A DNA stretch of 64,000 bases from Candidatus Limnocylindrales bacterium. Its GTDB lineage: Bacteria; Moduliflexota; Moduliflexia; Moduliflexales; JAUQPW01. Below the pieces are notes generated by a model that was given only the letters and a program-made list of their open reading frames with translations, was not told the DNA's origin and did no database searches. Positions 1 through 64,000 of the stretch are shown one piece after another. The translations under genes were made by a program, and so were the position numbers. The stretch is taken from the NCBI GenBank assembly GCA_035559535.1, contig DATMBG010000051.1:456767-520766 (forward strand). Reading direction: 5' to 3'. Position 1 is the first letter of the stretch. Each line of letters begins with the position of its first letter.

Positions 1-202
1 CGTTCCGGGTGAGGATAGTCGCCCCGTAAGCCATAAGCTCGGTAACGGATTTTCCGTCCCGAATACCCTCCAGGATCTCAGAGGTAATCAAAGCAACGGC
101 TTCCGGGTAATTAAGCTTGAGTCCTCGTGCTCGCCGCTTTCTGGCCAACTCACCGGCCAGAAATATCAAGAGTTTTTCTTGCTCTCGTTCGGTTAAATAC
201 AT
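1..202 (-). CDS. ureA: Urease subunit gamma, N-terminal part (runs off left edge)
   Basis: UreA is the small structural subunit of nickel urease, which hydrolyses urea to ammonia and carbamate in the cytoplasm. Reading the minus strand from the ATG at 202 gives 67 residues that follow the UreA pattern: start [14 protein letters not shown], then [19 protein letters not shown], then [15 protein letters not shown]. Full UreA is about 100 residues, so roughly two thirds is present and the rest lies beyond position 1. A GAAGGAAAA purine run sits just before the ATG. UreB and UreC would be expected further left. The urea transporter urtABCDE on the same strand at 21-27 kb supports urea use by this organism, although the two are not one operon. 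Confidence 0.9.
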
Positions 203-738
203 GTCTTTTCCTTCATTGAGAAACCTCTGTTCCCATGGAAAACGGGGTTCCTCAACTTTCCAAATCCAAAAATGTATCTGCCCGGCCCAGGATTACTCCT
301 TCTTCTCCCTACGATAAAAGGGAGAAAAGGGAATTTTACTCGAACCTTCCAGGCCGCGGCTTTACCTTTTCCGTTCTATCAGAGCGGTTGAAACCCGATA
401 GATAATGCTTGAAAACAGCTTACCAGCAAATCCCTAAAAGTGCAACCTAAATGCCATTGTCTGGTTAAAATTTAATTACGACGGAGTAGTGGGTTGATAA
501 AAATTTTGATGATTTTTTAATCACCTTCTTCTAGATCTGCTGGGAAATAAAAGCTAAGAGGATAAGGTAAAATATAGAAAGAGAAAGTATTACACAAACT
601 GCCTATAACTTAGTAAATAGATGCCTAAACTTTAATCAGATCTGACATTTGGATATGAGCCCCCCCATCCTAATTTTCCCTCCACCTATTTCCCTTGAGC
701 TTGGGACAGGCCATGGCATGGGGTAAACGGCATACCTA

Positions 739-840
739 TCAAGCTAAGAAGGGGAAAAGCCTTATTTTTGGTCTGAACACCCCCCCTCGAGGGGGAAGGG
801 GGGGTGTTTCCCCACACGCGCCAGGATAAGGCTTAGCTGA
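739..840. repeat. Compound inverted repeat, mobile-repeat-like
   Basis: The outer arms are AAGCTAAG...AAAAGCCTTAT on the left and ATAAGGCTTAGCT on the right. The inner arms are GAACACCCCCC and GGGGGGTGTTTC. The left half (731-764) recurs almost exactly at 29280-29313, and the inner GAACACCCCCC/GGGGTGTTTC arms recur at 31033-31123. This marks a dispersed, non-coding repeat family. The GC-rich inner arms would fold strongly as RNA. Confidence 0.6.
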
Positions 841-903
841 ACCTCCTGCGTGTCCCTGGTTGCAGAAAAGATGTTTGTCGAAACTAGAGGTTAACCCAGA
901 AGA

Positions 904-931
904 GTAGGGGCGTACGGCCGTACGCCCCTAC
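904..931. repeat. 28-bp perfect palindrome, family copy 1
   Basis: A perfect 28-bp palindrome with the core TACGGCCGTA, outer ends GTAGGGGCG and CGCCCCTAC, followed by a run of T. Two further copies with the same outline lie at 31513-31540 and 32329-32356. It resembles REP-type palindromes. With the trailing T-run it could also act as a terminator. Confidence 0.75.
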
Positions 932-973
932 TTTTTACTTATAAAACTTGCCAAAAAATAAAGTTGCTTTATA

Positions 974-1054
974 CTTTATAACTTATAAAGGAAAGAGATG
1001 TATCCAAATTTCTTTTAGTACATCCTGATCGTGATCTTTTATAACCTGTTATAA
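974..1054. promoter_or_regulatory. Two TTATAA palindromes, possible operator
   Basis: CTTTATAA-C-TTATAAAG (974-990) and TTATAA-CCTG-TTATAA (1039-1054) share the half-site TTATAA and lie 100-180 bp before the Omp85-like start at 1151. Two similar palindromes in one promoter region suggest a repressor or activator site, but AT-rich palindromes are easily found by chance. I know no regulator for this motif. Confidence 0.3.
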
Positions 1055-1150
1055 GTTGAATGTATGATAATTAAATGTTGACAAATTAAAACGCGGAGGA
1101 AAAATTGAGGAAAACTTGATCCTGACGGTTTATCCACATAAGTCATACCC

Positions 1151-2440
1151 ATGATACAAAAGCTCTTTCTCATCATTCTTCTACTTATCCCGGGTGGAGT
1201 TTTAAGTGCCTCAGAGGAAGGCCCGGGCAGTCGAACCGAACAGCTAGAACAACAGCGTCTTCAAAAGCTTCAAAAAATCGAGCCTTATCGTCAGACAGGA
1301 TTGGAAAGGGATTTCCTTTGGGTAGAACAAAATCTCGACAAACTCTTACATCTTAACTACAAAGGATTCTACCCTCAAGCCGGAAGTATTAGTACAGGAT
1401 CTGGTATCTCCCTGGGGGTTCGTTATTGGAAACCCGATTTGGGCGATTCATCCCTTGACCTTCAACTCTCGGCAGCTGGCTCATTGCATGGTTATCAAGA
1501 ATATGCCTTTCAATTTGGAAAGATTCCACAAGCGGAGCCCGGACTTCTTTTGGAGTCTATTCGCTCCGAGCGTATCTACCAATTGGGAGATATTCCGATA
1601 AAACAACGAGGTTCCTTTTATTACGTGGACCTTCGTTATCGGGATTTTCCCCAAGAGGACTTTTTCGGTATTGGGCCCCAATCCAGAGAAGAAGATCGGT
1701 CGAATTTCAGGCTCAAGAACACTTCCTATGATGCCGTTATAGGATATAGATTTTCTCGATGGCTTCGAGTAGGGACCCGGTTAGGGTTTCAACAATTCGA
1801 TATCGGTGGCGGGACCGATGATCGTTTTCCGGATACCCAGGCTTTATTCAACGAGACTTCGGCGCCGGGATTGACAGAGCAACCAGATTTTTTTCTCTTG
1901 AGACCCTTTGTACTCTTTGATTACCGGGATGTATCCGGGAATCCTCATAAAGGGGGTTTGGTAGGTTTTTCATTTACTCGATTTGATGATGTGGATAAAA
2001 GTCAATTTGACTTTAACCGTTTTATCTTCGAAACCCGGCAATTCCTGCCATTATTTTCAAGATCCCAGATACTGGCTTTACGTTTCTTCACGTCCTTGAG
2101 CGATGCGGACAAGGGGAGCCAGGTTCCCTTCTATCTTCAAGAAACGCTCGGTGGAGGTGATACGCTTCGGGGTTTTGCTACCTTCCGATTTCAAGATAAC
2201 GACCTGTTGTACCTTTCGGCAGAATATCGCTTTGAGGCTGCCTCAGCTTTAGAACTTGCCCTCTTTTATGATACGGGAAAAGTCTTTCCCGACCGTTCAG
2301 ATTTTAATTTCAAGGACTTAGAGAACAGCTACGGTTTTGGAATCAGAATTAAGGCCCCTTCGGCAGTCATCTTCAGATTTGATGTAGGTCATAGCGGCGA
2401 GGGCACTGAGTTTCATTTTAAATTCGGATCGTCGTTCTAA
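1151..2440 (+). CDS. Omp85/D15-family outer-membrane barrel without POTRA domains (copy 1)
   Basis: 429 residues. A signal peptide (about residues 1-19, ending VLSA) precedes a short linker rich in Gln/Arg and then a 16-strand-type barrel of the surface antigen D15 family. The Omp85 hallmark LRGF is present within LGGGDTLRGFATF. The usual features EYRFE, FYDTGKVF and a C-terminal Phe (GSSF) are also there. BamA and TamA carry several POTRA domains before the barrel, but here fewer than 100 residues precede it, so this is a barrel-only relative. The gene sits 69 bp before an exported kinase-fold protein, and the same pair recurs at 33122-36252. Family membership is clear. The cargo is unknown: it could insert or export a partner protein, possibly the product of the next gene. 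Confidence 0.8.
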   Translation: MIQKLFLIILLLIPGGVLSASEEGPGSRTEQLEQQRLQKLQKIEPYRQTGLERDFLWVEQNLDKLLHLNYKGFYPQAGSISTGSGISLGVRYWKPDLGDSSLDLQLSAAGSLHGYQEYAFQFGKIPQAEPGLLLESIRSERIYQLGDIPIKQRGSFYYVDLRYRDFPQEDFFGIGPQSREEDRSNFRLKNTSYDAVIGYRFSRWLRVGTRLGFQQFDIGGGTDDRFPDTQALFNETSAPGLTEQPDFFLLRPFVLFDYRDVSGNPHKGGLVGFSFTRFDDVDKSQFDFNRFIFETRQFLPLFSRSQILALRFFTSLSDADKGSQVPFYLQETLGGGDTLRGFATFRFQDNDLLYLSAEYRFEAASALELALFYDTGKVFPDRSDFNFKDLENSYGFGIRIKAPSAVIFRFDVGHSGEGTEFHFKFGSSF

Positions 2441-2459
2441 ACTCTTAGAATGTTTTAGA

Positions 2460-2485
2460 TCACCTCACAAAGGAAAATGAGGTGA
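2460..2485 (+). promoter_or_regulatory. Stem-loop between the barrel gene and kinase-fold gene
   Basis: TCACCTCA and TGAGGTGA form a perfect 8-bp stem around a 10-nt loop. No T-run follows, so it is more likely an mRNA processing or stability hairpin inside one transcript than a terminator. Confidence 0.45.
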
Positions 2486-2509
2486 CTTCAGACTTTTGTA
2501 TGGATAACC

Positions 2510-4246
2510 ATGGTAAAGAATACAAAGAATAAAAAATGGTTCGAACGACCTTTCAAGGTCATCAGTTTGATATTATTGTTGGGTACCATGGGCCATCCGT
2601 GGGCCATCGCTAAAAGTCAGAACCAACCGGCCACATATCTTTCCCCTCAGCTCAAGGGAGACAGGCAACCTTCAACAACCGATAAAGGCCCAAAATTCTT
2701 ACCGGATGATCCCATCTGGGTAGATCCCGATCGATTTTCCATCCCTAAGCCCCGGCAAATTGAGTTAAGCCAGGTCTATGACTTCCTGGAGAACACCTTT
2801 GCAGACCCAGGGGGTAGCTTTAACCGGCGGGCTCAAAATATTAATACCTTGGGAGAGGTCCCTGATTCCAGTTGGTTTACCAACCGAATTGGACTTCATC
2901 CCATGACCGTGGAGCAATTGGTTCGGGGTCCCAACCGGGGGGATGGACCTGACAGGTCGCAACCCTGGACGATTATTAAAGCTAAATCCGAAGGAATTAC
3001 ACCCGGGTTTGTAATCCGAGATGGACGAGGAGATATCTACTTTATCAAGTTCGATCCTTTACAATATCCCCAGATGGCAACCTCTACCGAGGTAATCAGC
3101 ACCAAGTTTTTCTATGCCTTTGGATATAACGTGCCCGAAAACTATCTGGCCTTTCTGCAACCAGATCAACTTCAAATCGATCCCGAAGCCGTGGTTACCG
3201 GGGAAGATGGCAAGAAAAGAAAGATGACCCTGGAGGATGTCGTAGAGCTTCTCAAGAAGGTTCCTAAACGTCCAGATGGAACCATTCAAGTTGTTGCAAG
3301 CCTTAAACTTCCTGGAGAGCCGTTAGGGCCTTTTAAATATTATGGAACACGAAGTGATGACCCCAACGATATTTTCCCCCATGAAGATCGGCGCGAGTTA
3401 CGGGGACTACGCGTCTTTGCTGCCTGGTTGAATCACAACGACTCCCGCAGTATTAACTCTCTGGATATGTACGTCACCGAGGAAGGACGGAGTTATGTTA
3501 AACATTACCTCATCGATTTTGGCGCCACGCTGGGTAGTGCCTCTGTAAAACCCAATGCACGTCGTGAAGGTTTTGCCTATCTCCTGGAATGGGACCCTAT
3601 ATGGAAGTCTGCTTTGACGTTAGGATTTAAAGGTCGTCCCTGGCAGCATATCAAATATCCCAATTATCCCGAGATAGGAAGATTCGAATCTTCCTTCTTC
3701 AGACCGGAGAGTTGGAAACCCAACTATCCCAATCCTGCATTCATTCGGATGCAGAACGAAGATGCCTTTTGGGCAACCCGTACCGTCATGCATTTCAATG
3801 ATGAAGCCATCCGGGCCATTGTGAAAACCGGACAAATCTCCAATCCAGAAGCCGAGAACTACCTGATTGAAACCCTCCTTCGAAGAAGAGATAAGATTAT
3901 TCAGTACTACTTGAGTCAGATTAATCCCCTGGATGATTTTCAACTAAACGACGAGACCCGAACTTTAAACTTCAAAAACCTGGGAGTAGAGGCTAAGCTG
4001 GCTCCGGTGGAAGCTTATGAGTATCAATGGTTCCGATTCGATAATCAACGAGGCTCATCGGAACCCTTAGGTCCCCCTCAATCGCTATCTTCTCCTTCTT
4101 TACCTCTTCCACAGGATGGTTCTCCCTATTGGATGGTAAGGATACGAACGATAAGTAAAAACCAGGTAAACTGGAAGAAGAAGGTAGAAGTGTTTATACG
4201 AAACGGTTCACATAGAACCGTTGTAGGCATTGAGAGAGAGAATTAA
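2510..4246 (+). CDS. Exported protein with protein-kinase-like fold motifs (copy 1)
   Basis: 578 residues of no family I can name. An N-terminal signal segment (about 18-35, ending AIA) predicts export. The middle reads like an atypical kinase of the HipA/FAM20 sort: a beta hairpin with Lys180 in YFIKFDP, Glu194 in a following helix (TEVISTKFF), a loop with Asp311 and Asn316 spaced D-x4-N (NHNDSRSIN), and DFG at 336-338 (HYLIDFGATLG). The paralogue at 34492 keeps all of these. The C-terminal 130 residues look like a separate beta-rich domain. The order Lys, Glu, D-x4-N, DFG is seen directly. That it binds ATP or phosphorylates anything is inference. It lies between an Omp85-like barrel gene and a nucleotide-exchange carrier. 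A pseudokinase or scaffold role is possible. Confidence 0.6.
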   Translation: MVKNTKNKKWFERPFKVISLILLLGTMGHPWAIAKSQNQPATYLSPQLKGDRQPSTTDKGPKFLPDDPIWVDPDRFSIPKPRQIELSQVYDFLENTFADPGGSFNRRAQNINTLGEVPDSSWFTNRIGLHPMTVEQLVRGPNRGDGPDRSQPWTIIKAKSEGITPGFVIRDGRGDIYFIKFDPLQYPQMATSTEVISTKFFYAFGYNVPENYLAFLQPDQLQIDPEAVVTGEDGKKRKMTLEDVVELLKKVPKRPDGTIQVVASLKLPGEPLGPFKYYGTRSDDPNDIFPHEDRRELRGLRVFAAWLNHNDSRSINSLDMYVTEEGRSYVKHYLIDFGATLGSASVKPNARREGFAYLLEWDPIWKSALTLGFKGRPWQHIKYPNYPEIGRFESSFFRPESWKPNYPNPAFIRMQNEDAFWATRTVMHFNDEAIRAIVKTGQISNPEAENYLIETLLRRRDKIIQYYLSQINPLDDFQLNDETRTLNFKNLGVEAKLAPVEAYEYQWFRFDNQRGSSEPLGPPQSLSSPSLPLPQDGSPYWMVRIRTISKNQVNWKKKVEVFIRNGSHRTVVGIEREN

Positions 4247-4363
4247 AGTAGGAAAACGGAGACTGCCCTGGATTTAACCAAAAGTCAGAGGAGAAACCCG
4301 TCTTCATTGATCCGATGTAAGGCCTATCCGGATCAAAGAAAACGGATTTCCGGGTAGGAGTTT

Positions 4364-5716
4364 ATGAGGACTGTAGAAGTCAGATCCAGAAAGAGCGTGC
4401 TAGAGCAGTTCCTTGGGCTCTTCACCGAAGTTCGAGCCGGGGAAGGACCGACCGTCCTTCTATTGACCATAAACCTGTTTCTTATTCTGACTGCTTATTA
4501 CGTCCTTAAACCTGTACGTGAAGCCCTGATCCTTGCGGGAGGAGGTGCCGAGATAAAAAGCTATGCGGCGGCGGGGCAGGCTCTCTTACTTCTCGGTGCA
4601 GTACCCCTCTATTCTGCACTGGCAAGCCGTTTCACAAGACGCCGACTTATCAATACTGTTACGGTTTTCTTCACTGCTTGTCTGGTATTTTTCTACCTTC
4701 TCGCCCATCTTAATGTCCCCCTGGGAGTTGTGTTTTATTTGTGGATGGGAATCTTTAACCTGATGGTTATAGCTCAAATCTGGTCCTTTGCCAACGACCT
4801 TTATACTCCAGAAGAAGGAAAACGTCTCTTCCCTATTGTAGCCTTTGGGGCTTCCTCAGGAGCTGTATTTGGAAGTTTTATTACCAGCCATCTTATCGGC
4901 CTGCTCGGAGTGTATCAACTTCTTTTGGTCGGTGCAGCTATTTTGATTCTAAGCCTTCTCATTACAAATTTCATCGATCAGCGAGAACAATACCAAGTTA
5001 AAATAAAGGCGGGACCGAAACCTGCCTTGTCACCAGGAGAAGCGCCCATTGGCAAAGGAGGCGGCTTTCAACTGGTTATTAAGAGTAAGTACCTGCTTTT
5101 AATCGCCTGCCTTATGTTATTTTTGAACTGGGTAAATACCAACGGAGAATATATCCTGGGAAAAACGGTATCAAAGGCGGCCATTGAGGCAGTAGCTTCA
5201 GGAAACTCGGGAGGGCTCTCCGAAAAAGAATTTATAGGAAAGTTTTACTCGGACTTTTTTACCTGGGTAAACATGTTGGGACTCCTGGCCCAGCTTTTCC
5301 TGGTTTCTCGTATCCTCAAATACCTGGGCATACAGATTGCGATCCTTATTCTACCAATAATTGCCCTGAGTGGTTATGCCTTACTTGCCTTCTATCCCAT
5401 CTTGGGTGTAGTCCGTTGGGTAAAGATTGCAGAGAATGCAACCGACTATAGTCTACAAAATACCGTTCGCAACGCTTTGTTTTTACCCACTACACGAGAA
5501 GAAAAATACAAAGCTAAACAGGCTGTTGACACCTTCTTTGTGCGGGCCGGAGATGTTCTCTCCGCAGGATTGGTCTATGTCGGGGTCAATAAGCTGGCCT
5601 TCAACACCAAAAATTTTGCCCTGGTAAACCTTGGGCTTGTGGTCATCTGGTTCATCCTTGCAATTTTTATCGGCAAAAAGAACCAACAATTAACGACTCC
5701 TGCCTCTCAAAGCTAA
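4364..5716 (+). CDS. ATP/ADP translocase-type (NTP/NDP exchange) membrane carrier
   Basis: 450 residues with about 11-12 hydrophobic segments. The start of the first membrane domain (NLFLILTAYYVLKPVREALI) and the segment QIWSFANDLYTPEEGKRLFP are typical of the bacterial/plastid Tlc family and its non-parasitic relatives, which exchange nucleotides across the inner membrane. In free-living bacteria the substrate of these proteins is mostly unproven, so exchange of ATP for ADP is family knowledge and not shown here. The gene starts 117 bp after the exported kinase-fold gene on the same strand, which suggests co-expression. No second copy accompanies the other barrel/kinase cassette at 33-36 kb. 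Confidence 0.75.
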   Translation: MRTVEVRSRKSVLEQFLGLFTEVRAGEGPTVLLLTINLFLILTAYYVLKPVREALILAGGGAEIKSYAAAGQALLLLGAVPLYSALASRFTRRRLINTVTVFFTACLVFFYLLAHLNVPLGVVFYLWMGIFNLMVIAQIWSFANDLYTPEEGKRLFPIVAFGASSGAVFGSFITSHLIGLLGVYQLLLVGAAILILSLLITNFIDQREQYQVKIKAGPKPALSPGEAPIGKGGGFQLVIKSKYLLLIACLMLFLNWVNTNGEYILGKTVSKAAIEAVASGNSGGLSEKEFIGKFYSDFFTWVNMLGLLAQLFLVSRILKYLGIQIAILILPIIALSGYALLAFYPILGVVRWVKIAENATDYSLQNTVRNALFLPTTREEKYKAKQAVDTFFVRAGDVLSAGLVYVGVNKLAFNTKNFALVNLGLVVIWFILAIFIGKKNQQLTTPASQS

Positions 5717-6206
5717 ATTCGCTTTTTATACGGTTTTTAAAGAAGTCAGTGCTTTTAAGAAACTTCTAAAGACTTTGATTCAGTACCCCGGGGTTAAACT
5801 GATACAAGTCTGTTAAGGTCAGTTTCTCTTATTTCCTTTTTTACCGGATCTTCTTGAAAGCCTCCTGTCCCCTTTCAGGAATAGGTTTTTCCTCGCCTAA
5901 CCCTTTTTGTGTCAGGAAAGGAGAATTTGGAGAGGGCTTGGGGACCTCACTCTCTCTTTTTTTGGGAGGGAAGGAAAGTTGGAAGAGTCAGGTCCAATAT
6001 TTTTTTTGTTTCTCCCGGGCGTATCTAAAGACTCCGTACGAATTTATCTCTCTACTTTACCCTGACGGCATCCTTTACTTTTTCGATGGGGTTTAACAGA
6101 AATTTAACGAATCATTCATAATGGCATAATGGTCGGTTGCTATTAACAATATAGAACTTATGCCCCTGCCTATCAGATTCAAATTCTCGGAGCTATCGGC
6201 CAGATT
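5717..6206. other. Intergenic region before the zinc-ribbon gene
   Basis: 490 bp with no convincing gene. An open frame at 5854-6096 has low-complexity, repeat-like content and no ribosome binding site. The informative part is the phased array at 6092-6131, described separately. Confidence 0.6.
6092..6131 (+). promoter_or_regulatory. Pho-box-like array of four 7-mers, 11-bp period
   Basis: TTTAACA, TTTAACG, ATTCATA and CATAATG start at 6092, 6103, 6114 and 6125, exactly 11 bp apart, with GAAA as the first spacer. PhoB binds direct 7-bp repeats separated by 4 bp. The first unit and spacer match those of the array before pstS (CTTAACA-GAAA). The array lies 76 bp before the start at 6207. Confidence 0.55.
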
Positions 6207-6521
6207 ATGAGCAAGTTATATACATCAGAAGAATTTCACTTGAAATTAGAGGGACTTCATGTGAAGTGTCCTTATTGTAGTTCAGATGCAATTTATCGAT
6301 ATGGAAAGGCACGAACAGGAAAACAGCGCTTCCTATGCCTCTTATGTGGAAAGCAATTTACCTTTGGAGCCAAAAAATCTGAGGTAAGGAATAGACCTAC
6401 CTGTCCTACCTGTGGAAAGTTCATGCATCTCTATAAGAGGGAAGAAAAAACCCTTCGATTCAGGTGTTCAAATTATCCAGAGTGCAGAACGTACCTGAAA
6501 ACCCTAATGAAGGAGGGATAA
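6207..6521 (+). CDS. Small double zinc-ribbon protein
   Basis: 104 residues with two Cys4 zinc-binding modules. The first (about 19-50) has CPYC and CLLC around YGKARTGKQRFLC and matches the zinc ribbon found at the N-terminus of IS1/InsA-type transposases. The second (about 69-98) has CPTC and CSNYPEC and resembles the C-terminal zinc finger of bacterial topoisomerase I. No catalytic domain is attached, so this is a stand-alone nucleic-acid-binding protein and not a transposase. It is followed one base later by the HMA-like gene at 6523, so they are co-transcribed, and both lie behind a Pho-box-like array. The target is unknown. Confidence 0.7.
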   Translation: MSKLYTSEEFHLKLEGLHVKCPYCSSDAIYRYGKARTGKQRFLCLLCGKQFTFGAKKSEVRNRPTCPTCGKFMHLYKREEKTLRFRCSNYPECRTYLKTLMKEG

Positions 6522-6522
6522 A

Positions 6523-6894
6523 ATGAGCTATTATATTCATAACATTCCAGGAAGACTACGCATCAAGACTCCTGTTGCTAAAAGCAGCTCTCAGCAGGCT
6601 AAAGCCATCCAAAGAATTCTTCACTCGATACCTGGCATTCTTTCAACCCTTGTAAACCCTCTTACAGGGAGTATTGTTATTCACTATGATCCTGAGGTAG
6701 TGAACTCGGAAGAAATCTTGAATACCCTGAATCAGCAAGATTATTTTGACTGGTCCCGGGCGGTAACAAATGATCAATATATACGGGATATAGTCGCAAA
6801 AATAGGTAAGGTAATTTGGAAAGCTTTTTTTGGAACCTTGGTAGAAGAAGCCTTAGAAGGCTCTTCTCTCTCCTTCATAAAGGTTCTTATATAA
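6523..6894 (+). CDS. Small HMA-like domain protein
   Basis: 123 residues. The first 75 follow the ferredoxin-like heavy-metal-associated fold pattern (IPGRLRIKTP, helix, PGILSTLVNPLTGSIVIHYDP, helix). It lacks the CxxC metal-binding pair of classical HMA domains and so fits the HMA_2-type relatives. The C-terminal part has one weakly hydrophobic segment. The VNPLTGSI signature is shared with the protein at 12350-12853 and the N-terminus of the P-type ATPase at 8350-11526 (ANVLTGNVLV), which links this plus-strand pair to the minus-strand operon. It may modulate or localise the ATPase. I cannot assign a metal. Confidence 0.65.
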   Translation: MSYYIHNIPGRLRIKTPVAKSSSQQAKAIQRILHSIPGILSTLVNPLTGSIVIHYDPEVVNSEEILNTLNQQDYFDWSRAVTNDQYIRDIVAKIGKVIWKAFFGTLVEEALEGSSLSFIKVLI

Positions 6895-7049
6895 CAGGGT
6901 GCTTCCCTTCATCACTTTATCTTTTGGTACCAAATTTTCAAGGGTGAAATAAACTTACCCTTTTATTCCCATTTTTTAACCAAGGTCGGTAAGGCAGTTC
7001 TGGCCCTTATCAAACCCAACAAGTTATCCCGGAACTGGACCGTGGAGGG

Positions 7050-8243
7050 TTATGATCCGGATAGAACCTGAACCTTATCGGTAACTTCCCAGGGAAGTCC
7101 CAAATCCATCCTGCCAACATGGCCATAGGCAGCCAGTTTTCTATAGAAACCTCCCTTAACGGTAGCAGGAAGAAATCTCAGGTTAAATTGTTTAATGATC
7201 CCCGCAAGGCGAAAATCGAAATGTTTCTGAATGCGCGTCATGATTTCTTCATCGGGGATTTTACCTGTGCCAAAGGTTTCTACCTGAACACTTACGGGTC
7301 GTGAAAGGCCGATGGAATAACTTAACTGAACCTCGCATTCAGAGGCAAGGCCGGCGGCAACCACATTTTTAGCAGCATATCGGGCTACATAGGCACCGAT
7401 CCGATCTATTCGCATAGGATCCTTTCCGCTCAGAGCAGCACCACTATGTCGAGAATATTCTCCATAGGTATCTATGGCCGTTTTTCTTCCGGTAAGGCCA
7501 GAGTGGCTGGAGGGACCGCCTATAATGAGTGGGCCATCTGGGTTGATGAATATTCGGGTTTTTTCGTCGGGCTGAATTTCTTCATCTTGAAATACCGGAC
7601 CAATAATAACCTCCCGGAGATCTTCTCTCAGCTTCGCTAAATCGGGATCTTTGGGTTTATTTTGACTGGCTATAACTGTGATACTATGAATCCGATAGGG
7701 CTTACGATTTCTATATTCGACGCCTACCTGGGTCTTGCCATCGGGAGTGAGATAGGGGAGTATTTTTTGGAATCTTACGGAGGTAATCCGCCTTGCAAGC
7801 TTATGGGCAAGCCAGATTGGAAGAGGCATCAGGGCGGGAGTTTGGTCACATGCAAAGCCAAAAACCGTAACCTGGTTTTTTACAGGAATCTGGTCTATTT
7901 CCTCCTCTGACAGCTTTTTTTCGTCAAAATACATTTGCTCTTCTAGGGGTGACTCCTTAAGACTGGTTACAATACTGCAAGTCTTACTGTTAAAATCCGG
8001 GTATTCATAACCGACTTGACTGATGACCTGTCTTGCAGTATTTGGAATATCCACGCTGGCGGTAGATGCAAATCGGGCCGCTATGAAGAGGATAGCCGTA
8101 GATACTGCACATTCCGCAATAATACTGGAATAAGGATCCTGTTGAAGGAATCTATCGATGATGGCATCACTGATTTGATCACAAAGCTTATCAGGATGCC
8201 CTTCCGTGACAGATTCCGATGTAAACATGAAATCTTTTTTCAT
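7050..8243 (-). CDS. metK: Divergent S-adenosylmethionine synthetase
   Basis: 397 residues covering all three MetK domains. The N-terminal SESVTEGHPDKLCDQ carries the catalytic His16. The central loop FGFACDQTPALMPLPI and the GLTGRK...GKDPMRIDR segment are present. Two regions differ from the standard enzyme. The usual GDQG before the FGYA loop is replaced by KNQV, and the usual GGPxGDAGLTGRK becomes GGPSSHSGLTGRK, which loses an Asp that contacts methionine in the E. coli enzyme. The second Lys of GKDPxK is Arg. It may belong to a variant MetK subfamily. Activity as an ATP:methionine adenosyltransferase is likely but less certain than usual. It is the last gene of the run following the ATPase (106-bp gap). 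Confidence 0.85.
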   Translation of the reverse strand: MKKDFMFTSESVTEGHPDKLCDQISDAIIDRFLQQDPYSSIIAECAVSTAILFIAARFASTASVDIPNTARQVISQVGYEYPDFNSKTCSIVTSLKESPLEEQMYFDEKKLSEEEIDQIPVKNQVTVFGFACDQTPALMPLPIWLAHKLARRITSVRFQKILPYLTPDGKTQVGVEYRNRKPYRIHSITVIASQNKPKDPDLAKLREDLREVIIGPVFQDEEIQPDEKTRIFINPDGPLIIGGPSSHSGLTGRKTAIDTYGEYSRHSGAALSGKDPMRIDRIGAYVARYAAKNVVAAGLASECEVQLSYSIGLSRPVSVQVETFGTGKIPDEEIMTRIQKHFDFRLAGIIKQFNLRFLPATVKGGFYRKLAAYGHVGRMDLGLPWEVTDKVQVLSGS

Positions 8244-8349
8244 AAATGCCTACCCTTAATTAGGAGTAAATTTAGGGGATAATCTCGGTTGGAAGTAGCT
8301 TTCTTCACCAACCCAGGATCATTTTCACATGGCTTCTATCAAACGATTC

Positions 8350-11300
8350 TTAGAATATCTTTTTATTTTTCGTTATTTCATTTAATATAAGCGGAACCAG
8401 GGCACTACTCCCTACGACCAGGCTATCAGTCAGACTTATAGGGGTAATGCCGAGGAGATTCCGGATTCCTGGAATCAGGAGAGCGACGATTTGTAATGCA
8501 AAGGAGCCTCCTAAAGCCATCGTAAGATAAGTGTTAGACGGAAGTTTCCCTTTATCCCATAAACCGTATTTCTCAGAGCGGCAACTCATAGCATGAAGAA
8601 GCTGACTTGAGGTTAATCCCATAAAGGCCAGAGTACTTGCCTGGGGCCCCCGACCATATTTTAGAATCCCGTAACCATAAGCTCCCAAGGCACCACCGGC
8701 TATTGTTCCCGCTTCGAAGATTATTCTTTTAAAATCGGATGTTTTAAGGATAGGTTCCTCGGGGTCTCGGGGAGGTCGGCTAAGGATATCAGGTTCTGGA
8801 GATTCCAGAGCAAGAGCAAGACCTGGAAAGATATCCGAAATTAAGTTAATCCACAGGAGTTGCATGGCGTTCAAAGGATGACCCAGACCTGCCGTAAGGG
8901 CCACAAACATCACCATGATTTCACTCAGGTTAGTAGCCAAGAGGAAATGAACCGATTTCCGTATGTTATTATAAATAGTCCGTCCCTGGCTTAGGGCAAC
9001 AATCATAGTTTCGAGGTTATCGTCTTCAAGTATAATATCGGCTACTTCTCGAGCCACATCGGTCCCTGTCTTTCCCATGGCAATTCCGATATTTGCTGCC
9101 TTTAAAGCCGGTCCATCATTAATTCCATCGCCTGTCATGGCAACGACTTTTCCGGCCCTCTGGAGAGCTTGAACAATCCGCAGCTTATGGGCAGGGCTGA
9201 CCCTTGCGAAAACGTGTACCCGTTCGGCTAATCCCTTTAAAATCTCCGGGTCCATTTCGGTAAGATGGGTTGAATCCAGAATTTCCAGTTGCTTATCCTG
9301 ACTTAGATGGAGTTCCTTTCCTATGGCGTAAGCCGTCGGGCTTTGATCTCCTGTTATCATGACCGTATTGATTCCGGCTTGGTGAAGAACTCCAAGAACT
9401 TCCTTGACCCCTTTTCTTATGGGATCTATCATCCCGATAAGACCGAGCCATATCAACCCTTTCTGGACGTTAAGATTTTCCTCTCCCTCATCGAAGTAAG
9501 TATGGGCAACCCCCAGAACCCGAAGGGCCTCTCCGGCCATGAATTCATTCTCCATTTCTATGCGTAGTCGATCCTCTTCCGTAAGTGGGATCTTTATTCC
9601 ATCTTTGATCTGCCAATCACAAAGGGATAAAACCTCTGTAGGACTCCCTTTTAAGGCCAGAAGCAGAGAAGACTTACCGGATTCCCCTATATCATGAGTC
9701 CTATGAAGGGTGCTCATAAAGTTACGATTTTCGGAACGGTGACTGATCTTCACTATGGGATGTACTTTCCGAAGTTCTATCACATCAACCCCCGCACTGA
9801 TCCCCATGTGAATCAGCGCATTTTCAGTAGGAGAACCTTTAAGAATATACTCATTGTCTGTTCTAATGATTTCAGTTTCATTACAGAGAACTGAGATATG
9901 AATCAACCTCAATAATTCTTCACAGGTGAAAGGGTTAATCGACTCCTTTCCCGTCATGAATTTGCCCTCGGATACTCTCAAGGATTTCATTCCCGTATGG
10001 ATAGCAACCACAGCCATTTTATTCAAAGTAATGGTTCCTGTCTTATCCAAACAAAGGGTTTGAACAGAACCCAGAGTCTCTACAGCATCGAGATGGCGGA
10101 TAAGAACTTTCTGTTTCCGCATATTCCGAATACCCAGGGCCAGGGTGGTGGTTGCAACGGTTGGAAGTCCTTCAGGAACAGCAGCTACGGCCAGAGAGAT
10201 AGAGGTGGTCAGCATTTGAGTGAAACCATATCCCCGCAGGAGTCCAATTACGAAAACCAAACCACAAATCGTACCACCTATCAGAACCAGCTGACGTCCC
10301 ATTCTGTTTAACTGCCTTTCCATGGGAGTTTCAGGGGTTTCCGCCTCTCCAACAAGGGTTTGAATCTGGCCCATCTCCGTAAACTTACCAGTAGCCACAA
10401 CAACGGCAAGTCCCTGTCCCCCGGTAACCAAAGTTCCCATATAAACCATATTTACTCTATCGGCCAAAGGGACAGCTTTTGAAGAGAGAATAGGTTGAGA
10501 GGTTTTAAGAACCGGCACACTTTCCCCGGTTAGAGCAGATTCATCTATACTAAGATGATGGCTCTCAATGAGTCGACCATCAGCAACCACGTAGCTTCCG
10601 GGTCTAAGGACCAGCACATCTCCTGGAACGACTTCCTCTGCCCTTATTTCCTGGAGGTAACCCTGCCGGATTACCAAAGCGGAAGGTCTGATTAAGCTCT
10701 TGAGAGCATGAATGGTTTTCTCCGATTGGGTTTCTGTTATATAACCAATCGTTGCGTTGATGGCAACAACCCCCATAATAACCACTGCATCTGCAAGTCC
10801 ACCGGTAAAAAGGGAAATACCCGCCGCTACAGTTAAAAGAGCTACAGGAAGAGAGTTTAGTTGATCAAAAAAGATACTAAGCCCGGAGCGAGGAGCCGAT
10901 TCAGGTAAGACATTGGGCCCATATGTCTTCAAACGTTCCCTGGCAACCTCACCGGATAAACCGGATTCCCCTGAGCTATTAAAGGCAGTTATAACCTCCT
11001 CGGTATCCACCAGATACCAGGGTTTGAGAACCTGCTCTTCCTCTTGAGTAATCAGCTTTCTTAAGGTTCTTCTGATAGCAGGCAGGGAAGAAGCATCCAA
11101 ATCCGCCGGTTTTTCTTCTTTTCTATAAGATAGGGGGAAAGCTGAGGTTATTAATCTCTCAGAAGGGGGATTTAAAGGCTTTGGTAAGTTCTCTTTGGAA
11201 AAAGAAAAGGATAAATTTTCTTGCCGGGTTGATCCTCCTGGAAGAAAAGAAGGACCGAGGTTTTCGGATCGCCCAGTTTCCTGGTTTTCATATTTAAGCG

Positions 11301-11526
11301 CAATATCCTCAATAAGGGCCGCTATTTCTGATACCGTGTTATCTGAGTTAAAAACAACCAGAACATTTCCGGTCAATACGTTGGCAGAGACCTGATAGAT
11401 TCCTTCCTTATTTAGGAGCCTGAACTCAAGTTCTTTTTTAAAGGAGTTTGAACGATAAAGCAAAGATACTTTGTATCGGGCTCTTCCCTTTACTGCGGTG
11501 TGGATCGCCTGGATTAACACCTTCAC
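8350..11526 (-). CDS. P-type cation-transporting ATPase with N-terminal HMA-like domain
   Basis: 1058 residues in the inner membrane. Residues 1-80 are an HMA-like domain without CxxC. After a linker comes a cation-ATPase N-terminal domain (about 165-235), the actuator loop TGES with Glu335, the membrane motif AVPEGLP, the phosphorylated Asp494 in DKTGT, and the hinge GDGINDGPALKAANIG. The closing membrane segments read WINLISDIFPGLALALE, like P2-type (Ca2+/Mn2+-class) pumps. M6 differs from SERCA at the ion-binding positions, so the ion is open. The unusual HMA-like extension matches neighbouring small proteins (6523, 12350), suggesting they interact. It follows the 22-mer repeat protein by 68 bp. 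Confidence 0.85.
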   Translation of the reverse strand: MKVLIQAIHTAVKGRARYKVSLLYRSNSFKKELEFRLLNKEGIYQVSANVLTGNVLVVFNSDNTVSEIAALIEDIALKYENQETGRSENLGPSFLPGGSTRQENLSFSFSKENLPKPLNPPSERLITSAFPLSYRKEEKPADLDASSLPAIRRTLRKLITQEEEQVLKPWYLVDTEEVITAFNSSGESGLSGEVARERLKTYGPNVLPESAPRSGLSIFFDQLNSLPVALLTVAAGISLFTGGLADAVVIMGVVAINATIGYITETQSEKTIHALKSLIRPSALVIRQGYLQEIRAEEVVPGDVLVLRPGSYVVADGRLIESHHLSIDESALTGESVPVLKTSQPILSSKAVPLADRVNMVYMGTLVTGGQGLAVVVATGKFTEMGQIQTLVGEAETPETPMERQLNRMGRQLVLIGGTICGLVFVIGLLRGYGFTQMLTTSISLAVAAVPEGLPTVATTTLALGIRNMRKQKVLIRHLDAVETLGSVQTLCLDKTGTITLNKMAVVAIHTGMKSLRVSEGKFMTGKESINPFTCEELLRLIHISVLCNETEIIRTDNEYILKGSPTENALIHMGISAGVDVIELRKVHPIVKISHRSENRNFMSTLHRTHDIGESGKSSLLLALKGSPTEVLSLCDWQIKDGIKIPLTEEDRLRIEMENEFMAGEALRVLGVAHTYFDEGEENLNVQKGLIWLGLIGMIDPIRKGVKEVLGVLHQAGINTVMITGDQSPTAYAIGKELHLSQDKQLEILDSTHLTEMDPEILKGLAERVHVFARVSPAHKLRIVQALQRAGKVVAMTGDGINDGPALKAANIGIAMGKTGTDVAREVADIILEDDNLETMIVALSQGRTIYNNIRKSVHFLLATNLSEIMVMFVALTAGLGHPLNAMQLLWINLISDIFPGLALALESPEPDILSRPPRDPEEPILKTSDFKRIIFEAGTIAGGALGAYGYGILKYGRGPQASTLAFMGLTSSQLLHAMSCRSEKYGLWDKGKLPSNTYLTMALGGSFALQIVALLIPGIRNLLGITPISLTDSLVVGSSALVPLILNEITKNKKIF

Positions 11527-11594
11527 ACTTGAGACTTCCGATTTCAGACCATGGATTTTAAGCTGAAACCTGAAATCTGTAATAAGAGATCGAT

Positions 11595-12305
11595 TTATTC
11601 CTGTTTTCTTCCCTTTGTCCTTGTCGTAATCTCCGGCTTTTCAGGAGCTTCTTGAGGAGTTTCCTTAGAAAGTTTCTTCTCTTCTAAACTTGAAGAAGTT
11701 GGAGAAGGTTTAGGTAGTGCAGCTCCTACAACTTCCTTCGCCCCCTCCGCAACTCCAACGAGCATATCCTTAACAGCTTTGACTGCCGTGTTTCCAATGG
11801 TACTGGCTGCTTCAATGGCACCGAGAACAACTTCTCTCGCAACAGCTTCTACATTCCCACCCATTTCTCGAGTTGCTTCGATAATCCCATCTACCGAGCG
11901 CCTTGTTACAAGACCGATATCTGCTCCAATTTCAGCAGCACCTTTGAACGTCCCTTTAACGGTTTGAACTGCGACGGTAACCACATCCCCTCCCACATCG
12001 CTAACTCCCATGATAACCCCCTTGGCGACATTTTTGGCGCTCAAGATTAATCCTGTTCCTACCTCTTCGGTAGCCTGAATGGCTCCATTTATAATCTCCT
12101 TGGTGATATGGATACTTTCTGTAGCTGTTGATCCTGTAGTTCGCAGGGTGTGCGAAACAGTATTCCTGACCAGCGTAGTAATCTCGGCCTCGATTTCGTT
12201 GATCCCTCTCAAACTCCCTATAATCCCTTCCTTAACCGTTTTCCCAGCTTTCCCTAATTCCCCTCCCAGAGTGGCATTTGATGTGTTGTCCTTATGATCA
12301 TTCAT
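11595..12305 (-). CDS. Amphipathic 22-residue-repeat protein
   Basis: 236 residues with no signal peptide. From about residue 65 to 195 the sequence repeats with a period of about 22 residues. Units begin VKGTFKGAAEIGADIG, VDGIIEATREMGGNVE and VLGAIEAASTIGNTAV, each ending in a small-residue turn. Such 11/22-mer patterns form long amphipathic helices, as in apolipoproteins, phasins and some LEA or membrane-coat proteins. The C-terminal 40 residues are charged, Pro-rich and probably disordered. It has no Trp or Cys. It lies between the HMA-like/DUF5132 genes and the P-type ATPase, so a membrane-surface scaffold for the pump is plausible. No function can be assigned from homology. Confidence 0.65.
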   Translation of the reverse strand: MNDHKDNTSNATLGGELGKAGKTVKEGIIGSLRGINEIEAEITTLVRNTVSHTLRTTGSTATESIHITKEIINGAIQATEEVGTGLILSAKNVAKGVIMGVSDVGGDVVTVAVQTVKGTFKGAAEIGADIGLVTRRSVDGIIEATREMGGNVEAVAREVVLGAIEAASTIGNTAVKAVKDMLVGVAEGAKEVVGAALPKPSPTSSSLEEKKLSKETPQEAPEKPEITTRTKGRKQE

Positions 12306-12349
12306 ATAAACCTCCTTTAAAATCCCCCAAAAGCTTTTCTATTGGCTTT

Positions 12350-12853
12350 TCACGGGTCCTTTCTGTTCTTATCTGACTTAAACTTAAAAAACTCATAAAC
12401 ACTGAATCCGTACCAAAAAGCCGTATACCAGGGAATAGGTGCGAGATTTCCCCTGAGAATTTGAAAAAGACCTGCGCTCACCAGACCTAAAAACACCAGG
12501 CCTGGAAAATCCAGAGTACCCCGGGTAAACTCCTTCATTCGATTCTCTAACTCTTGAAGTTGTCTGGATATCGTCCAGGATAAGTTCTCTGACTGAGGGT
12601 TCAGATCTCCAAGTTGAAAAAGATTATTTTTTTGAGCATATGCTGCAAGGGCTTTCCAGTCCCGAGTGTCCCCCGTATGAACAAAAAGTATGCTTCCCGT
12701 TAAGGGGTTTACTTCTAGCTTTTTAATTCCCGGATAGGTAGAAAACAGAGTCTTCAGAGATGAAAAATAAACTTCATCTCCTCTTTTCGAGGGAATTTTT
12801 ATACGTAGCCTTTCGGTTGTAGAATGAACGATATAAGCATCGGGAAGCATCAA
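12350..12853 (-). CDS. HMA-like domain protein with C-terminal membrane segment
   Basis: 167 residues. The first 75 form an HMA-like domain without CxxC (RLRIKIPSKRG, then PGIKKLEVNPLTGSILFVH). A helical, charged linker follows, then a hydrophobic stretch at about 118-150 (FPGLVFLGLVSAGLFQIL) that should cross or dip into the membrane. Its ATG overlaps the end of the DUF5132 gene by four bases, which implies translational coupling. The architecture is like the 6523 protein with a longer tail. Inference: a membrane-tethered partner of the adjacent P-type ATPase, which carries the same domain at its own N-terminus. Confidence 0.65.
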   Translation of the reverse strand: MMLPDAYIVHSTTERLRIKIPSKRGDEVYFSSLKTLFSTYPGIKKLEVNPLTGSILFVHTGDTRDWKALAAYAQKNNLFQLGDLNPQSENLSWTISRQLQELENRMKEFTRGTLDFPGLVFLGLVSAGLFQILRGNLAPIPWYTAFWYGFSVYEFFKFKSDKNRKDP

Positions 12854-13149
12854 TGGATGGGTTCTCCTTTAGCGTTAACAATAGGGGACGTTTTTTGGGA
12901 TGTTTCTGAGAGTTCCGCCTTTGCCTCCGCGATTATATCTTCAACCATCTCTCCAGCTTCAGCAACTAGTTCTCTACCCTTTTCATAGATAAGGATCCCA
13001 CTTTTTATAGCGGCTTTGGCTAAAGGTTTAACTACATTGGCTGCAATGGGAATTACAACCGGCGAGAGGATCGTTGCTCCTACGCCTATTGCAAGTCCGG
13101 TTGCAATACTACCTCCTAAACCATCCCTAAGATCATCTAAAAGAGCCAT
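12850..13149 (-). CDS. DUF5132-type small membrane protein
   Basis: 99 residues. A Gly/Ala-rich hydrophobic stretch (about 12-55, SIATGLAIGVGATILSPVV) is followed by an acidic amphipathic helix (VEDIIAEAKAELSE). This matches the outline of DUF5132 proteins. It also resembles, in outline only, the mycobacterial PacL (DUF1490) proteins that scaffold P-type ATPases. That comparison is mine and not a proven homology. The start has a strong AAAGGAGG site. It is the first gene of the minus-strand operon that continues through the HMA-like protein, repeat protein and ATPase. Confidence 0.65.
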   Translation of the reverse strand: MALLDDLRDGLGGSIATGLAIGVGATILSPVVIPIAANVVKPLAKAAIKSGILIYEKGRELVAEAGEMVEDIIAEAKAELSETSQKTSPIVNAKGEPIH

Positions 13150-13517
13150 AATAAACCTCCTTTTTTTATCTTTGTTTGTGTACCAGTTATTATAAAAATC
13201 TCAAAAGATTAACCCCACAGGGAGTTAACATCATAAAAATAGTTCCTTGCCCTACAGGTGGTTAGCAATTTTTATAATTTTTTCATTACTTACCTACTCA
13301 TAGAAATGACCTCCTTTACCCGTCCTTTATCCCAATTCTGATTAAGTAGGTCGCACCCTAGGCACTCCCCCTGAAAAGGTTACATCCTGAGGAGGGACGG
13401 CTGTACAGGGCCCTTAGGCAGGTAATCCTTCCCTCCCCGCATGGAGAGAGAGTTAAAGTAGGACCCTATCCACTTTACATCCCATTTCCTTACTGACCTG
13501 GTATCAGTTTTATTTCC

Positions 13518-13557
13518 TTTAATAAAATCTTAACAGAAACGTCACGGAACTATAACA
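13518..13557 (+). promoter_or_regulatory. Pho-box array 1 before pstS
   Basis: TTTAATA, CTTAACA, CGTCACG and TATAACA start at 13518, 13529, 13540 and 13551, an exact 11-bp period with 4-bp spacers (AAAT, GAAA, GAAC). This is the architecture bound by PhoB dimers, and CGTCACG is close to the enterobacterial half-site. Confidence 0.65.
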
Positions 13558-13587
13558 CGGCAGGAGTGAAGTTATAAAAGATTCGGA

Positions 13588-13627
13588 TTTAATACAATTT
13601 TAATACCGTCATCATACAAACATAATA
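13588..13627 (+). promoter_or_regulatory. Pho-box array 2 before pstS
   Basis: TTTAATA, TTTAATA, CATCATA and CATAATA start at 13588, 13599, 13610 and 13621, again exactly 11 bp apart. It lies 124 bp before the pstS start. Two arrays would allow cooperative PhoB binding and strong induction under phosphate limitation. Confidence 0.55.
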
Positions 13628-13750
13628 ATCAGGCGGCTTATTAAGAGTGACTTCTTTAGGATAAAGAATCGGATTAACCCAATTCTCATCAGATGGTCCT
13701 TTACAGACCATGGTATTGTTTACCCACTAAAGATAAAGGAGGTTAAATTT

Positions 13751-14761
13751 ATGAGAAACCAAAACTTTTGGATCCGTTATCTATTCATTCCAGTTGGGAT
13801 ACTTTTACTGGTCGGATATACCCTTGCCCAGGAGACCTCTGTTAAAGTAGATCCCGCCATTCCCGATTATAAGCCGACCAAAGGTATTTCAGGAAATCTT
13901 AAGAGTGTCGGTTCGGATACCATGAATAACTTGATGACCCTATGGGCAGAAGGCTTTAATAAGTTTTATCCTGGGGTTAAAATTGAAATTGAAGGAAAAG
14001 GTTCCAGTACGGCTCCACCTGCATTGACTGCCGGAACCGCCCATTTTGGTCCTATGTCTCGAGAGATGAAGGCTCAAGAGATCGATGAGTTTGAGAAAAA
14101 GTATGGTTACAAACCCACAGAAGTGAAAACCTCTCTGGATGTTCTGGCGGTTTATGTTCACAAAGATAATCCTATCCAATGCCTGAGTCTTCCGCAGATC
14201 GATGCGATCTTTTCCAAAACCCGACGGGGAGGTTATGAAAAGGATATACGAACCTGGGGAGATCTGGGTTTAACAGGGGAATGGGCTGATAAACCTATCA
14301 GTCTGTATGGGCGTAATAGCGCTTCCGGTACTTATGGATACTTCAAGGAGCATGCCTTATTTAAGGGTGATTACAAGGATGAAGTCAAAGAACAACCCGG
14401 AAGCTCATCAGTTGTGCAGGGCGTTGCTTCAGATAAATTCGGAATCGGCTACAGTGGAATTGGTTACAAGACGGCAGATGTACGGGCTGTACCCCTTGCA
14501 GCCAAGGAAGGGGCTACCTGCTATGAGGCTAATATGGAAAATGCTTACAGCGGCGAATATCCCATTGCCCGATTCTTATATATCTATGTCAATAAAGCCC
14601 CGGGTAAGAGCCTCGATCCACTGCGACGAGAATTTCTGAGTTTCGTTTTAAGCAAACAAGGTCAGGAAGTTGTCGTGAAGGATGGATTTATTCCTTTACC
14701 CGCCAGTTTGATTCAGGAAGAAAGAAGCAAACTAGGCCTCATGGAGAATAATAAAGGTTAA
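13751..14761 (+). CDS. pstS: Phosphate-binding protein of the Pst transporter
   Basis: 336 residues. An N-terminal signal segment (about 9-26) exports it to the periplasm, where it would deliver phosphate to PstCA. Recognisable PstS elements are GSDTMNNLM at the start of lobe 1, [14 protein letters not shown] (phosphate-contacting Ser/Thr loop), SREM, and [11 protein letters not shown] in lobe 2. It has a strong AAAGGAGGT site before the ATG. It is first in pstS-C-A-B-phoU and lies directly behind the Pho-box arrays. A stem-loop follows the stop codon and may let pstS be expressed above the membrane components. Confidence 0.92.
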
Positions 14762-14784
14762 GACCGTAACCTGAATCTATTGTT

Positions 14785-14831
14785 CGTTGTCCGCCGGGTC
14801 CCGTTGTCAGGGATAACGGTAGCGGACAACG
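14785..14831 (+). terminator. Stem-loop after pstS, likely attenuator or processing site
   Basis: CGTTGTCCGC (14785-14794) pairs perfectly with GCGGACAACG (14822-14831). An inner hairpin (CCGTT/AACGG) nests inside. No T-run follows, so partial termination or mRNA stabilisation of pstS is more likely than full termination. Confidence 0.5.
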
Positions 14832-14866
14832 GGCAATGGGTGAAGGAATAGAATAAATAAAGGAAC

Positions 14867-17536
14867 ATGGAGGACGGACAACGAACTACAGATCATAGGC
14901 TGCCGGTCAGATCGAAACGCCCAAGAAAAACCAAAAGAAGCGTTATCTTCATTGATAAGTTTTCTACAACTATTATCAGTCTTGGGGGTATTCTGGTAAT
15001 CATAGCCGTACTGGGAATCTTGATATTTCTAATAACGGTCGTAGTTCCTCTCTTCCGGGGTGCCAGGGTAATTTCTTTTACCTCTTATAACCTTCCTCTC
15101 ACAGATCGGGAGTTACTCTTTGCGGAGATGGACGATTATTTATCGTTAGGGATGGCTTTATCCAGAGATGGCTTTCTGACTACCTTCCAGGCTTCGACAG
15201 GAAAGAAGATGTTTGAAGAGAGAATAGTCCCTTCCGACGCCGAGATAACTGCCTTCTCCAGGACCTTACGCAGAGGTTATGTGGCTCTAGGGTTGTCCAA
15301 TGGAGAGGTTTCTCTGGGAAACCTCTCGTTTAAGATTTCCTTTCCTACGGAAGAAGAGGTTCCGGAAGAATTTAAGAATTTGAGTCCTGGAGCCTCAGTG
15401 GTATTTGGAAAAGGGATCTTAGAGAGAGCCCCGGAAGGTCAATTCCGAAAGATTGAAGAACAGATAGAATTTGCTCCACCTGTAAAAGTAGGAACAAGTC
15501 AAGCTTCGGTAGTTTTGATAGATTACAGGCCCCTGGAAGGCCAGATAGAGGAATTAGTTACCCTCCAGGCAGATGGTCGGTTGTTCTTGAGCAGGGTGAC
15601 CAGGAAGAAGAATCTCCTGACCGGTAAAGTAACCACCAGTTTAGACAGGAGGGAAATACCCTACTCAGAGTCTGAGAACCAAAAGTCGAAAACCGGGGAG
15701 TTAGAACCAGGCCTGCCCATAAAACTTTTGGTAAGTGGGCAGGGAGATCAGCTTTACCTGGCCTGGAAGGATGGAACACTCCATCGATACGACCTTCGGA
15801 ATCCGGAAAAAGCCGTTGTTGTCGAGAAAACTAATCTGATTCAATGGAATACAACGAATACTCAACAACGAATCCTTACCCAATTAAAGTTCATGATCGG
15901 AGATCAATCCCTTATCTCTACAGATTCTGCGGGAAACGTTATCGCCTGGTTTCGGGTAGAAAAAGGACCCCAGGCCCGGGGAAGCGACGGCTATGAACTT
16001 GTTCCGGCCCATATACTGGAAAAGCATCATGGCCCGGTATCGGCTTTGGCCGTGTCGCCCCGGGATAAAAGCCTGGTTACGGCAACTTCCGATGGGGAAG
16101 TTTTCCTCCGGCATATGACTTCAGAACAGGTTCTTGCCCGGTTGTCCCTTCCTTCCAAAGAAGAGATCCTTACCATCCAATTAACTCCTAAATTGGATGG
16201 TATCTTTGCCGTCGATAAATCGCTAACGGCTTATCTCTGGAAAATCCATAATCCGCATCCAGAAACAACCTGGAAGTCTATCTTTGGTAAAGTCTGGTAT
16301 GAGGGATATCCGAAACCTACTTATACCTGGCAATCCTCCAGTGGAACCGACGATTTTGAGCCAAAACTCAGTCTGGTCCCCTTAATCTTCGGTACCCTGA
16401 AGGCAACGTTTTACTCTCTCCTGTTTGCGGTACCGGTGGCTCTTCTGGCTGCAATTTATACTTCTGAGTTCCTGGATAAAAAACTTAAATCTATTCTAAA
16501 ACCCGGTATAGAGACGATGGCTTCCCTACCCAGTGTAGTTTTAGGTTTTATTGCGGCCTTGGTGTTGGCTCCTTTCGTGGAGAACTGGGTCCTGTCCATC
16601 TTGTTTGCCTTTGGGATGCTACCTTTGATTCTTCTCTTCTGGGGCTATATCTGGCAGCTTTTACCCCCCCAAATTACCATCCGACTCTCAGGAGCCCTTC
16701 AATTTATCATTATCCTGGCCGTGATGATAATCGGTTTTAATTTGGCCGAGAATTTAGGCGTGAGGGTAGAAAAGCTGATTTTCCATGGAGATTTTAAAGC
16801 CTGGCTGGATGGGCGCATTGGAACGGGTACCCCTCTCTGGTTTATCCTGTTTTTCCCCTTTTCAATCCTCCTGGTTTCTCTATTTAAAAAAAGGTTCCTA
16901 AACAGGATAATCTGGGAAAGGATCTCTTATAAAAATCACCTGAGAGCAGGGTTAATAGAATTTATGGGGGCCCTCTCCGTCTTTATAGTATCCGTTTTTC
17001 TAAGTTATGGAACAGGCCTATTACTGACAACCCTGGGATGGGATGCGCGGGGCGAGTTGGTTGGAACTTATGTACAAAGAAATACTCTGATCGTCGGGTT
17101 TGCCATGGGATTTGCGGTTATTCCCATTATCTATACCATCACCGAAGATGCTCTGGCTGCGGTTCCTGAATCTCTTCGTGCAGCCTCCTTAGCCTGTGGA
17201 GCGACACGATGGCAGACGGCCATTCGAATTGTTCTTCCCACGGCGGCCAGTGGGATCTTTTCGGCTGTTATGGTCGGCCTGGGGAGAGCCGTTGGGGAAA
17301 CCATGATTGTGGTCATGGCAGCCGGAAATACACCGGTTCTGGATCTAAATATTTTCAACGGACTTCGTGCCTTATCTGCCAACATCGCCGTGGAATTACC
17401 GGAAGCAGTTAAAGACAGTACCCTGTATCGGATGCTTTTCCTGGCAGCGCTACTGCTCTTTGTAATGACTTTTATCGTTAATACCTTAGCTGAAATTATT
17501 CGACTCAGATTTAGAAAGAAGGCCTATCAACTCTAA
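14867..17536 (+). CDS. pstC: Phosphate ABC transporter permease with large periplasmic domain
   Basis: 889 residues, much longer than the 300-residue classical PstC. One membrane helix (about 33-58) is followed by a 430-residue extracytoplasmic region with beta-propeller-like repeats (for example SLISTDSAGNVIAWF, LVTATSDGEVFLR). From about 500 on comes the permease domain with several helices and the cytoplasmic coupling motif ESLRAASLACGATRWQ. Long PstC proteins with a WD-like insert are known in proteobacteria and relatives. With PstA it forms the inner-membrane channel driven by PstB. It begins 105 bp after pstS and ends 13 bp before pstA. Confidence 0.88.
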   Translation: MEDGQRTTDHRLPVRSKRPRKTKRSVIFIDKFSTTIISLGGILVIIAVLGILIFLITVVVPLFRGARVISFTSYNLPLTDRELLFAEMDDYLSLGMALSRDGFLTTFQASTGKKMFEERIVPSDAEITAFSRTLRRGYVALGLSNGEVSLGNLSFKISFPTEEEVPEEFKNLSPGASVVFGKGILERAPEGQFRKIEEQIEFAPPVKVGTSQASVVLIDYRPLEGQIEELVTLQADGRLFLSRVTRKKNLLTGKVTTSLDRREIPYSESENQKSKTGELEPGLPIKLLVSGQGDQLYLAWKDGTLHRYDLRNPEKAVVVEKTNLIQWNTTNTQQRILTQLKFMIGDQSLISTDSAGNVIAWFRVEKGPQARGSDGYELVPAHILEKHHGPVSALAVSPRDKSLVTATSDGEVFLRHMTSEQVLARLSLPSKEEILTIQLTPKLDGIFAVDKSLTAYLWKIHNPHPETTWKSIFGKVWYEGYPKPTYTWQSSSGTDDFEPKLSLVPLIFGTLKATFYSLLFAVPVALLAAIYTSEFLDKKLKSILKPGIETMASLPSVVLGFIAALVLAPFVENWVLSILFAFGMLPLILLFWGYIWQLLPPQITIRLSGALQFIIILAVMIIGFNLAENLGVRVEKLIFHGDFKAWLDGRIGTGTPLWFILFFPFSILLVSLFKKRFLNRIIWERISYKNHLRAGLIEFMGALSVFIVSVFLSYGTGLLLTTLGWDARGELVGTYVQRNTLIVGFAMGFAVIPIIYTITEDALAAVPESLRAASLACGATRWQTAIRIVLPTAASGIFSAVMVGLGRAVGETMIVVMAAGNTPVLDLNIFNGLRALSANIAVELPEAVKDSTLYRMLFLAALLLFVMTFIVNTLAEIIRLRFRKKAYQL

Positions 17537-17549
17537 CAGGAAGAAGAAA

Positions 17550-19316
17550 ATGAGAAAAATCGATAGAACCCGCTTGAAAGAAGAACCGAACTTGCAGAAG
17601 CCAGCCGGCCCGGAAAAATTTCAGAAAAAAAAGCACGCTTCCCGTCCTACCCTGCAAGGGGAGCCTCTGGTCTGGCTGACCGGTGGAGGTCTGGCTCTTG
17701 CCACTTTGATGGTCACCGGATTGCTCTTTTTGGTTTTTTATCAAGGTATCTTGACTTTTTGGCCTGAACCCCTCGTCAAAGTAGTAGATCGACAAGGAAG
17801 AGTCTATCTGGGGGAAATTACCCGTAAAGAAAGCTATCATCCCGGTCAGGAGGTTCTAAAACAACTCCCGGAACCCCAAGATCCCAGGGCTAAAAGTCTC
17901 CTGAAGAGGGGAATTGCCGAGAGAATCTTGATAAGAACGGGAAATTACGATCTCTACGGAGATGATTTTAAATGGATCTCGCTTTTCGAGATTCAGGAAA
18001 AAGAGTACCCTCCGGAGGCTATTACTGTGGAACGTTTAGAGTGGGGACCTTTCTATGGATTTATGGAAGAGTTTCGAATCGATGGCAATCCTATAGCCCA
18101 GGGACCTACAGAAACCTGGAAAAAATTCCAAGAATTCCATGATCAGGCCAGGGAACGTTATCTAAAAATCAAACAGATGGAGAAAAAGGATCTGGATGGG
18201 GTTAATACGCAAATTGAGGAATCTAGATTAAAGCTCAGAAAAGCCGAGTTAATTTATGGAAAGAACTCGGATCGTTATAAGAAAATACGGGCTCAGATCG
18301 AAAAGGAAGAAAACGCTTTAACCATACACTATCATCAAATAAGTGAACAAATAACCCGACTCCAGGAAGAAAACAATCGTTATAAAATTTTGCTGAAAGA
18401 AGTGGGTGGGACTCCTAAAGAAATCGGTTTATTTGAAGTGGTTCGCGCCTATCGGGCCAATGAGTTGAACTTTTGGGAGAGATTAAAAATCTACCTCTCC
18501 CGTTGGTGGGAGTTTCTAAGCAGTGAGCCCCGGGAAGCCAATACGGAAGGAGGGGTTTTTCCGGCTATTTTTGGGACTTTTGTAATGACCGTTATCATGT
18601 CCCTGGCTGTAGCTCCCTTTGGGGTTATTGCTGCCTTATATTTAAGGGAATATGCCAAACAGGGACCTTTGGTATCCGGGGTACGGATTGCGGTCAATAA
18701 TTTAGCCGGGGTACCCAGTATTGTTTTTGGTGTTTTCGGTCTTGGCTTTTTCTGCTATATAGTAGGTGGAACGATCGATTCGATATTTTTCCCTGAAAAG
18801 CTTCCGGTACCCACCTTCGGTACAGGTGGAATCCTTTGGGCTTCGCTGACCCTGGCTTTATTGACGGTTCCTGTGGTTATTGTCGCTACGGAAGAAGCCC
18901 TGGCCGCCGTCCCCAGAAGTATGCGAGAAGGTTCCTATGCCTGTGGTGCCAGCAAGTGGCAAACCATTCGAAGGGTCGTACTTCCTCAAGCAACCCCTGG
19001 CATTATGACGGGATTAATTCTGGCCATGGCGCGGGGAGCCGGAGAAGTCGCCCCCCTGATGATTACCGGGGTCGTTAAACTGGCTCCCCAACTACCCCTG
19101 GATGATCGCTTCCCCTATTTCCACCTGGAGCGAAGTTTTATGCATCTGGGATTTCACATTTATGATGTCGGATTTCAATCTCGAAATTCAGAAGCCGGAA
19201 AACCTATGGTATTCACGACAACGCTTCTCCTCATTCTTTTGATCGTAACCTTGAATGCAACGGCCATTTACTTGCGCAATAAACTCAAAAGAAAATATAA
19301 GGTAGGACATTTCTAA
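17550..19316 (+). CDS. pstA: Phosphate ABC transporter permease with N-terminal extension
   Basis: 588 residues against about 300 for the classical protein. A membrane helix (about 45-70) is followed by an extracytoplasmic domain of about 260 residues that ends in a clear coiled coil (about 200-285, rich in Lys/Glu with regular Leu/Ile). The permease domain starts near 340 and carries the coupling motif RSMREGSYACGASKWQ. The extended N-terminus matches the PstA form that partners long PstC. It sits 13 bp after pstC. The two extracytoplasmic domains may pack against each other or against PstS. Confidence 0.88.
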   Translation: MRKIDRTRLKEEPNLQKPAGPEKFQKKKHASRPTLQGEPLVWLTGGGLALATLMVTGLLFLVFYQGILTFWPEPLVKVVDRQGRVYLGEITRKESYHPGQEVLKQLPEPQDPRAKSLLKRGIAERILIRTGNYDLYGDDFKWISLFEIQEKEYPPEAITVERLEWGPFYGFMEEFRIDGNPIAQGPTETWKKFQEFHDQARERYLKIKQMEKKDLDGVNTQIEESRLKLRKAELIYGKNSDRYKKIRAQIEKEENALTIHYHQISEQITRLQEENNRYKILLKEVGGTPKEIGLFEVVRAYRANELNFWERLKIYLSRWWEFLSSEPREANTEGGVFPAIFGTFVMTVIMSLAVAPFGVIAALYLREYAKQGPLVSGVRIAVNNLAGVPSIVFGVFGLGFFCYIVGGTIDSIFFPEKLPVPTFGTGGILWASLTLALLTVPVVIVATEEALAAVPRSMREGSYACGASKWQTIRRVVLPQATPGIMTGLILAMARGAGEVAPLMITGVVKLAPQLPLDDRFPYFHLERSFMHLGFHIYDVGFQSRNSEAGKPMVFTTTLLLILLIVTLNATAIYLRNKLKRKYKVGHF

Positions 19317-19399
19317 GTTGCCCGAGAATAGAATATGGAGGTTAATCCCCTATACCTTAAGCTAATGCTTCCTCCCCGACCTTTCCCCGCTTTGCAGGG

Positions 19400-19425
19400 A
19401 AAGAAATTTGCGCCAAAGTTTCTTT
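19400..19425 (+). promoter_or_regulatory. Stem-loop in the pstA-pstB gap
   Basis: AAAGAAATTT and AAAGTTTCTTT pair with one mismatch around GCGCC, in the middle of the 160-bp gap. It has no T-run, so it is probably an mRNA processing or stability element. Confidence 0.35.
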
Positions 19426-19476
19426 CTCTGTAAAACAGGGAAGGAATAGGGCGAAGATACCCTTTAGCAGGGCTTT

Positions 19477-20340
19477 ATGAAGACCATGAAAAATTCTACT
19501 CATTGGATCAGGTCTAAGTCTGTAGAAGAGAAGTTAGAAGAATTTGCAGAACTGGAGTCGACCATTCATCCAGAACTGGACACCGAAAATGCTATTATCG
19601 AAATAAAGGACTTTAATCTCTGGTACGGGTCTCAACAGGCACTCTATAATATCAACATGCGTATTCCTTATGGGAAAGTGACGGCCCTTATGGGACCCTC
19701 GGGTTGTGGAAAGTCTACATTGATCCGCTGTATCAACCGATTGAACGATTTAATAGATAACGTTCGTATCAAAGGGGAAATGTATCTCAATAAAGATCCC
19801 ATTTATGCTCCAGATGTGGATGTGATCGAACTCCGAAAACGGATTGGTATGGTTTTTCAAAAATCCAACCCCTTCCCCATGAGCATTTACGAAAACGTAG
19901 TTTATCCACTTCGAATCGATGGAGAAAATCGCAAAGCTGTTTTGGATGAGGTTGTGGAGCGAAGCTTAAAAAGTGCTGCGCTGTGGGAGGAAGTCAAAGA
20001 CCGACTTCACCATTCGGCGCTGGAACTTTCCGGTGGTCAACAACAACGTCTCTGCATCGCCCGGGCTATTGCCCAGGAACCGGAAGTGCTACTCATGGAT
20101 GAACCTTGCTCGGCCCTGGATCCCATCGCAACGGGAAAAATCGAGGATCTTATCCACGCCCTCAAAGGGGAGTATACCGTGGTGATCGTAACCCATAACC
20201 TACAGCAAGCGGCCCGAATCTCAGACTATACGGCTTTCATGTACCTTGGAAAGCTTATTGAATTCGGACCCACGGCAGTTATTTACCAAAATCCTATAAG
20301 GCCTCAAACCGAGGCCTATATCACAGGTCGATTTGGATAA
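19477..20340 (+). CDS. pstB: Phosphate ABC transporter ATPase
   Basis: 287 residues. It has Walker A GPSGCGKS (73-80), signature [16 protein letters not shown], and Walker [13 protein letters not shown], where CSALDP is diagnostic for PstB. The Q-loop segment [17 protein letters not shown] is also typical. The N-terminus is about 35 residues longer than E. coli PstB. It energises PstCA from the cytoplasmic face and follows pstA by 160 bp. Confidence 0.93.
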
Positions 20341-20542
20341 TAGGAAATCAGGAGCCGGGGATCAGGGACCGGAAGGAAAGAAGGAATACCAAATCTCTAT
20401 TGAAATACGCCACAGGCTGGATGACCTCTCCCCGTTCGGACTTTGATAAATTCAGGACGAACGGTATACGGCTGCCGGCTCATTTCAATCAGAAATAGGT
20501 ATGACGCCGGTCCCTGATTCCTGAATTCTGACTCCTGGAGAT

Positions 20543-21217
20543 ATGAGAGAACACCTTGTCCGAGAACTTATGGGACTAAAAGCAAAATGGATCGATCTGA
20601 GTCGGCATGTCATTACCCAGTTGGATGATGCGATTTCTTCTTTATTAACCGATAACTATGAACTGGCTCAAAAAGTCATCGAAGAGGACTCAGATATAGA
20701 CCATCAGGAAGTCTTGATCGAAGAAGAGTGCCTGAAGATTATAGCCCTCTATCAGCCGGTATCCCGGGACTTACGTCTGATTGCAGCCATCTTAAAAGCC
20801 AACAACGACTTAGAACGAATCGGAGATCATGCTGTTAATATCGCCCAAATGACTTTAAGCCTTCGGGATAACCCCATTAAAAATTTCCCTCCCCATCTGG
20901 GAGAGATGACCCAAAAGGTCACCGATATTTGCCAACGGGGATTCCAGGCATTTATAGATGGGGATCTGGAAATGGCCCGGGTAATTTGTAGAGAAGATCG
21001 GACCGTGGACGAACTGGAAGAGTATATTTACGCTGAAACAAAAAAAGCCCGTGAGGCAGGAATTTTAAATTTTGACCATGCGCTTTATTTGCATAGATTT
21101 GCCAGGGAATTGGAGCGGGTTTCCGATCTTATCACCAATATTGCCGAAGACACCATTTATCTGATCACAGGTAAAATCGTCCGACATAACCCGGACATAA
21201 AGGGTTATATCACCTGA
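20543..21217 (+). CDS. phoU: Phosphate signalling protein PhoU
   Basis: 224 residues, all-helical, with the two PhoU repeats that carry the metal-binding motifs E/DxxxD (ANNDLERIGDHAVNIA in repeat 1, ARELERVSDLITNIAED in repeat 2). PhoU couples Pst transport to the PhoR-PhoB two-component system, keeping it off when phosphate is ample. It is the last gene of the pst operon and ends 23 bp before the convergent urtE. No phoB or phoR lies in the window. Confidence 0.92.
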   Translation: MREHLVRELMGLKAKWIDLSRHVITQLDDAISSLLTDNYELAQKVIEEDSDIDHQEVLIEEECLKIIALYQPVSRDLRLIAAILKANNDLERIGDHAVNIAQMTLSLRDNPIKNFPPHLGEMTQKVTDICQRGFQAFIDGDLEMARVICREDRTVDELEEYIYAETKKAREAGILNFDHALYLHRFARELERVSDLITNIAEDTIYLITGKIVRHNPDIKGYIT

Positions 21218-21240
21218 GGGGGTTTGAGAATCAAAATGTA

Positions 21241-21936
21241 TTATACCGTTAAGTGCCTGCGGACAATCTCTTCTCCAATTTCCTGCCTTGTTCCCTGGGC
21301 AACAATAGTACCTTTGTCCATGATATAATAAGTATCGGCCAGACGTTCAGCGAACTCGATGTACTGCTCGACCAACAAAATTGTAATTTTGCCTTCGGCT
21401 TTAAGGTGGGCAATAACTTCCTCGATTTCGAGAATAATGGACGGTTGAATACCTTCTGTGGGCTCATCCAGTAATAAGAGTTGGGGTTCTCCTACCAGGG
21501 CCCGGGCAATGGCCAGTTGTTGTTGTTGACCTCCGCTCAATACCCCACCCTGACGCTGAAGCATGGTCTTGAGAACCGGGAACAAGCGAAATACCTCCTC
21601 CGGGAGGGTCTGTTGCTTATCTTTTCGGGCTTCTAATCCCAGTCGTAAATTTTCACCTACACTGAGTTGGGGAAAGATTTCTCGTCCCTGGGGTACATAG
21701 CCAATCCCCATGCGGACCCGTTCATGGGTACTACGTCGGGTAATGTCTTTCCCTTGAAAGATGACCCGACCGCTACGGACCGGGAGGAGACCCATGATTC
21801 CTTTAAGCAAGGTAGTCTTGCCGGCCCCATTACGTCCCATCAGACAGACTATCTGCCCGGCCGGTACCTGCAGGCTTACCTGCCTCAAAATATGACTCTG
21901 ACCGTAATAAACATTCAGATTCTCAACACTCAACAT
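21241..21936 (-). CDS. urtE: Urea ABC transporter ATPase UrtE
   Basis: 231 residues of the branched-chain-amino-acid (LivF) ATPase type. Walker A is GRNGAGKTT, followed by GYVPQGREIFPQLSVGENL, signature LSGGQQQQLAIARAL and Walker B LLLLDEPTEGIQP; the EGIQP variant is typical of UrtE. It is the last of five genes in the order A-B-C-D-E. Together they import urea for the urease whose first gene appears at the left edge. It is convergent with phoU. Confidence 0.9.
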   Translation of the reverse strand: MLSVENLNVYYGQSHILRQVSLQVPAGQIVCLMGRNGAGKTTLLKGIMGLLPVRSGRVIFQGKDITRRSTHERVRMGIGYVPQGREIFPQLSVGENLRLGLEARKDKQQTLPEEVFRLFPVLKTMLQRQGGVLSGGQQQQLAIARALVGEPQLLLLDEPTEGIQPSIILEIEEVIAHLKAEGKITILLVEQYIEFAERLADTYYIMDKGTIVAQGTRQEIGEEIVRRHLTV

Positions 21937-21954
21937 AACCGTGGTTTTTAACTT

Positions 21955-22725
21955 TTACCTCCCCGTTGAATTGTCGTTACGTTTCCTTCCCAGATAGATC
22001 TCCACAACCCGTGGATCGTTTTGGACCACTTCTACCGGGCCCTCACACAAAACCTGCCCCTCGTGAAGAACCGTAATTTTCCGTGCAATCTGACGTACAA
22101 AGGCCATATCATGTTCAATAACCAACACAGAATGATCCTCTGCAATTCTTTCCAATAGCTTGGCCGTGTGGGCCGTTTCTTGATCGGTCATACCGGCAAC
22201 CGGTTCATCAATGAGCAAAAGTTTAGGTTCCTGTAACAAAACCATGCCGATCTCTAACCACTGTTTTTCACCATGGGCCAGGACTCCTGCCGGCACATGG
22301 GCTTTGGATGCCAATCCGGTGATATCCAATACCGTCTCGATACTTTGTAATTGCCTGGATGAAAGAGGGGACAGCAGGGTTGCAAACACACCTCGCTTGG
22401 GTTGGTAAAGGGAAAGCTCTAGATTTTCAAAAACGGTCAGGTGATTGAATACCGAAGGAGTTTGAAATTTACGACCTACGCCCAGCCGAACGATTTCATG
22501 TTCACGGAGTCGGGTGATATCGGTATTCATTCCGAAAATCACCCGACCCTCTGCAGGTCTGACCCGCCCTGAAATCACATCCAGCAAGGTGGTTTTACCT
22601 GCTCCATTGGGACCGATAACCACTCGCAGCTCGGGATAATCCATATAAAAGTTTAACCTCTGCAGAGCCTTGAAACCGTCAAAGCTTACCGTTACGTCTT
22701 CTAGATAGATAATGGATCCTTGCAT
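21955..22725 (-). CDS. urtD: Urea ABC transporter ATPase UrtD
   Basis: 256 residues of the LivG type. It shows Walker A GPNGAGKTT, the UrtD/LivG segment GVGRKFQTPSVFNHLTVFENL, a short signature region LAHGEKQWLEIGMVLLQEP, and LLIDEPVAGMTDQET. The AHGEKQWLEIG signature distinguishes UrtD from ordinary LivG. It pairs with UrtE as the ATP-hydrolysing heterodimer. It sits 18 bp upstream of urtE. Confidence 0.9.
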   Translation of the reverse strand: MQGSIIYLEDVTVSFDGFKALQRLNFYMDYPELRVVIGPNGAGKTTLLDVISGRVRPAEGRVIFGMNTDITRLREHEIVRLGVGRKFQTPSVFNHLTVFENLELSLYQPKRGVFATLLSPLSSRQLQSIETVLDITGLASKAHVPAGVLAHGEKQWLEIGMVLLQEPKLLLIDEPVAGMTDQETAHTAKLLERIAEDHSVLVIEHDMAFVRQIARKITVLHEGQVLCEGPVEVVQNDPRVVEIYLGRKRNDNSTGR

Positions 22726-22769
22726 TTTAAATTAACTTCCCCCATTAACCCTTAACATGATTCCAGAGA

Positions 22770-23906
22770 TTAAGGATTAACGGCCAGTGCAGCCTGTTTT
22801 CTTTTAAAGAATGAGCGTTCTCGTAAATAATTGCGATGGAGTTGTCGTAACGATCCTATAATCCCATCTGGAAACAACAGAACGACGGCAATGAATAAGC
22901 CTCCCAGGAAATATAGCCAGAAATCGGGATAATGGGTGGTCAGGAAACTCCGCATCCAGTTAACCACGACAGCGCCTAAAGCAGCTCCCACGAGAGTACC
23001 ACGCCCGCCGACTGCCACCCAGACTACCATTTCAATGGAAGGAAGCACCCCAATAGCACCCGGTGTAATAATCCCTACCTGTGGAACATACAGGGCTCCA
23101 GCCAGACCTGCCAAACCTGCCGATAGAACAAATACAAACAACTTAAATTCAGCCGGAGAGTAGCCTAAAAAACGGACTCGATTCTCACCATCCCGGATGG
23201 CTATCAACATGCGACCCAGGCGCGAACGTACTATCCAACGACAGAGCAGATAAGCTCCCAACAAGCAGATGGCCGTTATTATATATAACCCCCGTTTGGT
23301 ACCCGGATTCTGCAAAGGAAAACCGAGCAGGGTTTTAAAATCTGTTAATCCGTTGGTTCCTCCCAGGTTCAGGGAATTACGGTTAAAGGTTAGCCAGGCA
23401 GACAGCGCAAGGGCCTGGGTAATAATGGAAAAATAGACCCCCCGGATGCGGCTGCGAAATGCAAAGAAACCGAATATGGTAGCAAACAACATGGGCACCA
23501 GGAATACAGCCAGTAGAGTAAATCCAAAACTATAAAAAGGCTTCCAGAAGAGAGGTAGTTCGGTGACCCGGTTCCAAACCATAAAATCGGGTAAGTTACT
23601 CCGATATACCCCTTCGGTACCTATGGATAAAGCCAGATGCATGCCCATGCAATAAGCCCCCAGGCCAAAGAAGACCCCATGACCCAGACTCAGAATCCCG
23701 GTATAACCCCAGATCAGGTCGAGCCCCAGGGCGAGAATAGCATAGGCGAGGAACTTGCCAAACAGATTTAAAGAAAAATTCGATACCCGATACCAGGCCC
23801 CTTCGTCGGGAAGTACATTGAGAAGAGGCAGGATGACCACTAAAAATAGGGCTACGATCATAAAAGGCAGCCATGTTCTGAATAATGAAGCAGATACTTT
23901 ACCCAT
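22770..23906 (-). CDS. urtC: Urea ABC transporter permease UrtC
   Basis: 378 residues with about ten membrane helices in the LivM-type fold. Conserved segments are GLDLIWGYTGILSLGHGVFFGLGAYCMGM near the start and VPQVGIITPGAIGVLPSIEMVVWVAVGGRGTL in the second half (quoted here as landmarks, both typical of UrtC). It forms the inner-membrane channel with UrtB. It lies 44 bp upstream of urtD. Confidence 0.9.
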   Translation of the reverse strand: MGKVSASLFRTWLPFMIVALFLVVILPLLNVLPDEGAWYRVSNFSLNLFGKFLAYAILALGLDLIWGYTGILSLGHGVFFGLGAYCMGMHLALSIGTEGVYRSNLPDFMVWNRVTELPLFWKPFYSFGFTLLAVFLVPMLFATIFGFFAFRSRIRGVYFSIITQALALSAWLTFNRNSLNLGGTNGLTDFKTLLGFPLQNPGTKRGLYIITAICLLGAYLLCRWIVRSRLGRMLIAIRDGENRVRFLGYSPAEFKLFVFVLSAGLAGLAGALYVPQVGIITPGAIGVLPSIEMVVWVAVGGRGTLVGAALGAVVVNWMRSFLTTHYPDFWLYFLGGLFIAVVLLFPDGIIGSLRQLHRNYLRERSFFKRKQAALAVNP

Positions 23907-23951
23907 AACCGATCCCCCGGTAATTAATACCTAGCAATTCCTTGATAATTG

Positions 23952-25763
23952 TTAATTTTCAATGCTTCGTCCTTTAAGTGCAAAAAGCCCTGAAGGCTTC
24001 GCCTGAAGGAGTAGGATAACCAGGATAAGAATTGCAACTTTACTAAAAACCGAACCCAGACTGGGTTCGAAGATTTTATTGAGACTTCCAATCCCAAGAG
24101 CGGCTAAAATAGAACCTGCCAATTTACCTACACCCCCGGTAACTACAACCATAAAAGAATCCACCACATAGGTTTGACCTAAATCGGGTCCCACATTACC
24201 GATCTGGCTTAAGGCGCATCCCGCCAGCCCGGCCATACCTGCTCCAAATCCAAACGTCCAGGCATCTATTTTACGGGTTGCAATTCCAAGACAGGAGCTC
24301 ATAGAGCGATTTTGTGTGACGGCCCGAATTTTCAATCCTATATTCGAACGAAAAAGCACAGCGTAAGTGATTATAACGCATACCACCGCCAATCCGATAA
24401 TGAAAAGTCGATTGTAGGGAAGATAAACCCCCACCAGAATCTGGATACCGCCACTGAGCCAATTTGGAGAAACTACCGAGACGTTTGCTGCACCAAAGAT
24501 CTGTCGTACCGCCTGTTGCAGAATCAAGCTAACACCCCAGGTAGCCAGTAAAGTTTCCAGGGGTCGCCCGTAAAGGAAACGAATCAGACACCGCTCCAAA
24601 AGTAAACCCATCCCACTGGCCACTACAAAGGAGAAGGGAAGAGCCAGTAAAAAGTAGTAATTAAAAAGACTAGCAGGTAAAGAGTTCACAAACCATTGTT
24701 GCATCACATAGGTGGCATAGGCTCCCAACATCATAAGTTCACCGTGGGCCATATTAATGACACCCATTAAACCGAAGACGATGGCCAGCCCTAAAGCCAT
24801 CAAGAGCAAAATAGAACTGAGACTAATCCCTCGAAACAGGGTCTCCACGACCCGGGTAAAGATTGCCCAATTTTCTATCTTCTTAATTGCCTGTCCGGCA
24901 GCTTCACGCACAGTTGGATCCGGGTCCCCTCCAGAGCCATCGGGAGTTGTATCCTGTAATTTTTGAAGGCCGGGAATCGCCTCTTCAACACCTAACTCTC
25001 CAAGCCGTCGGGCCGCAGTACGTCGTACAGTAGGATCTGCGTCTGTTAATTTGATGAGTTGAATCGCGGCCTCAATAGCGTAACGGTTCCATCGATCCGA
25101 TTCGGCGGCCAAAGCCTCTGTCAACAAGGGTATAGAAGCCGGATCTCCCATCTGACCCAGCTTAATAGCAGACGCCCGACGGGTACTGCTATCCGGGCTG
25201 AAGAGGCTGAGCCGGTTGGTAAGATCATCAATAAAAGGCTTAATTATTTTGCGTAAATTTCGATTCGCTTGAATTTCCTTAAGTTCTGTGAGTGGAACCT
25301 GGAGGATTTGACCCTTGGCATCCAACAAGGGTTGTTTACCATATGCACTGAACAGAGGTACAATTTTGGTCTCCCCCTGGGTCAGGATTTCCCCTCCGAT
25401 GACTATCTGGGATCCTCCGTCGGCAGACTTCCATACATAAAGCCCCCCTTCTCGAAGAGCAATAAAAAGCGGAAGTAATTGAAGATCATTCCGTTTACCC
25501 AAGGCCAGGACCGCTGCTTCAAGGGTCGCAGCATCCTGACTGGCCAGGGCGGCTATCTCTTGGGAGATCTCGGCTCCGGGAGCCGACCCACCGGTAGCCA
25601 TCTTTGAGGTTAACTCACCTTCCGCGCCTTCCACCCTCTGGAGCCATCCCCCTAACCCATTCGGGATTAAAATCAATAATAACCCTAAACCCCAGATAAA
25701 TGCCCAACGACACGCAATCCCATGTTTCTGTTTTTTCTTTCTACCGGCTGGTATTGTAGCCAT
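23952..25763 (-). CDS. urtB: Urea ABC transporter permease UrtB with HEAT-like N-terminal domain
   Basis: 603 residues from the ATG at 25763, chosen because AAAGG precedes it; an upstream in-frame TTG at 25826 lacks such support. After a signal-like segment (about 17-40) comes an extracytoplasmic domain with HEAT-like repeats (DPTVRRTAARRLGELGVEEAIPGL, about 240-300; named here as landmark). The permease part begins near 325 and keeps GLMGVINMAHGELMMLGAY. UrtB proteins with this extra N-terminal region are known. It forms the channel with UrtC. A 375-bp repeat-bearing gap separates it from urtA. Confidence 0.88.
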   Translation of the reverse strand: MATIPAGRKKKQKHGIACRWAFIWGLGLLLILIPNGLGGWLQRVEGAEGELTSKMATGGSAPGAEISQEIAALASQDAATLEAAVLALGKRNDLQLLPLFIALREGGLYVWKSADGGSQIVIGGEILTQGETKIVPLFSAYGKQPLLDAKGQILQVPLTELKEIQANRNLRKIIKPFIDDLTNRLSLFSPDSSTRRASAIKLGQMGDPASIPLLTEALAAESDRWNRYAIEAAIQLIKLTDADPTVRRTAARRLGELGVEEAIPGLQKLQDTTPDGSGGDPDPTVREAAGQAIKKIENWAIFTRVVETLFRGISLSSILLLMALGLAIVFGLMGVINMAHGELMMLGAYATYVMQQWFVNSLPASLFNYYFLLALPFSFVVASGMGLLLERCLIRFLYGRPLETLLATWGVSLILQQAVRQIFGAANVSVVSPNWLSGGIQILVGVYLPYNRLFIIGLAVVCVIITYAVLFRSNIGLKIRAVTQNRSMSSCLGIATRKIDAWTFGFGAGMAGLAGCALSQIGNVGPDLGQTYVVDSFMVVVTGGVGKLAGSILAALGIGSLNKIFEPSLGSVFSKVAILILVILLLQAKPSGLFALKGRSIEN

Positions 25764-25950
25764 GAACCTTTGTCTCCCATTTACCGTGAAAATGTTGCCT
25801 GAAGGTAAGGACAACCTGACTTTCAAGGGCTGATAGACAGACCCCCTTCCCTACTCTTTCCCCTTCCATGGCAAGGAAGAGTTAGAATAGGAGCCTGTCC
25901 CCATCCGCTACCTGTAAAGAGCGACCCATCGGGTAACCCTTTAACGGGAT

Positions 25951-26065
25951 TCCCTTCGTAACTCGCTGCTCACCCTTCGCTCCCTGTAGGGCAGGTTTGA
26001 AACCTGCCCTACAGGGTTTCCCTTCGTAATTCACCACGCGCCCTTCGCTACGTGTAAGGGTAATT
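25951..26065. repeat. 35-bp palindrome between direct repeats in the urtA-urtB gap
   Basis: The palindrome at 25982-26016 has 17-bp arms (CCCTGTAGGGCAGGTTT and its complement) around one base. It is flanked on both sides by similar copies of TTCCCTTCGTAA...ACCCTTCGCT (from about 25950 and 26018). The structure suggests a REP-like element or a small inserted unit. In mRNA it would form a very stable hairpin after urtA, which could raise urtA levels relative to urtBCDE. Confidence 0.65.
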
Positions 26066-26138
26066 AGAGAAAACTGCCTTACCGGCTAACACGGAAATGG
26101 TTTAGACCTTGTGGAAGTTATCCAATAAAAATTTCCTC

Positions 26139-27473
26139 CTAACCTTTGGTATAAGTCCCCTTGTGATTAACCCAATCACAACCTTTATCCGGACTGGTAT
26201 ATTGGCTCCAGGGCTCGGCACGGACTAACCCCTCGGATTGCCAAACAATTCGAAATTGCCCATCCTTCTGAATTTCTCCAATGAGAACCGGCTTATAGGT
26301 GTGATGATTGTTCTCATCCATTTTTTTCTTTCCACCGGGTGCCATAAACTCCAGTCCGTAAACGGCCTGGCGGACAGCATCCACGTCGGTAGTACCGGCT
26401 TTTTCAACGGCCATCCTCCAGACATAGACTCCGTAATAAGCAGCCTCGATGGGATCGTCGGTAACCCGAGATTCTCCACCCGGTAAATTATTTTTCTTAC
26501 AATAGGCTTTAAAATTAGCTACAAACTTCTTGTTCTCCGGGGTATCAATGGATTGAAAATAGTTCCAGGTAGCCAAATGACCTACCAAGGCAGAGGTATC
26601 CATACCTCGCAATTCATCCTCGGCTACACTGAAGGCCATGATCGGCACTTGCTCCGACGTAATCCCTTGATTAACAAATTCCTTGTAGAAAGGCACATTA
26701 CTATCTCCATTAATCGTGCTGAGGACTGCGGCATCCCCCCCGCTGGCAAATTTCTTAATTTTTCCTACAATGGTTTGATAATCTTGATGATGGAAAGGCG
26801 TGTACTCTTCCATAATATTTTCTTCAGGAATACCCTTAGCTAACAGCATAGCCCGCAGGATTTTATTAGCCGTACGGGGGAACACATAATCCGTTCCTAA
26901 CAGATAGAATTTTTTATACCCTCCTCCCTCTTTGCTCATCAAATACTCGGCAGCCGGAATCAATTGTTGATTGGGGGTTGCGCCTGTATAGAAAACATTA
27001 CGGGAACATTCCTCACCCTCATATTGGACCGGATAGAAAAGCAATCCATTGTTCTGCTCAAAAACAGGCAATACAGACTTACGACTTACCGAGGTCCAGC
27101 ACCCGAAAACAACGGCTACCTTCTCCTGCAACAGGAGTTGTTTGGCTTTCTCTGCAAAGAGGTCCCAATCCGATGCAGGATCCACCACTACAGGTTGAAT
27201 CGGTTGACCGAGTACACCTCCACTGGCGTTAATTTCTTCAACGGCCATCAGAACCACATCCCGTAAAGACACCTCACTGATGGCCATCGTCCCACTTAAT
27301 GAATGAAGCACGCCTATTTTAATTCCCTTACCCTGGGCTCTGGCCAGTCGTGGCAGCGGCGTACCCCCTATAAAGCTGCCGGCGGCAAGACCCAGTCCGG
27401 CTGCAGCCGTCTGTTTTAAAAACTCCCTACGACCCGGATTTTGAAGCCCCTTAGGACCCTTTGTATCCGACAT
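26139..27473 (-). CDS. urtA: Urea-binding protein UrtA
   Basis: 444 residues from the ATG at 27473, chosen because GAGG lies 7 bases upstream. A twin-arginine-type leader (RREFLKQTAAAGLGLAAG) suggests export by Tat. The mature part is a type I periplasmic binding protein with UrtA landmarks: GIKIGVLHSLSGTMAISE, VVFGCWTSVSRKSVLPVFE, and NGLLFYPVQYEGEE, which is characteristic of the urea/short-amide group as opposed to Leu/Ile/Val binders. It is first in urtABCDE. I see no clear NtrC, NtcA or sigma-54 site in front of it. Confidence 0.9.
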   Translation of the reverse strand: MSDTKGPKGLQNPGRREFLKQTAAAGLGLAAGSFIGGTPLPRLARAQGKGIKIGVLHSLSGTMAISEVSLRDVVLMAVEEINASGGVLGQPIQPVVVDPASDWDLFAEKAKQLLLQEKVAVVFGCWTSVSRKSVLPVFEQNNGLLFYPVQYEGEECSRNVFYTGATPNQQLIPAAEYLMSKEGGGYKKFYLLGTDYVFPRTANKILRAMLLAKGIPEENIMEEYTPFHHQDYQTIVGKIKKFASGGDAAVLSTINGDSNVPFYKEFVNQGITSEQVPIMAFSVAEDELRGMDTSALVGHLATWNYFQSIDTPENKKFVANFKAYCKKNNLPGGESRVTDDPIEAAYYGVYVWRMAVEKAGTTDVDAVRQAVYGLEFMAPGGKKKMDENNHHTYKPVLIGEIQKDGQFRIVWQSEGLVRAEPWSQYTSPDKGCDWVNHKGTYTKG

Positions 27474-28552
27474 CTTCATCCTCTTCTTCTTTCTCTTCAT
27501 AGACCTTCGAAGGAACAAATGAACTCCCCAATCTTTTTTAGAAAAAAGTGGGGAGTTCACCGGTACTTTCAGAAGGAGTGTTAAAACCTAGATTAAGCTT
27601 GCTTGGTTGATAGATCTGAAGAGCAACTCAAATGCCAATTCAGTCAAAAACTAACTTATGTAATCTCAACAACTTAAAAAAACCCGTCTGGAAAAAATGC
27701 CTAATACTTGGGCAGGTAGGGAGGGGATCTGTCTAAAAAAGAGGCTAAAGGAACTGACCCTAAGTCCTTGCAGTAAATTTTTAAACGTCTGAAAGCCCGA
27801 AGATTTCACGAAAACAACCCTGGAAATCTTATGCTGACCCTGACTAAAGAGGTGGCTCCTGGGGAGGGGCGACTCTGCGGAGCTTTTATGTAGGCCATCC
27901 TGCCCTTCCTTTCTCACAGGCAGGGAGGGTCAGGGTGGGGTGGTTCCCATGTGCATCAAGTTAAGGATTAAGTAGGGCGTCTGGACACCCTCCTGACTCC
28001 CTTTCCGGGGTAGATGTTTCTAACCTGACCCTCTAACCCCCTTCCTGATGCGGGAAGGGGGAACTCGGAGATGGTTTGGATCCTAACTCTTCCCTTTCCT
28101 GTAGCCTGGATTAGTACCCTTTCTTGAGGATTAATAAGGCTTCCTACGCTAAGGTTACTTAAAGAAACCTACCCTTAAAAGCATGCTCCCACCTTATCGG
28201 CTACACGCTCAGTTAGAAAAATCTCCCCTTTCTTCGCCTCTAGCTTCTCCTCATTCCCCCACTTAGGGCATCTCGATTACTTCACGAAACAATATAATGC
28301 CGGTAGTTGAGCGACTTGAACTACACTCCCTTCATTAAGGGGAAAACTTATGCTGACGTCGCTTGGGGTATGTAGATGCTAGGAGGTTGTGGCAAAGCCG
28401 GCTTTCCAAGCTGATGTTTGACGATGGCCTCTTAAACCGAGACAACACTAAAATAAACCTTATGAGCTGGATCACGAATCATGTGCTGTTCCCGTGACAC
28501 CATATCCAATGACCTCCGCTTTACCTGTGCTGCGAAGTACAGCGGAGCAGGG
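27474..28552. other. Gene-free region upstream of urtA
   Basis: About 1.1 kb without a supported gene. It holds the urtA promoter, which I cannot place. At 27955-28075 there is a degenerate copy of the dispersed repeat family (ATCAAGTTAAGG, then GGACACCCTCC, CCTGACCCTCTAACCCCC). The 83-codon open frame at 27666-27917 (minus) has no ribosome binding site and no protein-like pattern. Confidence 0.55.
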
Positions 28553-29158
28553 TTAGGTGCAAGCGCGTGTTGGACGGCTTATAACTTCGACAATACCTGT
28601 ATTCAAATCGTAGTATGCTCCCAGGACATTCACATCCTTGGATATAGGCATTATGAGGTTCTCTATCCGAGCAAGGGTCATTTTTACATGGGTTTTGACA
28701 ATACTATTTAACAAATCGTCCTCATTCTTGTATTGTGGTATATTCCCGTGCTGTTCTATTGCCAGCGCGATTTGTTCTGTTATGCAAGATGCATCATCAG
28801 CGTTTCCTAATTGTTGCCTCTTTTGGATTACAAGTGATACTGCACCACAACGTGCATGCCCAAGCACTACTATCAGAGGAATATAAAGCGATTTGATGCC
28901 AAATAGAATGCTCTCCATCACAACTTTGTCAATGGTATGCCCGGCTGTTCGTATCACGAACAAATCACCCAGCCCACAATCGAAAACTATTTCAGGAGGG
29001 ACACGAGAATCTGAACATCCCAGAATCATGGCAAATGGCTGTTGAGAAACGCTGAGTTGATAACGACGGGCAATACTTATGTCAGAACGCAGTGCCTCGC
29101 CGAGAGAAAATCGGCGATTTCCCTGCAAGAGTCGTTCTATTATGTCATTCACAAGCAA
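28553..29158 (-). CDS. Beta-class carbonic anhydrase
   Basis: 201 residues. The zinc ligands Cys48, His101 and Cys104 and the Asp50-Arg52 dyad are in place (CSDSR and HARCG). The length is normal. It interconverts CO2 and bicarbonate in the cytoplasm. It starts 1.4 kb upstream of urtA on the same strand. Urease releases carbamate that decays to CO2/bicarbonate, so a metabolic link is possible, but no operon joins them. It borders the decayed accessory patch on its right and may have arrived with it. Confidence 0.92.
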   Translation of the reverse strand: MLVNDIIERLLQGNRRFSLGEALRSDISIARRYQLSVSQQPFAMILGCSDSRVPPEIVFDCGLGDLFVIRTAGHTIDKVVMESILFGIKSLYIPLIVVLGHARCGAVSLVIQKRQQLGNADDASCITEQIALAIEQHGNIPQYKNEDDLLNSIVKTHVKMTLARIENLIMPISKDVNVLGAYYDLNTGIVEVISRPTRACT

Positions 29159-29279
29159 TTTAATGGCCTCCTTCCTTGAGACTGTGGTTGGAGAGAACAG
29201 GTGGATCCATCCACATGAATTATCATGAATTATAAAGTTACCTAACGACCGGGCTAAGCTGCGGGAAGGGGGTAAGGGG

Positions 29280-29313
29280 CATATACATCAAGCTAAGAAA
29301 GGAAAAAGCCTTA
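29280..29313. repeat. Dispersed repeat, half-copy
   Basis: CATATACATCAAGCTAAGAA followed by a purine run and AAAAGCCTTA matches 731-764 with few differences. It abuts the broken 3' end of the DUF899 pseudogene, which suggests the repeat or its mobilisation took part in the truncation. Confidence 0.6.
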
Positions 29314-29318
29314 AATCC

Positions 29319-29627
29319 TTAGAACTGCGTACTTTGGAACGGTATTGTAACTGCAAATTTTCGGTTCTGATGACTGTGGTAGACGAGGAGTTGCGAACGC
29401 CCTCGGAAGAGGTCTGCCAGCGAGGCGTTCCCCTTGTCGGTCTCAAACCGATACGCCTTATCGATCTGAACCCACGGCAGCTCCTGTCGCCGCCGTGCCA
29501 GTTCGTCGCTGTGCTACGTGAGTTTCTTCTCCGCCCCGAGCCGCTCGAGCCGCGCTGCAAGCCACTGTTTACGTGTTCCGGCCGCATGGTGAGTCCTCGT
29601 CTTCTCTCCTTTCGTGGGGTCGGTCAT
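29319..29627 (-). pseudogene. Broken DUF899-family (thioredoxin-like) gene
   Basis: Reading the minus strand from the ATG at 29627 gives a DUF899 N-terminus: GTRKQWLAARLERLGAEKKL, an in-frame TAG at codon 38 where the family has Arg, then HSDELARRRQELPWV, YRFET, ASLADLFRGRSQLLVYH. After this His the similarity stops and 18 unrelated codons follow to a stop at 29319. The usual protein is over 220 residues and includes the Cys-containing thioredoxin-like part, so most of the gene is missing. Two independent lesions mark a pseudogene. It lies downstream of the tautomerase in the same orientation. Confidence 0.75.
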
Positions 29628-29832
29628 AGTATTCTCTCCTTATCGTCTATGTCCGCTCGTGCACCTTCTGGTTTTAGCACGCACAGGATGTGCAGGGAGA
29701 GATGCTTGCAGGACGCGTGTTTGGTTAAGGGACGAACTTATGAATTAACTCCTAGCCTTTGTTAAGGCAGGATACTTTGTGCAGGCCGTAAAGAATAACT
29801 CCTCGCATGATTTGACTTCTGGTCGCCGATAC

Positions 29833-30078
29833 TTACGGTCGTGACAATTCCGATAGATCGTAGCCCGGTCTCTTGTAAAGCTGCTTCGGTTTGTTGACAA
29901 TGTCAGGCTTATACACCTTCTCTGCCCAGTCCTGGGGCTCGACCTCTTCTATCGAGACCGAGACGGATTCCTCTCCGCAGCCCAGGATGCTCATGACATC
30001 CTTGGTGATAGCTTCTGCGAGCCGGGCCTTCTGTTGCTCGGACCTGCCAGGCCAGAGCTTCAAGATTACATGAGGCAT
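29833..30078 (-). CDS. Tautomerase family protein (4-oxalocrotonate tautomerase-like)
   Basis: 81 residues starting [24 protein letters not shown], with the N-terminal Pro that acts as general base after Met removal (landmark only). The frame is intact across the full length of the family's short form plus a C-terminal extension ([13 protein letters not shown]). The substrate cannot be told from sequence. It is flanked on both sides by pseudogenes (cupin upstream, DUF899 downstream) in the same orientation, so it is the surviving member of a decayed operon and may itself no longer be expressed. Confidence 0.8.
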
Positions 30079-30120
30079 GTTAAAGACCCTCCGATTCTTT
30101 CAAACTGATCGCCGCTCGAT

Positions 30121-30360
30121 CTACTCGCGGTACTGCTGGTCGCTAATCTGCTCCATCCAGTCCACCGCTTTGTTGTCGAGCTTCTCTTGGATAGCGATGT
30201 GCATTATTACCGTTGTCGGGGTCACTCCGTGCCAGTGCTTCTCGCCCAATCAGATTTCCTCGACCGGTCCGCTCCCGCGTTACGCCCAACTGCAGCCGGT
30301 CGTCACGATCAAGATCCGACCCGGCGGGTGCGTATGCCATGCAGTTCAGGCATCTGGCTT
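30121..30360 (-). pseudogene. Broken cupin-domain gene
   Basis: The minus strand reads AWHTHPPGRILIVTTGCSWA, stop, RGSGPVEEI, stop, [37 protein letters not shown], stop at 30121. This is the C-terminal two thirds of a small cupin of the kind usually paired with tautomerases, including the metal-binding HxH and the later His. There are at least two in-frame stops, a third (TGA) just before AWHTHP, and about 6-8 residues missing before GEKHWHG. It lies 42 bp upstream of the intact tautomerase. Confidence 0.75.
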
Positions 30361-30751
30361 AAAGTGCTGGCGATAGAGACACACTCCAGATCGAATGACT
30401 CGAACAGTGAGCCGACTCGAACCATACCGGTAAACCAATCTGATAGACCTTTACCAGACGGTTAAGAACCACTCCGTTTACAGTAATCAGCGTACCACTT
30501 TCAAGCACGGGCTCGTACTGACGTAATATCTGTACCAACCGACTTCCCAAACCCTGAGGCAGAATATCTTGCGTGCGAACCTGAATCACACTCCCAACTC
30601 TTAAGTTAGACGTCAACACTCCGTGTAACAGATACAGGAAAGTAAAGGCTACAATGATCAGCATTACTCCGAAAATGGCAAAACGAAGCACAACACCCGG
30701 AGCATCAATACCATAGTCAGCGTGCCTTGTTGCAGTAGATTGTTGGTTCAT
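30359..30751 (-). CDS. Truncated membrane-anchored protein, methyltransferase-family N-terminus
   Basis: 130 residues. The start (ADYGIDAPGVVLRF) and one or two hydrophobic segments (about 23-47) resemble the N-terminal membrane part of a group of SAM-dependent methyltransferases that begin DYGIDAPxV. The catalytic Rossmann domain that should follow is absent. From about residue 100 the sequence (SAHCSSHSIWSVSLS) no longer looks conserved and runs into the cupin pseudogene. It is best seen as a 3'-truncated gene, although a short functional membrane protein cannot be excluded. Confidence 0.45.
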   Translation of the reverse strand: MNQQSTATRHADYGIDAPGVVLRFAIFGVMLIIVAFTFLYLLHGVLTSNLRVGSVIQVRTQDILPQGLGSRLVQILRQYEPVLESGTLITVNGVVLNRLVKVYQIGLPVWFESAHCSSHSIWSVSLSPAL

Positions 30752-31008
30752 TCTTGATATTTAACCTACGCTTCACAAAGCATCCAACAAGTTATTGTAC
30801 AGTTTCTGGATAACTCCACCACAACATCAAATAAGACGTTTAACCTACTTGGAAGGTTCCACGCGCCTCTAAGCGGCAACAAACTCCCTGACCCGGAGTC
30901 ACTCGCCGGTGCTATGACCTTCTACATCGTTTTTTGCTATATTGAATATATTATGCTCCATACATAGATCCTTGACAAGTTTTTTCTGCTATTTGTAACT
31001 GTAACAGC

Positions 31009-31140
31009 TTAGTAGGTGTCACTTTTCTGCCTGAACACCCCCCCCTTAACCCCCCTCCAGGGGGATTCAGCAGCGGCAATCCCACGTCAGTTCCCCCTGG
31101 AGGGGGGTTAAGGGGGGGTGTTTCTTTTTCCACCTACTAA
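31009..31140. repeat. 132-bp inverted-repeat element with TTAGTAGGTG ends
   Basis: The ends TTAGTAGGTG (31009-31018) and CACCTACTAA (31131-31140) are perfect inverted repeats. Inside, a second pair of about 32-bp arms (from GAACACCCCC to TCCAGGGGG, and the complement) forms a huge hairpin. The element is non-coding. Related ends and arms occur at about 38067-38251. The outline is that of a MITE-like unit or a highly structured repeat. Confidence 0.65.
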
Positions 31141-31323
31141 ATTGATACAGGTACCTGCTATTTTAGCTTCTTCTCTCTGGATATCCTGTCAGGAGAAAAC
31201 TATCTGGAAATCTATTCTACTTCAGGAAAACACCCTAGGCTCAATATTCCTCCCCGTCCACGGGGAGGGATGGAGTGGGGGTCTCCAGCCTTACGGACAC
31301 AATTTGAAACGGGCTTACGGAAC

Positions 31324-31963
31324 ATGGCAATTCCGAAACATGCCCAGACTGCTTATACAAAATGGCTGCGCCAGGATCTGGATTTTTGCCAGAAGTACCA
31401 TTTCCCCCACACGTAGAGAGAGTCTTCCTCACTTTCTCCACAAATTACAGGAAAAGAAGCAAACCCAGGCGCAATAACAGCCGGCGTCCCATGCCATCTT
31501 GCTGGATTACGAGTGGGGGCACACGGCCGTGTGCCCCTACCGAGGAATCATCCCTTCGACCAGTTCAGGACCCCGCTCCTAAGGCTTTCTCTTCCTCCCA
31601 CATCGCAAAAACATCCCTTCCACCCTTCCATAAGCCCCAGACCCTGCAAGCCCAGGACCCCGCAACGGGAGTTTCCTGGAAAACGGGTACACTTGGTTAG
31701 TCAACGAAATCTAGGTTGGGCATTATTCCCCGAAAACCTTAGAAACCTATACCCGATGGGTACGACACTTTCAAATTTTTACTCGAGGCAAGGATCTGCA
31801 ATGGCTCTTTTCTACCGACAAACGAGGCGTTGGACCTACCCTTGTCAGGGAATTCTTGAAGTTTTTGGCGGTGACCCGAAAGGTGTCGGCCTCAACCCAG
31901 AACCAGGCCTTTAAGGCAGTGTTATTTTTTATAAACCTGTTCGGAATAAGGGGTTTGGGATAG
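31324..31963 (+). pseudogene. Decayed tyrosine recombinase of the integron-integrase type
   Basis: Two conserved blocks remain. The first begins at ATG 31324 (IPKHAQTAYTKWLRQDLDFC, KYHFP), then shifts frame to RESLPHFLHKLQEKKQTQAQ, a stop, and SHAILLDYEW. The second (about 31721-31963) reads HYSPKTLETYTRWVRHF, VREFLKFLAVTRKVSAST, QNQAFKAVLFF, the SAM-like core-binding domain. At least five in-frame stops and one frameshift separate or precede these. A 28-bp palindrome (31513-31540) sits between the blocks. The whole catalytic domain with the R-H-R-Y residues is missing. No attC-like cassette array is visible nearby. Confidence 0.75.
31513..31540. repeat. 28-bp palindrome, family copy 2
   Basis: Same outline as 904-931: GTGGGGGCACACGGCC followed by its complement, with one mismatch. 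It lies inside the dead recombinase gene and was probably inserted after or during its decay. Confidence 0.7.
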
Positions 31964-31986
31964 TCAGCCAGAACCGTTTACTTACT

Positions 31987-32280
31987 TTATCCCAGGGGTG
32001 AAGTCGTTAAGAGGGTATTGAGGGTTTTAAAATAAACTTGCGATTTTCTGGCGTGGATCACCGGAATCCCTCGTCTTCTGGCTTCTGATTTAAGGCGATA
32101 GACCAGGGTGTGATTAACAAAATCACAAAGAAGAATAATGACTTCAATTCCATCTGGAATTTTTTTTCGAACCTCCTCATGGCTCCGTCCCTTCCAATGA
32201 AGGATCTGCTTAATCCCTAAGTCCTGGAGATTCCTTGTAAGCGATCCCAGATGATCTGCTCCTACAACTAAAACCTTCAT
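31987..32280 (-). CDS. DUF2325 family protein
   Basis: 97 residues with a Rossmann-like pattern: MKVLVVGADHLGSLTRNLQDLG, then HWKGR, then VIILLCDFVNHTLVYRLKSEA and IPVIHARKS (landmarks). This is the DUF2325 family, small cytosolic proteins of unknown role found in many bacteria, sometimes near metal or redox genes. It lies 29 bp downstream of the receiver-like gene in the same direction, so the two are probably co-transcribed. Confidence 0.75.
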   Translation of the reverse strand: MKVLVVGADHLGSLTRNLQDLGIKQILHWKGRSHEEVRKKIPDGIEVIILLCDFVNHTLVYRLKSEARRRGIPVIHARKSQVYFKTLNTLLTTSPLG

Positions 32281-32309
32281 GTTGTTTCCTTTTCCGAAAA
32301 CCTATCCCT

Positions 32310-32726
32310 CTACCTGTAAACCCAAAACGTAGGGGCGGACGGCCGTCCGCCCGTACATCGGATGGCTGCAAGGACTTGCTCCAACATAGATCTTTCTAAG
32401 GGTTTATCCAGGCAATCAAAGACTCCACAAACCTGGGCTTTAATAAATACCTCTGCCCCTACCTGTGGGGTGATGAGTACTACTTTGGCTTGAGATTCAA
32501 AACGTCGAACAAGATCTAAAATTTTCATTCCCTCAAACTCCGGAAATCCAAGCTCGCTGATAATTAAAGAGAAAGCCTCCTCCCTGAAAAGTTGTGCGGC
32601 TTCATACGCCCGCGCCACTCCTTTAACCTGATAGCCATGCTCATTCAGCATTTCTTCTAAAAATTTTCGATCGTCGGGATCGGAATTTATAACCAGGGCC
32701 TTACTTAACCCATTTGTTGGTTCCAT
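32310..32726 (-). CDS. Receiver-domain protein with Glu in place of the phosphoacceptor Asp
   Basis: 138 residues, a single CheY-like domain with no output domain. The acidic pocket (Asp16, Asp18/19), Thr86 and Lys108 are retained. The position of the phosphorylated Asp is Glu58 (SLIISELGFP). Glu here often mimics the phosphorylated state. The paralogue at 53380 also has Glu58, so the change is not a random lesion. The last 15 residues are unusual: codons 124-133 are supplied by a 28-bp palindromic repeat, and the paralogue ends differently. It is transcribed divergently from the second barrel/kinase cassette and is followed by a DUF2325 gene. Confidence 0.75.
   Translation of the reverse strand: MEPTNGLSKALVINSDPDDRKFLEEMLNEHGYQVKGVARAYEAAQLFREEAFSLIISELGFPEFEGMKILDLVRRFESQAKVVLITPQVGAEVFIKAQVCGVFDCLDKPLERSMLEQVLAAIRCTGGRPSAPTFWVYR
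32329..32356. repeat. 28-bp palindrome, family copy 3, inside a coding 3' end
   Basis: GTAGGGGCGGACGGCC followed by its complement with one mismatch, matching the copies at 904 and 31513. It encodes residues 124-133 of the receiver-like protein. Confidence 0.7.
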
Positions 32727-33121
32727 GATGTACCTCCCTACCTGATAAGGACAAGGGGTTTAAAGATATCCAAGATCGTTACCTCCAGAATACGCAAAGG
32801 TGGTACCATCCAGACCAAAGGAAAGGTTTTAAGGGATATTCTCTTTAAAAACAGATACTTAGAATGAAGATGCTCCTTCTAAGCAGTCTTCAAATACGAG
32901 TAGATTTTAGGCAAATCCCGGAAAAGGTGATTAAAATCCATACAATTGGATTAGTTTTTATGTAAAATATCCCTATTCAAAAACAAAACCCCCATAGACA
33001 AAAAACTTCTTTGTCTTTATTCTTTAAATAATGAAAAAGTAAACGGTCGTGTAAAACCTCTCCCTTTTAAGAGATGGGTTACTGTGTAGTCAGAGGAACC
33101 CGAAACAACAGAAAATGAAAT
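32727..33121. other. AT-rich divergent intergenic region
   Basis: 395 bp between the minus-strand receiver-like gene and the plus-strand second Omp85-like gene. It must hold both promoters. I see no palindrome like the TTATAA sites before the first Omp85-like copy and no gene. Confidence 0.5.
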
Positions 33122-34429
33122 ATGAACCCAATAACAAAAAGGATTGTTTTCCTCCTCTTTTTTGTAAATCTATTTTTTGTCCAAAACGAAGTTTTCAGCG
33201 CCTCCGAAGAAAGTTCCGAGCTGCAAACCGAAGCGGAGCGACAACGTCTTCAAAAGCTTCAAAACATCCAGCCTCCCAACCAGAGTGGCGTGGAACGAGG
33301 GCTTGTCTGGTTAGAAGGCTATTTTCTTGAAGGCATACTTCCCAATTATAAAGGATTTACCCCTCAAGTAGGAACCATTACATCGGGTTCCAGCATCGCT
33401 TTTGGAGGACTTTACTGGAAGCCCAATATCGGCGGCTCGATCATTGACCTTCAAGTTTCTGGTGGCTATTCAATCTTGGGCTATCAGGAATACGAGTTGC
33501 AAATCGGAAGGGTTACCCAAAAACCGACCCTCTTTTTAGAATTCCCTCATTTTATCGGGGATATCTTCCAATTTGGTGATATTCGACAGGAGGATCGGGA
33601 TTTTTTCCTTTACGCGGATCTGGATTATCGCAATTTTCCTCAGCAAGATTTTTTTGGTATTGGTCCGAACTCCCTGGAAGACAATCGAACTGATTATAAA
33701 CTGGAAGGAGCTACCTATGATGCCGTCGTAGGGTATCAGTTTAACCGTTGGCTTCGTACCGGCCTCCGGGTGGGGTTTATACAGGTAAATATCGATCGGG
33801 GTACCGATGAGAGCATTCCAGCCACACAAGACGTATTCAATGATATTTCAGCCCCGGGATTGGCCAAACAACCGGACTTTTTTCGCCTGAGTAGCTCTCT
33901 AATCTTTAACTATCGGGATGTACCGGGAAATCCTCACCGGGGTGGAGTCTTAGGGTTTATGTTTACCCGATATCAGGATCTTGATGAGGATCAATTCAGC
34001 TTCAATCGTTTCGCCTTTGATGCTCGACATTACTTACCTTTAGGGTCACCTGCCCGGGTTCTTGCTGTTCGATTCTTTACTTCCCTGGATGACACCGATG
34101 AAGGAAATCGGGTTCCTTTTTACCTCCAGGAAACTTTAGGAGGAAGTAATACGCTGCAAGGCTTTCGTTCCTTTCGTTTTCAGGATACAAACTTGCTATA
34201 CCTCGCCGCCGAATATCGATGGGAAGCCTTAGATTATCTGGAATTTGCCCTTTTTTATGATACAGGTAAGGTTTTTGCCGACCGGTCTGATTTTAATCTT
34301 ACCGATTTAGAAGATAGTTACGGCTTTGGAGTCCGATTTAAAGCACCGAGTTCGGTCATCTTCCGGTTTGATATAGGTCACAGCGTCGAAGGTACTCAAC
34401 TTTATTTTGCCTTTGGATCCACGTTTTAA
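33122..34429 (+). CDS. Omp85/D15-family outer-membrane barrel without POTRA domains (copy 2)
   Basis: 435 residues, paralogue of the 1151-2440 product over its whole length. It has a signal peptide (about 1-25, ending VFSA), the same short linker with QRLQKLQNIQP, the barrel with LGGSNTLQGFRSF (here LQGF in place of the Omp85 LRGF, so the hallmark Arg is Gln), EYRWEAL, FYDTGKVF, and a C-terminal Phe (GSTF). It is followed 62 bp later by the second kinase-fold gene. Loss of the motif Arg in one copy may indicate functional divergence. Confidence 0.8.
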   Translation: MNPITKRIVFLLFFVNLFFVQNEVFSASEESSELQTEAERQRLQKLQNIQPPNQSGVERGLVWLEGYFLEGILPNYKGFTPQVGTITSGSSIAFGGLYWKPNIGGSIIDLQVSGGYSILGYQEYELQIGRVTQKPTLFLEFPHFIGDIFQFGDIRQEDRDFFLYADLDYRNFPQQDFFGIGPNSLEDNRTDYKLEGATYDAVVGYQFNRWLRTGLRVGFIQVNIDRGTDESIPATQDVFNDISAPGLAKQPDFFRLSSSLIFNYRDVPGNPHRGGVLGFMFTRYQDLDEDQFSFNRFAFDARHYLPLGSPARVLAVRFFTSLDDTDEGNRVPFYLQETLGGSNTLQGFRSFRFQDTNLLYLAAEYRWEALDYLEFALFYDTGKVFADRSDFNLTDLEDSYGFGVRFKAPSSVIFRFDIGHSVEGTQLYFAFGSTF

Positions 34430-34491
34430 ATCCTGCTTAAGGCCGGTTGTCATTTGCAAGATCTCATGTACAACCGATACTAGGTAAAAAT

Positions 34492-36252
34492 ATGAAAGAT
34501 TTACTAAAGCAACTTTCCAAAATACTCTGGCTTGGACTCTTGTTATCCGTAATCAACCTTTCGGGAGCAATTGCCTGGGACAACCAACAACAATCCAACG
34601 ATCCTTCAACCCGACCTGAGACAAGGAACGTAGAACCGGTCGCGGATCAAAAACCCAAATTCTTTCCCTATGATCCTGTATGGGTAGATCGAGACCAGAT
34701 TTCCATTCCCAAGCCAAAACCTATTGAGTTGAGTAAGATATATGATTTTGCAGAGAACACCTTTAGTAAGCCTGGAGATCCAACGATTCGGCGGGCTCAG
34801 AACATCAACACCCTGGGAGAAGTTCCCGATTCCAGTTGGTTTACCAACCGAATTGGACTCCACCCCATGACTTTAGAACAACTCGCTCGGGGCCCCAATC
34901 GAAGCGATGGACCGGATATGTCCGGCCCCTGGACCATCATCTCAGCCAAAACTCAGGGCGTTACCCCGGGATTCGTCATGAAGGATAGCCGAGGAGATAC
35001 TTATTTTATCAAGTTAGATCCCAAGAAATACCCCCAAATGGCAACCTCAGCCGAGGTCATAAGCACGAAGTTTTTCTACGCCTTTGGATATAATGTTCCG
35101 GAGAACTATCTCGCCTTCTTCCGACCGGAGCAACTTAAAATTGGACCGGAAGCTAAAGTTCCCGGTAGGGATGGTAAAAAACGACCGATGACCAAAGCCG
35201 ATATCGATGCGATCCTGTGTAAAGTGCCGAAGCGTTCCGATGGAACCATTCAGGCTCTTGCCAGTCTCAAGCTTCCAGGAGAACCCCTGGGTCCTTTTAA
35301 ATATTATGGAACCCGAAGTGACGACCCCAACGATATATTTCCCCATGAGAACCGTCGTGAGTTACGAGGATTGCAAGTTTTTTTCTCCTGGTTGAACGAT
35401 AATGATTCCGATGCGACCAATACTTTAGATATGTATGTAACGGAAGCAGGTCGTAGCTACGTTAAGCATTACCTCATCGATTTTGGAACCACCCTGGGGA
35501 GTGCGGCCATTGCTCCCCATGGTCCCCGGGAAGGGAATGCCTACTACTTTGAAGGGAAGCCCACTCTGAAATCGGCCCTTACTTTAGGCCTCTGGGACCC
35601 CCCTTGGAGACACATCCAATATCAAGAATATCCGGAAATCGGACGGTTTGAAGCTTCTTATTTCCGACCCGAACACTGGAAACCAGATTATCCCAATCCT
35701 GCCGGCATTCGGATGCAGAATGAAGATGCCTTCTGGGCTACCCGGACGGTAATGCGTTTTACCGATGAGATGGTCCGGGCCATTGTAAAAACCGGTCAAA
35801 TTTCTAACCCGGAAGCCGAGAATTTTCTCGTAAAAACTCTCCTTCAAAGACGAGATAAGATCCTTCATTATTATCTAAACCAGATTAACCCCTTAGATGA
35901 TTTTCGGTTAGTCATCCCAGAAACAACTCCCCAAACTACTCCGGAACAGCCTGAGGAAGCTACTCCTTTCCTGAATTTCAAAAATCTAGGAGTAGAAGCC
36001 AGAATTTCTACGGCTAATTCATACGAGTATCAATGGTTCCGATTTAATAACCAAGACGGTTCAACAGAACCTTTGACCGAGATTCAATCCTCTGCCTCTC
36101 CCTCAATCCCTGTACCCCAGGATGCTTCTCCTTATCTCATGGTAAGAATCCGAACCCTCAGTCCGAATCAGGAAAACTGGAAGAAAAAAGTAGAAGTTTT
36201 TATCCGTAACATTCCGGAAAAATCCGTCGTAGGAATTGAAAGGGAAAACTAA
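34492..36252 (+). CDS. Exported protein with protein-kinase-like fold motifs (copy 2)
   Basis: 586 residues from the ATG at 34492, preferred over an in-frame TTG at 34447 because it puts the signal peptide (ILWLGLLLSVINLSGAIA) at the N-terminus. It is collinear with the 2510-4246 product. The kinase-like motifs are all kept: YFIKLDP (Lys), SAEVISTKFFYAFGY (Glu), LNDNDSDATN (D-x4-N) and HYLIDFGTTLG (DFG). A Thr/Pro-rich insertion (PETTPQTTPEQPEE) precedes the C-terminal beta-rich domain. No nucleotide carrier follows this copy; 6-phosphogluconolactonase is convergent. What it phosphorylates, if anything, is unknown. Confidence 0.6.
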   Translation: MKDLLKQLSKILWLGLLLSVINLSGAIAWDNQQQSNDPSTRPETRNVEPVADQKPKFFPYDPVWVDRDQISIPKPKPIELSKIYDFAENTFSKPGDPTIRRAQNINTLGEVPDSSWFTNRIGLHPMTLEQLARGPNRSDGPDMSGPWTIISAKTQGVTPGFVMKDSRGDTYFIKLDPKKYPQMATSAEVISTKFFYAFGYNVPENYLAFFRPEQLKIGPEAKVPGRDGKKRPMTKADIDAILCKVPKRSDGTIQALASLKLPGEPLGPFKYYGTRSDDPNDIFPHENRRELRGLQVFFSWLNDNDSDATNTLDMYVTEAGRSYVKHYLIDFGTTLGSAAIAPHGPREGNAYYFEGKPTLKSALTLGLWDPPWRHIQYQEYPEIGRFEASYFRPEHWKPDYPNPAGIRMQNEDAFWATRTVMRFTDEMVRAIVKTGQISNPEAENFLVKTLLQRRDKILHYYLNQINPLDDFRLVIPETTPQTTPEQPEEATPFLNFKNLGVEARISTANSYEYQWFRFNNQDGSTEPLTEIQSSASPSIPVPQDASPYLMVRIRTLSPNQENWKKKVEVFIRNIPEKSVVGIEREN

Positions 36253-36281
36253 AATTTATTTTGGTCAAGCCGATGAAATTT

Positions 36282-37052
36282 TTAGCTGCAGGATTCATCT
36301 CCTTGAAGTAAACGTGCGGCGGCGTGATCGACCAGCCAGAGTAACTCTCCGGGGTCTGGACGAATCAACTGGGCAGGGAGTTGTTGGGGTTCATATCTTC
36401 CTTCAAGGACTGCCTTCAAAGGCAGGGCTTTTTCATCTCCACTCACCAGGAAGATCACACAGGCTGCACGGTTCAAGACGGGTACCGTCAAGGTTACCCG
36501 ATTGGTATACAACTTTCCGACCCAGTTGGAGACGACCAGTCGTTTTTGTTCCTGTAATGCTCTTGTACAGGGAAAAAGTGAAGCGGTATGGGCATCGGAC
36601 CCAAGACCCAGGAACACCAGATCGAAACGTGGAAGTTGTTCGGCCGACAATTGAAAGAAATCTCGTAATACCTGCTCATATTCCTCGGCTGCTTTCCCGG
36701 CATCCGGATTCTCACCTCTGATCCGATGGATATGGGTTGGTGGAACGGGTACTTTGGATAACATTACCTCGTTGGCCATGCGATAGTTACTCTCTATATG
36801 ATCAGGTGGAACGGGACGTTCATCCCCCCAGAAGAAGTAAATCCGGTCCCAAGGTATCTGGTTTCGAAAGGTTGCATCATCGACCAACAATGAGTAAAAT
36901 CCCTTGGGCGTTGAACCACCGGACAGTACCACCGTAAAGGAACCTTTTGCTTCTACCGCTTCTCTGGCCCGGCGCATAAACTCTGTAGCTGCTGCACGAT
37001 ATAAGGCCTCGGCATCGGTTACAATCTGAATTTTGGGTTTCATAGAGACCAT
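36282..37052 (-). CDS. pgl: 6-phosphogluconolactonase
   Basis: 256 residues of the DevB/SOL family. Landmarks are FTVVLSGGSTPKGFYSLL near the start, YFFWGDERPVPPDHIESNYRMA (substrate-binding) and DLVFLGLGSDAHTASLFP (catalytic region). It hydrolyses 6-phosphogluconolactone to 6-phosphogluconate in the oxidative pentose phosphate pathway in the cytoplasm. AAAGGAG precedes the ATG. No zwf or gnd lies nearby. It is convergent with the second kinase-fold gene. Confidence 0.93.
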   Translation of the reverse strand: MVSMKPKIQIVTDAEALYRAAATEFMRRAREAVEAKGSFTVVLSGGSTPKGFYSLLVDDATFRNQIPWDRIYFFWGDERPVPPDHIESNYRMANEVMLSKVPVPPTHIHRIRGENPDAGKAAEEYEQVLRDFFQLSAEQLPRFDLVFLGLGSDAHTASLFPCTRALQEQKRLVVSNWVGKLYTNRVTLTVPVLNRAACVIFLVSGDEKALPLKAVLEGRYEPQQLPAQLIRPDPGELLWLVDHAAARLLQGDESCS

Positions 37053-37121
37053 ACTTCTCCTTTATTCCCTAATAATCTTCCTCTTTCCCTCCTCTTTTGG
37101 AGTGCTTATAGATTTTTTCCT

Positions 37122-37793
37122 TCATGCCAATAGAACGGCAATGATCCCCGTGAGGAATATCCCATCGAATCGGCCTGCACCCCCAATGGAAGCGATGGGG
37201 GCCCCTAAACGGGGAATAACATGTAGATTAAGCAAATCGGCACCAATCAAACTACCCAGACTTCCAGCAATATAGGCTATCGGCGGTGCATTTTGCGGGG
37301 CAAGGAGATAGGCCAGGAATGCAGCTAAAAGAGGGGGAAGAAACATGGGTACGGCTATCCCTACACCCGGTACCGGCCGGGCTATCCAATGGACTACCAT
37401 CGTCATAATTAAAACGGCGATACCGCTCTGGAGCAACAGATGCAGATTTTTAATTAAAAGGTAGAGTGAAATCAGAATGGGAACCACAGCTCCTCCTACA
37501 TTGATGGCAATAACCGTCCTTCCCGTGCTTACAAGGGTAGGAATAACATATCGCATACCGAAGAAATTAACCACCTTGTTTTCGATAAATCGTTCCCCGG
37601 GAATTTCCATGATGGGGATGTTGATGTAACTCCCTATCAAGGATAAAAACAGTAAAATCAGAATATACCTGGAATTAACGCCGGCCTTCTCATAGGCATA
37701 GCTGATGATTCCTATTTCGATCATAACTACAAGAACGGCCAAAACCAGAAAGAACAACAGGATAAAGGGAATGGTAAGGGGGAAGAAATACAT
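37122..37793 (-). CDS. DUF1614 family membrane protein
   Basis: 223 residues from the ATG at 37793, chosen because a perfect AGGAGG lies 7 bases upstream; the frame is open further to 37922. About seven hydrophobic segments. The start MYFFPLTIPFILLFFLVL, the Gly-rich turn NVGGAVVPI and the C-terminal SLGSLIGADLLNL and GGAGRFDGIFL are features of DUF1614, integral membrane proteins of unknown function. It sits 69 bp downstream of nothing shared except pgl on the same strand, and could be co-transcribed with it. Confidence 0.75.
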   Translation of the reverse strand: MYFFPLTIPFILLFFLVLAVLVVMIEIGIISYAYEKAGVNSRYILILLFLSLIGSYINIPIMEIPGERFIENKVVNFFGMRYVIPTLVSTGRTVIAINVGGAVVPILISLYLLIKNLHLLLQSGIAVLIMTMVVHWIARPVPGVGIAVPMFLPPLLAAFLAYLLAPQNAPPIAYIAGSLGSLIGADLLNLHVIPRLGAPIASIGGAGRFDGIFLTGIIAVLLA

Positions 37794-38066
37794 ACCGATG
37801 CCTCCTTTTAGAAGAGTTATCACGGTACCGGGTACCTTTGAAGGGTCAAGTACCTTAGCCTGGATTAACTCGGTTAAATAAGTCAATGAAATGATGGGTA
37901 ACCGATGGGGATATTTCTCCATCTACGGTCACTCTACGGTCACTTAAAATTTACTCCTTCTCACCTGTTTACCTCAAGCCTAAGACCTATAAAATCTACC
38001 TTTGCTCTTTTTATACCTCTTCACCGCACAACGGATAGGGTAGGAAGAAGTAACGGTAACCCTTTA

Positions 38067-38251
38067 ACCGGTGTCATTTTTTCTGTCTAAACATCCCCCA
38101 TCCATACGCGCCGGGTTAAGCTGAAAAGCCCCGTTAAGGGCGAACCGTGGCTGGCACATATACCCTCAAGGGGGGACTGATGCGGGATTGTTCCTATTGA
38201 AGTCCCCCCTCCAGGCGGACCCGGCAGGTGATTCTTCTTCCATCTACTAAA
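38067..38251. repeat. Degenerate copy of the inverted-repeat element
   Basis: GGTGTCATTTTTTCTGTCTAAACATCCCCC at the left (landmark, compare GGTGTCAC...CTGAACACCCCC at 31015) and CCATCTACTAA at the right (compare CCACCTACTAA at 31130) frame an interior with CCCTCAAGGGGGG and CCCCCCTCCAGG arms. It is non-coding and more diverged than the 31-kb copy. It occupies part of the 560-bp gap between DUF1614 and the histidine kinase. Confidence 0.5.
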
Positions 38252-38410
38252 CGGTCCTGGCCCGTTGGGTCACCACAATGCATGAAAATAGCTCAGATTG
38301 ATTAAACTGCCTCAGGTACCAGAGTCTTCACGGCTATTTTCACATGAAATCGATACAGACCCTATTAAGAAACCCTACCTTGACCTCCTCTAAGCAGAAG
38401 AATAAGTTAT

Positions 38411-38456
38411 TAAAGTAAAAGAAGATTTTCTCCTAAAGTAAAAGAAGATTTTCTCC
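38411..38456. repeat. Tandem 23-bp direct repeat
   Basis: Two exact copies of a 23-bp unit beginning TAAAGTAAAAGAAG and ending TTTTCTCC, 32 bp before the histidine kinase start. It may be a recent slippage duplication. It could also double a regulator site. Confidence 0.7.
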
Positions 38457-38487
38457 TATAACAAGGGTAGGTCCCTGTCTCCGGTTG

Positions 38488-40161
38488 ATGATTTCGAATT
38501 TTTTCTCCATGATTACAAGAAAACTGGCCATAAAGTGGAGTTTCATCCTGGCTATCTTTCTCATTGTAAGTCTCATAACGCTTTTTATATTCACTTCGAC
38601 CTTCATCTGGCAAACGGCGACAGAAAGAACCCAAGAAAAGTTTGAAAAAGGATTTATACGACTGGAAGCTATGTTTGAAAGAATCCTCCAGGAAAATCTG
38701 GAGCGGGCCTTATTTCTCAGCCAGGATGAGGAAAAACTCCTTCAACCTTTACAACAAAAAAATTACCTACAACTTCAAAGGAATCTGGAAACCGAACTGA
38801 AAAAGCGGGTAGCAATTAATCTTATGCTCATAACAGATAACGAGGGTCATCTGGTTACCCAGGTACCTGGAGACTCGATTTTCGGATTATCGGAACCTTT
38901 CAAGGATACCGACCTGATGGAATTTATAGAACAAGCCTTAAAAGGAGAGGCAGCTCGTCGGATCCTGATCTCACCGTCTGATTTTGTATTGGCCGTAGCT
39001 GTCCCGATTAAAATTGGTAATCAGATCATAGGAACCTGTTTGATAGGAAGTCGGATTACCCCCCAGGTTATAGAAAGCTATAGTCGTATCATTGGATTAG
39101 GAATTGGCATCTACTTCCGGGGTTCCAAGGTGCTAGGTTCTTATAAAGGCCTTGCCAGTCTACCGGATTCCCTTACCTTTGATACTTTTCAAACCTTCCT
39201 TATCGATCAGGAAAAATTCGATGTGGCGTTTAAACAGGCAATGCGTTATTCTCAGCCAGGTTCCTGGATTCTGGCAGGAATTCTTCCCTATCACGAGCGA
39301 GAAGCCATGGTGAGGAATGAACAGAAAGTACTCTTGATGCTGATAGTGGGGATCCATTTGATCCTCATAGGATTAATTTTCTTTGGTTTTCGAAGTCTGG
39401 TTCGACCTATCCTCCGCTTAACAGAGGCTTCTCGGGAGATAGCTCGGGGGAAATGGCAGGGGAGAGTACCTGAAACTTCTCGAAGGGATGAAATCGGAGA
39501 ACTGGCCCGTTCTTTTGAACAAATGATCCTTCAACGAAAACAGGTTGAAGACAGCTTGATAGAACAAACCCGGGAAATGCACCATCGGATCAAAAACAAT
39601 CTTCAGATGATTAGCAGTTTATTACAACTTCAGCTACGACGTAAAAACATCCAGGATCCCGAAGCCCTTATCCGATCCACCTTGGAACGTATTCAAAATA
39701 TTGCCTTAACCCATGAGTTCCTCTCCTGTAGGGAAAAGGATTCCATCCATGCCCTGGATTTGCTTGGTCGAATTGGAGAAGCCTGCCTTAAGACCCTGGT
39801 CCAATCCAATCAAACGATCGAAATCTCCGTAACAGGTCAAGACATCTTGATGAATTCGACGACCGCTCTCCCCCTGGCTTTTATCACCCATGAGTTGGTG
39901 GTTAATGCGATTAAGCATGGATTTAAAAATCGGGATAAGGGTTTGATTCAAATACACTTGATCCCAGAAGGTAGCCGGGTTATTTTACGAATCCAGGATG
40001 ATGGACAGGGTCTTCCCGAAGAAAGTCCCGCCTCCCAGGATTTCTATAACCTGGGACTACAATTGGTCCAACGATTTGTGAGCCGGGATCTAAAAGGGAC
40101 TTTTCATTTAAGTAAAAACCTTTCCCAAGGAACCACGGCGCAAATCGTATTCGAACCTTAA
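38488..40161 (+). CDS. Membrane sensor histidine kinase (HisKA_2 type)
   Basis: 557 residues from ATG 38488 (a TTG just before it and an ATG at 38509 are alternatives). Two membrane helices (about 17-40 and 278-300) enclose an extracytoplasmic sensor domain. A HAMP domain follows, then the phosphoacceptor helix HHRIKNNLQM with His near 366, typical of HisKA_2 kinases that partner ANTAR regulators, and an ATPase domain with ELVVNAIKHGF and DDGQGLP. It is 29 bp upstream of the ANTAR gene, which is its evident partner. The ligand is unknown; the downstream transporter suggests a sulfonate- or nitrate-like anion. Confidence 0.88.
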   Translation: MISNFFSMITRKLAIKWSFILAIFLIVSLITLFIFTSTFIWQTATERTQEKFEKGFIRLEAMFERILQENLERALFLSQDEEKLLQPLQQKNYLQLQRNLETELKKRVAINLMLITDNEGHLVTQVPGDSIFGLSEPFKDTDLMEFIEQALKGEAARRILISPSDFVLAVAVPIKIGNQIIGTCLIGSRITPQVIESYSRIIGLGIGIYFRGSKVLGSYKGLASLPDSLTFDTFQTFLIDQEKFDVAFKQAMRYSQPGSWILAGILPYHEREAMVRNEQKVLLMLIVGIHLILIGLIFFGFRSLVRPILRLTEASREIARGKWQGRVPETSRRDEIGELARSFEQMILQRKQVEDSLIEQTREMHHRIKNNLQMISSLLQLQLRRKNIQDPEALIRSTLERIQNIALTHEFLSCREKDSIHALDLLGRIGEACLKTLVQSNQTIEISVTGQDILMNSTTALPLAFITHELVVNAIKHGFKNRDKGLIQIHLIPEGSRVILRIQDDGQGLPEESPASQDFYNLGLQLVQRFVSRDLKGTFHLSKNLSQGTTAQIVFEP

Positions 40162-40190
40162 GTTTATTTTCTATGGCCAGAAAGGAAAAT

Positions 40191-40775
40191 ATGCCTGAAC
40201 CATTACGGGTTTTGATTGCAGAAGATGATACGGTGATTGCTATGGATCTCCGAGAAGCCCTGGAATCCCTGGGGCATCGGGTAATCGGAGAGGCTTCAAC
40301 GGGAGTGGAAGCCCTTCGACTGGCTCGAGAACTGAAACCGGATCTCCTTCTGTTGGATATTAAGATGCCGGAACTGGATGGAATAGAAGCTGCTACCAGA
40401 ATTCTGGCAGAATATCCCCTTGCCATTATCATGCTTACGGCCTATACCGATGAGGTTTTGATCCAACGGGCAGAAAAAGCCGGGGCTTTAGCGTACTTGG
40501 TTAAACCTATCCAGGAGGAAGCTCTAAAACCAGCTATTCGCGTAGCCATGGCTCGATTCAGAGAACTTCAGGCACTCCGTACCGAGGTCAGTAACTTGAA
40601 GGAAGCCCTTGAAGCCAGAAAACTCATCGAACGCGCCAAAGGAATTTTGATGGAAAAGTTGGGTATATCCGAAGCTGAGGCTATGAAGCGGCTGCAAGAG
40701 CAGAGCCGTAACCATCGTAAGAAACTGGTCGAAATAGCTAAGGCCATCCTCATGGCTCAAGATCTATTGGCTTAA
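40191..40775 (+). CDS. ANTAR-domain response regulator (transcription antiterminator)
   Basis: 194 residues from ATG 40191, which has AAAGGAAA in front; an upstream ATG at 40173 lacks this. A receiver domain with the phosphoacceptor Asp in LLLLDIKMP and the conserved Lys in YLVKP is followed by a coiled linker and an ANTAR domain (about 130-186: RKLIERAKGILMEKLGISE, AEAMKRLQEQSR). ANTAR proteins such as EutV and NasR bind paired hairpins in leader RNA and prevent termination. Here a leader with hairpins and a clear terminator (41030-41116) lies just downstream, before the ABC transporter, and is the likely target. Confidence 0.88.
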   Translation: MPEPLRVLIAEDDTVIAMDLREALESLGHRVIGEASTGVEALRLARELKPDLLLLDIKMPELDGIEAATRILAEYPLAIIMLTAYTDEVLIQRAEKAGALAYLVKPIQEEALKPAIRVAMARFRELQALRTEVSNLKEALEARKLIERAKGILMEKLGISEAEAMKRLQEQSRNHRKKLVEIAKAILMAQDLLA

Positions 40776-40946
40776 AAGGTAGAAATCCAAAAAACGAAAT
40801 TCCTCAAGACCCCAATAAAAATAGAGAATTTCCCATGATAGCGTTCTCTCCCCATTTTTCGTCTTCAAGGCGATGGCCATGGACCTTACAGGGGCAAAAT
40901 TTTTAATAACAGGAAAAAGCCCAGGATAAGAGAAGAAGGAGTTTAT

Positions 40947-40994
40947 ATGCGAGAGGTAACTCTGGATGAAGAATTGACAAAGATTCTGGAATGA
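40947..40994 (+). CDS. Possible 15-codon leader peptide
   Basis: An ATG with a strong AAGGAG site 6 bases upstream opens a 15-codon frame (MREVTLDEELTKILE) that ends at TGA, just before the hairpins of the transporter leader. The ribosome binding site is better than that of many real genes here. The codons show no obvious amino-acid bias, so it may be a degraded gene start or a translated leader, and its role is open. Confidence 0.35.
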   Translation: MREVTLDEELTKILE

Positions 40995-41029
40995 CTATTT
41001 TATAATAACAGGAATAAAAAATTACCAGA

Positions 41030-41060
41030 GTATCACAAACCCACGGTTGCTTTGTGATAC
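41030..41060 (+). promoter_or_regulatory. Leader hairpin before the transporter operon
   Basis: GTATCACAAA and TTTGTGATAC form a perfect 10-bp stem with an 11-nt loop. It stands 11 bases before the terminator hairpin. This placing suits an RNA target of the ANTAR protein, but I could not fit the classical paired hexaloops with A1 and G4 with certainty. Confidence 0.5.
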
Positions 41061-41071
41061 CCGGCTATGGG

Positions 41072-41116
41072 AGCCTTTTGGGAGAAGTATTCTTTTCTCC
41101 AAAAGGCTTTTTTTTT
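41072..41116 (+). terminator. Intrinsic terminator in the leader
   Basis: AGCCTTTTGGGAGAA pairs with TTCTCCAAAAGGCT (one bulged G), directly followed by eight or more T residues. It is a textbook rho-independent terminator lying 65 bp before the transporter start, so it either ends the upstream transcript or is the regulated terminator of an antitermination leader. Confidence 0.85.
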
Positions 41117-41180
41117 GGAACCGAGCCTGAGGTAAGAAAAATTCTTGTGCCCAGGATTTTAAGGGGGAGGGACAGAAACC

Positions 41181-42251
41181 ATGAATTCTAAAACAGTCAG
41201 GATGGTAGCAGAGAGTTTAGGAGGAATTGTTCTCATCGTCGGGTTGATACTTCTAACCCTTTACCTATCCCCTGCGGAGTCAGGTGAAAAAGTAAAAATT
41301 CGGGTGGGACATTTTCCCAATATTACCCATGCCCAGGCAGTTATCGGCCATGGATTATCCCGAAAAGGGGAAGGGTGGTTTGAACAGAGATTAGGTCCGG
41401 AGTACTCCCTCGAGTGGTTCACTTACAATGCCGGTCCTTCGGCTATGGAAGCCATTTTTGCCCGGACTGTGGATTTTACCTATGTAGGTCCCAATCCGGC
41501 TATTAATGCCTATATAAAATCCAAAGGGGAGGACATTCGGATTATTGCCGGTGCAGCCAGTGGGGGAGCAGCTTTTGTGGTACAACCCGATGGAAGGATT
41601 AAGACCGATGCCGATCTTAAAGGCAAAAAAATTGCAACCCCTCAGCTTGGGAATACACAAGATGTAGCAGCAAGGGCCTATCTTCTCTCTAAAGGTTATA
41701 AAGTGACCCCCTCGGGAGGGGATGTATATGTTATACCCACTCAAAATCCAGACCAGCTGGCTTTGTTTCTCAAAGGAGAAGTAGATGGGGTTTGGACCGT
41801 AGAACCCTGGGTGACCCGTCTTTTGGTGGAAGGAAAAGGGGTCATTTACCTTGAAGAAAAGGATCTCTGGAAGGACGGAAAGTACGTAACCACCCATCTT
41901 GTGACCAGTGTTCAGTTTCTTAAAGATCATCGAGACATTCTTAAAAAATGGATTGCGGCCCATATAGAATTGACCCAATGGATCAACCAGAATCCGGACG
42001 AAGCCAAGAAAATCCTTAATGAGGAAATCGCCGTTGAAACCGGAAAATCTCTTTCGCCCCAGATATTGGAAGGATCCTTCGCACGTCTGGAACTAACCTA
42101 TAATCCCATTAGGGATTCACTTTTTAAAGCTGCCGAGGATGCTTTTAAAATTGGTTTCCTGGGCAAAGAAAAACCGGATTTATCTCGGATTTATGATCTC
42201 TCTATTTTAAATGAAGTTTTGAGAGAAAAAGGGCTGCCGGAGATTCCCTAA
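41181..42251 (+). CDS. Sulfonate/nitrate/taurine-type ABC substrate-binding protein
   Basis: 356 residues. An N-terminal hydrophobic segment (about 14-31) acts as signal or anchor. The mature part is of the SsuA/NrtA/TauA type: VKIRVGHFPNITHAQAVIGH, PSAMEAIFARTVDFTYVGPNPAINAY, LKGKKIATPQLGNTQDVAARAYL and DGVWTVEPWVTRLL (landmarks). It closely fits SsuA-like proteins for aliphatic sulfonates. Nitrate or another anion cannot be excluded, given the ANTAR control that is common in nitrate systems. First of three transporter genes behind the leader terminator. Confidence 0.8.
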   Translation: MNSKTVRMVAESLGGIVLIVGLILLTLYLSPAESGEKVKIRVGHFPNITHAQAVIGHGLSRKGEGWFEQRLGPEYSLEWFTYNAGPSAMEAIFARTVDFTYVGPNPAINAYIKSKGEDIRIIAGAASGGAAFVVQPDGRIKTDADLKGKKIATPQLGNTQDVAARAYLLSKGYKVTPSGGDVYVIPTQNPDQLALFLKGEVDGVWTVEPWVTRLLVEGKGVIYLEEKDLWKDGKYVTTHLVTSVQFLKDHRDILKKWIAAHIELTQWINQNPDEAKKILNEEIAVETGKSLSPQILEGSFARLELTYNPIRDSLFKAAEDAFKIGFLGKEKPDLSRIYDLSILNEVLREKGLPEIP

Positions 42252-42276
42252 TTTAGCACAAGAAGGAGGTAAGAAT

Positions 42277-43089
42277 TTGAGTAGCCTGGTAAAAAATCAG
42301 CTTTTAAGGGAGGAAACTCCTCCAAAGCTCATGATCGATGGGATAACAAAATCTTTCCAGACTAAGGCGGGTCGTACCCAGGCTTTAGAGGAGGTTTCTT
42401 TAAGTTTGAAAGAAGGAGAATTTGTCTGTCTGGTAGGTCCTTCAGGGTGTGGGAAATCGACCCTACTCAATATCATTGCCGGACTGGAGAAACCCGATTC
42501 CGGAACCATTCTGGTCGATGGAAAACCTGTGACAGGTCCAGGGAGGGATCGGGGGATGATGTTCCAGGAGCCGGCTCTTTTTCCCTGGTTAAATGTACTG
42601 GGAAATGTTTTATTCGGATTAAAGTTGAAACCCGGTTTGACCCAGGCGGAGTGTCGCGAGGTAGCCGAATTTTATCTCCAACTGGTTCATCTAGAACAGT
42701 TTAAGCAAGCCCACATCCATGAACTCTCGGGTGGGATGAAGCAACGGGTCGCTCTGGCACGAGCCCTGGCTCCTAATCCCAGGATTTTACTCATGGATGA
42801 ACCCTTTACCGCCTTGGATGCCATGACCCGGGAACAGCTTTACACAGATCTCCAGGAAATTTGGGAGAAACGACGAAAAACTATTGTCTTTGTAACCCAC
42901 AACGTTCGGGAGGCTTGTTGTTTAGGGGATCGGGTGGTTATTTTTTCCCCTCGACCGGGCCGGATCTGCGAGGAGTTTCAAATCCATTTGAAACGACCCC
43001 GAGATATCAACGACGTAGAACTGGCCCGCTATGCCACGGAAGTTACACAGGCTTTAAGAACCCATATGCTTAGCAAAGCGGAGGTGTAA
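42277..43089 (+). CDS. ABC transporter ATPase (SsuB/TauB type)
   Basis: 270 residues starting at a TTG with a strong AAGGAGGT six bases upstream. Walker [10 protein letters not shown], the Q-loop MMFQEPALFPWLNVLGNV (typical of the SsuB/TauB/NrtD branch), signature LSGGMKQRVALARALA and Walker B LLMDEPFTALD are all present. It drives the permease encoded two bases downstream. Substrate follows that of the binding protein. Confidence 0.88.
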   Translation: MSSLVKNQLLREETPPKLMIDGITKSFQTKAGRTQALEEVSLSLKEGEFVCLVGPSGCGKSTLLNIIAGLEKPDSGTILVDGKPVTGPGRDRGMMFQEPALFPWLNVLGNVLFGLKLKPGLTQAECREVAEFYLQLVHLEQFKQAHIHELSGGMKQRVALARALAPNPRILLMDEPFTALDAMTREQLYTDLQEIWEKRRKTIVFVTHNVREACCLGDRVVIFSPRPGRICEEFQIHLKRPRDINDVELARYATEVTQALRTHMLSKAEV

Positions 43090-43091
43090 CC

Positions 43092-43859
43092 ATGCCAAGA
43101 ACCTTAAAAATGACCGGCTTCTTTATTCTGCTCCTTCTGGTCTGGGAATGGGTCTACAGAATGCACATTTATTCTCCGGTTCTTTTTCCTTCTCCTATAG
43201 AGGTGGGACGATATATCGTCGAAGGGTTTAAGGACCATTCCCTCCTGGAGGGAATTTATATTACTCTACGTCGATTGCTACTGGGTTACTCAATCTCTGT
43301 GGCAATAGGAATTCCCCTGGGCCTACTGCTGGCACAATCTCCTCTTCTCCAAGATACCCTGGGAGCTTTAACCCTGGGATTACAAAATCTGCCCAGTATT
43401 TGCTGGACTCCTCTGGCCATTTTGTGGATCGGACAAAATGAAACGGCGATTCTGTTCATTGTGGTTATGGGAGCCCTGGGTTCAATTATTATTTCCACTC
43501 AAGCGGGAGTTCAAAGTGTTTCCCCTATTTATGTACGGGCCGCAAGAACCATGGGATCCCGAGGATTACACACCTATTTAAAGGTCAGCATTCCGGCCTC
43601 TCTTCCGGCCATTGTAACGGGTATGAAAATGGGATGGTCTTTTGCCTGGAGGTCTTTGATGGCCGGAGAAATGATTCTCTTCACCATCGGAGTTTCTGGC
43701 CTGGGTCATATCCTCCACATGGGACGTGAACTACTGGATATGCCCCGGGTGATAGGGGTTATGCTCATTATCATTGCCATTGGGTTAATAACCGATAAGG
43801 CCCTTTTTGGCCGCTGGGAAGCCCATATCCATGAGCGATGGGGAACTTCAAAGGCTTGA
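43092..43859 (+). CDS. ABC transporter permease (SsuC/TauC type)
   Basis: 255 residues with about six membrane helices. The coupling motif AARTMGSRGLHTYLKVSIPASLP and the segment MGWSFAWRSLMAGEMI are characteristic of SsuC/TauC/NrtB permeases. The start lies two bases after the ATPase stop, so translation is coupled. It completes the three-gene transporter at 41-44 kb. Confidence 0.88.
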   Translation: MPRTLKMTGFFILLLLVWEWVYRMHIYSPVLFPSPIEVGRYIVEGFKDHSLLEGIYITLRRLLLGYSISVAIGIPLGLLLAQSPLLQDTLGALTLGLQNLPSICWTPLAILWIGQNETAILFIVVMGALGSIIISTQAGVQSVSPIYVRAARTMGSRGLHTYLKVSIPASLPAIVTGMKMGWSFAWRSLMAGEMILFTIGVSGLGHILHMGRELLDMPRVIGVMLIIIAIGLITDKALFGRWEAHIHERWGTSKA

Positions 43860-44285
43860 GGCAGCCAACAGAAAGACCACCCAGTGAAAAAAAGATCTTT
43901 GTAAAAACTTCCCTCCGGTCTGATTGAATAAGAGCGTGCATACCGGAGCGGAGTTTTCCTGTCGATTTTTAACGGTCCAGGGAACAGAAGTTCTTTGGTC
44001 ATCCGCCGGTTATTCTAGCCTATCCTTCCGTCTTTATGGGACTTTCCTTTACTTTCCAGGTCCGGGTGGCTGACTTTTTCATTATGTTTTTCTATTCATA
44101 ATAAAAAATTTTCTAAAAAAATTTGTCAATTCTTTCTTAAAGGTATTAATTATTATCTAGTTACCATCCGGTAATGGGTTTTAATCTAAGGCTGGGATTA
44201 ACACCAGGAAGTTTTCCGGTATTTAGCCCGGCAGTCAATATGCTTTATAAAACATATTAAATTTTCCCTATAGGAGTCCCCAACG
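43860..44285. other. Intergenic region before the molybdate/tungstate genes
   Basis: 426 bp without a gene. The middle (about 44080-44160) is very AT-rich. At 44237-44258 AATATG and CATATT flank 10 bp (CTTTATAAAA) as an inverted repeat, 28 bp before the molbindin start. That position and an AT-rich dyad would suit the operator of the ModE-type regulator encoded at 44530, although the match to the enterobacterial ModE site is weak. Confidence 0.4.
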
Positions 44286-44495
44286 ATGCAAATCAGTGCC
44301 CGGAATGTCTTAAAAGGCAAAGTAAAAAGTATCACCCACGGCTTGGTAAATTCAGAGGTTATTGTTGAGTTACCCGGTGGAACCGAAATCGTTTCGGTAA
44401 TCACCAAAACCTCAGCCGAAAAGTTAGGTTTAACCGAAGGCAAAGAAATCTATGTGGTTATTAAAGCAACCCATGTCATGATTGCCACAGACTGA
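44286..44495 (+). CDS. Molbindin (Mop/TOBE single-domain oxyanion-binding protein)
   Basis: 69 residues, one TOBE/Mop domain: ISARNVLKGKVKSI, VNSEVIVELPGGTEIVSVIT, LGLTEGKEIYVVIKATHVMI. Such proteins form hexamers that bind molybdate or tungstate in the cytoplasm for storage or homeostasis. It is followed 34 bp later by the ModE-type regulator, and modABC lie beyond that, which confirms the role. Confidence 0.9.
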   Translation: MQISARNVLKGKVKSITHGLVNSEVIVELPGGTEIVSVITKTSAEKLGLTEGKEIYVVIKATHVMIATD

Positions 44496-44529
44496 ATAAG
44501 ATATTGCCTGAAGGGAAGTAACACCGGTT

Positions 44530-45606
44530 ATGGATGCCAGATCCGAGGTCTGGATTGAAGTACAGGGTAAAGTCATTTTAAATAACAAAATGGCCAGGCT
44601 CCTAAAGGCCATTGATGAATCCGGTTCCTTAAGAAGGGCGGTAGATACCTGTGGACTATCCTATCGAAATGCCTGGGGGCTCTTACGTGAGATGGAAGCA
44701 GCCTCGGGAATTAAATTTGTACACATGCGGGTAGGTGGGAGGGGAGGGACCCATTGTTTTCTTACCCAGCAAGGGAAGGAGTGGCTTTCTAGGTATTTGA
44801 CCTTCCAAAGAAACGTAGAGAATTTCATTCGGGACGAGTTTGATAAAACCTTCAAATGTTTACGACTGGCCACCACCAGTTGTTCTGTCAGTTCCGGATT
44901 ATTAACGGCTTTGCTTCCCCCCTTTGAGAAACGATTTAATATCAAAGTGGATGTATTTCCCGTCGGCACAAGAAAAGCCTTAGAGTTAGCTTCCTTAGGA
45001 CAGGTAGACGCCATTTTGGTTCATACCCGGAAATTAGAGGAACACTCCGTTCCTCTGGACTATGGAGTCAATCGACGGGATATCCTGTATAGACAGTTTG
45101 TTTTAGTAGGACCGACCCAGGATCCGGCTCAAGTCCGGCAGGCCCGAACTGCTGTAGAAGCCTTCAAACGTATAGCCGACAAACAGGTCCCCTTCCTCTC
45201 CCGGGGAGATAACTCCGGTACTTACCTCAAGGAGAAAGAAATCTGGGCCTTAGCCCACATAAACCCTCAAGGGGACTGGTATATAAAAACAGGAAAACAG
45301 CTCTCGGAGATCCTTGAGCTTGCTCAGGAGCGAAGGGCTTACCTCCTTGCAGAGCGAAACAAATTCCTGGCTTTGAAAGAATTGTCTGATCTGGACCTCC
45401 TCTTTGAAGGAGATCCCATCCTTTACAATCTCTACAGTATCATGGCCATTGACCCTGTCAAACACCCTCAGGTCAATTACGTAATGGCCATGACTTTGAT
45501 CGGCTGGTTGACTTCTCAAGAACAAAAAACTATTCAACAATTCAAGAATGAAGGATCCCGGCAATTTCTATTCCACCCGGTGCTTCTCTCTGAAGTAAAG
45601 AGTTAG
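44530..45606 (+). CDS. ModE-type HTH regulator fused to a TupA-like binding domain
   Basis: 358 residues. The N-terminal 110 are a ModE winged helix (WIEVQGKVILNNKMARLLKAI, SLRRAVDTCGLSYRNAWGLL). The remainder is a binding-protein domain of the tungstate TupA type, read from LATTSCSVSSGLLTALLPPF, VDVFPVGTRKALELASLGQVD, ILVHTRKLEE and SRGDNSGTYLKEKEIW. No signal peptide separates them, so the binding domain is cytoplasmic and acts as an effector sensor in place of the usual TOBE domains. It lies between molbindin and modA and most likely controls them in response to tungstate or molybdate. Confidence 0.82.
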   Translation: MDARSEVWIEVQGKVILNNKMARLLKAIDESGSLRRAVDTCGLSYRNAWGLLREMEAASGIKFVHMRVGGRGGTHCFLTQQGKEWLSRYLTFQRNVENFIRDEFDKTFKCLRLATTSCSVSSGLLTALLPPFEKRFNIKVDVFPVGTRKALELASLGQVDAILVHTRKLEEHSVPLDYGVNRRDILYRQFVLVGPTQDPAQVRQARTAVEAFKRIADKQVPFLSRGDNSGTYLKEKEIWALAHINPQGDWYIKTGKQLSEILELAQERRAYLLAERNKFLALKELSDLDLLFEGDPILYNLYSIMAIDPVKHPQVNYVMAMTLIGWLTSQEQKTIQQFKNEGSRQFLFHPVLLSEVKS

Positions 45607-45631
45607 ACGAAGGATAAAGAAAGGAGCAGAT

Positions 45632-46408
45632 ATGAAAAAACTAAATGTCTTCCTGGGTTTTCTAATTAGTCTCATCATCTTGAGTAATGTTTTTGGAACC
45701 GTCAGCCTGGCTCAAGACAAAATAACCGTTTACGTGGCCGCCAGCCTCACCAATGCCCTTAAAGAGCTTGCAACCCTCTATGAACAGAGGATGGGAGTAA
45801 AAATTCAGACTTCCTTTGCCTCGTCATCTGTCTTAGCCAAACAGATTGAAGCCGGAGCTCCCGCAGACATTTTCATATCCGCCGATCTTGAGTGGATGGA
45901 TTATTTAGAGGGAAAAAACAAAATCGAACCGAAGAGCCGCCGGAATTTGTTGAGTAATTCCCTTGTAGTGATTGCTCCTAAGGGTAAAGCCTTTGCCCTT
46001 AAAATGGAAAAGGGTTTTAACTTCGCTGAAGCTTTTCACGGTAAATTGGCCATGGGAGATCCGGATCATGTACCGGCCGGGAAGTATGGAAAAGAAGCGC
46101 TGATTTATATGGGATGGTGGGACGCCCTTACTCCAAGGATCGTAAGGGGGGAAAATGTTCGTGCAGCTTTAGCCTTTGTAGAGCGCGGAGAAGCTGATGC
46201 AGGGATTGTGTATGCAACCGATGCTAAACAGTCTGATAAAGTCGAAGTCCTGGGAACTTTTCCCGAGGAGAGCCATAAACCGATTACCTATCCTGCCGCA
46301 TTGATACAGGGTGCCGGAAGCTCGGCTAAAGCGTTTTTAGATTTTCTTTCCTCCGAACAGGCCGGAAATATTTTTACCAAATACGGTTTTATCGTCTTAA
46401 AACATTAG
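45632..46408 (+). CDS. modA: Molybdate-binding protein
   Basis: 258 residues. A signal peptide (about 1-27, ending SLA) is followed by the ModA core: ITVYVAASLTNALKELATLYE, TSFASSSVLAKQIEAGAPADIF, and LAMGDPDHVPAGKYGKEAL, where the Ser residues and the late Tyr/Asp region contact the oxyanion. It delivers molybdate to ModBC. It starts 25 bp after the ModE-TupA gene with AAAGGAG before the ATG. Confidence 0.92.
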   Translation: MKKLNVFLGFLISLIILSNVFGTVSLAQDKITVYVAASLTNALKELATLYEQRMGVKIQTSFASSSVLAKQIEAGAPADIFISADLEWMDYLEGKNKIEPKSRRNLLSNSLVVIAPKGKAFALKMEKGFNFAEAFHGKLAMGDPDHVPAGKYGKEALIYMGWWDALTPRIVRGENVRAALAFVERGEADAGIVYATDAKQSDKVEVLGTFPEESHKPITYPAALIQGAGSSAKAFLDFLSSEQAGNIFTKYGFIVLKH

Positions 46409-46533
46409 ACCCTCGCAGGCAGGCAGATGAGAAGTAACCATAAAAACAAAATAAAGATTAAGGATCCTTCCCCTACCAGAGGTGAGAAGCCTTTTCAGGT
46501 TGTTAGGGTGAATTTTTGTAGACATTGACGGAT

Positions 46534-47238
46534 ATGAATTTCTCCTTGTTTCCACTCACACCTGAAGAAGTCTCTGCGATTTGGCTTTCTATTAAAGTAG
46601 GGTTCTGGTGTGCAGGGATCACTTCCATTCCGGGCGTGATCTGCGGTTGGCTTTTGGCTAAAAAGAATTTTTTCGGAAAATCCCTGCTGGACGGATTTTT
46701 TCATTTATCCTTGGTTCTCCCTCCCGTTGTAGTGGGATATCTTTTGCTTTTAACCTTCGGCAATCAAGGGTTTTTAGGTAAATGGCTTCGAGAAATGCTG
46801 GGTATTTCCATTGCTTTTACCTGGAAGGGAGCCGTATTAGCTTCCGCGGTTATGGGATTTCCTCTTATGGTTCGCTCGGTCCGCCTCTCTATGGAACTGG
46901 TGGAACCAAAGCTAGAAGAAGCTGCCCGTACCCTCGGAGCCGGACCTTTATGGGTTTTTTTTACCGTCACCCTACCCCTTGCGTTTCCAGGAATCCTGGT
47001 CGGTCTGATTCTCTCTTTTGCTCGAAGTTTGGGAGAATTTGGGGCTACCATTACCTTTGTATCCAACATTGTAGGAGAAACGCAGACGCTACCTTTAGCC
47101 ATCTATACCTATACCCAAACCCCCCAGGGGGATAAGCCTGCCCTTCGTCTGGTGATCTTGTCCCTGACTCTGGCCTTCATGGCTTTGATGACCAGTGAAA
47201 TACTGGCCAAAAGGGTTGAAAAATTACTGGGAAGGTAG
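46534..47238 (+). CDS. modB: Molybdate ABC transporter permease
   Basis: 234 residues from ATG 46534 (an in-frame TTG three codons earlier is an alternative). About five membrane helices. The ModB segments VLPPVVVGYLLLLTFG, AAVLASAVMGFPLMVRSVRL-like sequence, the coupling region LEEAARTLGAGPLWVFFTVTLP and ARSLGEFGATITFVSNI are present. It forms the channel for molybdate in the inner membrane. The ATPase gene starts 13 bp later. Confidence 0.9.
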   Translation: MNFSLFPLTPEEVSAIWLSIKVGFWCAGITSIPGVICGWLLAKKNFFGKSLLDGFFHLSLVLPPVVVGYLLLLTFGNQGFLGKWLREMLGISIAFTWKGAVLASAVMGFPLMVRSVRLSMELVEPKLEEAARTLGAGPLWVFFTVTLPLAFPGILVGLILSFARSLGEFGATITFVSNIVGETQTLPLAIYTYTQTPQGDKPALRLVILSLTLAFMALMTSEILAKRVEKLLGR

Positions 47239-47251
47239 AAGACAGGATAAC

Positions 47252-48346
47252 TTGTTAGATTTAGACATCCAATTAAGCCGCGGTAGTTTCAGTTTGGAGG
47301 CAAGCTTGAGACTCCATGAACCCATCACGGGCGTTTTTGGACCCTCGGGTTCCGGCAAGAGTACGCTCCTCCATGTCATTGCAGGTCTTATCACTCCTCA
47401 AGCGGGTAAAATCAAACTGGGAGAGATCCTGCTCTATGATACAGAAAAGAAAATTAACCTGCCGCCCCATAAACGAAGAATCGGATATGTATTTCAGGAT
47501 GGTCAACTTTTTCCCCATCTTTCTGTAAAAAACAATCTCCTCTATGGTTATTGTCTTGTTCCTCGAAACCAAAGACGTTTTAAACTTGATCAAATCGTAA
47601 ATTTGCTGGAAATTCAATCCCTACTTTCTCGCTATCCCCGAAACCTCTCTGGGGGCGAGAAGCAAAGGGTTGCTCTAGGCCGAGCCCTTTTAACGTCTCC
47701 CAGGCTCCTGTTATTGGACGAACCTCTGGCTTCTCTAGATGAAGGCCTTAAGAGGCAGATTCTGCCTTTTTTGAAAAGAATTGCCATTGAAACCCATATC
47801 CCCATGATTTATGTGAGCCATGCCATCGGCGAAATTCTCCAGTTAACCGATCAAATGGTCGTAATTAAGAATGGACGAATTCTTGGTCAGGGTTCTTTTC
47901 TGAAAGTTATGAAAGATGAAAAAATCCTGGAACTGGCTAAATTATCCGGGCTGGAGAATGTCATACCCGTAGAGGTGGTAGGACACGAGCGGGAGTTGGG
48001 ACTCACCTTGGCAAAGCTCCACCATCAAACCTTGAATCTACCCTTCTCCTCTATTCCAGAGGGAGAAAGAACCTTTGTATCGGTTCGACCAGAAGATATT
48101 GCCCTGGCTATTCAGCCTGTGACAGGCACTTCCATTCAAAATCAGCTTGAAGGAGAGATTCTCGGAATGACGGATGTGGGCAACCGGATATTGGTGGAGG
48201 TAGATATCGGCGTCGTGGTACTGGCAGAATTAACCATTAAAGCCTTCCATGATCTTAATCTAAAAGAAGGTATGCCCGTTTACTGCTTAATTAAAACCCA
48301 TGCCTTTACTTACCTGGGAAAACCCTTGAATAGAGAGGTTTCTTAA
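47252..48346 (+). CDS. modC: Molybdate ABC transporter ATPase
   Basis: 364 residues from the TTG at 47252, which gives the normal ModC start (LDLDIQLSRGSF) and has AGGA just upstream. A longer frame from an ATG at 47195 would overlap modB by 44 bases. Walker A GPSGSGKST, signature LSGGEKQRVALGRALL and Walker B LLLLDEPLASLD are followed by a C-terminal TOBE domain (about 285-360) that binds oxyanion and can inhibit transport. It overlaps the convergent siroheme gene by four bases. Confidence 0.9.
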   Translation: MLDLDIQLSRGSFSLEASLRLHEPITGVFGPSGSGKSTLLHVIAGLITPQAGKIKLGEILLYDTEKKINLPPHKRRIGYVFQDGQLFPHLSVKNNLLYGYCLVPRNQRRFKLDQIVNLLEIQSLLSRYPRNLSGGEKQRVALGRALLTSPRLLLLDEPLASLDEGLKRQILPFLKRIAIETHIPMIYVSHAIGEILQLTDQMVVIKNGRILGQGSFLKVMKDEKILELAKLSGLENVIPVEVVGHERELGLTLAKLHHQTLNLPFSSIPEGERTFVSVRPEDIALAIQPVTGTSIQNQLEGEILGMTDVGNRILVEVDIGVVVLAELTIKAFHDLNLKEGMPVYCLIKTHAFTYLGKPLNREVS

Positions 48347-48987
48347 TTCTGTAATCCCAGCTTCTCCAGGATAGTTAACTTTTTCTCCTGAACAGATTTC
48401 AGTTCCCCTTTTTTGAGAAGATCTAAAATATCCCAATCTAAAATTTGATGAACAAGCGTTCTTCTCAGAAAGGGGTCTTTAACCTGCCGGTGTATGTTTT
48501 CCCTTAATTCTCCCAGGATTTTCAGAAAGGGTTCGTACTCCTCCCCAAATTCCCTTTCCAGTTTTTCTCGAATTTTTTTAGCCAACGCCGGACTCTTGCC
48601 ACTGGTAGAAATACTCAACAACAGATCACCTCGCTTAACCAAAGCCGGAACAATAAAGTTACAATATCTGGGACAATCCACTACATTAACCAGGATGTTT
48701 CTTCTCGAAGCATCCCGATAAACCCGGGCATTAACCTCAGGTCGGTTTGTAGCGGCTATGACGAGGAACGCCTGGTCCAGATCTTTCTCGTCATATTTTT
48801 TGGGTAGATACGTGACCTTTTTCTGATCAATTAAATCTTTCAATCCTGCGGTCACTTCGGGACTGATGACCATTACCGAGGCTTCACAGGCTAACAAAGA
48901 ATTGACTTTCTGCTCGGCTATCTCTCCTCCGCCTATAACCAGGCATTTTCGGCCTTTTAATTCGAGGCAAATGGGATAATAAGACAC
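48343..48987 (-). CDS. Precorrin-2 dehydrogenase / sirohydrochlorin ferrochelatase-type siroheme enzyme
   Basis: 214 residues from the GTG at 48987, which gives the normal start SYYPICLELKGRKCLVIGGG; the frame is open to an ATG at 49044. The NAD-binding loop VIGGGEIAEQKV, the catalytic-region ATNRPEVNARVY and VVDCPRYCNFIVPALVKRGDL (landmarks) mark a CysG N-terminal/Met8p-type protein. It oxidises precorrin-2 and may insert iron to make siroheme, the cofactor of the sulfite reductase encoded upstream at 52030. It is the last gene of the minus-strand sulfur operon. Confidence 0.9.
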   Translation of the reverse strand: MSYYPICLELKGRKCLVIGGGEIAEQKVNSLLACEASVMVISPEVTAGLKDLIDQKKVTYLPKKYDEKDLDQAFLVIAATNRPEVNARVYRDASRRNILVNVVDCPRYCNFIVPALVKRGDLLLSISTSGKSPALAKKIREKLEREFGEEYEPFLKILGELRENIHRQVKDPFLRRTLVHQILDWDILDLLKKGELKSVQEKKLTILEKLGLQN

Positions 48988-49070
48988 CGCAATCCATAAG
49001 GAGTAGGCCCTAGACCATGGGAAGTAAAACCGGCTACCTCCCATGTACGGTCATAGTCTACGGCCCATCC

Positions 49071-49520
49071 TTAAATACCTACCTCAATATTTTCTATCCT
49101 GGCCCCATCTGCATCGATACCCAAGATGATATGACAAAGGTGGGTATCGATGGTCAGGCGATAGGCTCCTGGATTTTTAAGGGAGAAAGAAATATTTCGG
49201 ATTAATTGATCCTTTAGGGTGGTCAGCGACCGATTGGTTTCTTTGATCAAACTCAGGATCCTGGAGCCTCTTAAAGTTTTGTGATAAATTCGTAGAAAAA
49301 CTTGCTCATCTTCACGATCGTAAACCTTCCCGATTCTACCTGTTTCAAAACCTATTTCCAGGAGTCTTTCCACATAGCCCATGAGTTCTTCCGGAACTTC
49401 TCCCTTTTCAAGGGATTCCAGGAGTGAAATATATTTATTACGGGTTTCTCCCTGAAGCTGCCCAGTAAGGGCTTTTATTTCCCGTATAAGGAGTTCTTTT
49501 TCTTGAAGATCTATTTCCAT
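49071..49520 (-). CDS. Unrecognised protein in the sulfur operon
   Basis: 149 residues of no family I recognise. The first 60 are helical and charged (EKELLIREIKALTGQLQGE). The second half (LRIYHKTLRGSRILSLIKETNRSL, then PGAYRLTIDTHLCHIILGI; landmarks) looks like a small alpha/beta domain. It has no signal peptide and only one Cys. It lies between the APS reductase (85-bp gap) and siroheme genes on the same strand, so a role in sulfite reduction, siroheme supply or its control is suggested by position only. Confidence 0.6.
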   Translation of the reverse strand: MEIDLQEKELLIREIKALTGQLQGETRNKYISLLESLEKGEVPEELMGYVERLLEIGFETGRIGKVYDREDEQVFLRIYHKTLRGSRILSLIKETNRSLTTLKDQLIRNISFSLKNPGAYRLTIDTHLCHIILGIDADGARIENIEVGI

Positions 49521-49605
49521 TTAAAAAGTTTTCAGGTATCCATCCTTAAAGGGCTTAAAGTGAGCTAGAGTTGGAGAAAACTCTAGCCATTCTAAGCCCT
49601 TTCCT

Positions 49606-50412
49606 TCATCCTTCCTCTTCTTTCAATAAAGCTTCCAGTTCGTGCTCAAATCCGCCTGTGAGAAGGCTGCAATGCATACCACACTCCTTAGGTGCATTAA
49701 TTTCCCACCACCAGCGGCCTGCCCGGGGATTCTCGCCGGGTTTAACAGGACGCGTGCAGGGATAGCAACCGATACTGGTATAACCTTTATCGTAAAGTCT
49801 GTTGTAGGGAACCCGATGAGTTCTGATATAATCCCAAACCTCTTCCTCCGTCCAATCGGCCAGAGGATTAACCTTCACCACACCCCCGTGATCGTGATCC
49901 AGCTCGATTTTCCGAATATTGGTTCGGGAGGCCCATTGATCTCTTCTCAATCCGGTTATCCAGGCGTCCAACCCAGTTAAAGCCCGAAGTAAGGGGCGCA
50001 CCTTTCGAACTTCGCAGCACATCAATCGGAGTTTAACACTTCGGTAAAAGAGGTTGACTCCATGTTTTTTGACCAACTTCTCCACCTCGTGGGTATTGGG
50101 ATAGTAGACCTCTATGTTGATTCCATATTGCCCCCTTACTTCCTCCATGAGTTCGTAAGTCTCCTCTGGAAGTCGACCGGTATCCAGGGTGATGACCCGT
50201 ACCTCGGGATTGATTCGCCAGGCCATATCCAGAAGAACCATCCCATCTATTTGAAAACTGGTAATCAACGCCAATCTCGGATGAAACTCTTGGAAAGCCC
50301 ATCGGATGACTTCTGTTGGTTCCTGGTCGTCGAACTGAACGGCCAGTTCTCCGACTTCTAAGTCGTCTAACTTTCGTCGAGGTTCTGATTGTAATAAGTT
50401 GGTCGTTTCCAA
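49606..50412 (-). CDS. cysH: Assimilatory APS reductase (CysH family, 4Fe-4S type)
   Basis: 268 residues. The iron-sulfur ligands CC (132-133) and Cys216/Cys219 (GCYPC) are all present, so this is the plant/bacterial APS-reducing form and not the cluster-free PAPS enzyme. The catalytic Cys248 lies in ECGMHC. It also keeps TSFQIDGMVLLDMA and TLDTGRLPEET. With thioredoxin as electron donor it reduces adenylyl sulfate to sulfite. It starts one base before the end of the sulfite reductase gene, so the two are coupled. Confidence 0.92.
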   Translation of the reverse strand: METTNLLQSEPRRKLDDLEVGELAVQFDDQEPTEVIRWAFQEFHPRLALITSFQIDGMVLLDMAWRINPEVRVITLDTGRLPEETYELMEEVRGQYGINIEVYYPNTHEVEKLVKKHGVNLFYRSVKLRLMCCEVRKVRPLLRALTGLDAWITGLRRDQWASRTNIRKIELDHDHGGVVKVNPLADWTEEEVWDYIRTHRVPYNRLYDKGYTSIGCYPCTRPVKPGENPRAGRWWWEINAPKECGMHCSLLTGGFEHELEALLKEEEG

Positions 50413-50413
50413 T

Positions 50414-52030
50414 TTATTTTCCCTCCATTAAATTTTTAAGTTGTTCGTCCTGATGTTTGAGACAAAATTCTTGAAAACTTATAGCCTCCTTTTCTTTCCG
50501 GTAAGCCTGATAAGCCCGGATCAACCTCTCCAGGTAGTATTTAACTTGATCTGCCGGTACTCTTCGTCCTATGGCCTTGCCGATAAGGGGCTTATTTCCC
50601 AATCCACCTCCCAGGAAGATATCATAAGCTTCTATTTTTTCTCCTTCAGGAGATCGGGCCGTGGTCCCTTGAAGACCGATATCTCCCACCCAGTGGGCCC
50701 CACAGGCATGGGGACACCCGTCCAGGTAAATCCGAAGATCGTCGACTCCTTCCCCCATGGCATTCTCCAGATGGGAAATGATCTCGGCAAGTCTTCCCTT
50801 TGTTTCGGTGACGGCAAAGTTACAATGAGGTTGTCCGGTACAGGCAATTCCGGGTCCCCGGAGCCGACTGACTTTGAGTGTAAAACCTATTGCTTCCATT
50901 CTTTCAAGAACCTGGGTTAGTCGGGATTCGGGAATATAGGTGATAATAAAATTCTGCTCTCGGGTTAGACGAATATCCTTTCCCTCCTGGGCAACAAGCT
51001 CTGCTATCTGAATCATCTGCTCACTGCTAAGGCGTCCTGTGAACACCGGAAACCCCAGGTAGTAGAATCCCCTTTGTTTCTGTTCACAAATACCCAGGTG
51101 GGAAGTTCGACCAACAGATTGCTCCAGCAGAGGTAGTTCCGGGAAATCTTCCAGCTTCCTTCCTAACTTGTTCTCAATGAGGTTTCGAAAAGCTTCCGGA
51201 CCGTAATCATCGACCATGAACTTCAGGCGTGCCTTGATAAAAGATCGGCGATAGGTCAGGTCATCTTTCCAGACATCCAGAATGGCCCGAATCACAGGTA
51301 AAGTATCTGCCATGGAAACGAAAACCCCCAACGGTTTTGCAATCCTTGGTACTGTTGAGAGACCTCCTCCGACCCAAACTGTAAAGCCCAGTTGCTCCTG
51401 ACCTGCTACCATCCTTTTAACCCCTACAAAGGCCTGGCAGTGAATCTCTGGGGCATTACATCGATAGGCACAGGCGGAAAGTGTTATTTTATGTTTCCTG
51501 GGAAGATCTGAATATTCTGGATTCCCATCCAGGAATCGGGCAATTTCCCTTACAAGGGGCGATGCATCGAACAATTCCTGCCTATCCAATCCGGCTACCG
51601 GACACCCGGTTATATTTCTTACCACATCCCCACAGGCTCCCACCGTGGATAAACCTGCTTCCTGAAGGATTTGGAAGATCTCCGGCAAGGTTTCCAGTCG
51701 AATCCAGTGAAGTTGAATATCCTGTCGGGTCGTAATTTCTCCATAGCCCTTACCAAATTTCCTGGAAATCTCTCCGATGGTTCTTAATTTTTGAGGGGTC
51801 AAAATGCCGTTAGGGATCTTAATACGCATCATGAAAGTACCCATTTTAGGTTTGTCATGATACAACCCGTACCATTGAAGACGAACCATATCTTCCTCGG
51901 GAATATCCTCGTAGCCTTTCTGGATCAGTTCAGGAAGTTCGTGGATAATCTCCAACGGCATTTTCTCCTTCTTCAACCGTTCTCGAGGATTCTTTTTGAT
52001 GATTTGATCATACGTCCCTATTTCACCCAT
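50414..52030 (-). CDS. Siroheme-4Fe4S sulfite (or nitrite) reductase
   Basis: 538 residues with the duplicated NirA/SirA fold. The first half has YGEITTRQDIQLHWI (siroheme contacts) and GDVVRNITGCPVAG. The second has the cluster/siroheme ligands in CTGQPHC and CPHAC followed by GAHWVGDIGLQG. Ferredoxin nitrite reductases and sulfite reductases share these. Coupling to APS reductase and a siroheme gene argues for sulfite to sulfide. It is first in the operon, with a leader of several hundred bases that holds a cysteine-rich mini-ORF. Confidence 0.85.
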   Translation of the reverse strand: MGEIGTYDQIIKKNPRERLKKEKMPLEIIHELPELIQKGYEDIPEEDMVRLQWYGLYHDKPKMGTFMMRIKIPNGILTPQKLRTIGEISRKFGKGYGEITTRQDIQLHWIRLETLPEIFQILQEAGLSTVGACGDVVRNITGCPVAGLDRQELFDASPLVREIARFLDGNPEYSDLPRKHKITLSACAYRCNAPEIHCQAFVGVKRMVAGQEQLGFTVWVGGGLSTVPRIAKPLGVFVSMADTLPVIRAILDVWKDDLTYRRSFIKARLKFMVDDYGPEAFRNLIENKLGRKLEDFPELPLLEQSVGRTSHLGICEQKQRGFYYLGFPVFTGRLSSEQMIQIAELVAQEGKDIRLTREQNFIITYIPESRLTQVLERMEAIGFTLKVSRLRGPGIACTGQPHCNFAVTETKGRLAEIISHLENAMGEGVDDLRIYLDGCPHACGAHWVGDIGLQGTTARSPEGEKIEAYDIFLGGGLGNKPLIGKAIGRRVPADQVKYYLERLIRAYQAYRKEKEAISFQEFCLKHQDEQLKNLMEGK

Positions 52031-52089
52031 ATCTTTCTCCTTGAGTTTGCTTACCTGGTTTCAAGAAAGGTCCTCCGTATCTTAAACAC

Positions 52090-52116
52090 AAAAAGTTATG
52101 GGTCTAAAGTCCATAA
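52090..52116 (-). terminator. Terminator-like hairpin before the sulfite reductase gene
   Basis: On the minus strand TTATGG pairs with CCATAA around a 9-nt loop and is followed by C and five T. It lies 60 bp before the start at 52030. The stem is short and AT-rich, so this is a weak candidate for a regulated terminator. Confidence 0.35.
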
Positions 52117-52365
52117 TTCCCTTCTCTCTTTCCAGGGGATAACCTTCAGGGTTCTAATAATTCCCTTTTAAAATTTTCCGTGGGTTATTTTCCCCACATC
52201 ATCTGCTCATGGGACTAAAGACCTTTGATAAAGAACCCGGCATAGACAGAAAACTGCCGGCAAAACCCTTGGACCCCAATAGGTACCAAAATAAAATTTT
52301 AAGAAACTTGAGTTATTTGCCGCTCATAACGGTTTATTGGGAAATTTTTATGAAGGAACTCAGAA

Positions 52366-52407
52366 CTAGCTACAACAACACATGTTGCAACAACAGGGGG
52401 AGGACAT
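52366..52407 (-). CDS. Candidate cysteine-rich leader peptide of the sulfur operon
   Basis: A 13-codon frame encodes MSSPCCCNMCCCS: six Cys codons (five TGT, one TGC) in two runs of three, plus two Met, then TAG. It lies 335 bases before the sulfite reductase start on the same strand. Runs of codons for the pathway's end product are the hallmark of leader peptides that control by ribosome stalling, and polycysteine upstream ORFs are known to regulate sulfur genes in mycobacteria. Against it: no good ribosome binding site precedes the ATG, and the same frame stays open upstream to 52584, so translation could start elsewhere. Confidence 0.45.
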   Translation of the reverse strand: MSSPCCCNMCCCS

Positions 52408-52641
52408 GGAGGCTCGGAGGAAGGTTAAAGTATGGGGGGAGGTTTTCACAGAGGCAGGTAATACACTTCCCTTAAAGGGAACCAGGGAATAGTAAGGATA
52501 GGATAAACAATCACTCCTCGAATTACTCCTCAAGGGTATTGCTCCATTGAAACGATAGATTGTAGATGGATTAATCGTTTTCATAGTTAAACCGTCCTAC
52601 TTTAGGATCTCCGGTTCTTGCAGGATTCCAGGATCCATAAA

Positions 52642-52668
52642 ATAAGAAATTCTTATATTGATATAAGA
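52642..52668. promoter_or_regulatory. Two overlapping palindromes, possible operator
   Basis: ATAAGAA-A-TTCTTAT (52642-52656) overlaps TCTTATAT-TG-ATATAAGA (52651-52668). Dyads of this kind resemble sites of Rrf2-family regulators. They lie 70-90 bases downstream of the possible promoter at 52733-52759, in front of the sulfur operon leader. Confidence 0.4.
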
Positions 52669-52732
52669 TTCCCCTACGACCTTTAGATCATAACGGGGGA
52701 TCAATCCCATTCAAGCTCACAGCTATGTATTA

Positions 52733-52759
52733 AGTATACCAGGGGATGAAAACTGTCAA
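52733..52759 (-). promoter_or_regulatory. Possible sigma-70 promoter of the sulfur operon
   Basis: On the minus strand a perfect TTGACA (52759-52754) is followed 15 bases later by TATACT (52738-52733). The spacing is shorter than ideal. If used, the leader before sulfite reductase would be about 700 nt and would include the palindromes and the cysteine-rich mini-ORF. Confidence 0.3.
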
Positions 52760-53379
52760 TAGGATTTTATCATTTTTTCAGCAGTAAACCAATTCAGCTG
52801 AAGGTTTTGAGTATTTGTAATAACCTTTGATCTCTAACTCGGATACAAAGGACACCCCGGTTAGAGGGATAATCGAAATCCCCTTTGACTAAGAGGTAGT
52901 TTTTTCTAACCTGACCCCCTCATCCCTCCTGATCTCTCTGGAGGATAAAAAGAATAGGTGAGCGAGGAATCGGAAAAGCAAGACTTGAAGGCTCCCCGGC
53001 TTATAAAGCCGGCAAATTTAATATTCCTTTCATTATTTTTTTATATTTTTTTAATCATTAAGCCCTATCCTTGACTTAAGTAAAGATAAATGAGACTTCT
53101 TCTCGTATTAAGAGTTCTAACTATCAGAATAACAGCTTTTTTATTATCATTTGTATTGTTTTATGCTATTCGATTATTTTTAGTATTTTTTACCCTATAA
53201 ATTTCCGTTGACTACTTAGGGAATATGTGCATAGAATATATCACAAAAATTCTTCCGACCGGTTTTAATTTATTCCTATCTTAACTCATAGATTCTTAAT
53301 ATGAGTCAATTGGATTGAATGATAAGGATAAAGATACAAAGGTAGTGGGTAGTCCCAGTAAAAACAAGGAGGCGTTACC
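52760..53379. other. AT-rich intergenic region
   Basis: No gene. It holds a partial copy of the dispersed repeat (about 52890-52950, TAACCTGACCCCCTCATCCC) and a strongly AT-rich stretch from 53020 to 53300 that probably contains the promoter of the receiver-like gene at 53380. Confidence 0.5.
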
Positions 53380-53772
53380 ATGCTAGAAACAGATCATTTT
53401 CCCAAGGCTTTGGTCATAGACTCGGATCCCAGTAGTCGAAAAAGTCTGGAGGAAATGCTGAATGAACAGGGTTATCAGGTCAGAGGGGTTGGGGGAATAG
53501 GTGAAGCAGCCCCGTTTTTTAAGGATGAAAATTTTTCTCTGATTATCGGTGAGTTTGGATTTCCAGGATCCGATGAAACCCAAATTTTAGAATTTGTGCG
53601 GCGTTTAAGATCCAAAGCCAAAATAATTTTGATTGCTCCTAACTTAGGGGCGGAAATGTATATTAAAGCTCGAGCTTATGGAGCCTTCGATTGTATCGAC
53701 AAATCCTTAGAGAAATCGGCTTTAAGGGAAATTATCAAACTAAAAAACTATGACCTTTCCCATATTTTGTGA
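53380..53772 (+). CDS. Receiver-domain protein with Glu in place of the phosphoacceptor Asp (second copy)
   Basis: 130 residues, single CheY-like domain, paralogue of the 32310 product. Asp14/Asp16 and Lys108 are kept. Glu58 (SLIIGEFGFP) replaces the phosphorylated Asp, and the switch Thr86 of the paralogue is Ala here (LIAP). It has AAGGAGG before the ATG, so it is well translated. Without the Asp and Thr it is unlikely to undergo a normal phosphorylation switch and may be a constitutive binding module. No kinase or output gene lies beside it. Confidence 0.75.
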   Translation: MLETDHFPKALVIDSDPSSRKSLEEMLNEQGYQVRGVGGIGEAAPFFKDENFSLIIGEFGFPGSDETQILEFVRRLRSKAKIILIAPNLGAEMYIKARAYGAFDCIDKSLEKSALREIIKLKNYDLSHIL

Positions 53773-54302
53773 TCTCCATGTCTTTATCTGATCGCCTTAT
53801 CACAAACTTCTTTGCAGACTTTTTTGTCCAGGCTGGGAAAAAATCGAGATACTCTCCCCTTGTAAAAATATTTTCCCCTGGAAGTCCACTTGAATCAAGG
53901 GTATCAGAACGATAATAACGGTCTATATTTTGTTTCTTCTTTTTGTTTACGTTTCCCTTCTTTAACACCAGCATACCAGGTGCAGCGGTGAAATAATCAC
54001 CCGTCAAAGAGGGGCTGATCACGTTATATCCTGCATATATTCCTCGTCCTGAGTTAACTCCTTCCTGATGGCCAATTTATTAAGCAGGTATCTGGTATCC
54101 TTGCCTAAAAAGCTGGCATTTTCATCAGGGGGGAATCTTACTTCTTTTCCCAGAACTTTAGAAATTATGGTACCTTACACAGGTATTTAACCAACCACAA
54201 GATGGTACTCCCTTTGCTTTTATATTTTCAGAGGTTTCAAAAGATTTCAACAGGCAAGGTCGGTCAAACGTCCTCGTTTGACGGTGGGTCATCGGTAAGA
54301 TT
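53773..54302. other. Intergenic region before the dipeptide-type transporter
   Basis: 530 bp. A 95-codon minus-strand frame at 53735-54022 has low-complexity Lys-rich content, overlaps the preceding gene and lacks a ribosome binding site, so I do not call it. Nothing else is recognisable. Confidence 0.5.
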
Positions 54303-55361
54303 ATGTACGGTACCCAACTTCTTACAAACAGAAAGCAAACAGATGAAATGTTGTTCCAGATTAAAGACCTGAGTCTTACTCTGTACGGTCAGGGAAAACC
54401 AGCTCGCATTTTGAATAACATTGATCTTTATATTAGAGAATCGGAAGTTGTGGGATTGATAGGAGAAACTGGTAGTGGAAAGTCATTAACAGCACTCACA
54501 GCGCTTCGTTTACTTCCACCTTCGATATCGGCTTCTGTAGAAGGAGAAGTGTTTTTCGAGGGAAGAGATTTACTTCAAGAGGATGAGGATTATCTTCGAA
54601 CCATTCGGGGGAGCAGGATTTGTATTATTTTCCAGGATCCGATGAGTTATTTAAATCCTGTTTTGACGGTGGGAAGACAACTGGTGGATGTTATTCTGGC
54701 TCATAACCTTCTGGGAGAAAGTTCTCGGCGATTTCCTTTATACAAAGGGGATCTACGAAAAAAAGCTACCGCTCATGCCCTTCAAATCCTCAAGGATGTT
54801 GGGATTCCCAGACAGGAAGTAATTTTGAGGAGCTATCCCCATGAGCTAAGTGGTGGGATGGGACAAAGGGTTTTGATCGCGATGGCGCTTCTATGTAATC
54901 CCCGATTGATTATCGCCGATGAACCTACGGCCTCCCTGGATGTGACCCTACAAGTCCAAATTCTCAAACTTTTGAAACAGAGGGTTCAGGAACGTAAGAC
55001 GGCCCTGCTCCTCATATCCCATGATCTGGGTATTATCCGTTCTCTATGCCATCGGGTTTATGTCATGTATGCGGGTGAAATCGTAGAGTCAGGGGATGTC
55101 GAGACGGTGATCCATAAGCCTGCACATCCCTATACCCAAAAACTTATTAATGCCATTCCGAGTCGTGAGTTGGATAAGAGATTAACCGGTATAGAAGGGA
55201 CGGTTTGTGATTTTACAGAACCTCCTCCAGGATGTCGATTTGAACCGCGATGTTCAAGTAGAATGCTTGTCTGTAAGTTGGAAAAACCTATTCTCATCGA
55301 GTTTGAACCCAACCATCAAGTAAGTTGTTTTCTCTATGAAAACCGAAACCATCTTGAATAA
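54303..55361 (+). CDS. Dipeptide/oligopeptide-type ABC transporter ATPase (DppD-like)
   Basis: 352 residues (an internal ATG at 54348 is an alternative start). Walker A GETGSGKS, the Q-loop IIFQDPMSYLNPVLTVG, signature LSGGMGQRVLIAMALL and Walker B LIIADEPTASLDVT are DppD/OppD-like. The C-terminal Cys-containing extension (GCRFEPRCSSRMLVCKLEKP) is the 4Fe-4S-type tail of this branch. The next gene overlaps it by 26 bases. Part of a transporter whose downstream neighbours are a creatininase-family protein and biuret hydrolase, so its substrate may be a small ureido or amide compound instead of peptides. Confidence 0.85.
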   Translation: MYGTQLLTNRKQTDEMLFQIKDLSLTLYGQGKPARILNNIDLYIRESEVVGLIGETGSGKSLTALTALRLLPPSISASVEGEVFFEGRDLLQEDEDYLRTIRGSRICIIFQDPMSYLNPVLTVGRQLVDVILAHNLLGESSRRFPLYKGDLRKKATAHALQILKDVGIPRQEVILRSYPHELSGGMGQRVLIAMALLCNPRLIIADEPTASLDVTLQVQILKLLKQRVQERKTALLLISHDLGIIRSLCHRVYVMYAGEIVESGDVETVIHKPAHPYTQKLINAIPSRELDKRLTGIEGTVCDFTEPPPGCRFEPRCSSRMLVCKLEKPILIEFEPNHQVSCFLYENRNHLE

Positions 55362-56349
55362 GAACCCAGAAAAATCAGGAGTTCTCGAGGCTCCTTTACT
55401 GAGAGTAATAAATTTAAAAACCTATTTTCCACTGAAACCAAGATTCTTTCGCCCAAAGGCTTATATAAAAGCTGTAGATGGGGTCAGCTTTCAACTCCTT
55501 CGTGGAGAAACGCTGGGTGTTGTGGGGGAATCCGGCTCAGGTAAAACAACGCTGGTTAAAACGATTGTCAGGCTATTGGACCCCACAGAAGGGCAGATTT
55601 TGCTCAATGGCGAGGATATTGCCAAATTATCCTATGAAGAAATGAGACTCCGTAGACGACACATTCAGATGGTCTTTCAGGATCCTTATTCATCTTTGAA
55701 TCCTCGTTTTAGCGTTCGGCAGATTATCGAAGAACCTCTCCAGATCCATGATAATCTTTCGGAGGAAAAACGGATCGATGAGGTGGTTAGGCTTTTGGAT
55801 CTGGTCGGGTTAAACGCAAGTTATATGGAGCGATTCCCTTATGAATTAAGTGGTGGGCAACGTCAACGCGTAGGCTTAGCACGGGCCTTAGCCTTAAAAC
55901 CCAAATTACTTCTTTTGGACGAGGTTACTTCCGCCCTGGATGTATCTACCCAGGCAAATATTTTAAACCTCCTTAAAGATCTTCAACAAAGGCTTTCACT
56001 GGCTTATTTGATGGTTTCCCATGACCTGGGGGTCATCGGATACTGCTGTAACTGGGTCGCCGTCATGTATCGAGGACGAATGGTAGAATTAGCCAGGACC
56101 CAAGATATTTTTGCTTCCCCCAAACACCCGTATACAAGACTTCTTCTCTCCAGTATCCCCGGTTCGGATACTTTTCTATTAGAAGGGGAGATAAACCATA
56201 AAACCACCGGGTTCCCGGGCGATTCGCATACCTGGACAGGTTGCGCGTTTTATTCCCGTTGCAGGGAGCACAAGGAAATATGTAGAGAAGTACAACCTGA
56301 GGAGCGTTACCTTTCCAAGGAGCATAGGGTGGCCTGTCACCTCTGGTAA
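55336..56349 (+). CDS. Dipeptide/oligopeptide-type ABC transporter ATPase (DppF-like)
   Basis: 337 residues. Walker A GESGSGKTT, Q-loop MVFQDPYSSLNPRFSVRQI, signature LSGGQRQRVGLARALA, Walker B LLLLDEVTSALD, and the C-terminal Cys cluster GCAFYSRCREHKEICREV. It pairs with the preceding DppD-like subunit. Note DEVTSALD in place of the usual DEPTSALD; the catalytic Glu is kept. It overlaps the preceding gene by 26 bases. Confidence 0.85.
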   Translation: MKTETILNKNPEKSGVLEAPLLRVINLKTYFPLKPRFFRPKAYIKAVDGVSFQLLRGETLGVVGESGSGKTTLVKTIVRLLDPTEGQILLNGEDIAKLSYEEMRLRRRHIQMVFQDPYSSLNPRFSVRQIIEEPLQIHDNLSEEKRIDEVVRLLDLVGLNASYMERFPYELSGGQRQRVGLARALALKPKLLLLDEVTSALDVSTQANILNLLKDLQQRLSLAYLMVSHDLGVIGYCCNWVAVMYRGRMVELARTQDIFASPKHPYTRLLLSSIPGSDTFLLEGEINHKTTGFPGDSHTWTGCAFYSRCREHKEICREVQPEERYLSKEHRVACHLW

Positions 56350-56416
56350 GACTTCATCCGGCCAGAGTCGGGTCCCTCTGCTATCTGGAAAGCCTGGGGA
56401 GCATTCCATTTAATCT

Positions 56417-57427
56417 ATGTTTCTAACTTTTTTAATTAAAAGGTTTTTAGGGATGCTCACGACCCTGATCGGGGCCCTGACCCTGACGTTTTTTCTGACT
56501 CAGGTCATCCCGGGAGATGCCGCCATTATGAAGGTGGGTCAATTTGCAGACCCCACGGCCATAGCCAACATGCGAAAATTGATGGGACTGGATGAACCTC
56601 TTCACCGACAATATTTAATTTATTTAAAAAATATTCTGCAAGGAGAATTGGGTCATTCCTGGAAGACAGGAAACGAGGTGGTAGAAGACCTTAAAGTTCG
56701 TCTCCCGGCCACACTGGAACTGGCCTTCTGGGCCATGTTTTCTTCCTTTTTCTTAGGATTAGTTTGGGGAGTTGTCAGTGCCTTTCGTAAAGGAGGATTG
56801 GCAGATATTGCCACGCAGGTATTTGGAATCTTGGGAGGAGCCATTCCTATTTTTTGGCTGGCCTTGATGGGAGTTTATGTTTTCTACTTTCTTCTTCATC
56901 TCGCCCCGGCACCCACTGGCCGTCTGGGTATCTTAGATGAACCCCCCTCTCCGATTACCGGGTTTTACGTCCTGGATAGCCTTCTGGAAGGAGATCTTGA
57001 CCTGTTCTTTAAGAGTCTTCACTACTTGATTTTGCCGGTCCTCTGTCTGGACATACTGCTCATCCCTCCGATTTCCCGTATGGTTTATACCTCCATTTTA
57101 AATGTTTTATCCTCAAACTATATCCGAACGGCTAAAGCCTACGGACTCCCAGAACGCCTTATCCGCTATCGATACGCCCTAAGAAATGCTCTGATTCCGG
57201 TCATAACCCTTTGCGGTCAATTATTTACCCACCTCATTGGAGGAATCGTACTGGTCGAAGTCGTATTTGCCTGGAATGGTATCGGGCGTTATGCCGTAAA
57301 CAGCCTGCAGGTTGCCGATCTGGCCCCGGTTCGTGCGTTTATTCTCGTGGTTATCGTCTGTTCCCTCCTCGTAAATTTTATCATAGATCTTATCTACTTT
57401 TATCTAGACCCCCGAATAAAGGGATAA
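56417..57427 (+). CDS. Dipeptide-type ABC transporter permease (DppB-like)
   Basis: 336 residues with six membrane helices. Start FLIKRFLGMLTTLIGALTLTF, the early loop PGDAA, the coupling region YIRTAKAYGLPERLIRYRYALRNALIP and GGIVLVEVVFAWNGIGRYAV are DppB hallmarks. It forms the channel with the DppC-like protein at 59619. The binding-protein gene intervenes between the two permease genes. Confidence 0.88.
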   Translation: MFLTFLIKRFLGMLTTLIGALTLTFFLTQVIPGDAAIMKVGQFADPTAIANMRKLMGLDEPLHRQYLIYLKNILQGELGHSWKTGNEVVEDLKVRLPATLELAFWAMFSSFFLGLVWGVVSAFRKGGLADIATQVFGILGGAIPIFWLALMGVYVFYFLLHLAPAPTGRLGILDEPPSPITGFYVLDSLLEGDLDLFFKSLHYLILPVLCLDILLIPPISRMVYTSILNVLSSNYIRTAKAYGLPERLIRYRYALRNALIPVITLCGQLFTHLIGGIVLVEVVFAWNGIGRYAVNSLQVADLAPVRAFILVVIVCSLLVNFIIDLIYFYLDPRIKG

Positions 57428-57874
57428 GGAATATGACCCCTACCTCCAGTTTTATAGTCCCCTTTGTTTTGAAATTTCCCCCTACCTTCCCAAAGAAAGA
57501 CTCCAGAAACGCCCACAAAATAAGCGAATAATCCCAGAACTGTATAGAAAATTAGCACCCTTGATCGACCTGTCTTTCTGCCCTTTATCTCCTAATCTCT
57601 TATTTTGTAAAGAGTTAGTTAAATTTTCAATATTTAGACCTGGGGTGGTATAGGCCTTGCTCTTTCAGATAGCCGGTATATTCAGTAATCCAGAGAAGTG
57701 GATGGTTCTTGCCACACAGGTATAGGGAAGTGTCATATTGACTTCACATGGAAGCTGGCCACGGGCTATACCCCATTCATCTTTTTTCAGGCTTAGAACA
57801 AATGGGATAGGACCTATATCTATGGGAATTTGGTATAAGTAAGTCCCATCCCCCTTATAAAAAGGAGTCAGAAG
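57428..57874. other. Intergenic region inside the transporter cluster
   Basis: 447 bp between the DppB-like and DppA-like genes. An 80-codon minus-strand frame (57665-57904) overlaps the start of the binding-protein gene. It has no known homology and no ribosome binding site. The region may carry a separate promoter for the binding-protein gene. Confidence 0.45.
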
Positions 57875-59548
57875 ATGAGGAAAGGCAGAGTTCAAAATCA
57901 TCATACAGAAGCGGATATGGTCAACCTTACCCTTGACCGGCGCTCCTTTCTAAAGCTTGTGGGAGCTACAGGAAGTTTGATGGCCGCAGGGGATTTACTA
58001 ACCGGATGGGAGAAGGTCGGGGAAGCTGCCGGTAAAAAAGTAACCCTGACGGTGGCTTTTCCTGCGGATATCGCTTCTTTGCTCCCGGATGTTTGGGCGG
58101 GAATGACCGAACATGTCATCAAACGCACCATCTACGACTGCCTGCTCCATTACCAGACTCAAGAGGTCAATGGGAAACTCTATTATGACAATGATCGTTA
58201 TGATATGCTCATTGCCAGTGACCTTAAGGTTTCTGATGACCGTAAGACCCTTACATGGACCATTCGGGATGGATGGACCTTCTCCAACGGGAAGAAGATT
58301 GATGCTTATGCCTGTGAGAAGTGCTTCCGATGGTACTTTAAGCGGGATAGTATTGGGGCTGCCCAGATGAAGGTCGATGGAATTACCCGGCTAGAGGATG
58401 TGTATGCTGTGGATGCAAGGACCCTGGTCCACCAGCTTACCTATCCAGCTCCTTGGGGGGCCATTGCCAATTATATTCAACTGCTCAGCATCGTGGATGT
58501 AGATGAAATTATGAAACATGCCACCGAGAGCGATCCCTATGGGGTAAAGTGGTTGGAGCGGGAAACGGTATGTTCAGGTCCTTACAAGATAGAGAAGTGG
58601 ATAACAGGAGATCAATTCGTGGTGACCGCACGGGAAGATTACTATAAGGGTAAACCGAAAATAGACCGGATTATTTTTAAAATTATCCCGGACCCTTCAA
58701 CCCGTTACATGATGGCCCAAAGGGGCGAACTGGATATGCCGGCTAATCTGGATATGAAGGATCTGGAAATTTTGAAAAAAGATCCCAACTTCCTGGTCGA
58801 AGGATACGAAACCCTGGATTGGTGGTACCTGGGTATGAATTGGAAAACGCCTCCCTTTGAGGATTTAAATGTTCGCAAAGCCATTGCCCACGCCATTCCC
58901 TACGATGAAATCATTAATACGGTCTGGTACAATTTTGCTACCCGCCTCAAGAGTTGCTATCCCATTCCGGTACCCGGGTATGATCCAACTCTATGGCCTT
59001 ACGAATATGATCTGGATAAAGCAAAAGGATATCTCAATCAGTCGAGTCGTCCCAAAGGATTTGAGGTGGAGATGGCAGTGGATAACGATAATATCAATGA
59101 AGAACGAACGGCTATCCTGATCCAGGATGCCCTCAAAAAAATTGGAATCAATGTAAGTATCCAGAAAATGACGGCCGCTAAAAAATGGGAATCCTTGATT
59201 GCCAGGAAAATTGACTCTGCCGTGGCTGCTTTTATGCCCTGGATTGCCGATGGAGGATATCATACCCACTGGAATCTCCTGGAAGATAGTTTTGCCAATT
59301 TTTTTAATTATAAAAATCCCGAGGCTGATAAAATCGCTAAAGAATTTATCTATATGGATCCTAAAGATCCCCGACGCATTGAACTCATGAAGAAACATCA
59401 AACCCTGTTAATTAATGACGTTCATGCCGTTTATCTCTTTGCCCCTCAGTGGATTTATCCCCACCGAAAGAACCTGAAGGGATTTGTTTACTTTCCAGAT
59501 TCTATGCCTCGATTCAGCCTCATGGAGAAAACCAACGATTTAGGCTAA
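57875..59548 (+). CDS. Dipeptide-type ABC transporter substrate-binding protein
   Basis: 557 residues from ATG 57875, which has AAGGAG seven bases upstream. A Tat-like leader (DRRSFLKLVGATGSLMAAG) starts after about 20 residues. The mature part is an SBP family 5 (DppA/OppA) protein: SDLKVSDDRKTLTWTIRDGWTFSNG, SGPYKIEKWITGDQFVV, and the ligand-region WWYLGMNWKTPPFEDLNVRKA (landmarks). The context (creatininase-family, biuret hydrolase) suggests a nitrogen-rich small ligand. That is inference. Confidence 0.85.
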   Translation: MRKGRVQNHHTEADMVNLTLDRRSFLKLVGATGSLMAAGDLLTGWEKVGEAAGKKVTLTVAFPADIASLLPDVWAGMTEHVIKRTIYDCLLHYQTQEVNGKLYYDNDRYDMLIASDLKVSDDRKTLTWTIRDGWTFSNGKKIDAYACEKCFRWYFKRDSIGAAQMKVDGITRLEDVYAVDARTLVHQLTYPAPWGAIANYIQLLSIVDVDEIMKHATESDPYGVKWLERETVCSGPYKIEKWITGDQFVVTAREDYYKGKPKIDRIIFKIIPDPSTRYMMAQRGELDMPANLDMKDLEILKKDPNFLVEGYETLDWWYLGMNWKTPPFEDLNVRKAIAHAIPYDEIINTVWYNFATRLKSCYPIPVPGYDPTLWPYEYDLDKAKGYLNQSSRPKGFEVEMAVDNDNINEERTAILIQDALKKIGINVSIQKMTAAKKWESLIARKIDSAVAAFMPWIADGGYHTHWNLLEDSFANFFNYKNPEADKIAKEFIYMDPKDPRRIELMKKHQTLLINDVHAVYLFAPQWIYPHRKNLKGFVYFPDSMPRFSLMEKTNDLG

Positions 59549-59618
59549 AAGCAGCAGCTAGGGGGCAGGAAGAAGTGGAGTAAAAAACTGCCCATGGTCT
59601 CTGTTTTCTGAACTTTTA

Positions 59619-60518
59619 ATGGCTGTTGAAAGGGAAAGTCTTTTTCAGGCTGAAGAAATCTTCCGGCAAAGGATGCAAAGTCCCCTTCGAAGGCTGGGGG
59701 TATTTCTGGGACTGACCTGCAATCGACGGATCCAAATCGGTCTAATTTTAATTACGTTCTGGGTTCTGGTGGCCCTCCTGGCTCCTTTCATAGCGCCCTA
59801 TGGTCCAGAAGAGGTTTTTCAAGGCGATAAACGACTTAAACCCCTGGATAAATACTGGCTTGGAACAGATCAATTTGGACGTGACCTTCTCAGCCGAATA
59901 TTATACGGAGCGAAATATGAGTTACTCATCGGCATTATTTCAACAACTGGAGCGGTATTCATGGGAATCGGTCTGGGGGCTATAGCCGGATTTTATGGAG
60001 GGGGGGTAGATCAGGTGATCATGCGGATCATGGATCTTCTCTTTGCCTTCCCCAGCTTTATCTTAGCCCTGATATTTGCTGGAATCCTAGGCTCTGGGGT
60101 GGTAAACCTCATCCTATCCTTAATTCTGGTCTCCATTCCCATTTATGCCAGACTTATTCGAGGGGAAATCTTGCAACAGAAAAGACGACAATACGCCGAT
60201 GCGGCCGTCGTTACAGGATGTTCTAAAAATCGGATGTTGGTTCATCATCTCTTGTTCAATAGTTTGAATCCTGTGATCACCCAGTTTCCTATGACCATTT
60301 CCTGGGTAATCCTTACAGCCGCCGGAATTAGCTATCTAGGTTTTGGCATTCAACCTCCGGCCCCGGAATGGGGGCTTATGATCAATGAAGGGAGTAATTA
60401 TATTGTTTCCGGAGATTGGTGGATTTCCTTCTTCCCGGGAATAGCCCTGTTTACCCTCCTTTTAGGTTTTTCTCTATTGGGAGATGGACTTAATGAGAGC
60501 TTATACGCCCGAGGCTAA
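59619..60518 (+). CDS. Dipeptide-type ABC transporter permease (DppC-like)
   Basis: 299 residues with six membrane helices after a cytoplasmic N-terminus. It shows DppC landmarks: LAPFIAPYGPEEVFQGDKRL, YWLGTDQFGRDLLSRILYGAK, the coupling region YADAAVVTGCSKNRMLVHHLL and SYLGFGIQPPAPEWGLMI. It completes the transporter with the DppB-, D- and F-like subunits. It is 70 bp after the binding-protein gene. Confidence 0.88.
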   Translation: MAVERESLFQAEEIFRQRMQSPLRRLGVFLGLTCNRRIQIGLILITFWVLVALLAPFIAPYGPEEVFQGDKRLKPLDKYWLGTDQFGRDLLSRILYGAKYELLIGIISTTGAVFMGIGLGAIAGFYGGGVDQVIMRIMDLLFAFPSFILALIFAGILGSGVVNLILSLILVSIPIYARLIRGEILQQKRRQYADAAVVTGCSKNRMLVHHLLFNSLNPVITQFPMTISWVILTAAGISYLGFGIQPPAPEWGLMINEGSNYIVSGDWWISFFPGIALFTLLLGFSLLGDGLNESLYARG

Positions 60519-60601
60519 AACCACTACACTAAAAAGAGTGTACCAAGGACTATGAACTCTAAACAGGGGTTTAGGGTTCATGGCCCTTGAGTCCGTAGAT
60601 C

Positions 60602-61378
60602 ATGATACCTCAAAAAGGAAAACCTCTACTTTGGGAAGAACTTTCTTGGACAGAGGTTCAAGAACTTACTAAAACCATGAAAATGGCCATTTTACCGTGT
60701 GGAGCAATTGAACAGCATGGTCCACATCTCCCATTGTGTGTGGATACTCTGGATGTCTATGAGGTAGCCAAACGAATTTCAGCGGCAACCGGGGTACCCG
60801 TCCTACAACCCTTTTGGTATGGGGTTTCCCAACGCCATGGAGACTTCCCAGGAACCATTGCCTTCAGACCGGAAACCTTTATGATGGCCGTTTTAGACAT
60901 TGCTCACTGGCTTTATAAGGCTGGAATCCGTAAACTGCTACTGCTGAACGGACATATGTGGAATATCGGTTCTTTACAGGCTGTTCGGGATAAAATTCTG
61001 GACGAATTCCCCCGGGATATGCGGGTCCGTTTTATGAATTGGTGGGAAGTCTCCGAACGGGTTCGTAATAAAGCTGCCGAAGATAACCCAGAAGATCCCA
61101 CATGGATTCATGCCAATATTGCCGAGACTTCCTGTGTACTGGCCATACGTCCAGACCTGGTAGATATGAGTAAAGCCTCTAATTACGACGATATTAAAGT
61201 GTTCTGGGATTATCGAATGGATCAATATACTCCGACAGGTATCGTCGGTAGAAAAACAACGGAATCTACCGCCGAGTGGGGAGAAGCACTCTTTCAAATG
61301 GTTATTGAAGATCTGGTTCCTCAAATTAAAGAAGCTCTGGAAGAACAACCTCGGGTGAAAGGAGATCTGTTCAAATAA
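60602..61378 (+). CDS. Creatininase-family amidohydrolase
   Basis: 258 residues of the creatininase fold. The metal-binding region LPCGAIEQHGPHLPLCVDTLD (Glu, His, Asp ligands; landmark), the segment RKLLLLNGHMWNIGSLQAV and the late TGIVGRKTTESTAEWGEALF match the family, which includes creatinine amidohydrolase, FAPy deformylase ArfB and mycofactocin protease MftE. The exact substrate cannot be chosen. It lies between a dipeptide-type ABC transporter and biuret hydrolase on one strand, so hydrolysis of a cyclic or linear ureido/amide compound is a reasonable guess. Confidence 0.85.
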   Translation: MIPQKGKPLLWEELSWTEVQELTKTMKMAILPCGAIEQHGPHLPLCVDTLDVYEVAKRISAATGVPVLQPFWYGVSQRHGDFPGTIAFRPETFMMAVLDIAHWLYKAGIRKLLLLNGHMWNIGSLQAVRDKILDEFPRDMRVRFMNWWEVSERVRNKAAEDNPEDPTWIHANIAETSCVLAIRPDLVDMSKASNYDDIKVFWDYRMDQYTPTGIVGRKTTESTAEWGEALFQMVIEDLVPQIKEALEEQPRVKGDLFK

Positions 61379-61535
61379 TCAACTTCCTATCACCTTTATT
61401 TTGAAATTTTTATCTGTCTCAGGTTATAAAAATCCAGCATAGAAGATTCAAGATAGAAGGACTTTACCCCATGGACTGTGAACAAAAATCCTCCTTCCCT
61501 GGTTCATGGGGTAAGTAGATTCCCTGGAGAAATTT

Positions 61536-62240
61536 ATGGTAAAATCCCCGGTTATTGTCCAGGCAGACCCCTACGATTGGCCCTATGACGGAAATTTGGT
61601 CCCCGAACGAACGGCTCTTCTGGTAATTGATATGCAGATCGACTTCTGTGGGAAAGGGGGTTATATAGATCAGATGGGATATGATATTTCTTTGACCCGA
61701 GCCGCTATTAAGCCTATCCAAACGGTTTTAACTGCTATACGAAAAATCCCAGGTTTTACTATTATCCATACCCGCGAGGGTCATAAGCCTGATCTATCCG
61801 ATCTTCCAGCAAATAAATTATGGCGAAGTAAAAGAATCGGTGCCGGAATCGGAGATCTGGGACCCCGGGGTCGTATCCTTATACGAGGTGAACCGGGATG
61901 GAATATCATTGAAGAGCTTAAACCACTTCCCGGAGAACTTATTTTGGATAAACCGGGGAAAGGAAGTTTTTATGCTACGGACCTGGAGTTGATCCTTAGA
62001 AATCGGGGGATTACCCATCTGATCCTTACAGGTATTACAACCGATGTATGTGTCCACACAACTCTGCGAGATGCTAATGACCGGGGATATGAGTGCCTTC
62101 TTCTGGAAGATTGTACAGGGGCTACTGATTATGGAAATTACCTGGCAGCTATTAAAATGATTAAAATGCAGGGAGGCGTCTTCGGAAGCGTTTCAACCTC
62201 CAAGCGTTTGCTGGAAGCCTTAGAAAAACTAAAAACCTAA
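61536..62240 (+). CDS. biuH: Biuret hydrolase (cysteine hydrolase, isochorismatase-like)
   Basis: 234 residues. The catalytic triad Asp32 (VIDMQ), Lys139 (LDKPGKGSF) and Cys172 (TTDVCVHTT) is intact. From memory of the Rhizobium enzyme, the match is close along nearly the whole length, including [46 protein letters not shown] and [17 protein letters not shown]. Biuret hydrolase splits biuret to allophanate and ammonia in the cytoplasm. An allophanate-hydrolase-type domain protein is encoded 745 bp downstream, and urea use is encoded elsewhere in the window. A related ureido substrate cannot be excluded. Confidence 0.82.
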
Positions 62241-62536
62241 TCCCACTCCTATCCCAGGAAAAGAAGTCCTTTGATAAGGAACGGGTAAACGTTAACAAGG
62301 CTATGGGTTGTTTAAGATAGATGAAATTTATAATGGATCTTTTACACCTTTTATCACCTGGAATAACCTATCAACAAAAATCTTCTATAAAGAAACCGAT
62401 TATAAAATTTTATTGAATATTTAACAATTTTGATCTATTTTCTCTAATACCATGGATATAAAGTCTTATTGAAGAGAATTTTGGGTCATCCTGAGGATGA
62501 AAGTTTAGATTTTTATTTTTTGTAAAAGGAGGTTTT
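62241..62536. other. AT-rich intergenic region before the CBM48 gene
   Basis: 296 bp, strongly AT-rich, no gene. It presumably carries the promoter of the CBM48 gene, which has a strong AAAGGAGG site. No distinct operator is visible. Confidence 0.45.
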
Positions 62537-62845
62537 ATGGCCGTTAAAAAGACGGGTGCAAGAGGTGAGAAAAAAGAACAACCCACCAAGAAAAAAGTCG
62601 TATTCCAGCTTTTAGCTCCTGAAGCTCAAAGCGTCAGAGTAGCTGGAAGCTTTAACAACTGGGATACCCAATCCTATGAATTAAAAAAAAATAAGAAAGG
62701 ACTCTGGAAGACAACTATTTCTCTGGAACCCGGAACCTATGAATATCTTTTTTTAGTAGATGGAAAATGGGAGAAAGATCCGGCCTGTACGGAGTTTGTC
62801 TCCAATCCCTTTGGGGGTCAGAACTGTACCATTACCGTAACCTAG
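62537..62845 (+). CDS. Single-domain CBM48 / AMPK-type glycogen-binding protein
   Basis: 102 residues. A charged Lys-rich N-terminus (1-22) is followed by one CBM48-like domain: VVFQLLAPEAQSVRVAGSFNNWD, KGLWKTTISLEPGTYEYLFLVDGKWEKDP (landmarks). These carry the Trp and Lys residues that contact alpha-glucan in AMPK-beta and isoamylase N-domains. No catalytic domain is attached. Such small proteins may bind glycogen or regulate a partner enzyme. No glycogen genes lie nearby. Confidence 0.8.
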   Translation: MAVKKTGARGEKKEQPTKKKVVFQLLAPEAQSVRVAGSFNNWDTQSYELKKNKKGLWKTTISLEPGTYEYLFLVDGKWEKDPACTEFVSNPFGGQNCTITVT

Positions 62846-62984
62846 TGTTTAAAATAGAGATCCCTTTGTAAAAAGAGTTGAAAGGTAAGAAGAATTCTGG
62901 AGAGTCCCAGCTTTCAAAAATTAATCTAAAAAGATTGATTTAAACAGTAACTATGCTATTAATGAAAAGAACTGAAGGGCGAAA

Positions 62985-63365
62985 ATGAAAATTTTTTTCA
63001 ATGGAACGGTCCTGCAGGGTCAACCGGACCATGCTAATCTAGAAGGTTGTCTTTTCCTTAAAGCCACTTATACCGCTCCTGCCTACGCCTTATATTCTAT
63101 CCAGGATAAACATCCGGGGATGTTTTGGGTTGGAAAAGAAAAAGGGGTTAAAGTATTCGGAGAACTCTACGAAGTACCTGAAAAGATATGGGAAGAACGT
63201 ATCAGTAAGACAGAACCCCCAGGTCTATACCTGGGGCCCGTTCTACTGGAAGATGGGACCCAGGTCTATGGAATGCTTTATCCTGAAGAAGAAGCCCGTA
63301 AACATCTAGATATTTCCTCATTCGGAAGCTGGATCAACTATCTCAAGAGTAAAAAATCCCCTTAA
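62985..63365 (+). CDS. Stand-alone allophanate-hydrolase C-terminal-type (gamma-glutamylcyclotransferase-like) protein
   Basis: 126 residues. The start FFNGTVLQGQPDHANLEGCLFL, YALYSIQDKHPGMFWV, GELYEVPEKIWEERI and EPPGLYLGPVLLEDGTQVYGMLY follow the C-terminal domain of allophanate hydrolase (AtzF/DUR1-type), which in the two-domain enzyme acts on N-carboxycarbamate. Here it is encoded alone. An amidase-signature partner is not in the window. Its closeness to biuret hydrolase, whose product is allophanate, supports a shared pathway. Confidence 0.75.
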   Translation: MKIFFNGTVLQGQPDHANLEGCLFLKATYTAPAYALYSIQDKHPGMFWVGKEKGVKVFGELYEVPEKIWEERISKTEPPGLYLGPVLLEDGTQVYGMLYPEEEARKHLDISSFGSWINYLKSKKSP

Positions 63366-63381
63366 ACAACATTTACAAGTT

Positions 63382-64000
63382 CTACTTTAACCAGGGCCAT
63401 TTAGCAGACTCGGGAGGGAAATAGGTCGTTTTCCTTTCTTGTTTACGAGCTTGTGGGGCTCTTTTTTTTCTATCCTTTGTATAAAAAGGCGGGGTGAAAT
63501 CCTTTTGAGCCTGTTTATTCAAAATGGGATAAGGAGAGAAAGGAGCATTTTCCTTAATTGAAGTTAAGTTTTTGTTTTCAATGCTATATTCTTTGTACTC
63601 TAAAGCTTCAGTAATTTCTCTTCTGGATGGAGCAGAATCATTAGCTCCAGGGTCGATAGAACCATTCTTTGAATTACAATCCGAGGGGTATTCCTCCGGA
63701 ACTATACAATCCACGCCCCTACTTACAACGTCTGCAACAAGAGTCAGATCTTTGGAAGGTTCTGGAGAAGTTTCAGGCTTCCAGATTCCATAGATTTTAT
63801 CCATGAACGCTACCCAGATGGGTAGTGCTGTATGAGTTCCATCCCACTGAATCGGATCCCCCTGATCATATCCTACCCATACCAGGGTCAAATACTCGGG
63901 AGTGTACCCCATAAACCACCCATCCTTGAAATCACTGGTCGTCCCCGTCTTCCCAGCTACCAACCCCTTATAACCCAGCTTCCTGGCCTCATAGCCTGTC
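63382..64000 (-). CDS. Class A penicillin-binding protein, C-terminal part (runs off right edge)
   Basis: 206 codons of the 3' end; the gene continues beyond 64000. The transpeptidase KTG box (AGKTGTTSDFKDGWFMGYTP) and VWVGYDQGD are typical of PBP1A-type enzymes that polymerise and cross-link peptidoglycan in the periplasm. The SxxK and SxN motifs and the glycosyltransferase domain lie off the window. A Lys/Arg- and Pro-rich tail of about 120 residues follows the catalytic domain. It is convergent with the allophanate-type gene (16-bp gap). Confidence 0.88.
   Translation of the reverse strand, partial: TGYEARKLGYKGLVAGKTGTTSDFKDGWFMGYTPEYLTLVWVGYDQGDPIQWDGTHTALPIWVAFMDKIYGIWKPETSPEPSKDLTLVADVVSRGVDCIVPEEYPSDCNSKNGSIDPGANDSAPSRREITEALEYKEYSIENKNLTSIKENAPFSPYPILNKQAQKDFTPPFYTKDRKKRAPQARKQERKTTYFPPESAKWPWLK

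Follow-up and report, generated by a model that had tools for sequence, protein, structure and literature searches.

Kinase-fold genes and their neighbours in the window

The stretch of DNA analysed here (the window, 64,000 nucleotides) carries two copies of a gene pair in which a gene for a kinase-fold protein follows one for an outer-membrane-type barrel, the first pair being followed in turn by a gene for a transporter-like protein of the TLC/NTT type (Table 1). The two kinase-fold proteins, P0001 and P0002, share 68–70% identity; when the 5.6-Mb assembly was searched at E ≤ 0.001, no third copy appeared. For the kinase pair dN is 0.21, with dS saturated by the NG86 method, and for the barrel pair P0003/P0004 dN is 0.30 against a dS of 2.4, indicating purifying selection on both genes. 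Scanning for promoters and terminators gave matches at chance level only.

The original prediction had described P0001 as an exported protein of unknown family bearing the full set of kinase-fold signature residues, and matching of the motif strings found Lys180, Glu194, Asp311, Asn316 and Asp336-Phe-Gly exactly where it had placed them. In P0002, where all of these were said to be preserved, the counterparts of Lys180, Asp311, Asn316 and Asp336 are indeed kept in the alignment, and the Glu and the DFG could be read from the translation. The description as an unknown family also holds, both proteins lying under every Pfam and NCBIfam cut-off. NCBIfam yielded no match for either, and in Pfam up to E 1 the sole entry for both was HipA_2, at 12.5 bits for P0001 and 13.4 bits for P0002 against a cut-off of 27, which leaves them outside PF20613 and PF07804. 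Among 42 other family members, HipA_2 was matched in 18 (best E 5.8e-4) and HipA_C in three (best E 8.3e-5), and a profile of the C-lobe matched HipA_2 proteins weakly (0.0085–0.044). At the N terminus of P0001, our guess from the residues themselves is that cleavage would occur after Ala-Ile-Ala; the C-terminal beta domain is perhaps Ig/FN3-like.

The barrel protein P0003 has a signal-peptide-like start and is predicted to form N-terminal helices at residues 28–42 and 50–66 and 16 strands, with an LRGF motif in a long loop that joins strands 11 and 12. The 16-strand barrel and the conserved loop motif place it in the Omp85 superfamily. It has no POTRA or other N-terminal domain, and only the two short helices precede strand 1.

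Table 1. Features of the window discussed in the text; residue counts refer to 83 aligned family members
Feature	Position	Strand	Remarks
P0003, POTRA-less Omp85-superfamily barrel, 429 aa	1151..2440	+	partner 1
P0001, likely exported kinase-fold protein, 578 aa	2510..4246	+	intact ORF
P0001 signal-peptide-like N terminus, residues 1–34	2510..2611	+	read from sequence
P0001 Lys180, beta3-type lysine	3047..3049	+	strand 176–181; Lys in 75/83
P0001 Glu194, alphaC-type acidic residue	3089..3091	+	helix 189–204; Glu in 55/83, Asp in 24/83
P0001 catalytic loop, D311-x4-N316	3440..3457	+	loop after helix 295–307; Asp in 80/83, Asn in 81/83
P0001 DFG, residues 336–338	3515..3523	+	after strand 327–334; D in 81, F in 81, G in 78 of 83
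P0001 C-terminal beta domain, residues 474–578	3929..4243	+	
TLC/NTT-type ATP/ADP-transporter-like protein	4364..5716	+	partner 2; 117 bases past kinase stop codon
P0004, second barrel copy	33122..34429	+	Pfam Omp85 57.3 bits; 55% identical to P0003
P0002, second kinase-fold copy, 586 aa	34492..36252	+	intact ORF; no adjoining TLC-like gene

Predicted fold, conservation and distribution of the family

P0001 was modelled with confidence (pLDDT 92) as a two-lobe kinase fold whose best structural matches are kinases, the closest solved structures being CtkA, Fam20C, PI4KII-alpha, CotH and HipT/HipA; SidJ was a weak Foldseek match at rank 42. The signature residues fall on kinase elements that succeed one another in kinase order, with Lys180 on its strand, Glu194 on its helix, Asp311 and Asn316 in a loop and the DFG after a further strand. 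These assignments are based on the secondary structure of the model, and the structural matches are given as aligned ranges. Nor do the residues vary freely in the family, Lys180, Asp311, Asn316 and Asp336 being present together in 72 of the 83 aligned members. The kinase-fold interpretation put forward in the original prediction is, on this model, supported, neither of the two refutation tests proposed with it having gone against it, and fold and residue conservation together rule out a chance motif. Sequence searches of the PDB, with P0001 as well as with profile A2, found no convincing relative.

Eleven of the 83 members are without one or more of the four core residues. Five of them (L015, L054, L056, L068 and L076) have Glu in place of Lys180 and keep Asp311, Asn316 and Asp336; two others (L025:5926–9399 and L043:5953–9405) have lost both Lys180 and Asp311, carry a C-terminal extension of ~600 residues and are, judging from their sequences, likely pseudokinases. 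Just N-terminal to the catalytic loop lies a further conserved block, R281-x-D283-D284-x-N286-D287 ... R294-R295-x-L297-R298, whose conservation equals or exceeds that of the kinase residues and which is a candidate family signature. By a crude hydropathy test, used in place of a signal-peptide predictor, a hydrophobic signal-peptide-like stretch lies ahead of the conserved domain in 80 of the 83 members.

A search of ~5.8 billion proteins, with scoring of the 7997 candidates that had most words in common with the query, gave 7463 homologues, which is a lower bound. A precomputed Pfam domain was found in none of the 120 homologues listed, and the named homologues among the matches listed appear as 'hypothetical protein' of Acidobacteria. 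Carriers are mostly Acidobacteriota among the bacteria sampled. In the phylum of Edaphobacter aggregans (genome G005, source of locus L073), at least 50 of 297 genomes match strongly, at E 1e-40 or better, a lower bound given that at most four candidates were scored per genome, and 22 more have only weak matches. Among the four genomes searched from the window's own phylum, only the window's genome was positive, and a genome from the same genus had no match. Ordinary family members also occur on contigs titled Arcobacter (L081) and Haloarculaceae (L067), which are probably binning errors in public assemblies.

A second, shorter family (326–355 aa) was noted at L103:525–1505, L104:331–1380 and L105:383–1450. 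These proteins have signal-peptide-like starts, the Lys, the helix Glu, a loop resembling N-W-D-x-K-x-x-N-N, and DVG replacing DFG. None of the three matched Pfam. A profile built from them picks up most proteins of the main family, with E values of 3e-15 to 9e-4; the shorter family is therefore homologous.

The barrel and transporter-like genes in other genomes

The database loci number 80, the top-scoring ones out of 176 relatives. In 79 of them a barrel gene immediately precedes the kinase gene, and the exception is at a contig end; spacing was determined in 66 cases out of 81 family ORFs. We gathered 72 partner ORFs, and the length list, which covers 70 loci, gives barrels of 303–449 aa. 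The pairing also holds in 20 whole genomes, for 29/30 kinases and 29/31 barrels, as counted from 30 of 31 kinase rows and from the 31 of 91 barrel rows above 250 bits (the remaining rows score 68 bits or less); the unpaired barrels are at G019:C66 and G016:C51. In a comparison for co-divergence, the nearest neighbour agreed in only 39/68, and the co-divergence may reflect no more than a common species tree.

The window transporter scores 44.1 bits against a Pfam TLC cut-off of 21 and is the best TLC-like match of its genome (602 bits, with the runner-up at 234); more distant TLC-like genes sit on other contigs. Searching the PDB with its sequence gave a single match, TatC, at E 0.02. In the flank survey, which covered 79 of the 80 loci (L060, with its kinase ORF split in two, was left out) and in which many flanks were incomplete, a TLC-like ORF was present within the fetched flanks of 30 loci. 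Counted by hand, the TLC stop-to-stop frame in 22 of these 30 is less than 400 bases from the gene pair, overlaps it or forms one frame with the barrel. At L079 and L080, a single frame (L079:3252–5762 and L080:3356–5896) comprises a TLC domain, of inner-membrane type, then a signal-peptide-like stretch and then an Omp85 barrel; from its sequence, the fused product is perhaps split by signal peptidase.

Each of the 20 whole genomes searched has at least one TLC-like gene, and 14 of 54 such genes lie less than 10 kb from a kinase, compared to 0.29 expected. The corresponding Poisson value of 3e-19 is indicative only, because the genomes were chosen among carriers of the gene pair (8 of the 20 named loci already had a TLC-like ORF nearby) and because A4, the alignment used for the TLC search, includes members linked to the pair. 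For this test 54 of 59 TLC rows were used, after dropping three G011:C494 fragments, G005:C44:20643 (itself near a gene pair) and one row at E 9e-4, together with 29 of 31 kinase rows, after dropping the fragment G007:C143 and the 24.5-bit row G019:C66. Thirteen of the 29 kinases have a TLC-like gene less than 10 kb away and 16 have none inside that distance, contig ends not being allowed for; the window's second copy has none nearby either, and the transporter is thus no constant neighbour of the pair.

Proximity to a kinase was seen for 8/17 window-like TLC genes (380 bits or more) versus 6/37 lower-scoring ones. The other nine window-like genes are more than 10 kb from any kinase, and for eight of them the fetched stretch contained no kinase or barrel gene. 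None of the nine lies beside another exported kinase, only L115 having the gene pair, ~10 kb off. Once the TLC gene and frames antisense to it are set aside, any given neighbour is shared by at most two of the nine stretches. Similar membrane proteins occur near two of these copies (L107:9581–11569 and L114:3163–4527), and we would guess from sequence that they are nucleoside transporters.

A possible route to phosphorylation outside the cytoplasm

By general understanding there is little or no ATP in the bacterial periplasm, which should make a kinase placed there pointless. The gene arrangement described here suggests a possible route for bacterial phosphorylation outside the cytoplasm, and it is the Omp85 partner and the nearby transporter-like gene, both absent from the original prediction, that hold most of the functional information. 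The computations give the folds as predicted, the conserved residues, the constant pairing of the two genes and the enrichment of the transporter; export, periplasmic docking, a supply of ATP against ADP and the phosphorylation of a target in the envelope are inferences. On this reading, to which we give slightly less than an even chance, the barrel and kinase pair, often near an NTT/TLC gene, would be an extracytoplasmic phosphorylation module. The Sec pathway would export both kinase and barrel; the barrel would insert in the outer membrane and probably keep the kinase docked at the periplasmic side, much as PlpD does with its enzyme domain; the TLC-type transporter would probably move ATP out against the ADP made by the kinase; and the kinase would phosphorylate an envelope protein, glycan or lipid. 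Kinase copies with no transporter nearby would share one encoded elsewhere. More tentatively, the system could be self-contained, with an NTT-type antiporter swapping cytoplasmic ATP for ADP from a kinase seated on the POTRA-less Omp85 barrel.

The fixed pairing with an Omp85-superfamily barrel could also point to a process like two-partner secretion, with the barrel passing the kinase out to the cell surface or into the medium, where it would act on external substrates, and the superfamily does include protein translocators, as described for FhaC (PMC4104836). We regard this as unlikely, given that the barrel has no POTRA domain and its kinase partner no TPS-type domain in Pfam, which also led us to reject two-partner secretion (TpsB/TpsA) as a family assignment. 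Moreover, a kinase outside the cell would meet only dilute ATP. PlpD is alike in joining an enzyme with an Omp85 barrel and differs in that here there are two separate genes, a kinase fold instead of a patatin-like domain, and no POTRA. Its enzyme domain, thought to be translocated, is reported only in the periplasm (PMC11116518), and docking is preferred to secretion because of this and of the missing POTRA. The noNterm subfamily of Omp85 proteins likewise has no N-terminal extension, the feature by which we liken P0003 to it, and has a suggested role in membrane-protein biogenesis (PMC4104836, Heinz and Lithgow 2014), whereas the P0003-type barrel comes with a gene for a kinase-fold protein.

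As to the energy source, other routes of ATP release have been reported in bacteria (PMC7432876), and the transporter therefore need not supply it. The association might be indirect, the TLC-like protein moving another solute and the kinase working independently of it, a possibility we take seriously while leaning against it. The 16/29 kinases with no TLC-like gene inside 10 kb and the lone second copy of the window fit such an indirect link, as does the description of NTTs in free-living bacteria as widespread and functionally uncharacterised, those characterised coming from parasites or endosymbiotic organelles (PMC5381601). It accounts less well for the excess of near-kinase genes (14 against 0.29), drawn from both the window-like and the more distant TLC groups, for the TLC–barrel frames of two genomes, and for the failure of any other neighbour to recur in more than two of the nine distant copies. 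The window protein is, like NTT/TLC transporters, over the Pfam TLC cut-off, and differs from them in belonging to a subfamily that is linked to a kinase-fold gene and, as far as we found, uncharacterised.

SidJ and SelO are kinase-fold proteins with other activities, and the family here might likewise catalyse another reaction, as an AMP- or glutamyl-transferase, or only bind a ligand, as a pseudokinase. The SidJ match, weak as it is, and the 11 members lacking a core residue, five of them with Lys changed to Glu, would agree with this. Nonetheless, ligand binding alone would hardly require the Lys, Asp, Asn and Asp kept together in 72/83 members. The DFG Asp is kept in 81/83, and we judge the idea rather improbable. 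The fold and the weak HipA_2 similarity could also suggest a HipA-type toxin of a toxin–antitoxin pair, which we rejected as having next to no likelihood: 80/83 members have a signal-peptide-like N terminus, and in place of a small DNA-binding antitoxin the constant partner is a barrel of outer-membrane type. HipA, HipT and CtkA have an antitoxin partner where this family has an Omp85 one, and P0001 differs from them in its signal-peptide-like N terminus, which would predict a location other than the cytoplasm, and in its extra C-terminal beta domain; both window proteins, moreover, are below the Pfam cut-off.

For CotH we know of no Omp85 partner. It is also said to lack the putative metal-binding DFG (PMC12189002), in contrast to the family here, in which DFG occupies residues 336–338 and its Asp is kept in 81/83 members. 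The same source, in the part available, treats CotH and HipA as atypical kinases, describes effector kinases injected into host cells and makes no mention of a periplasmic bacterial kinase like P0001. Fam20C has its fold in common with the P0001 model, the Fam20C/A rows of the structural search showing 8–12% identity to P0001, and the disulfides described for Fam20A and Fam20B (PMC7948968) are absent here, P0001 having no Cys and P0002 one.

The folds themselves are already known; searches of open-licence PubMed Central papers turned up no description of the family, of its constant pairing with the barrel or of its link to the transporter. A family of this size (at least 7463 proteins) with no Pfam name, in which a kinase-fold protein is paired with an outer-membrane-type barrel and ATP/ADP-transporter-like genes lie nearby far in excess of chance, makes phosphorylation of the envelope from outside directly testable, and provides a lead on the function of POTRA-less Omp85 barrels and of nucleotide-transporter relatives in free-living bacteria. 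If the self-contained system with its NTT-type antiporter is real, it would parallel in bacteria what Fam20C does in the Golgi, and both POTRA-less Omp85 barrels and the NTTs found in free-living bacteria would gain a function.

Elsewhere in the window, the translations at 6523–6894, 8350–11526, 11595–12305 and 12350–12853 include a repetitive protein that lies between three others, of which two are short and one resembles a P-type ATPase. By these translations, the two short proteins and the P-type-ATPase-like protein share a similar N-terminal stretch, reading GRLRIK, GRARYK and ERLRIK.
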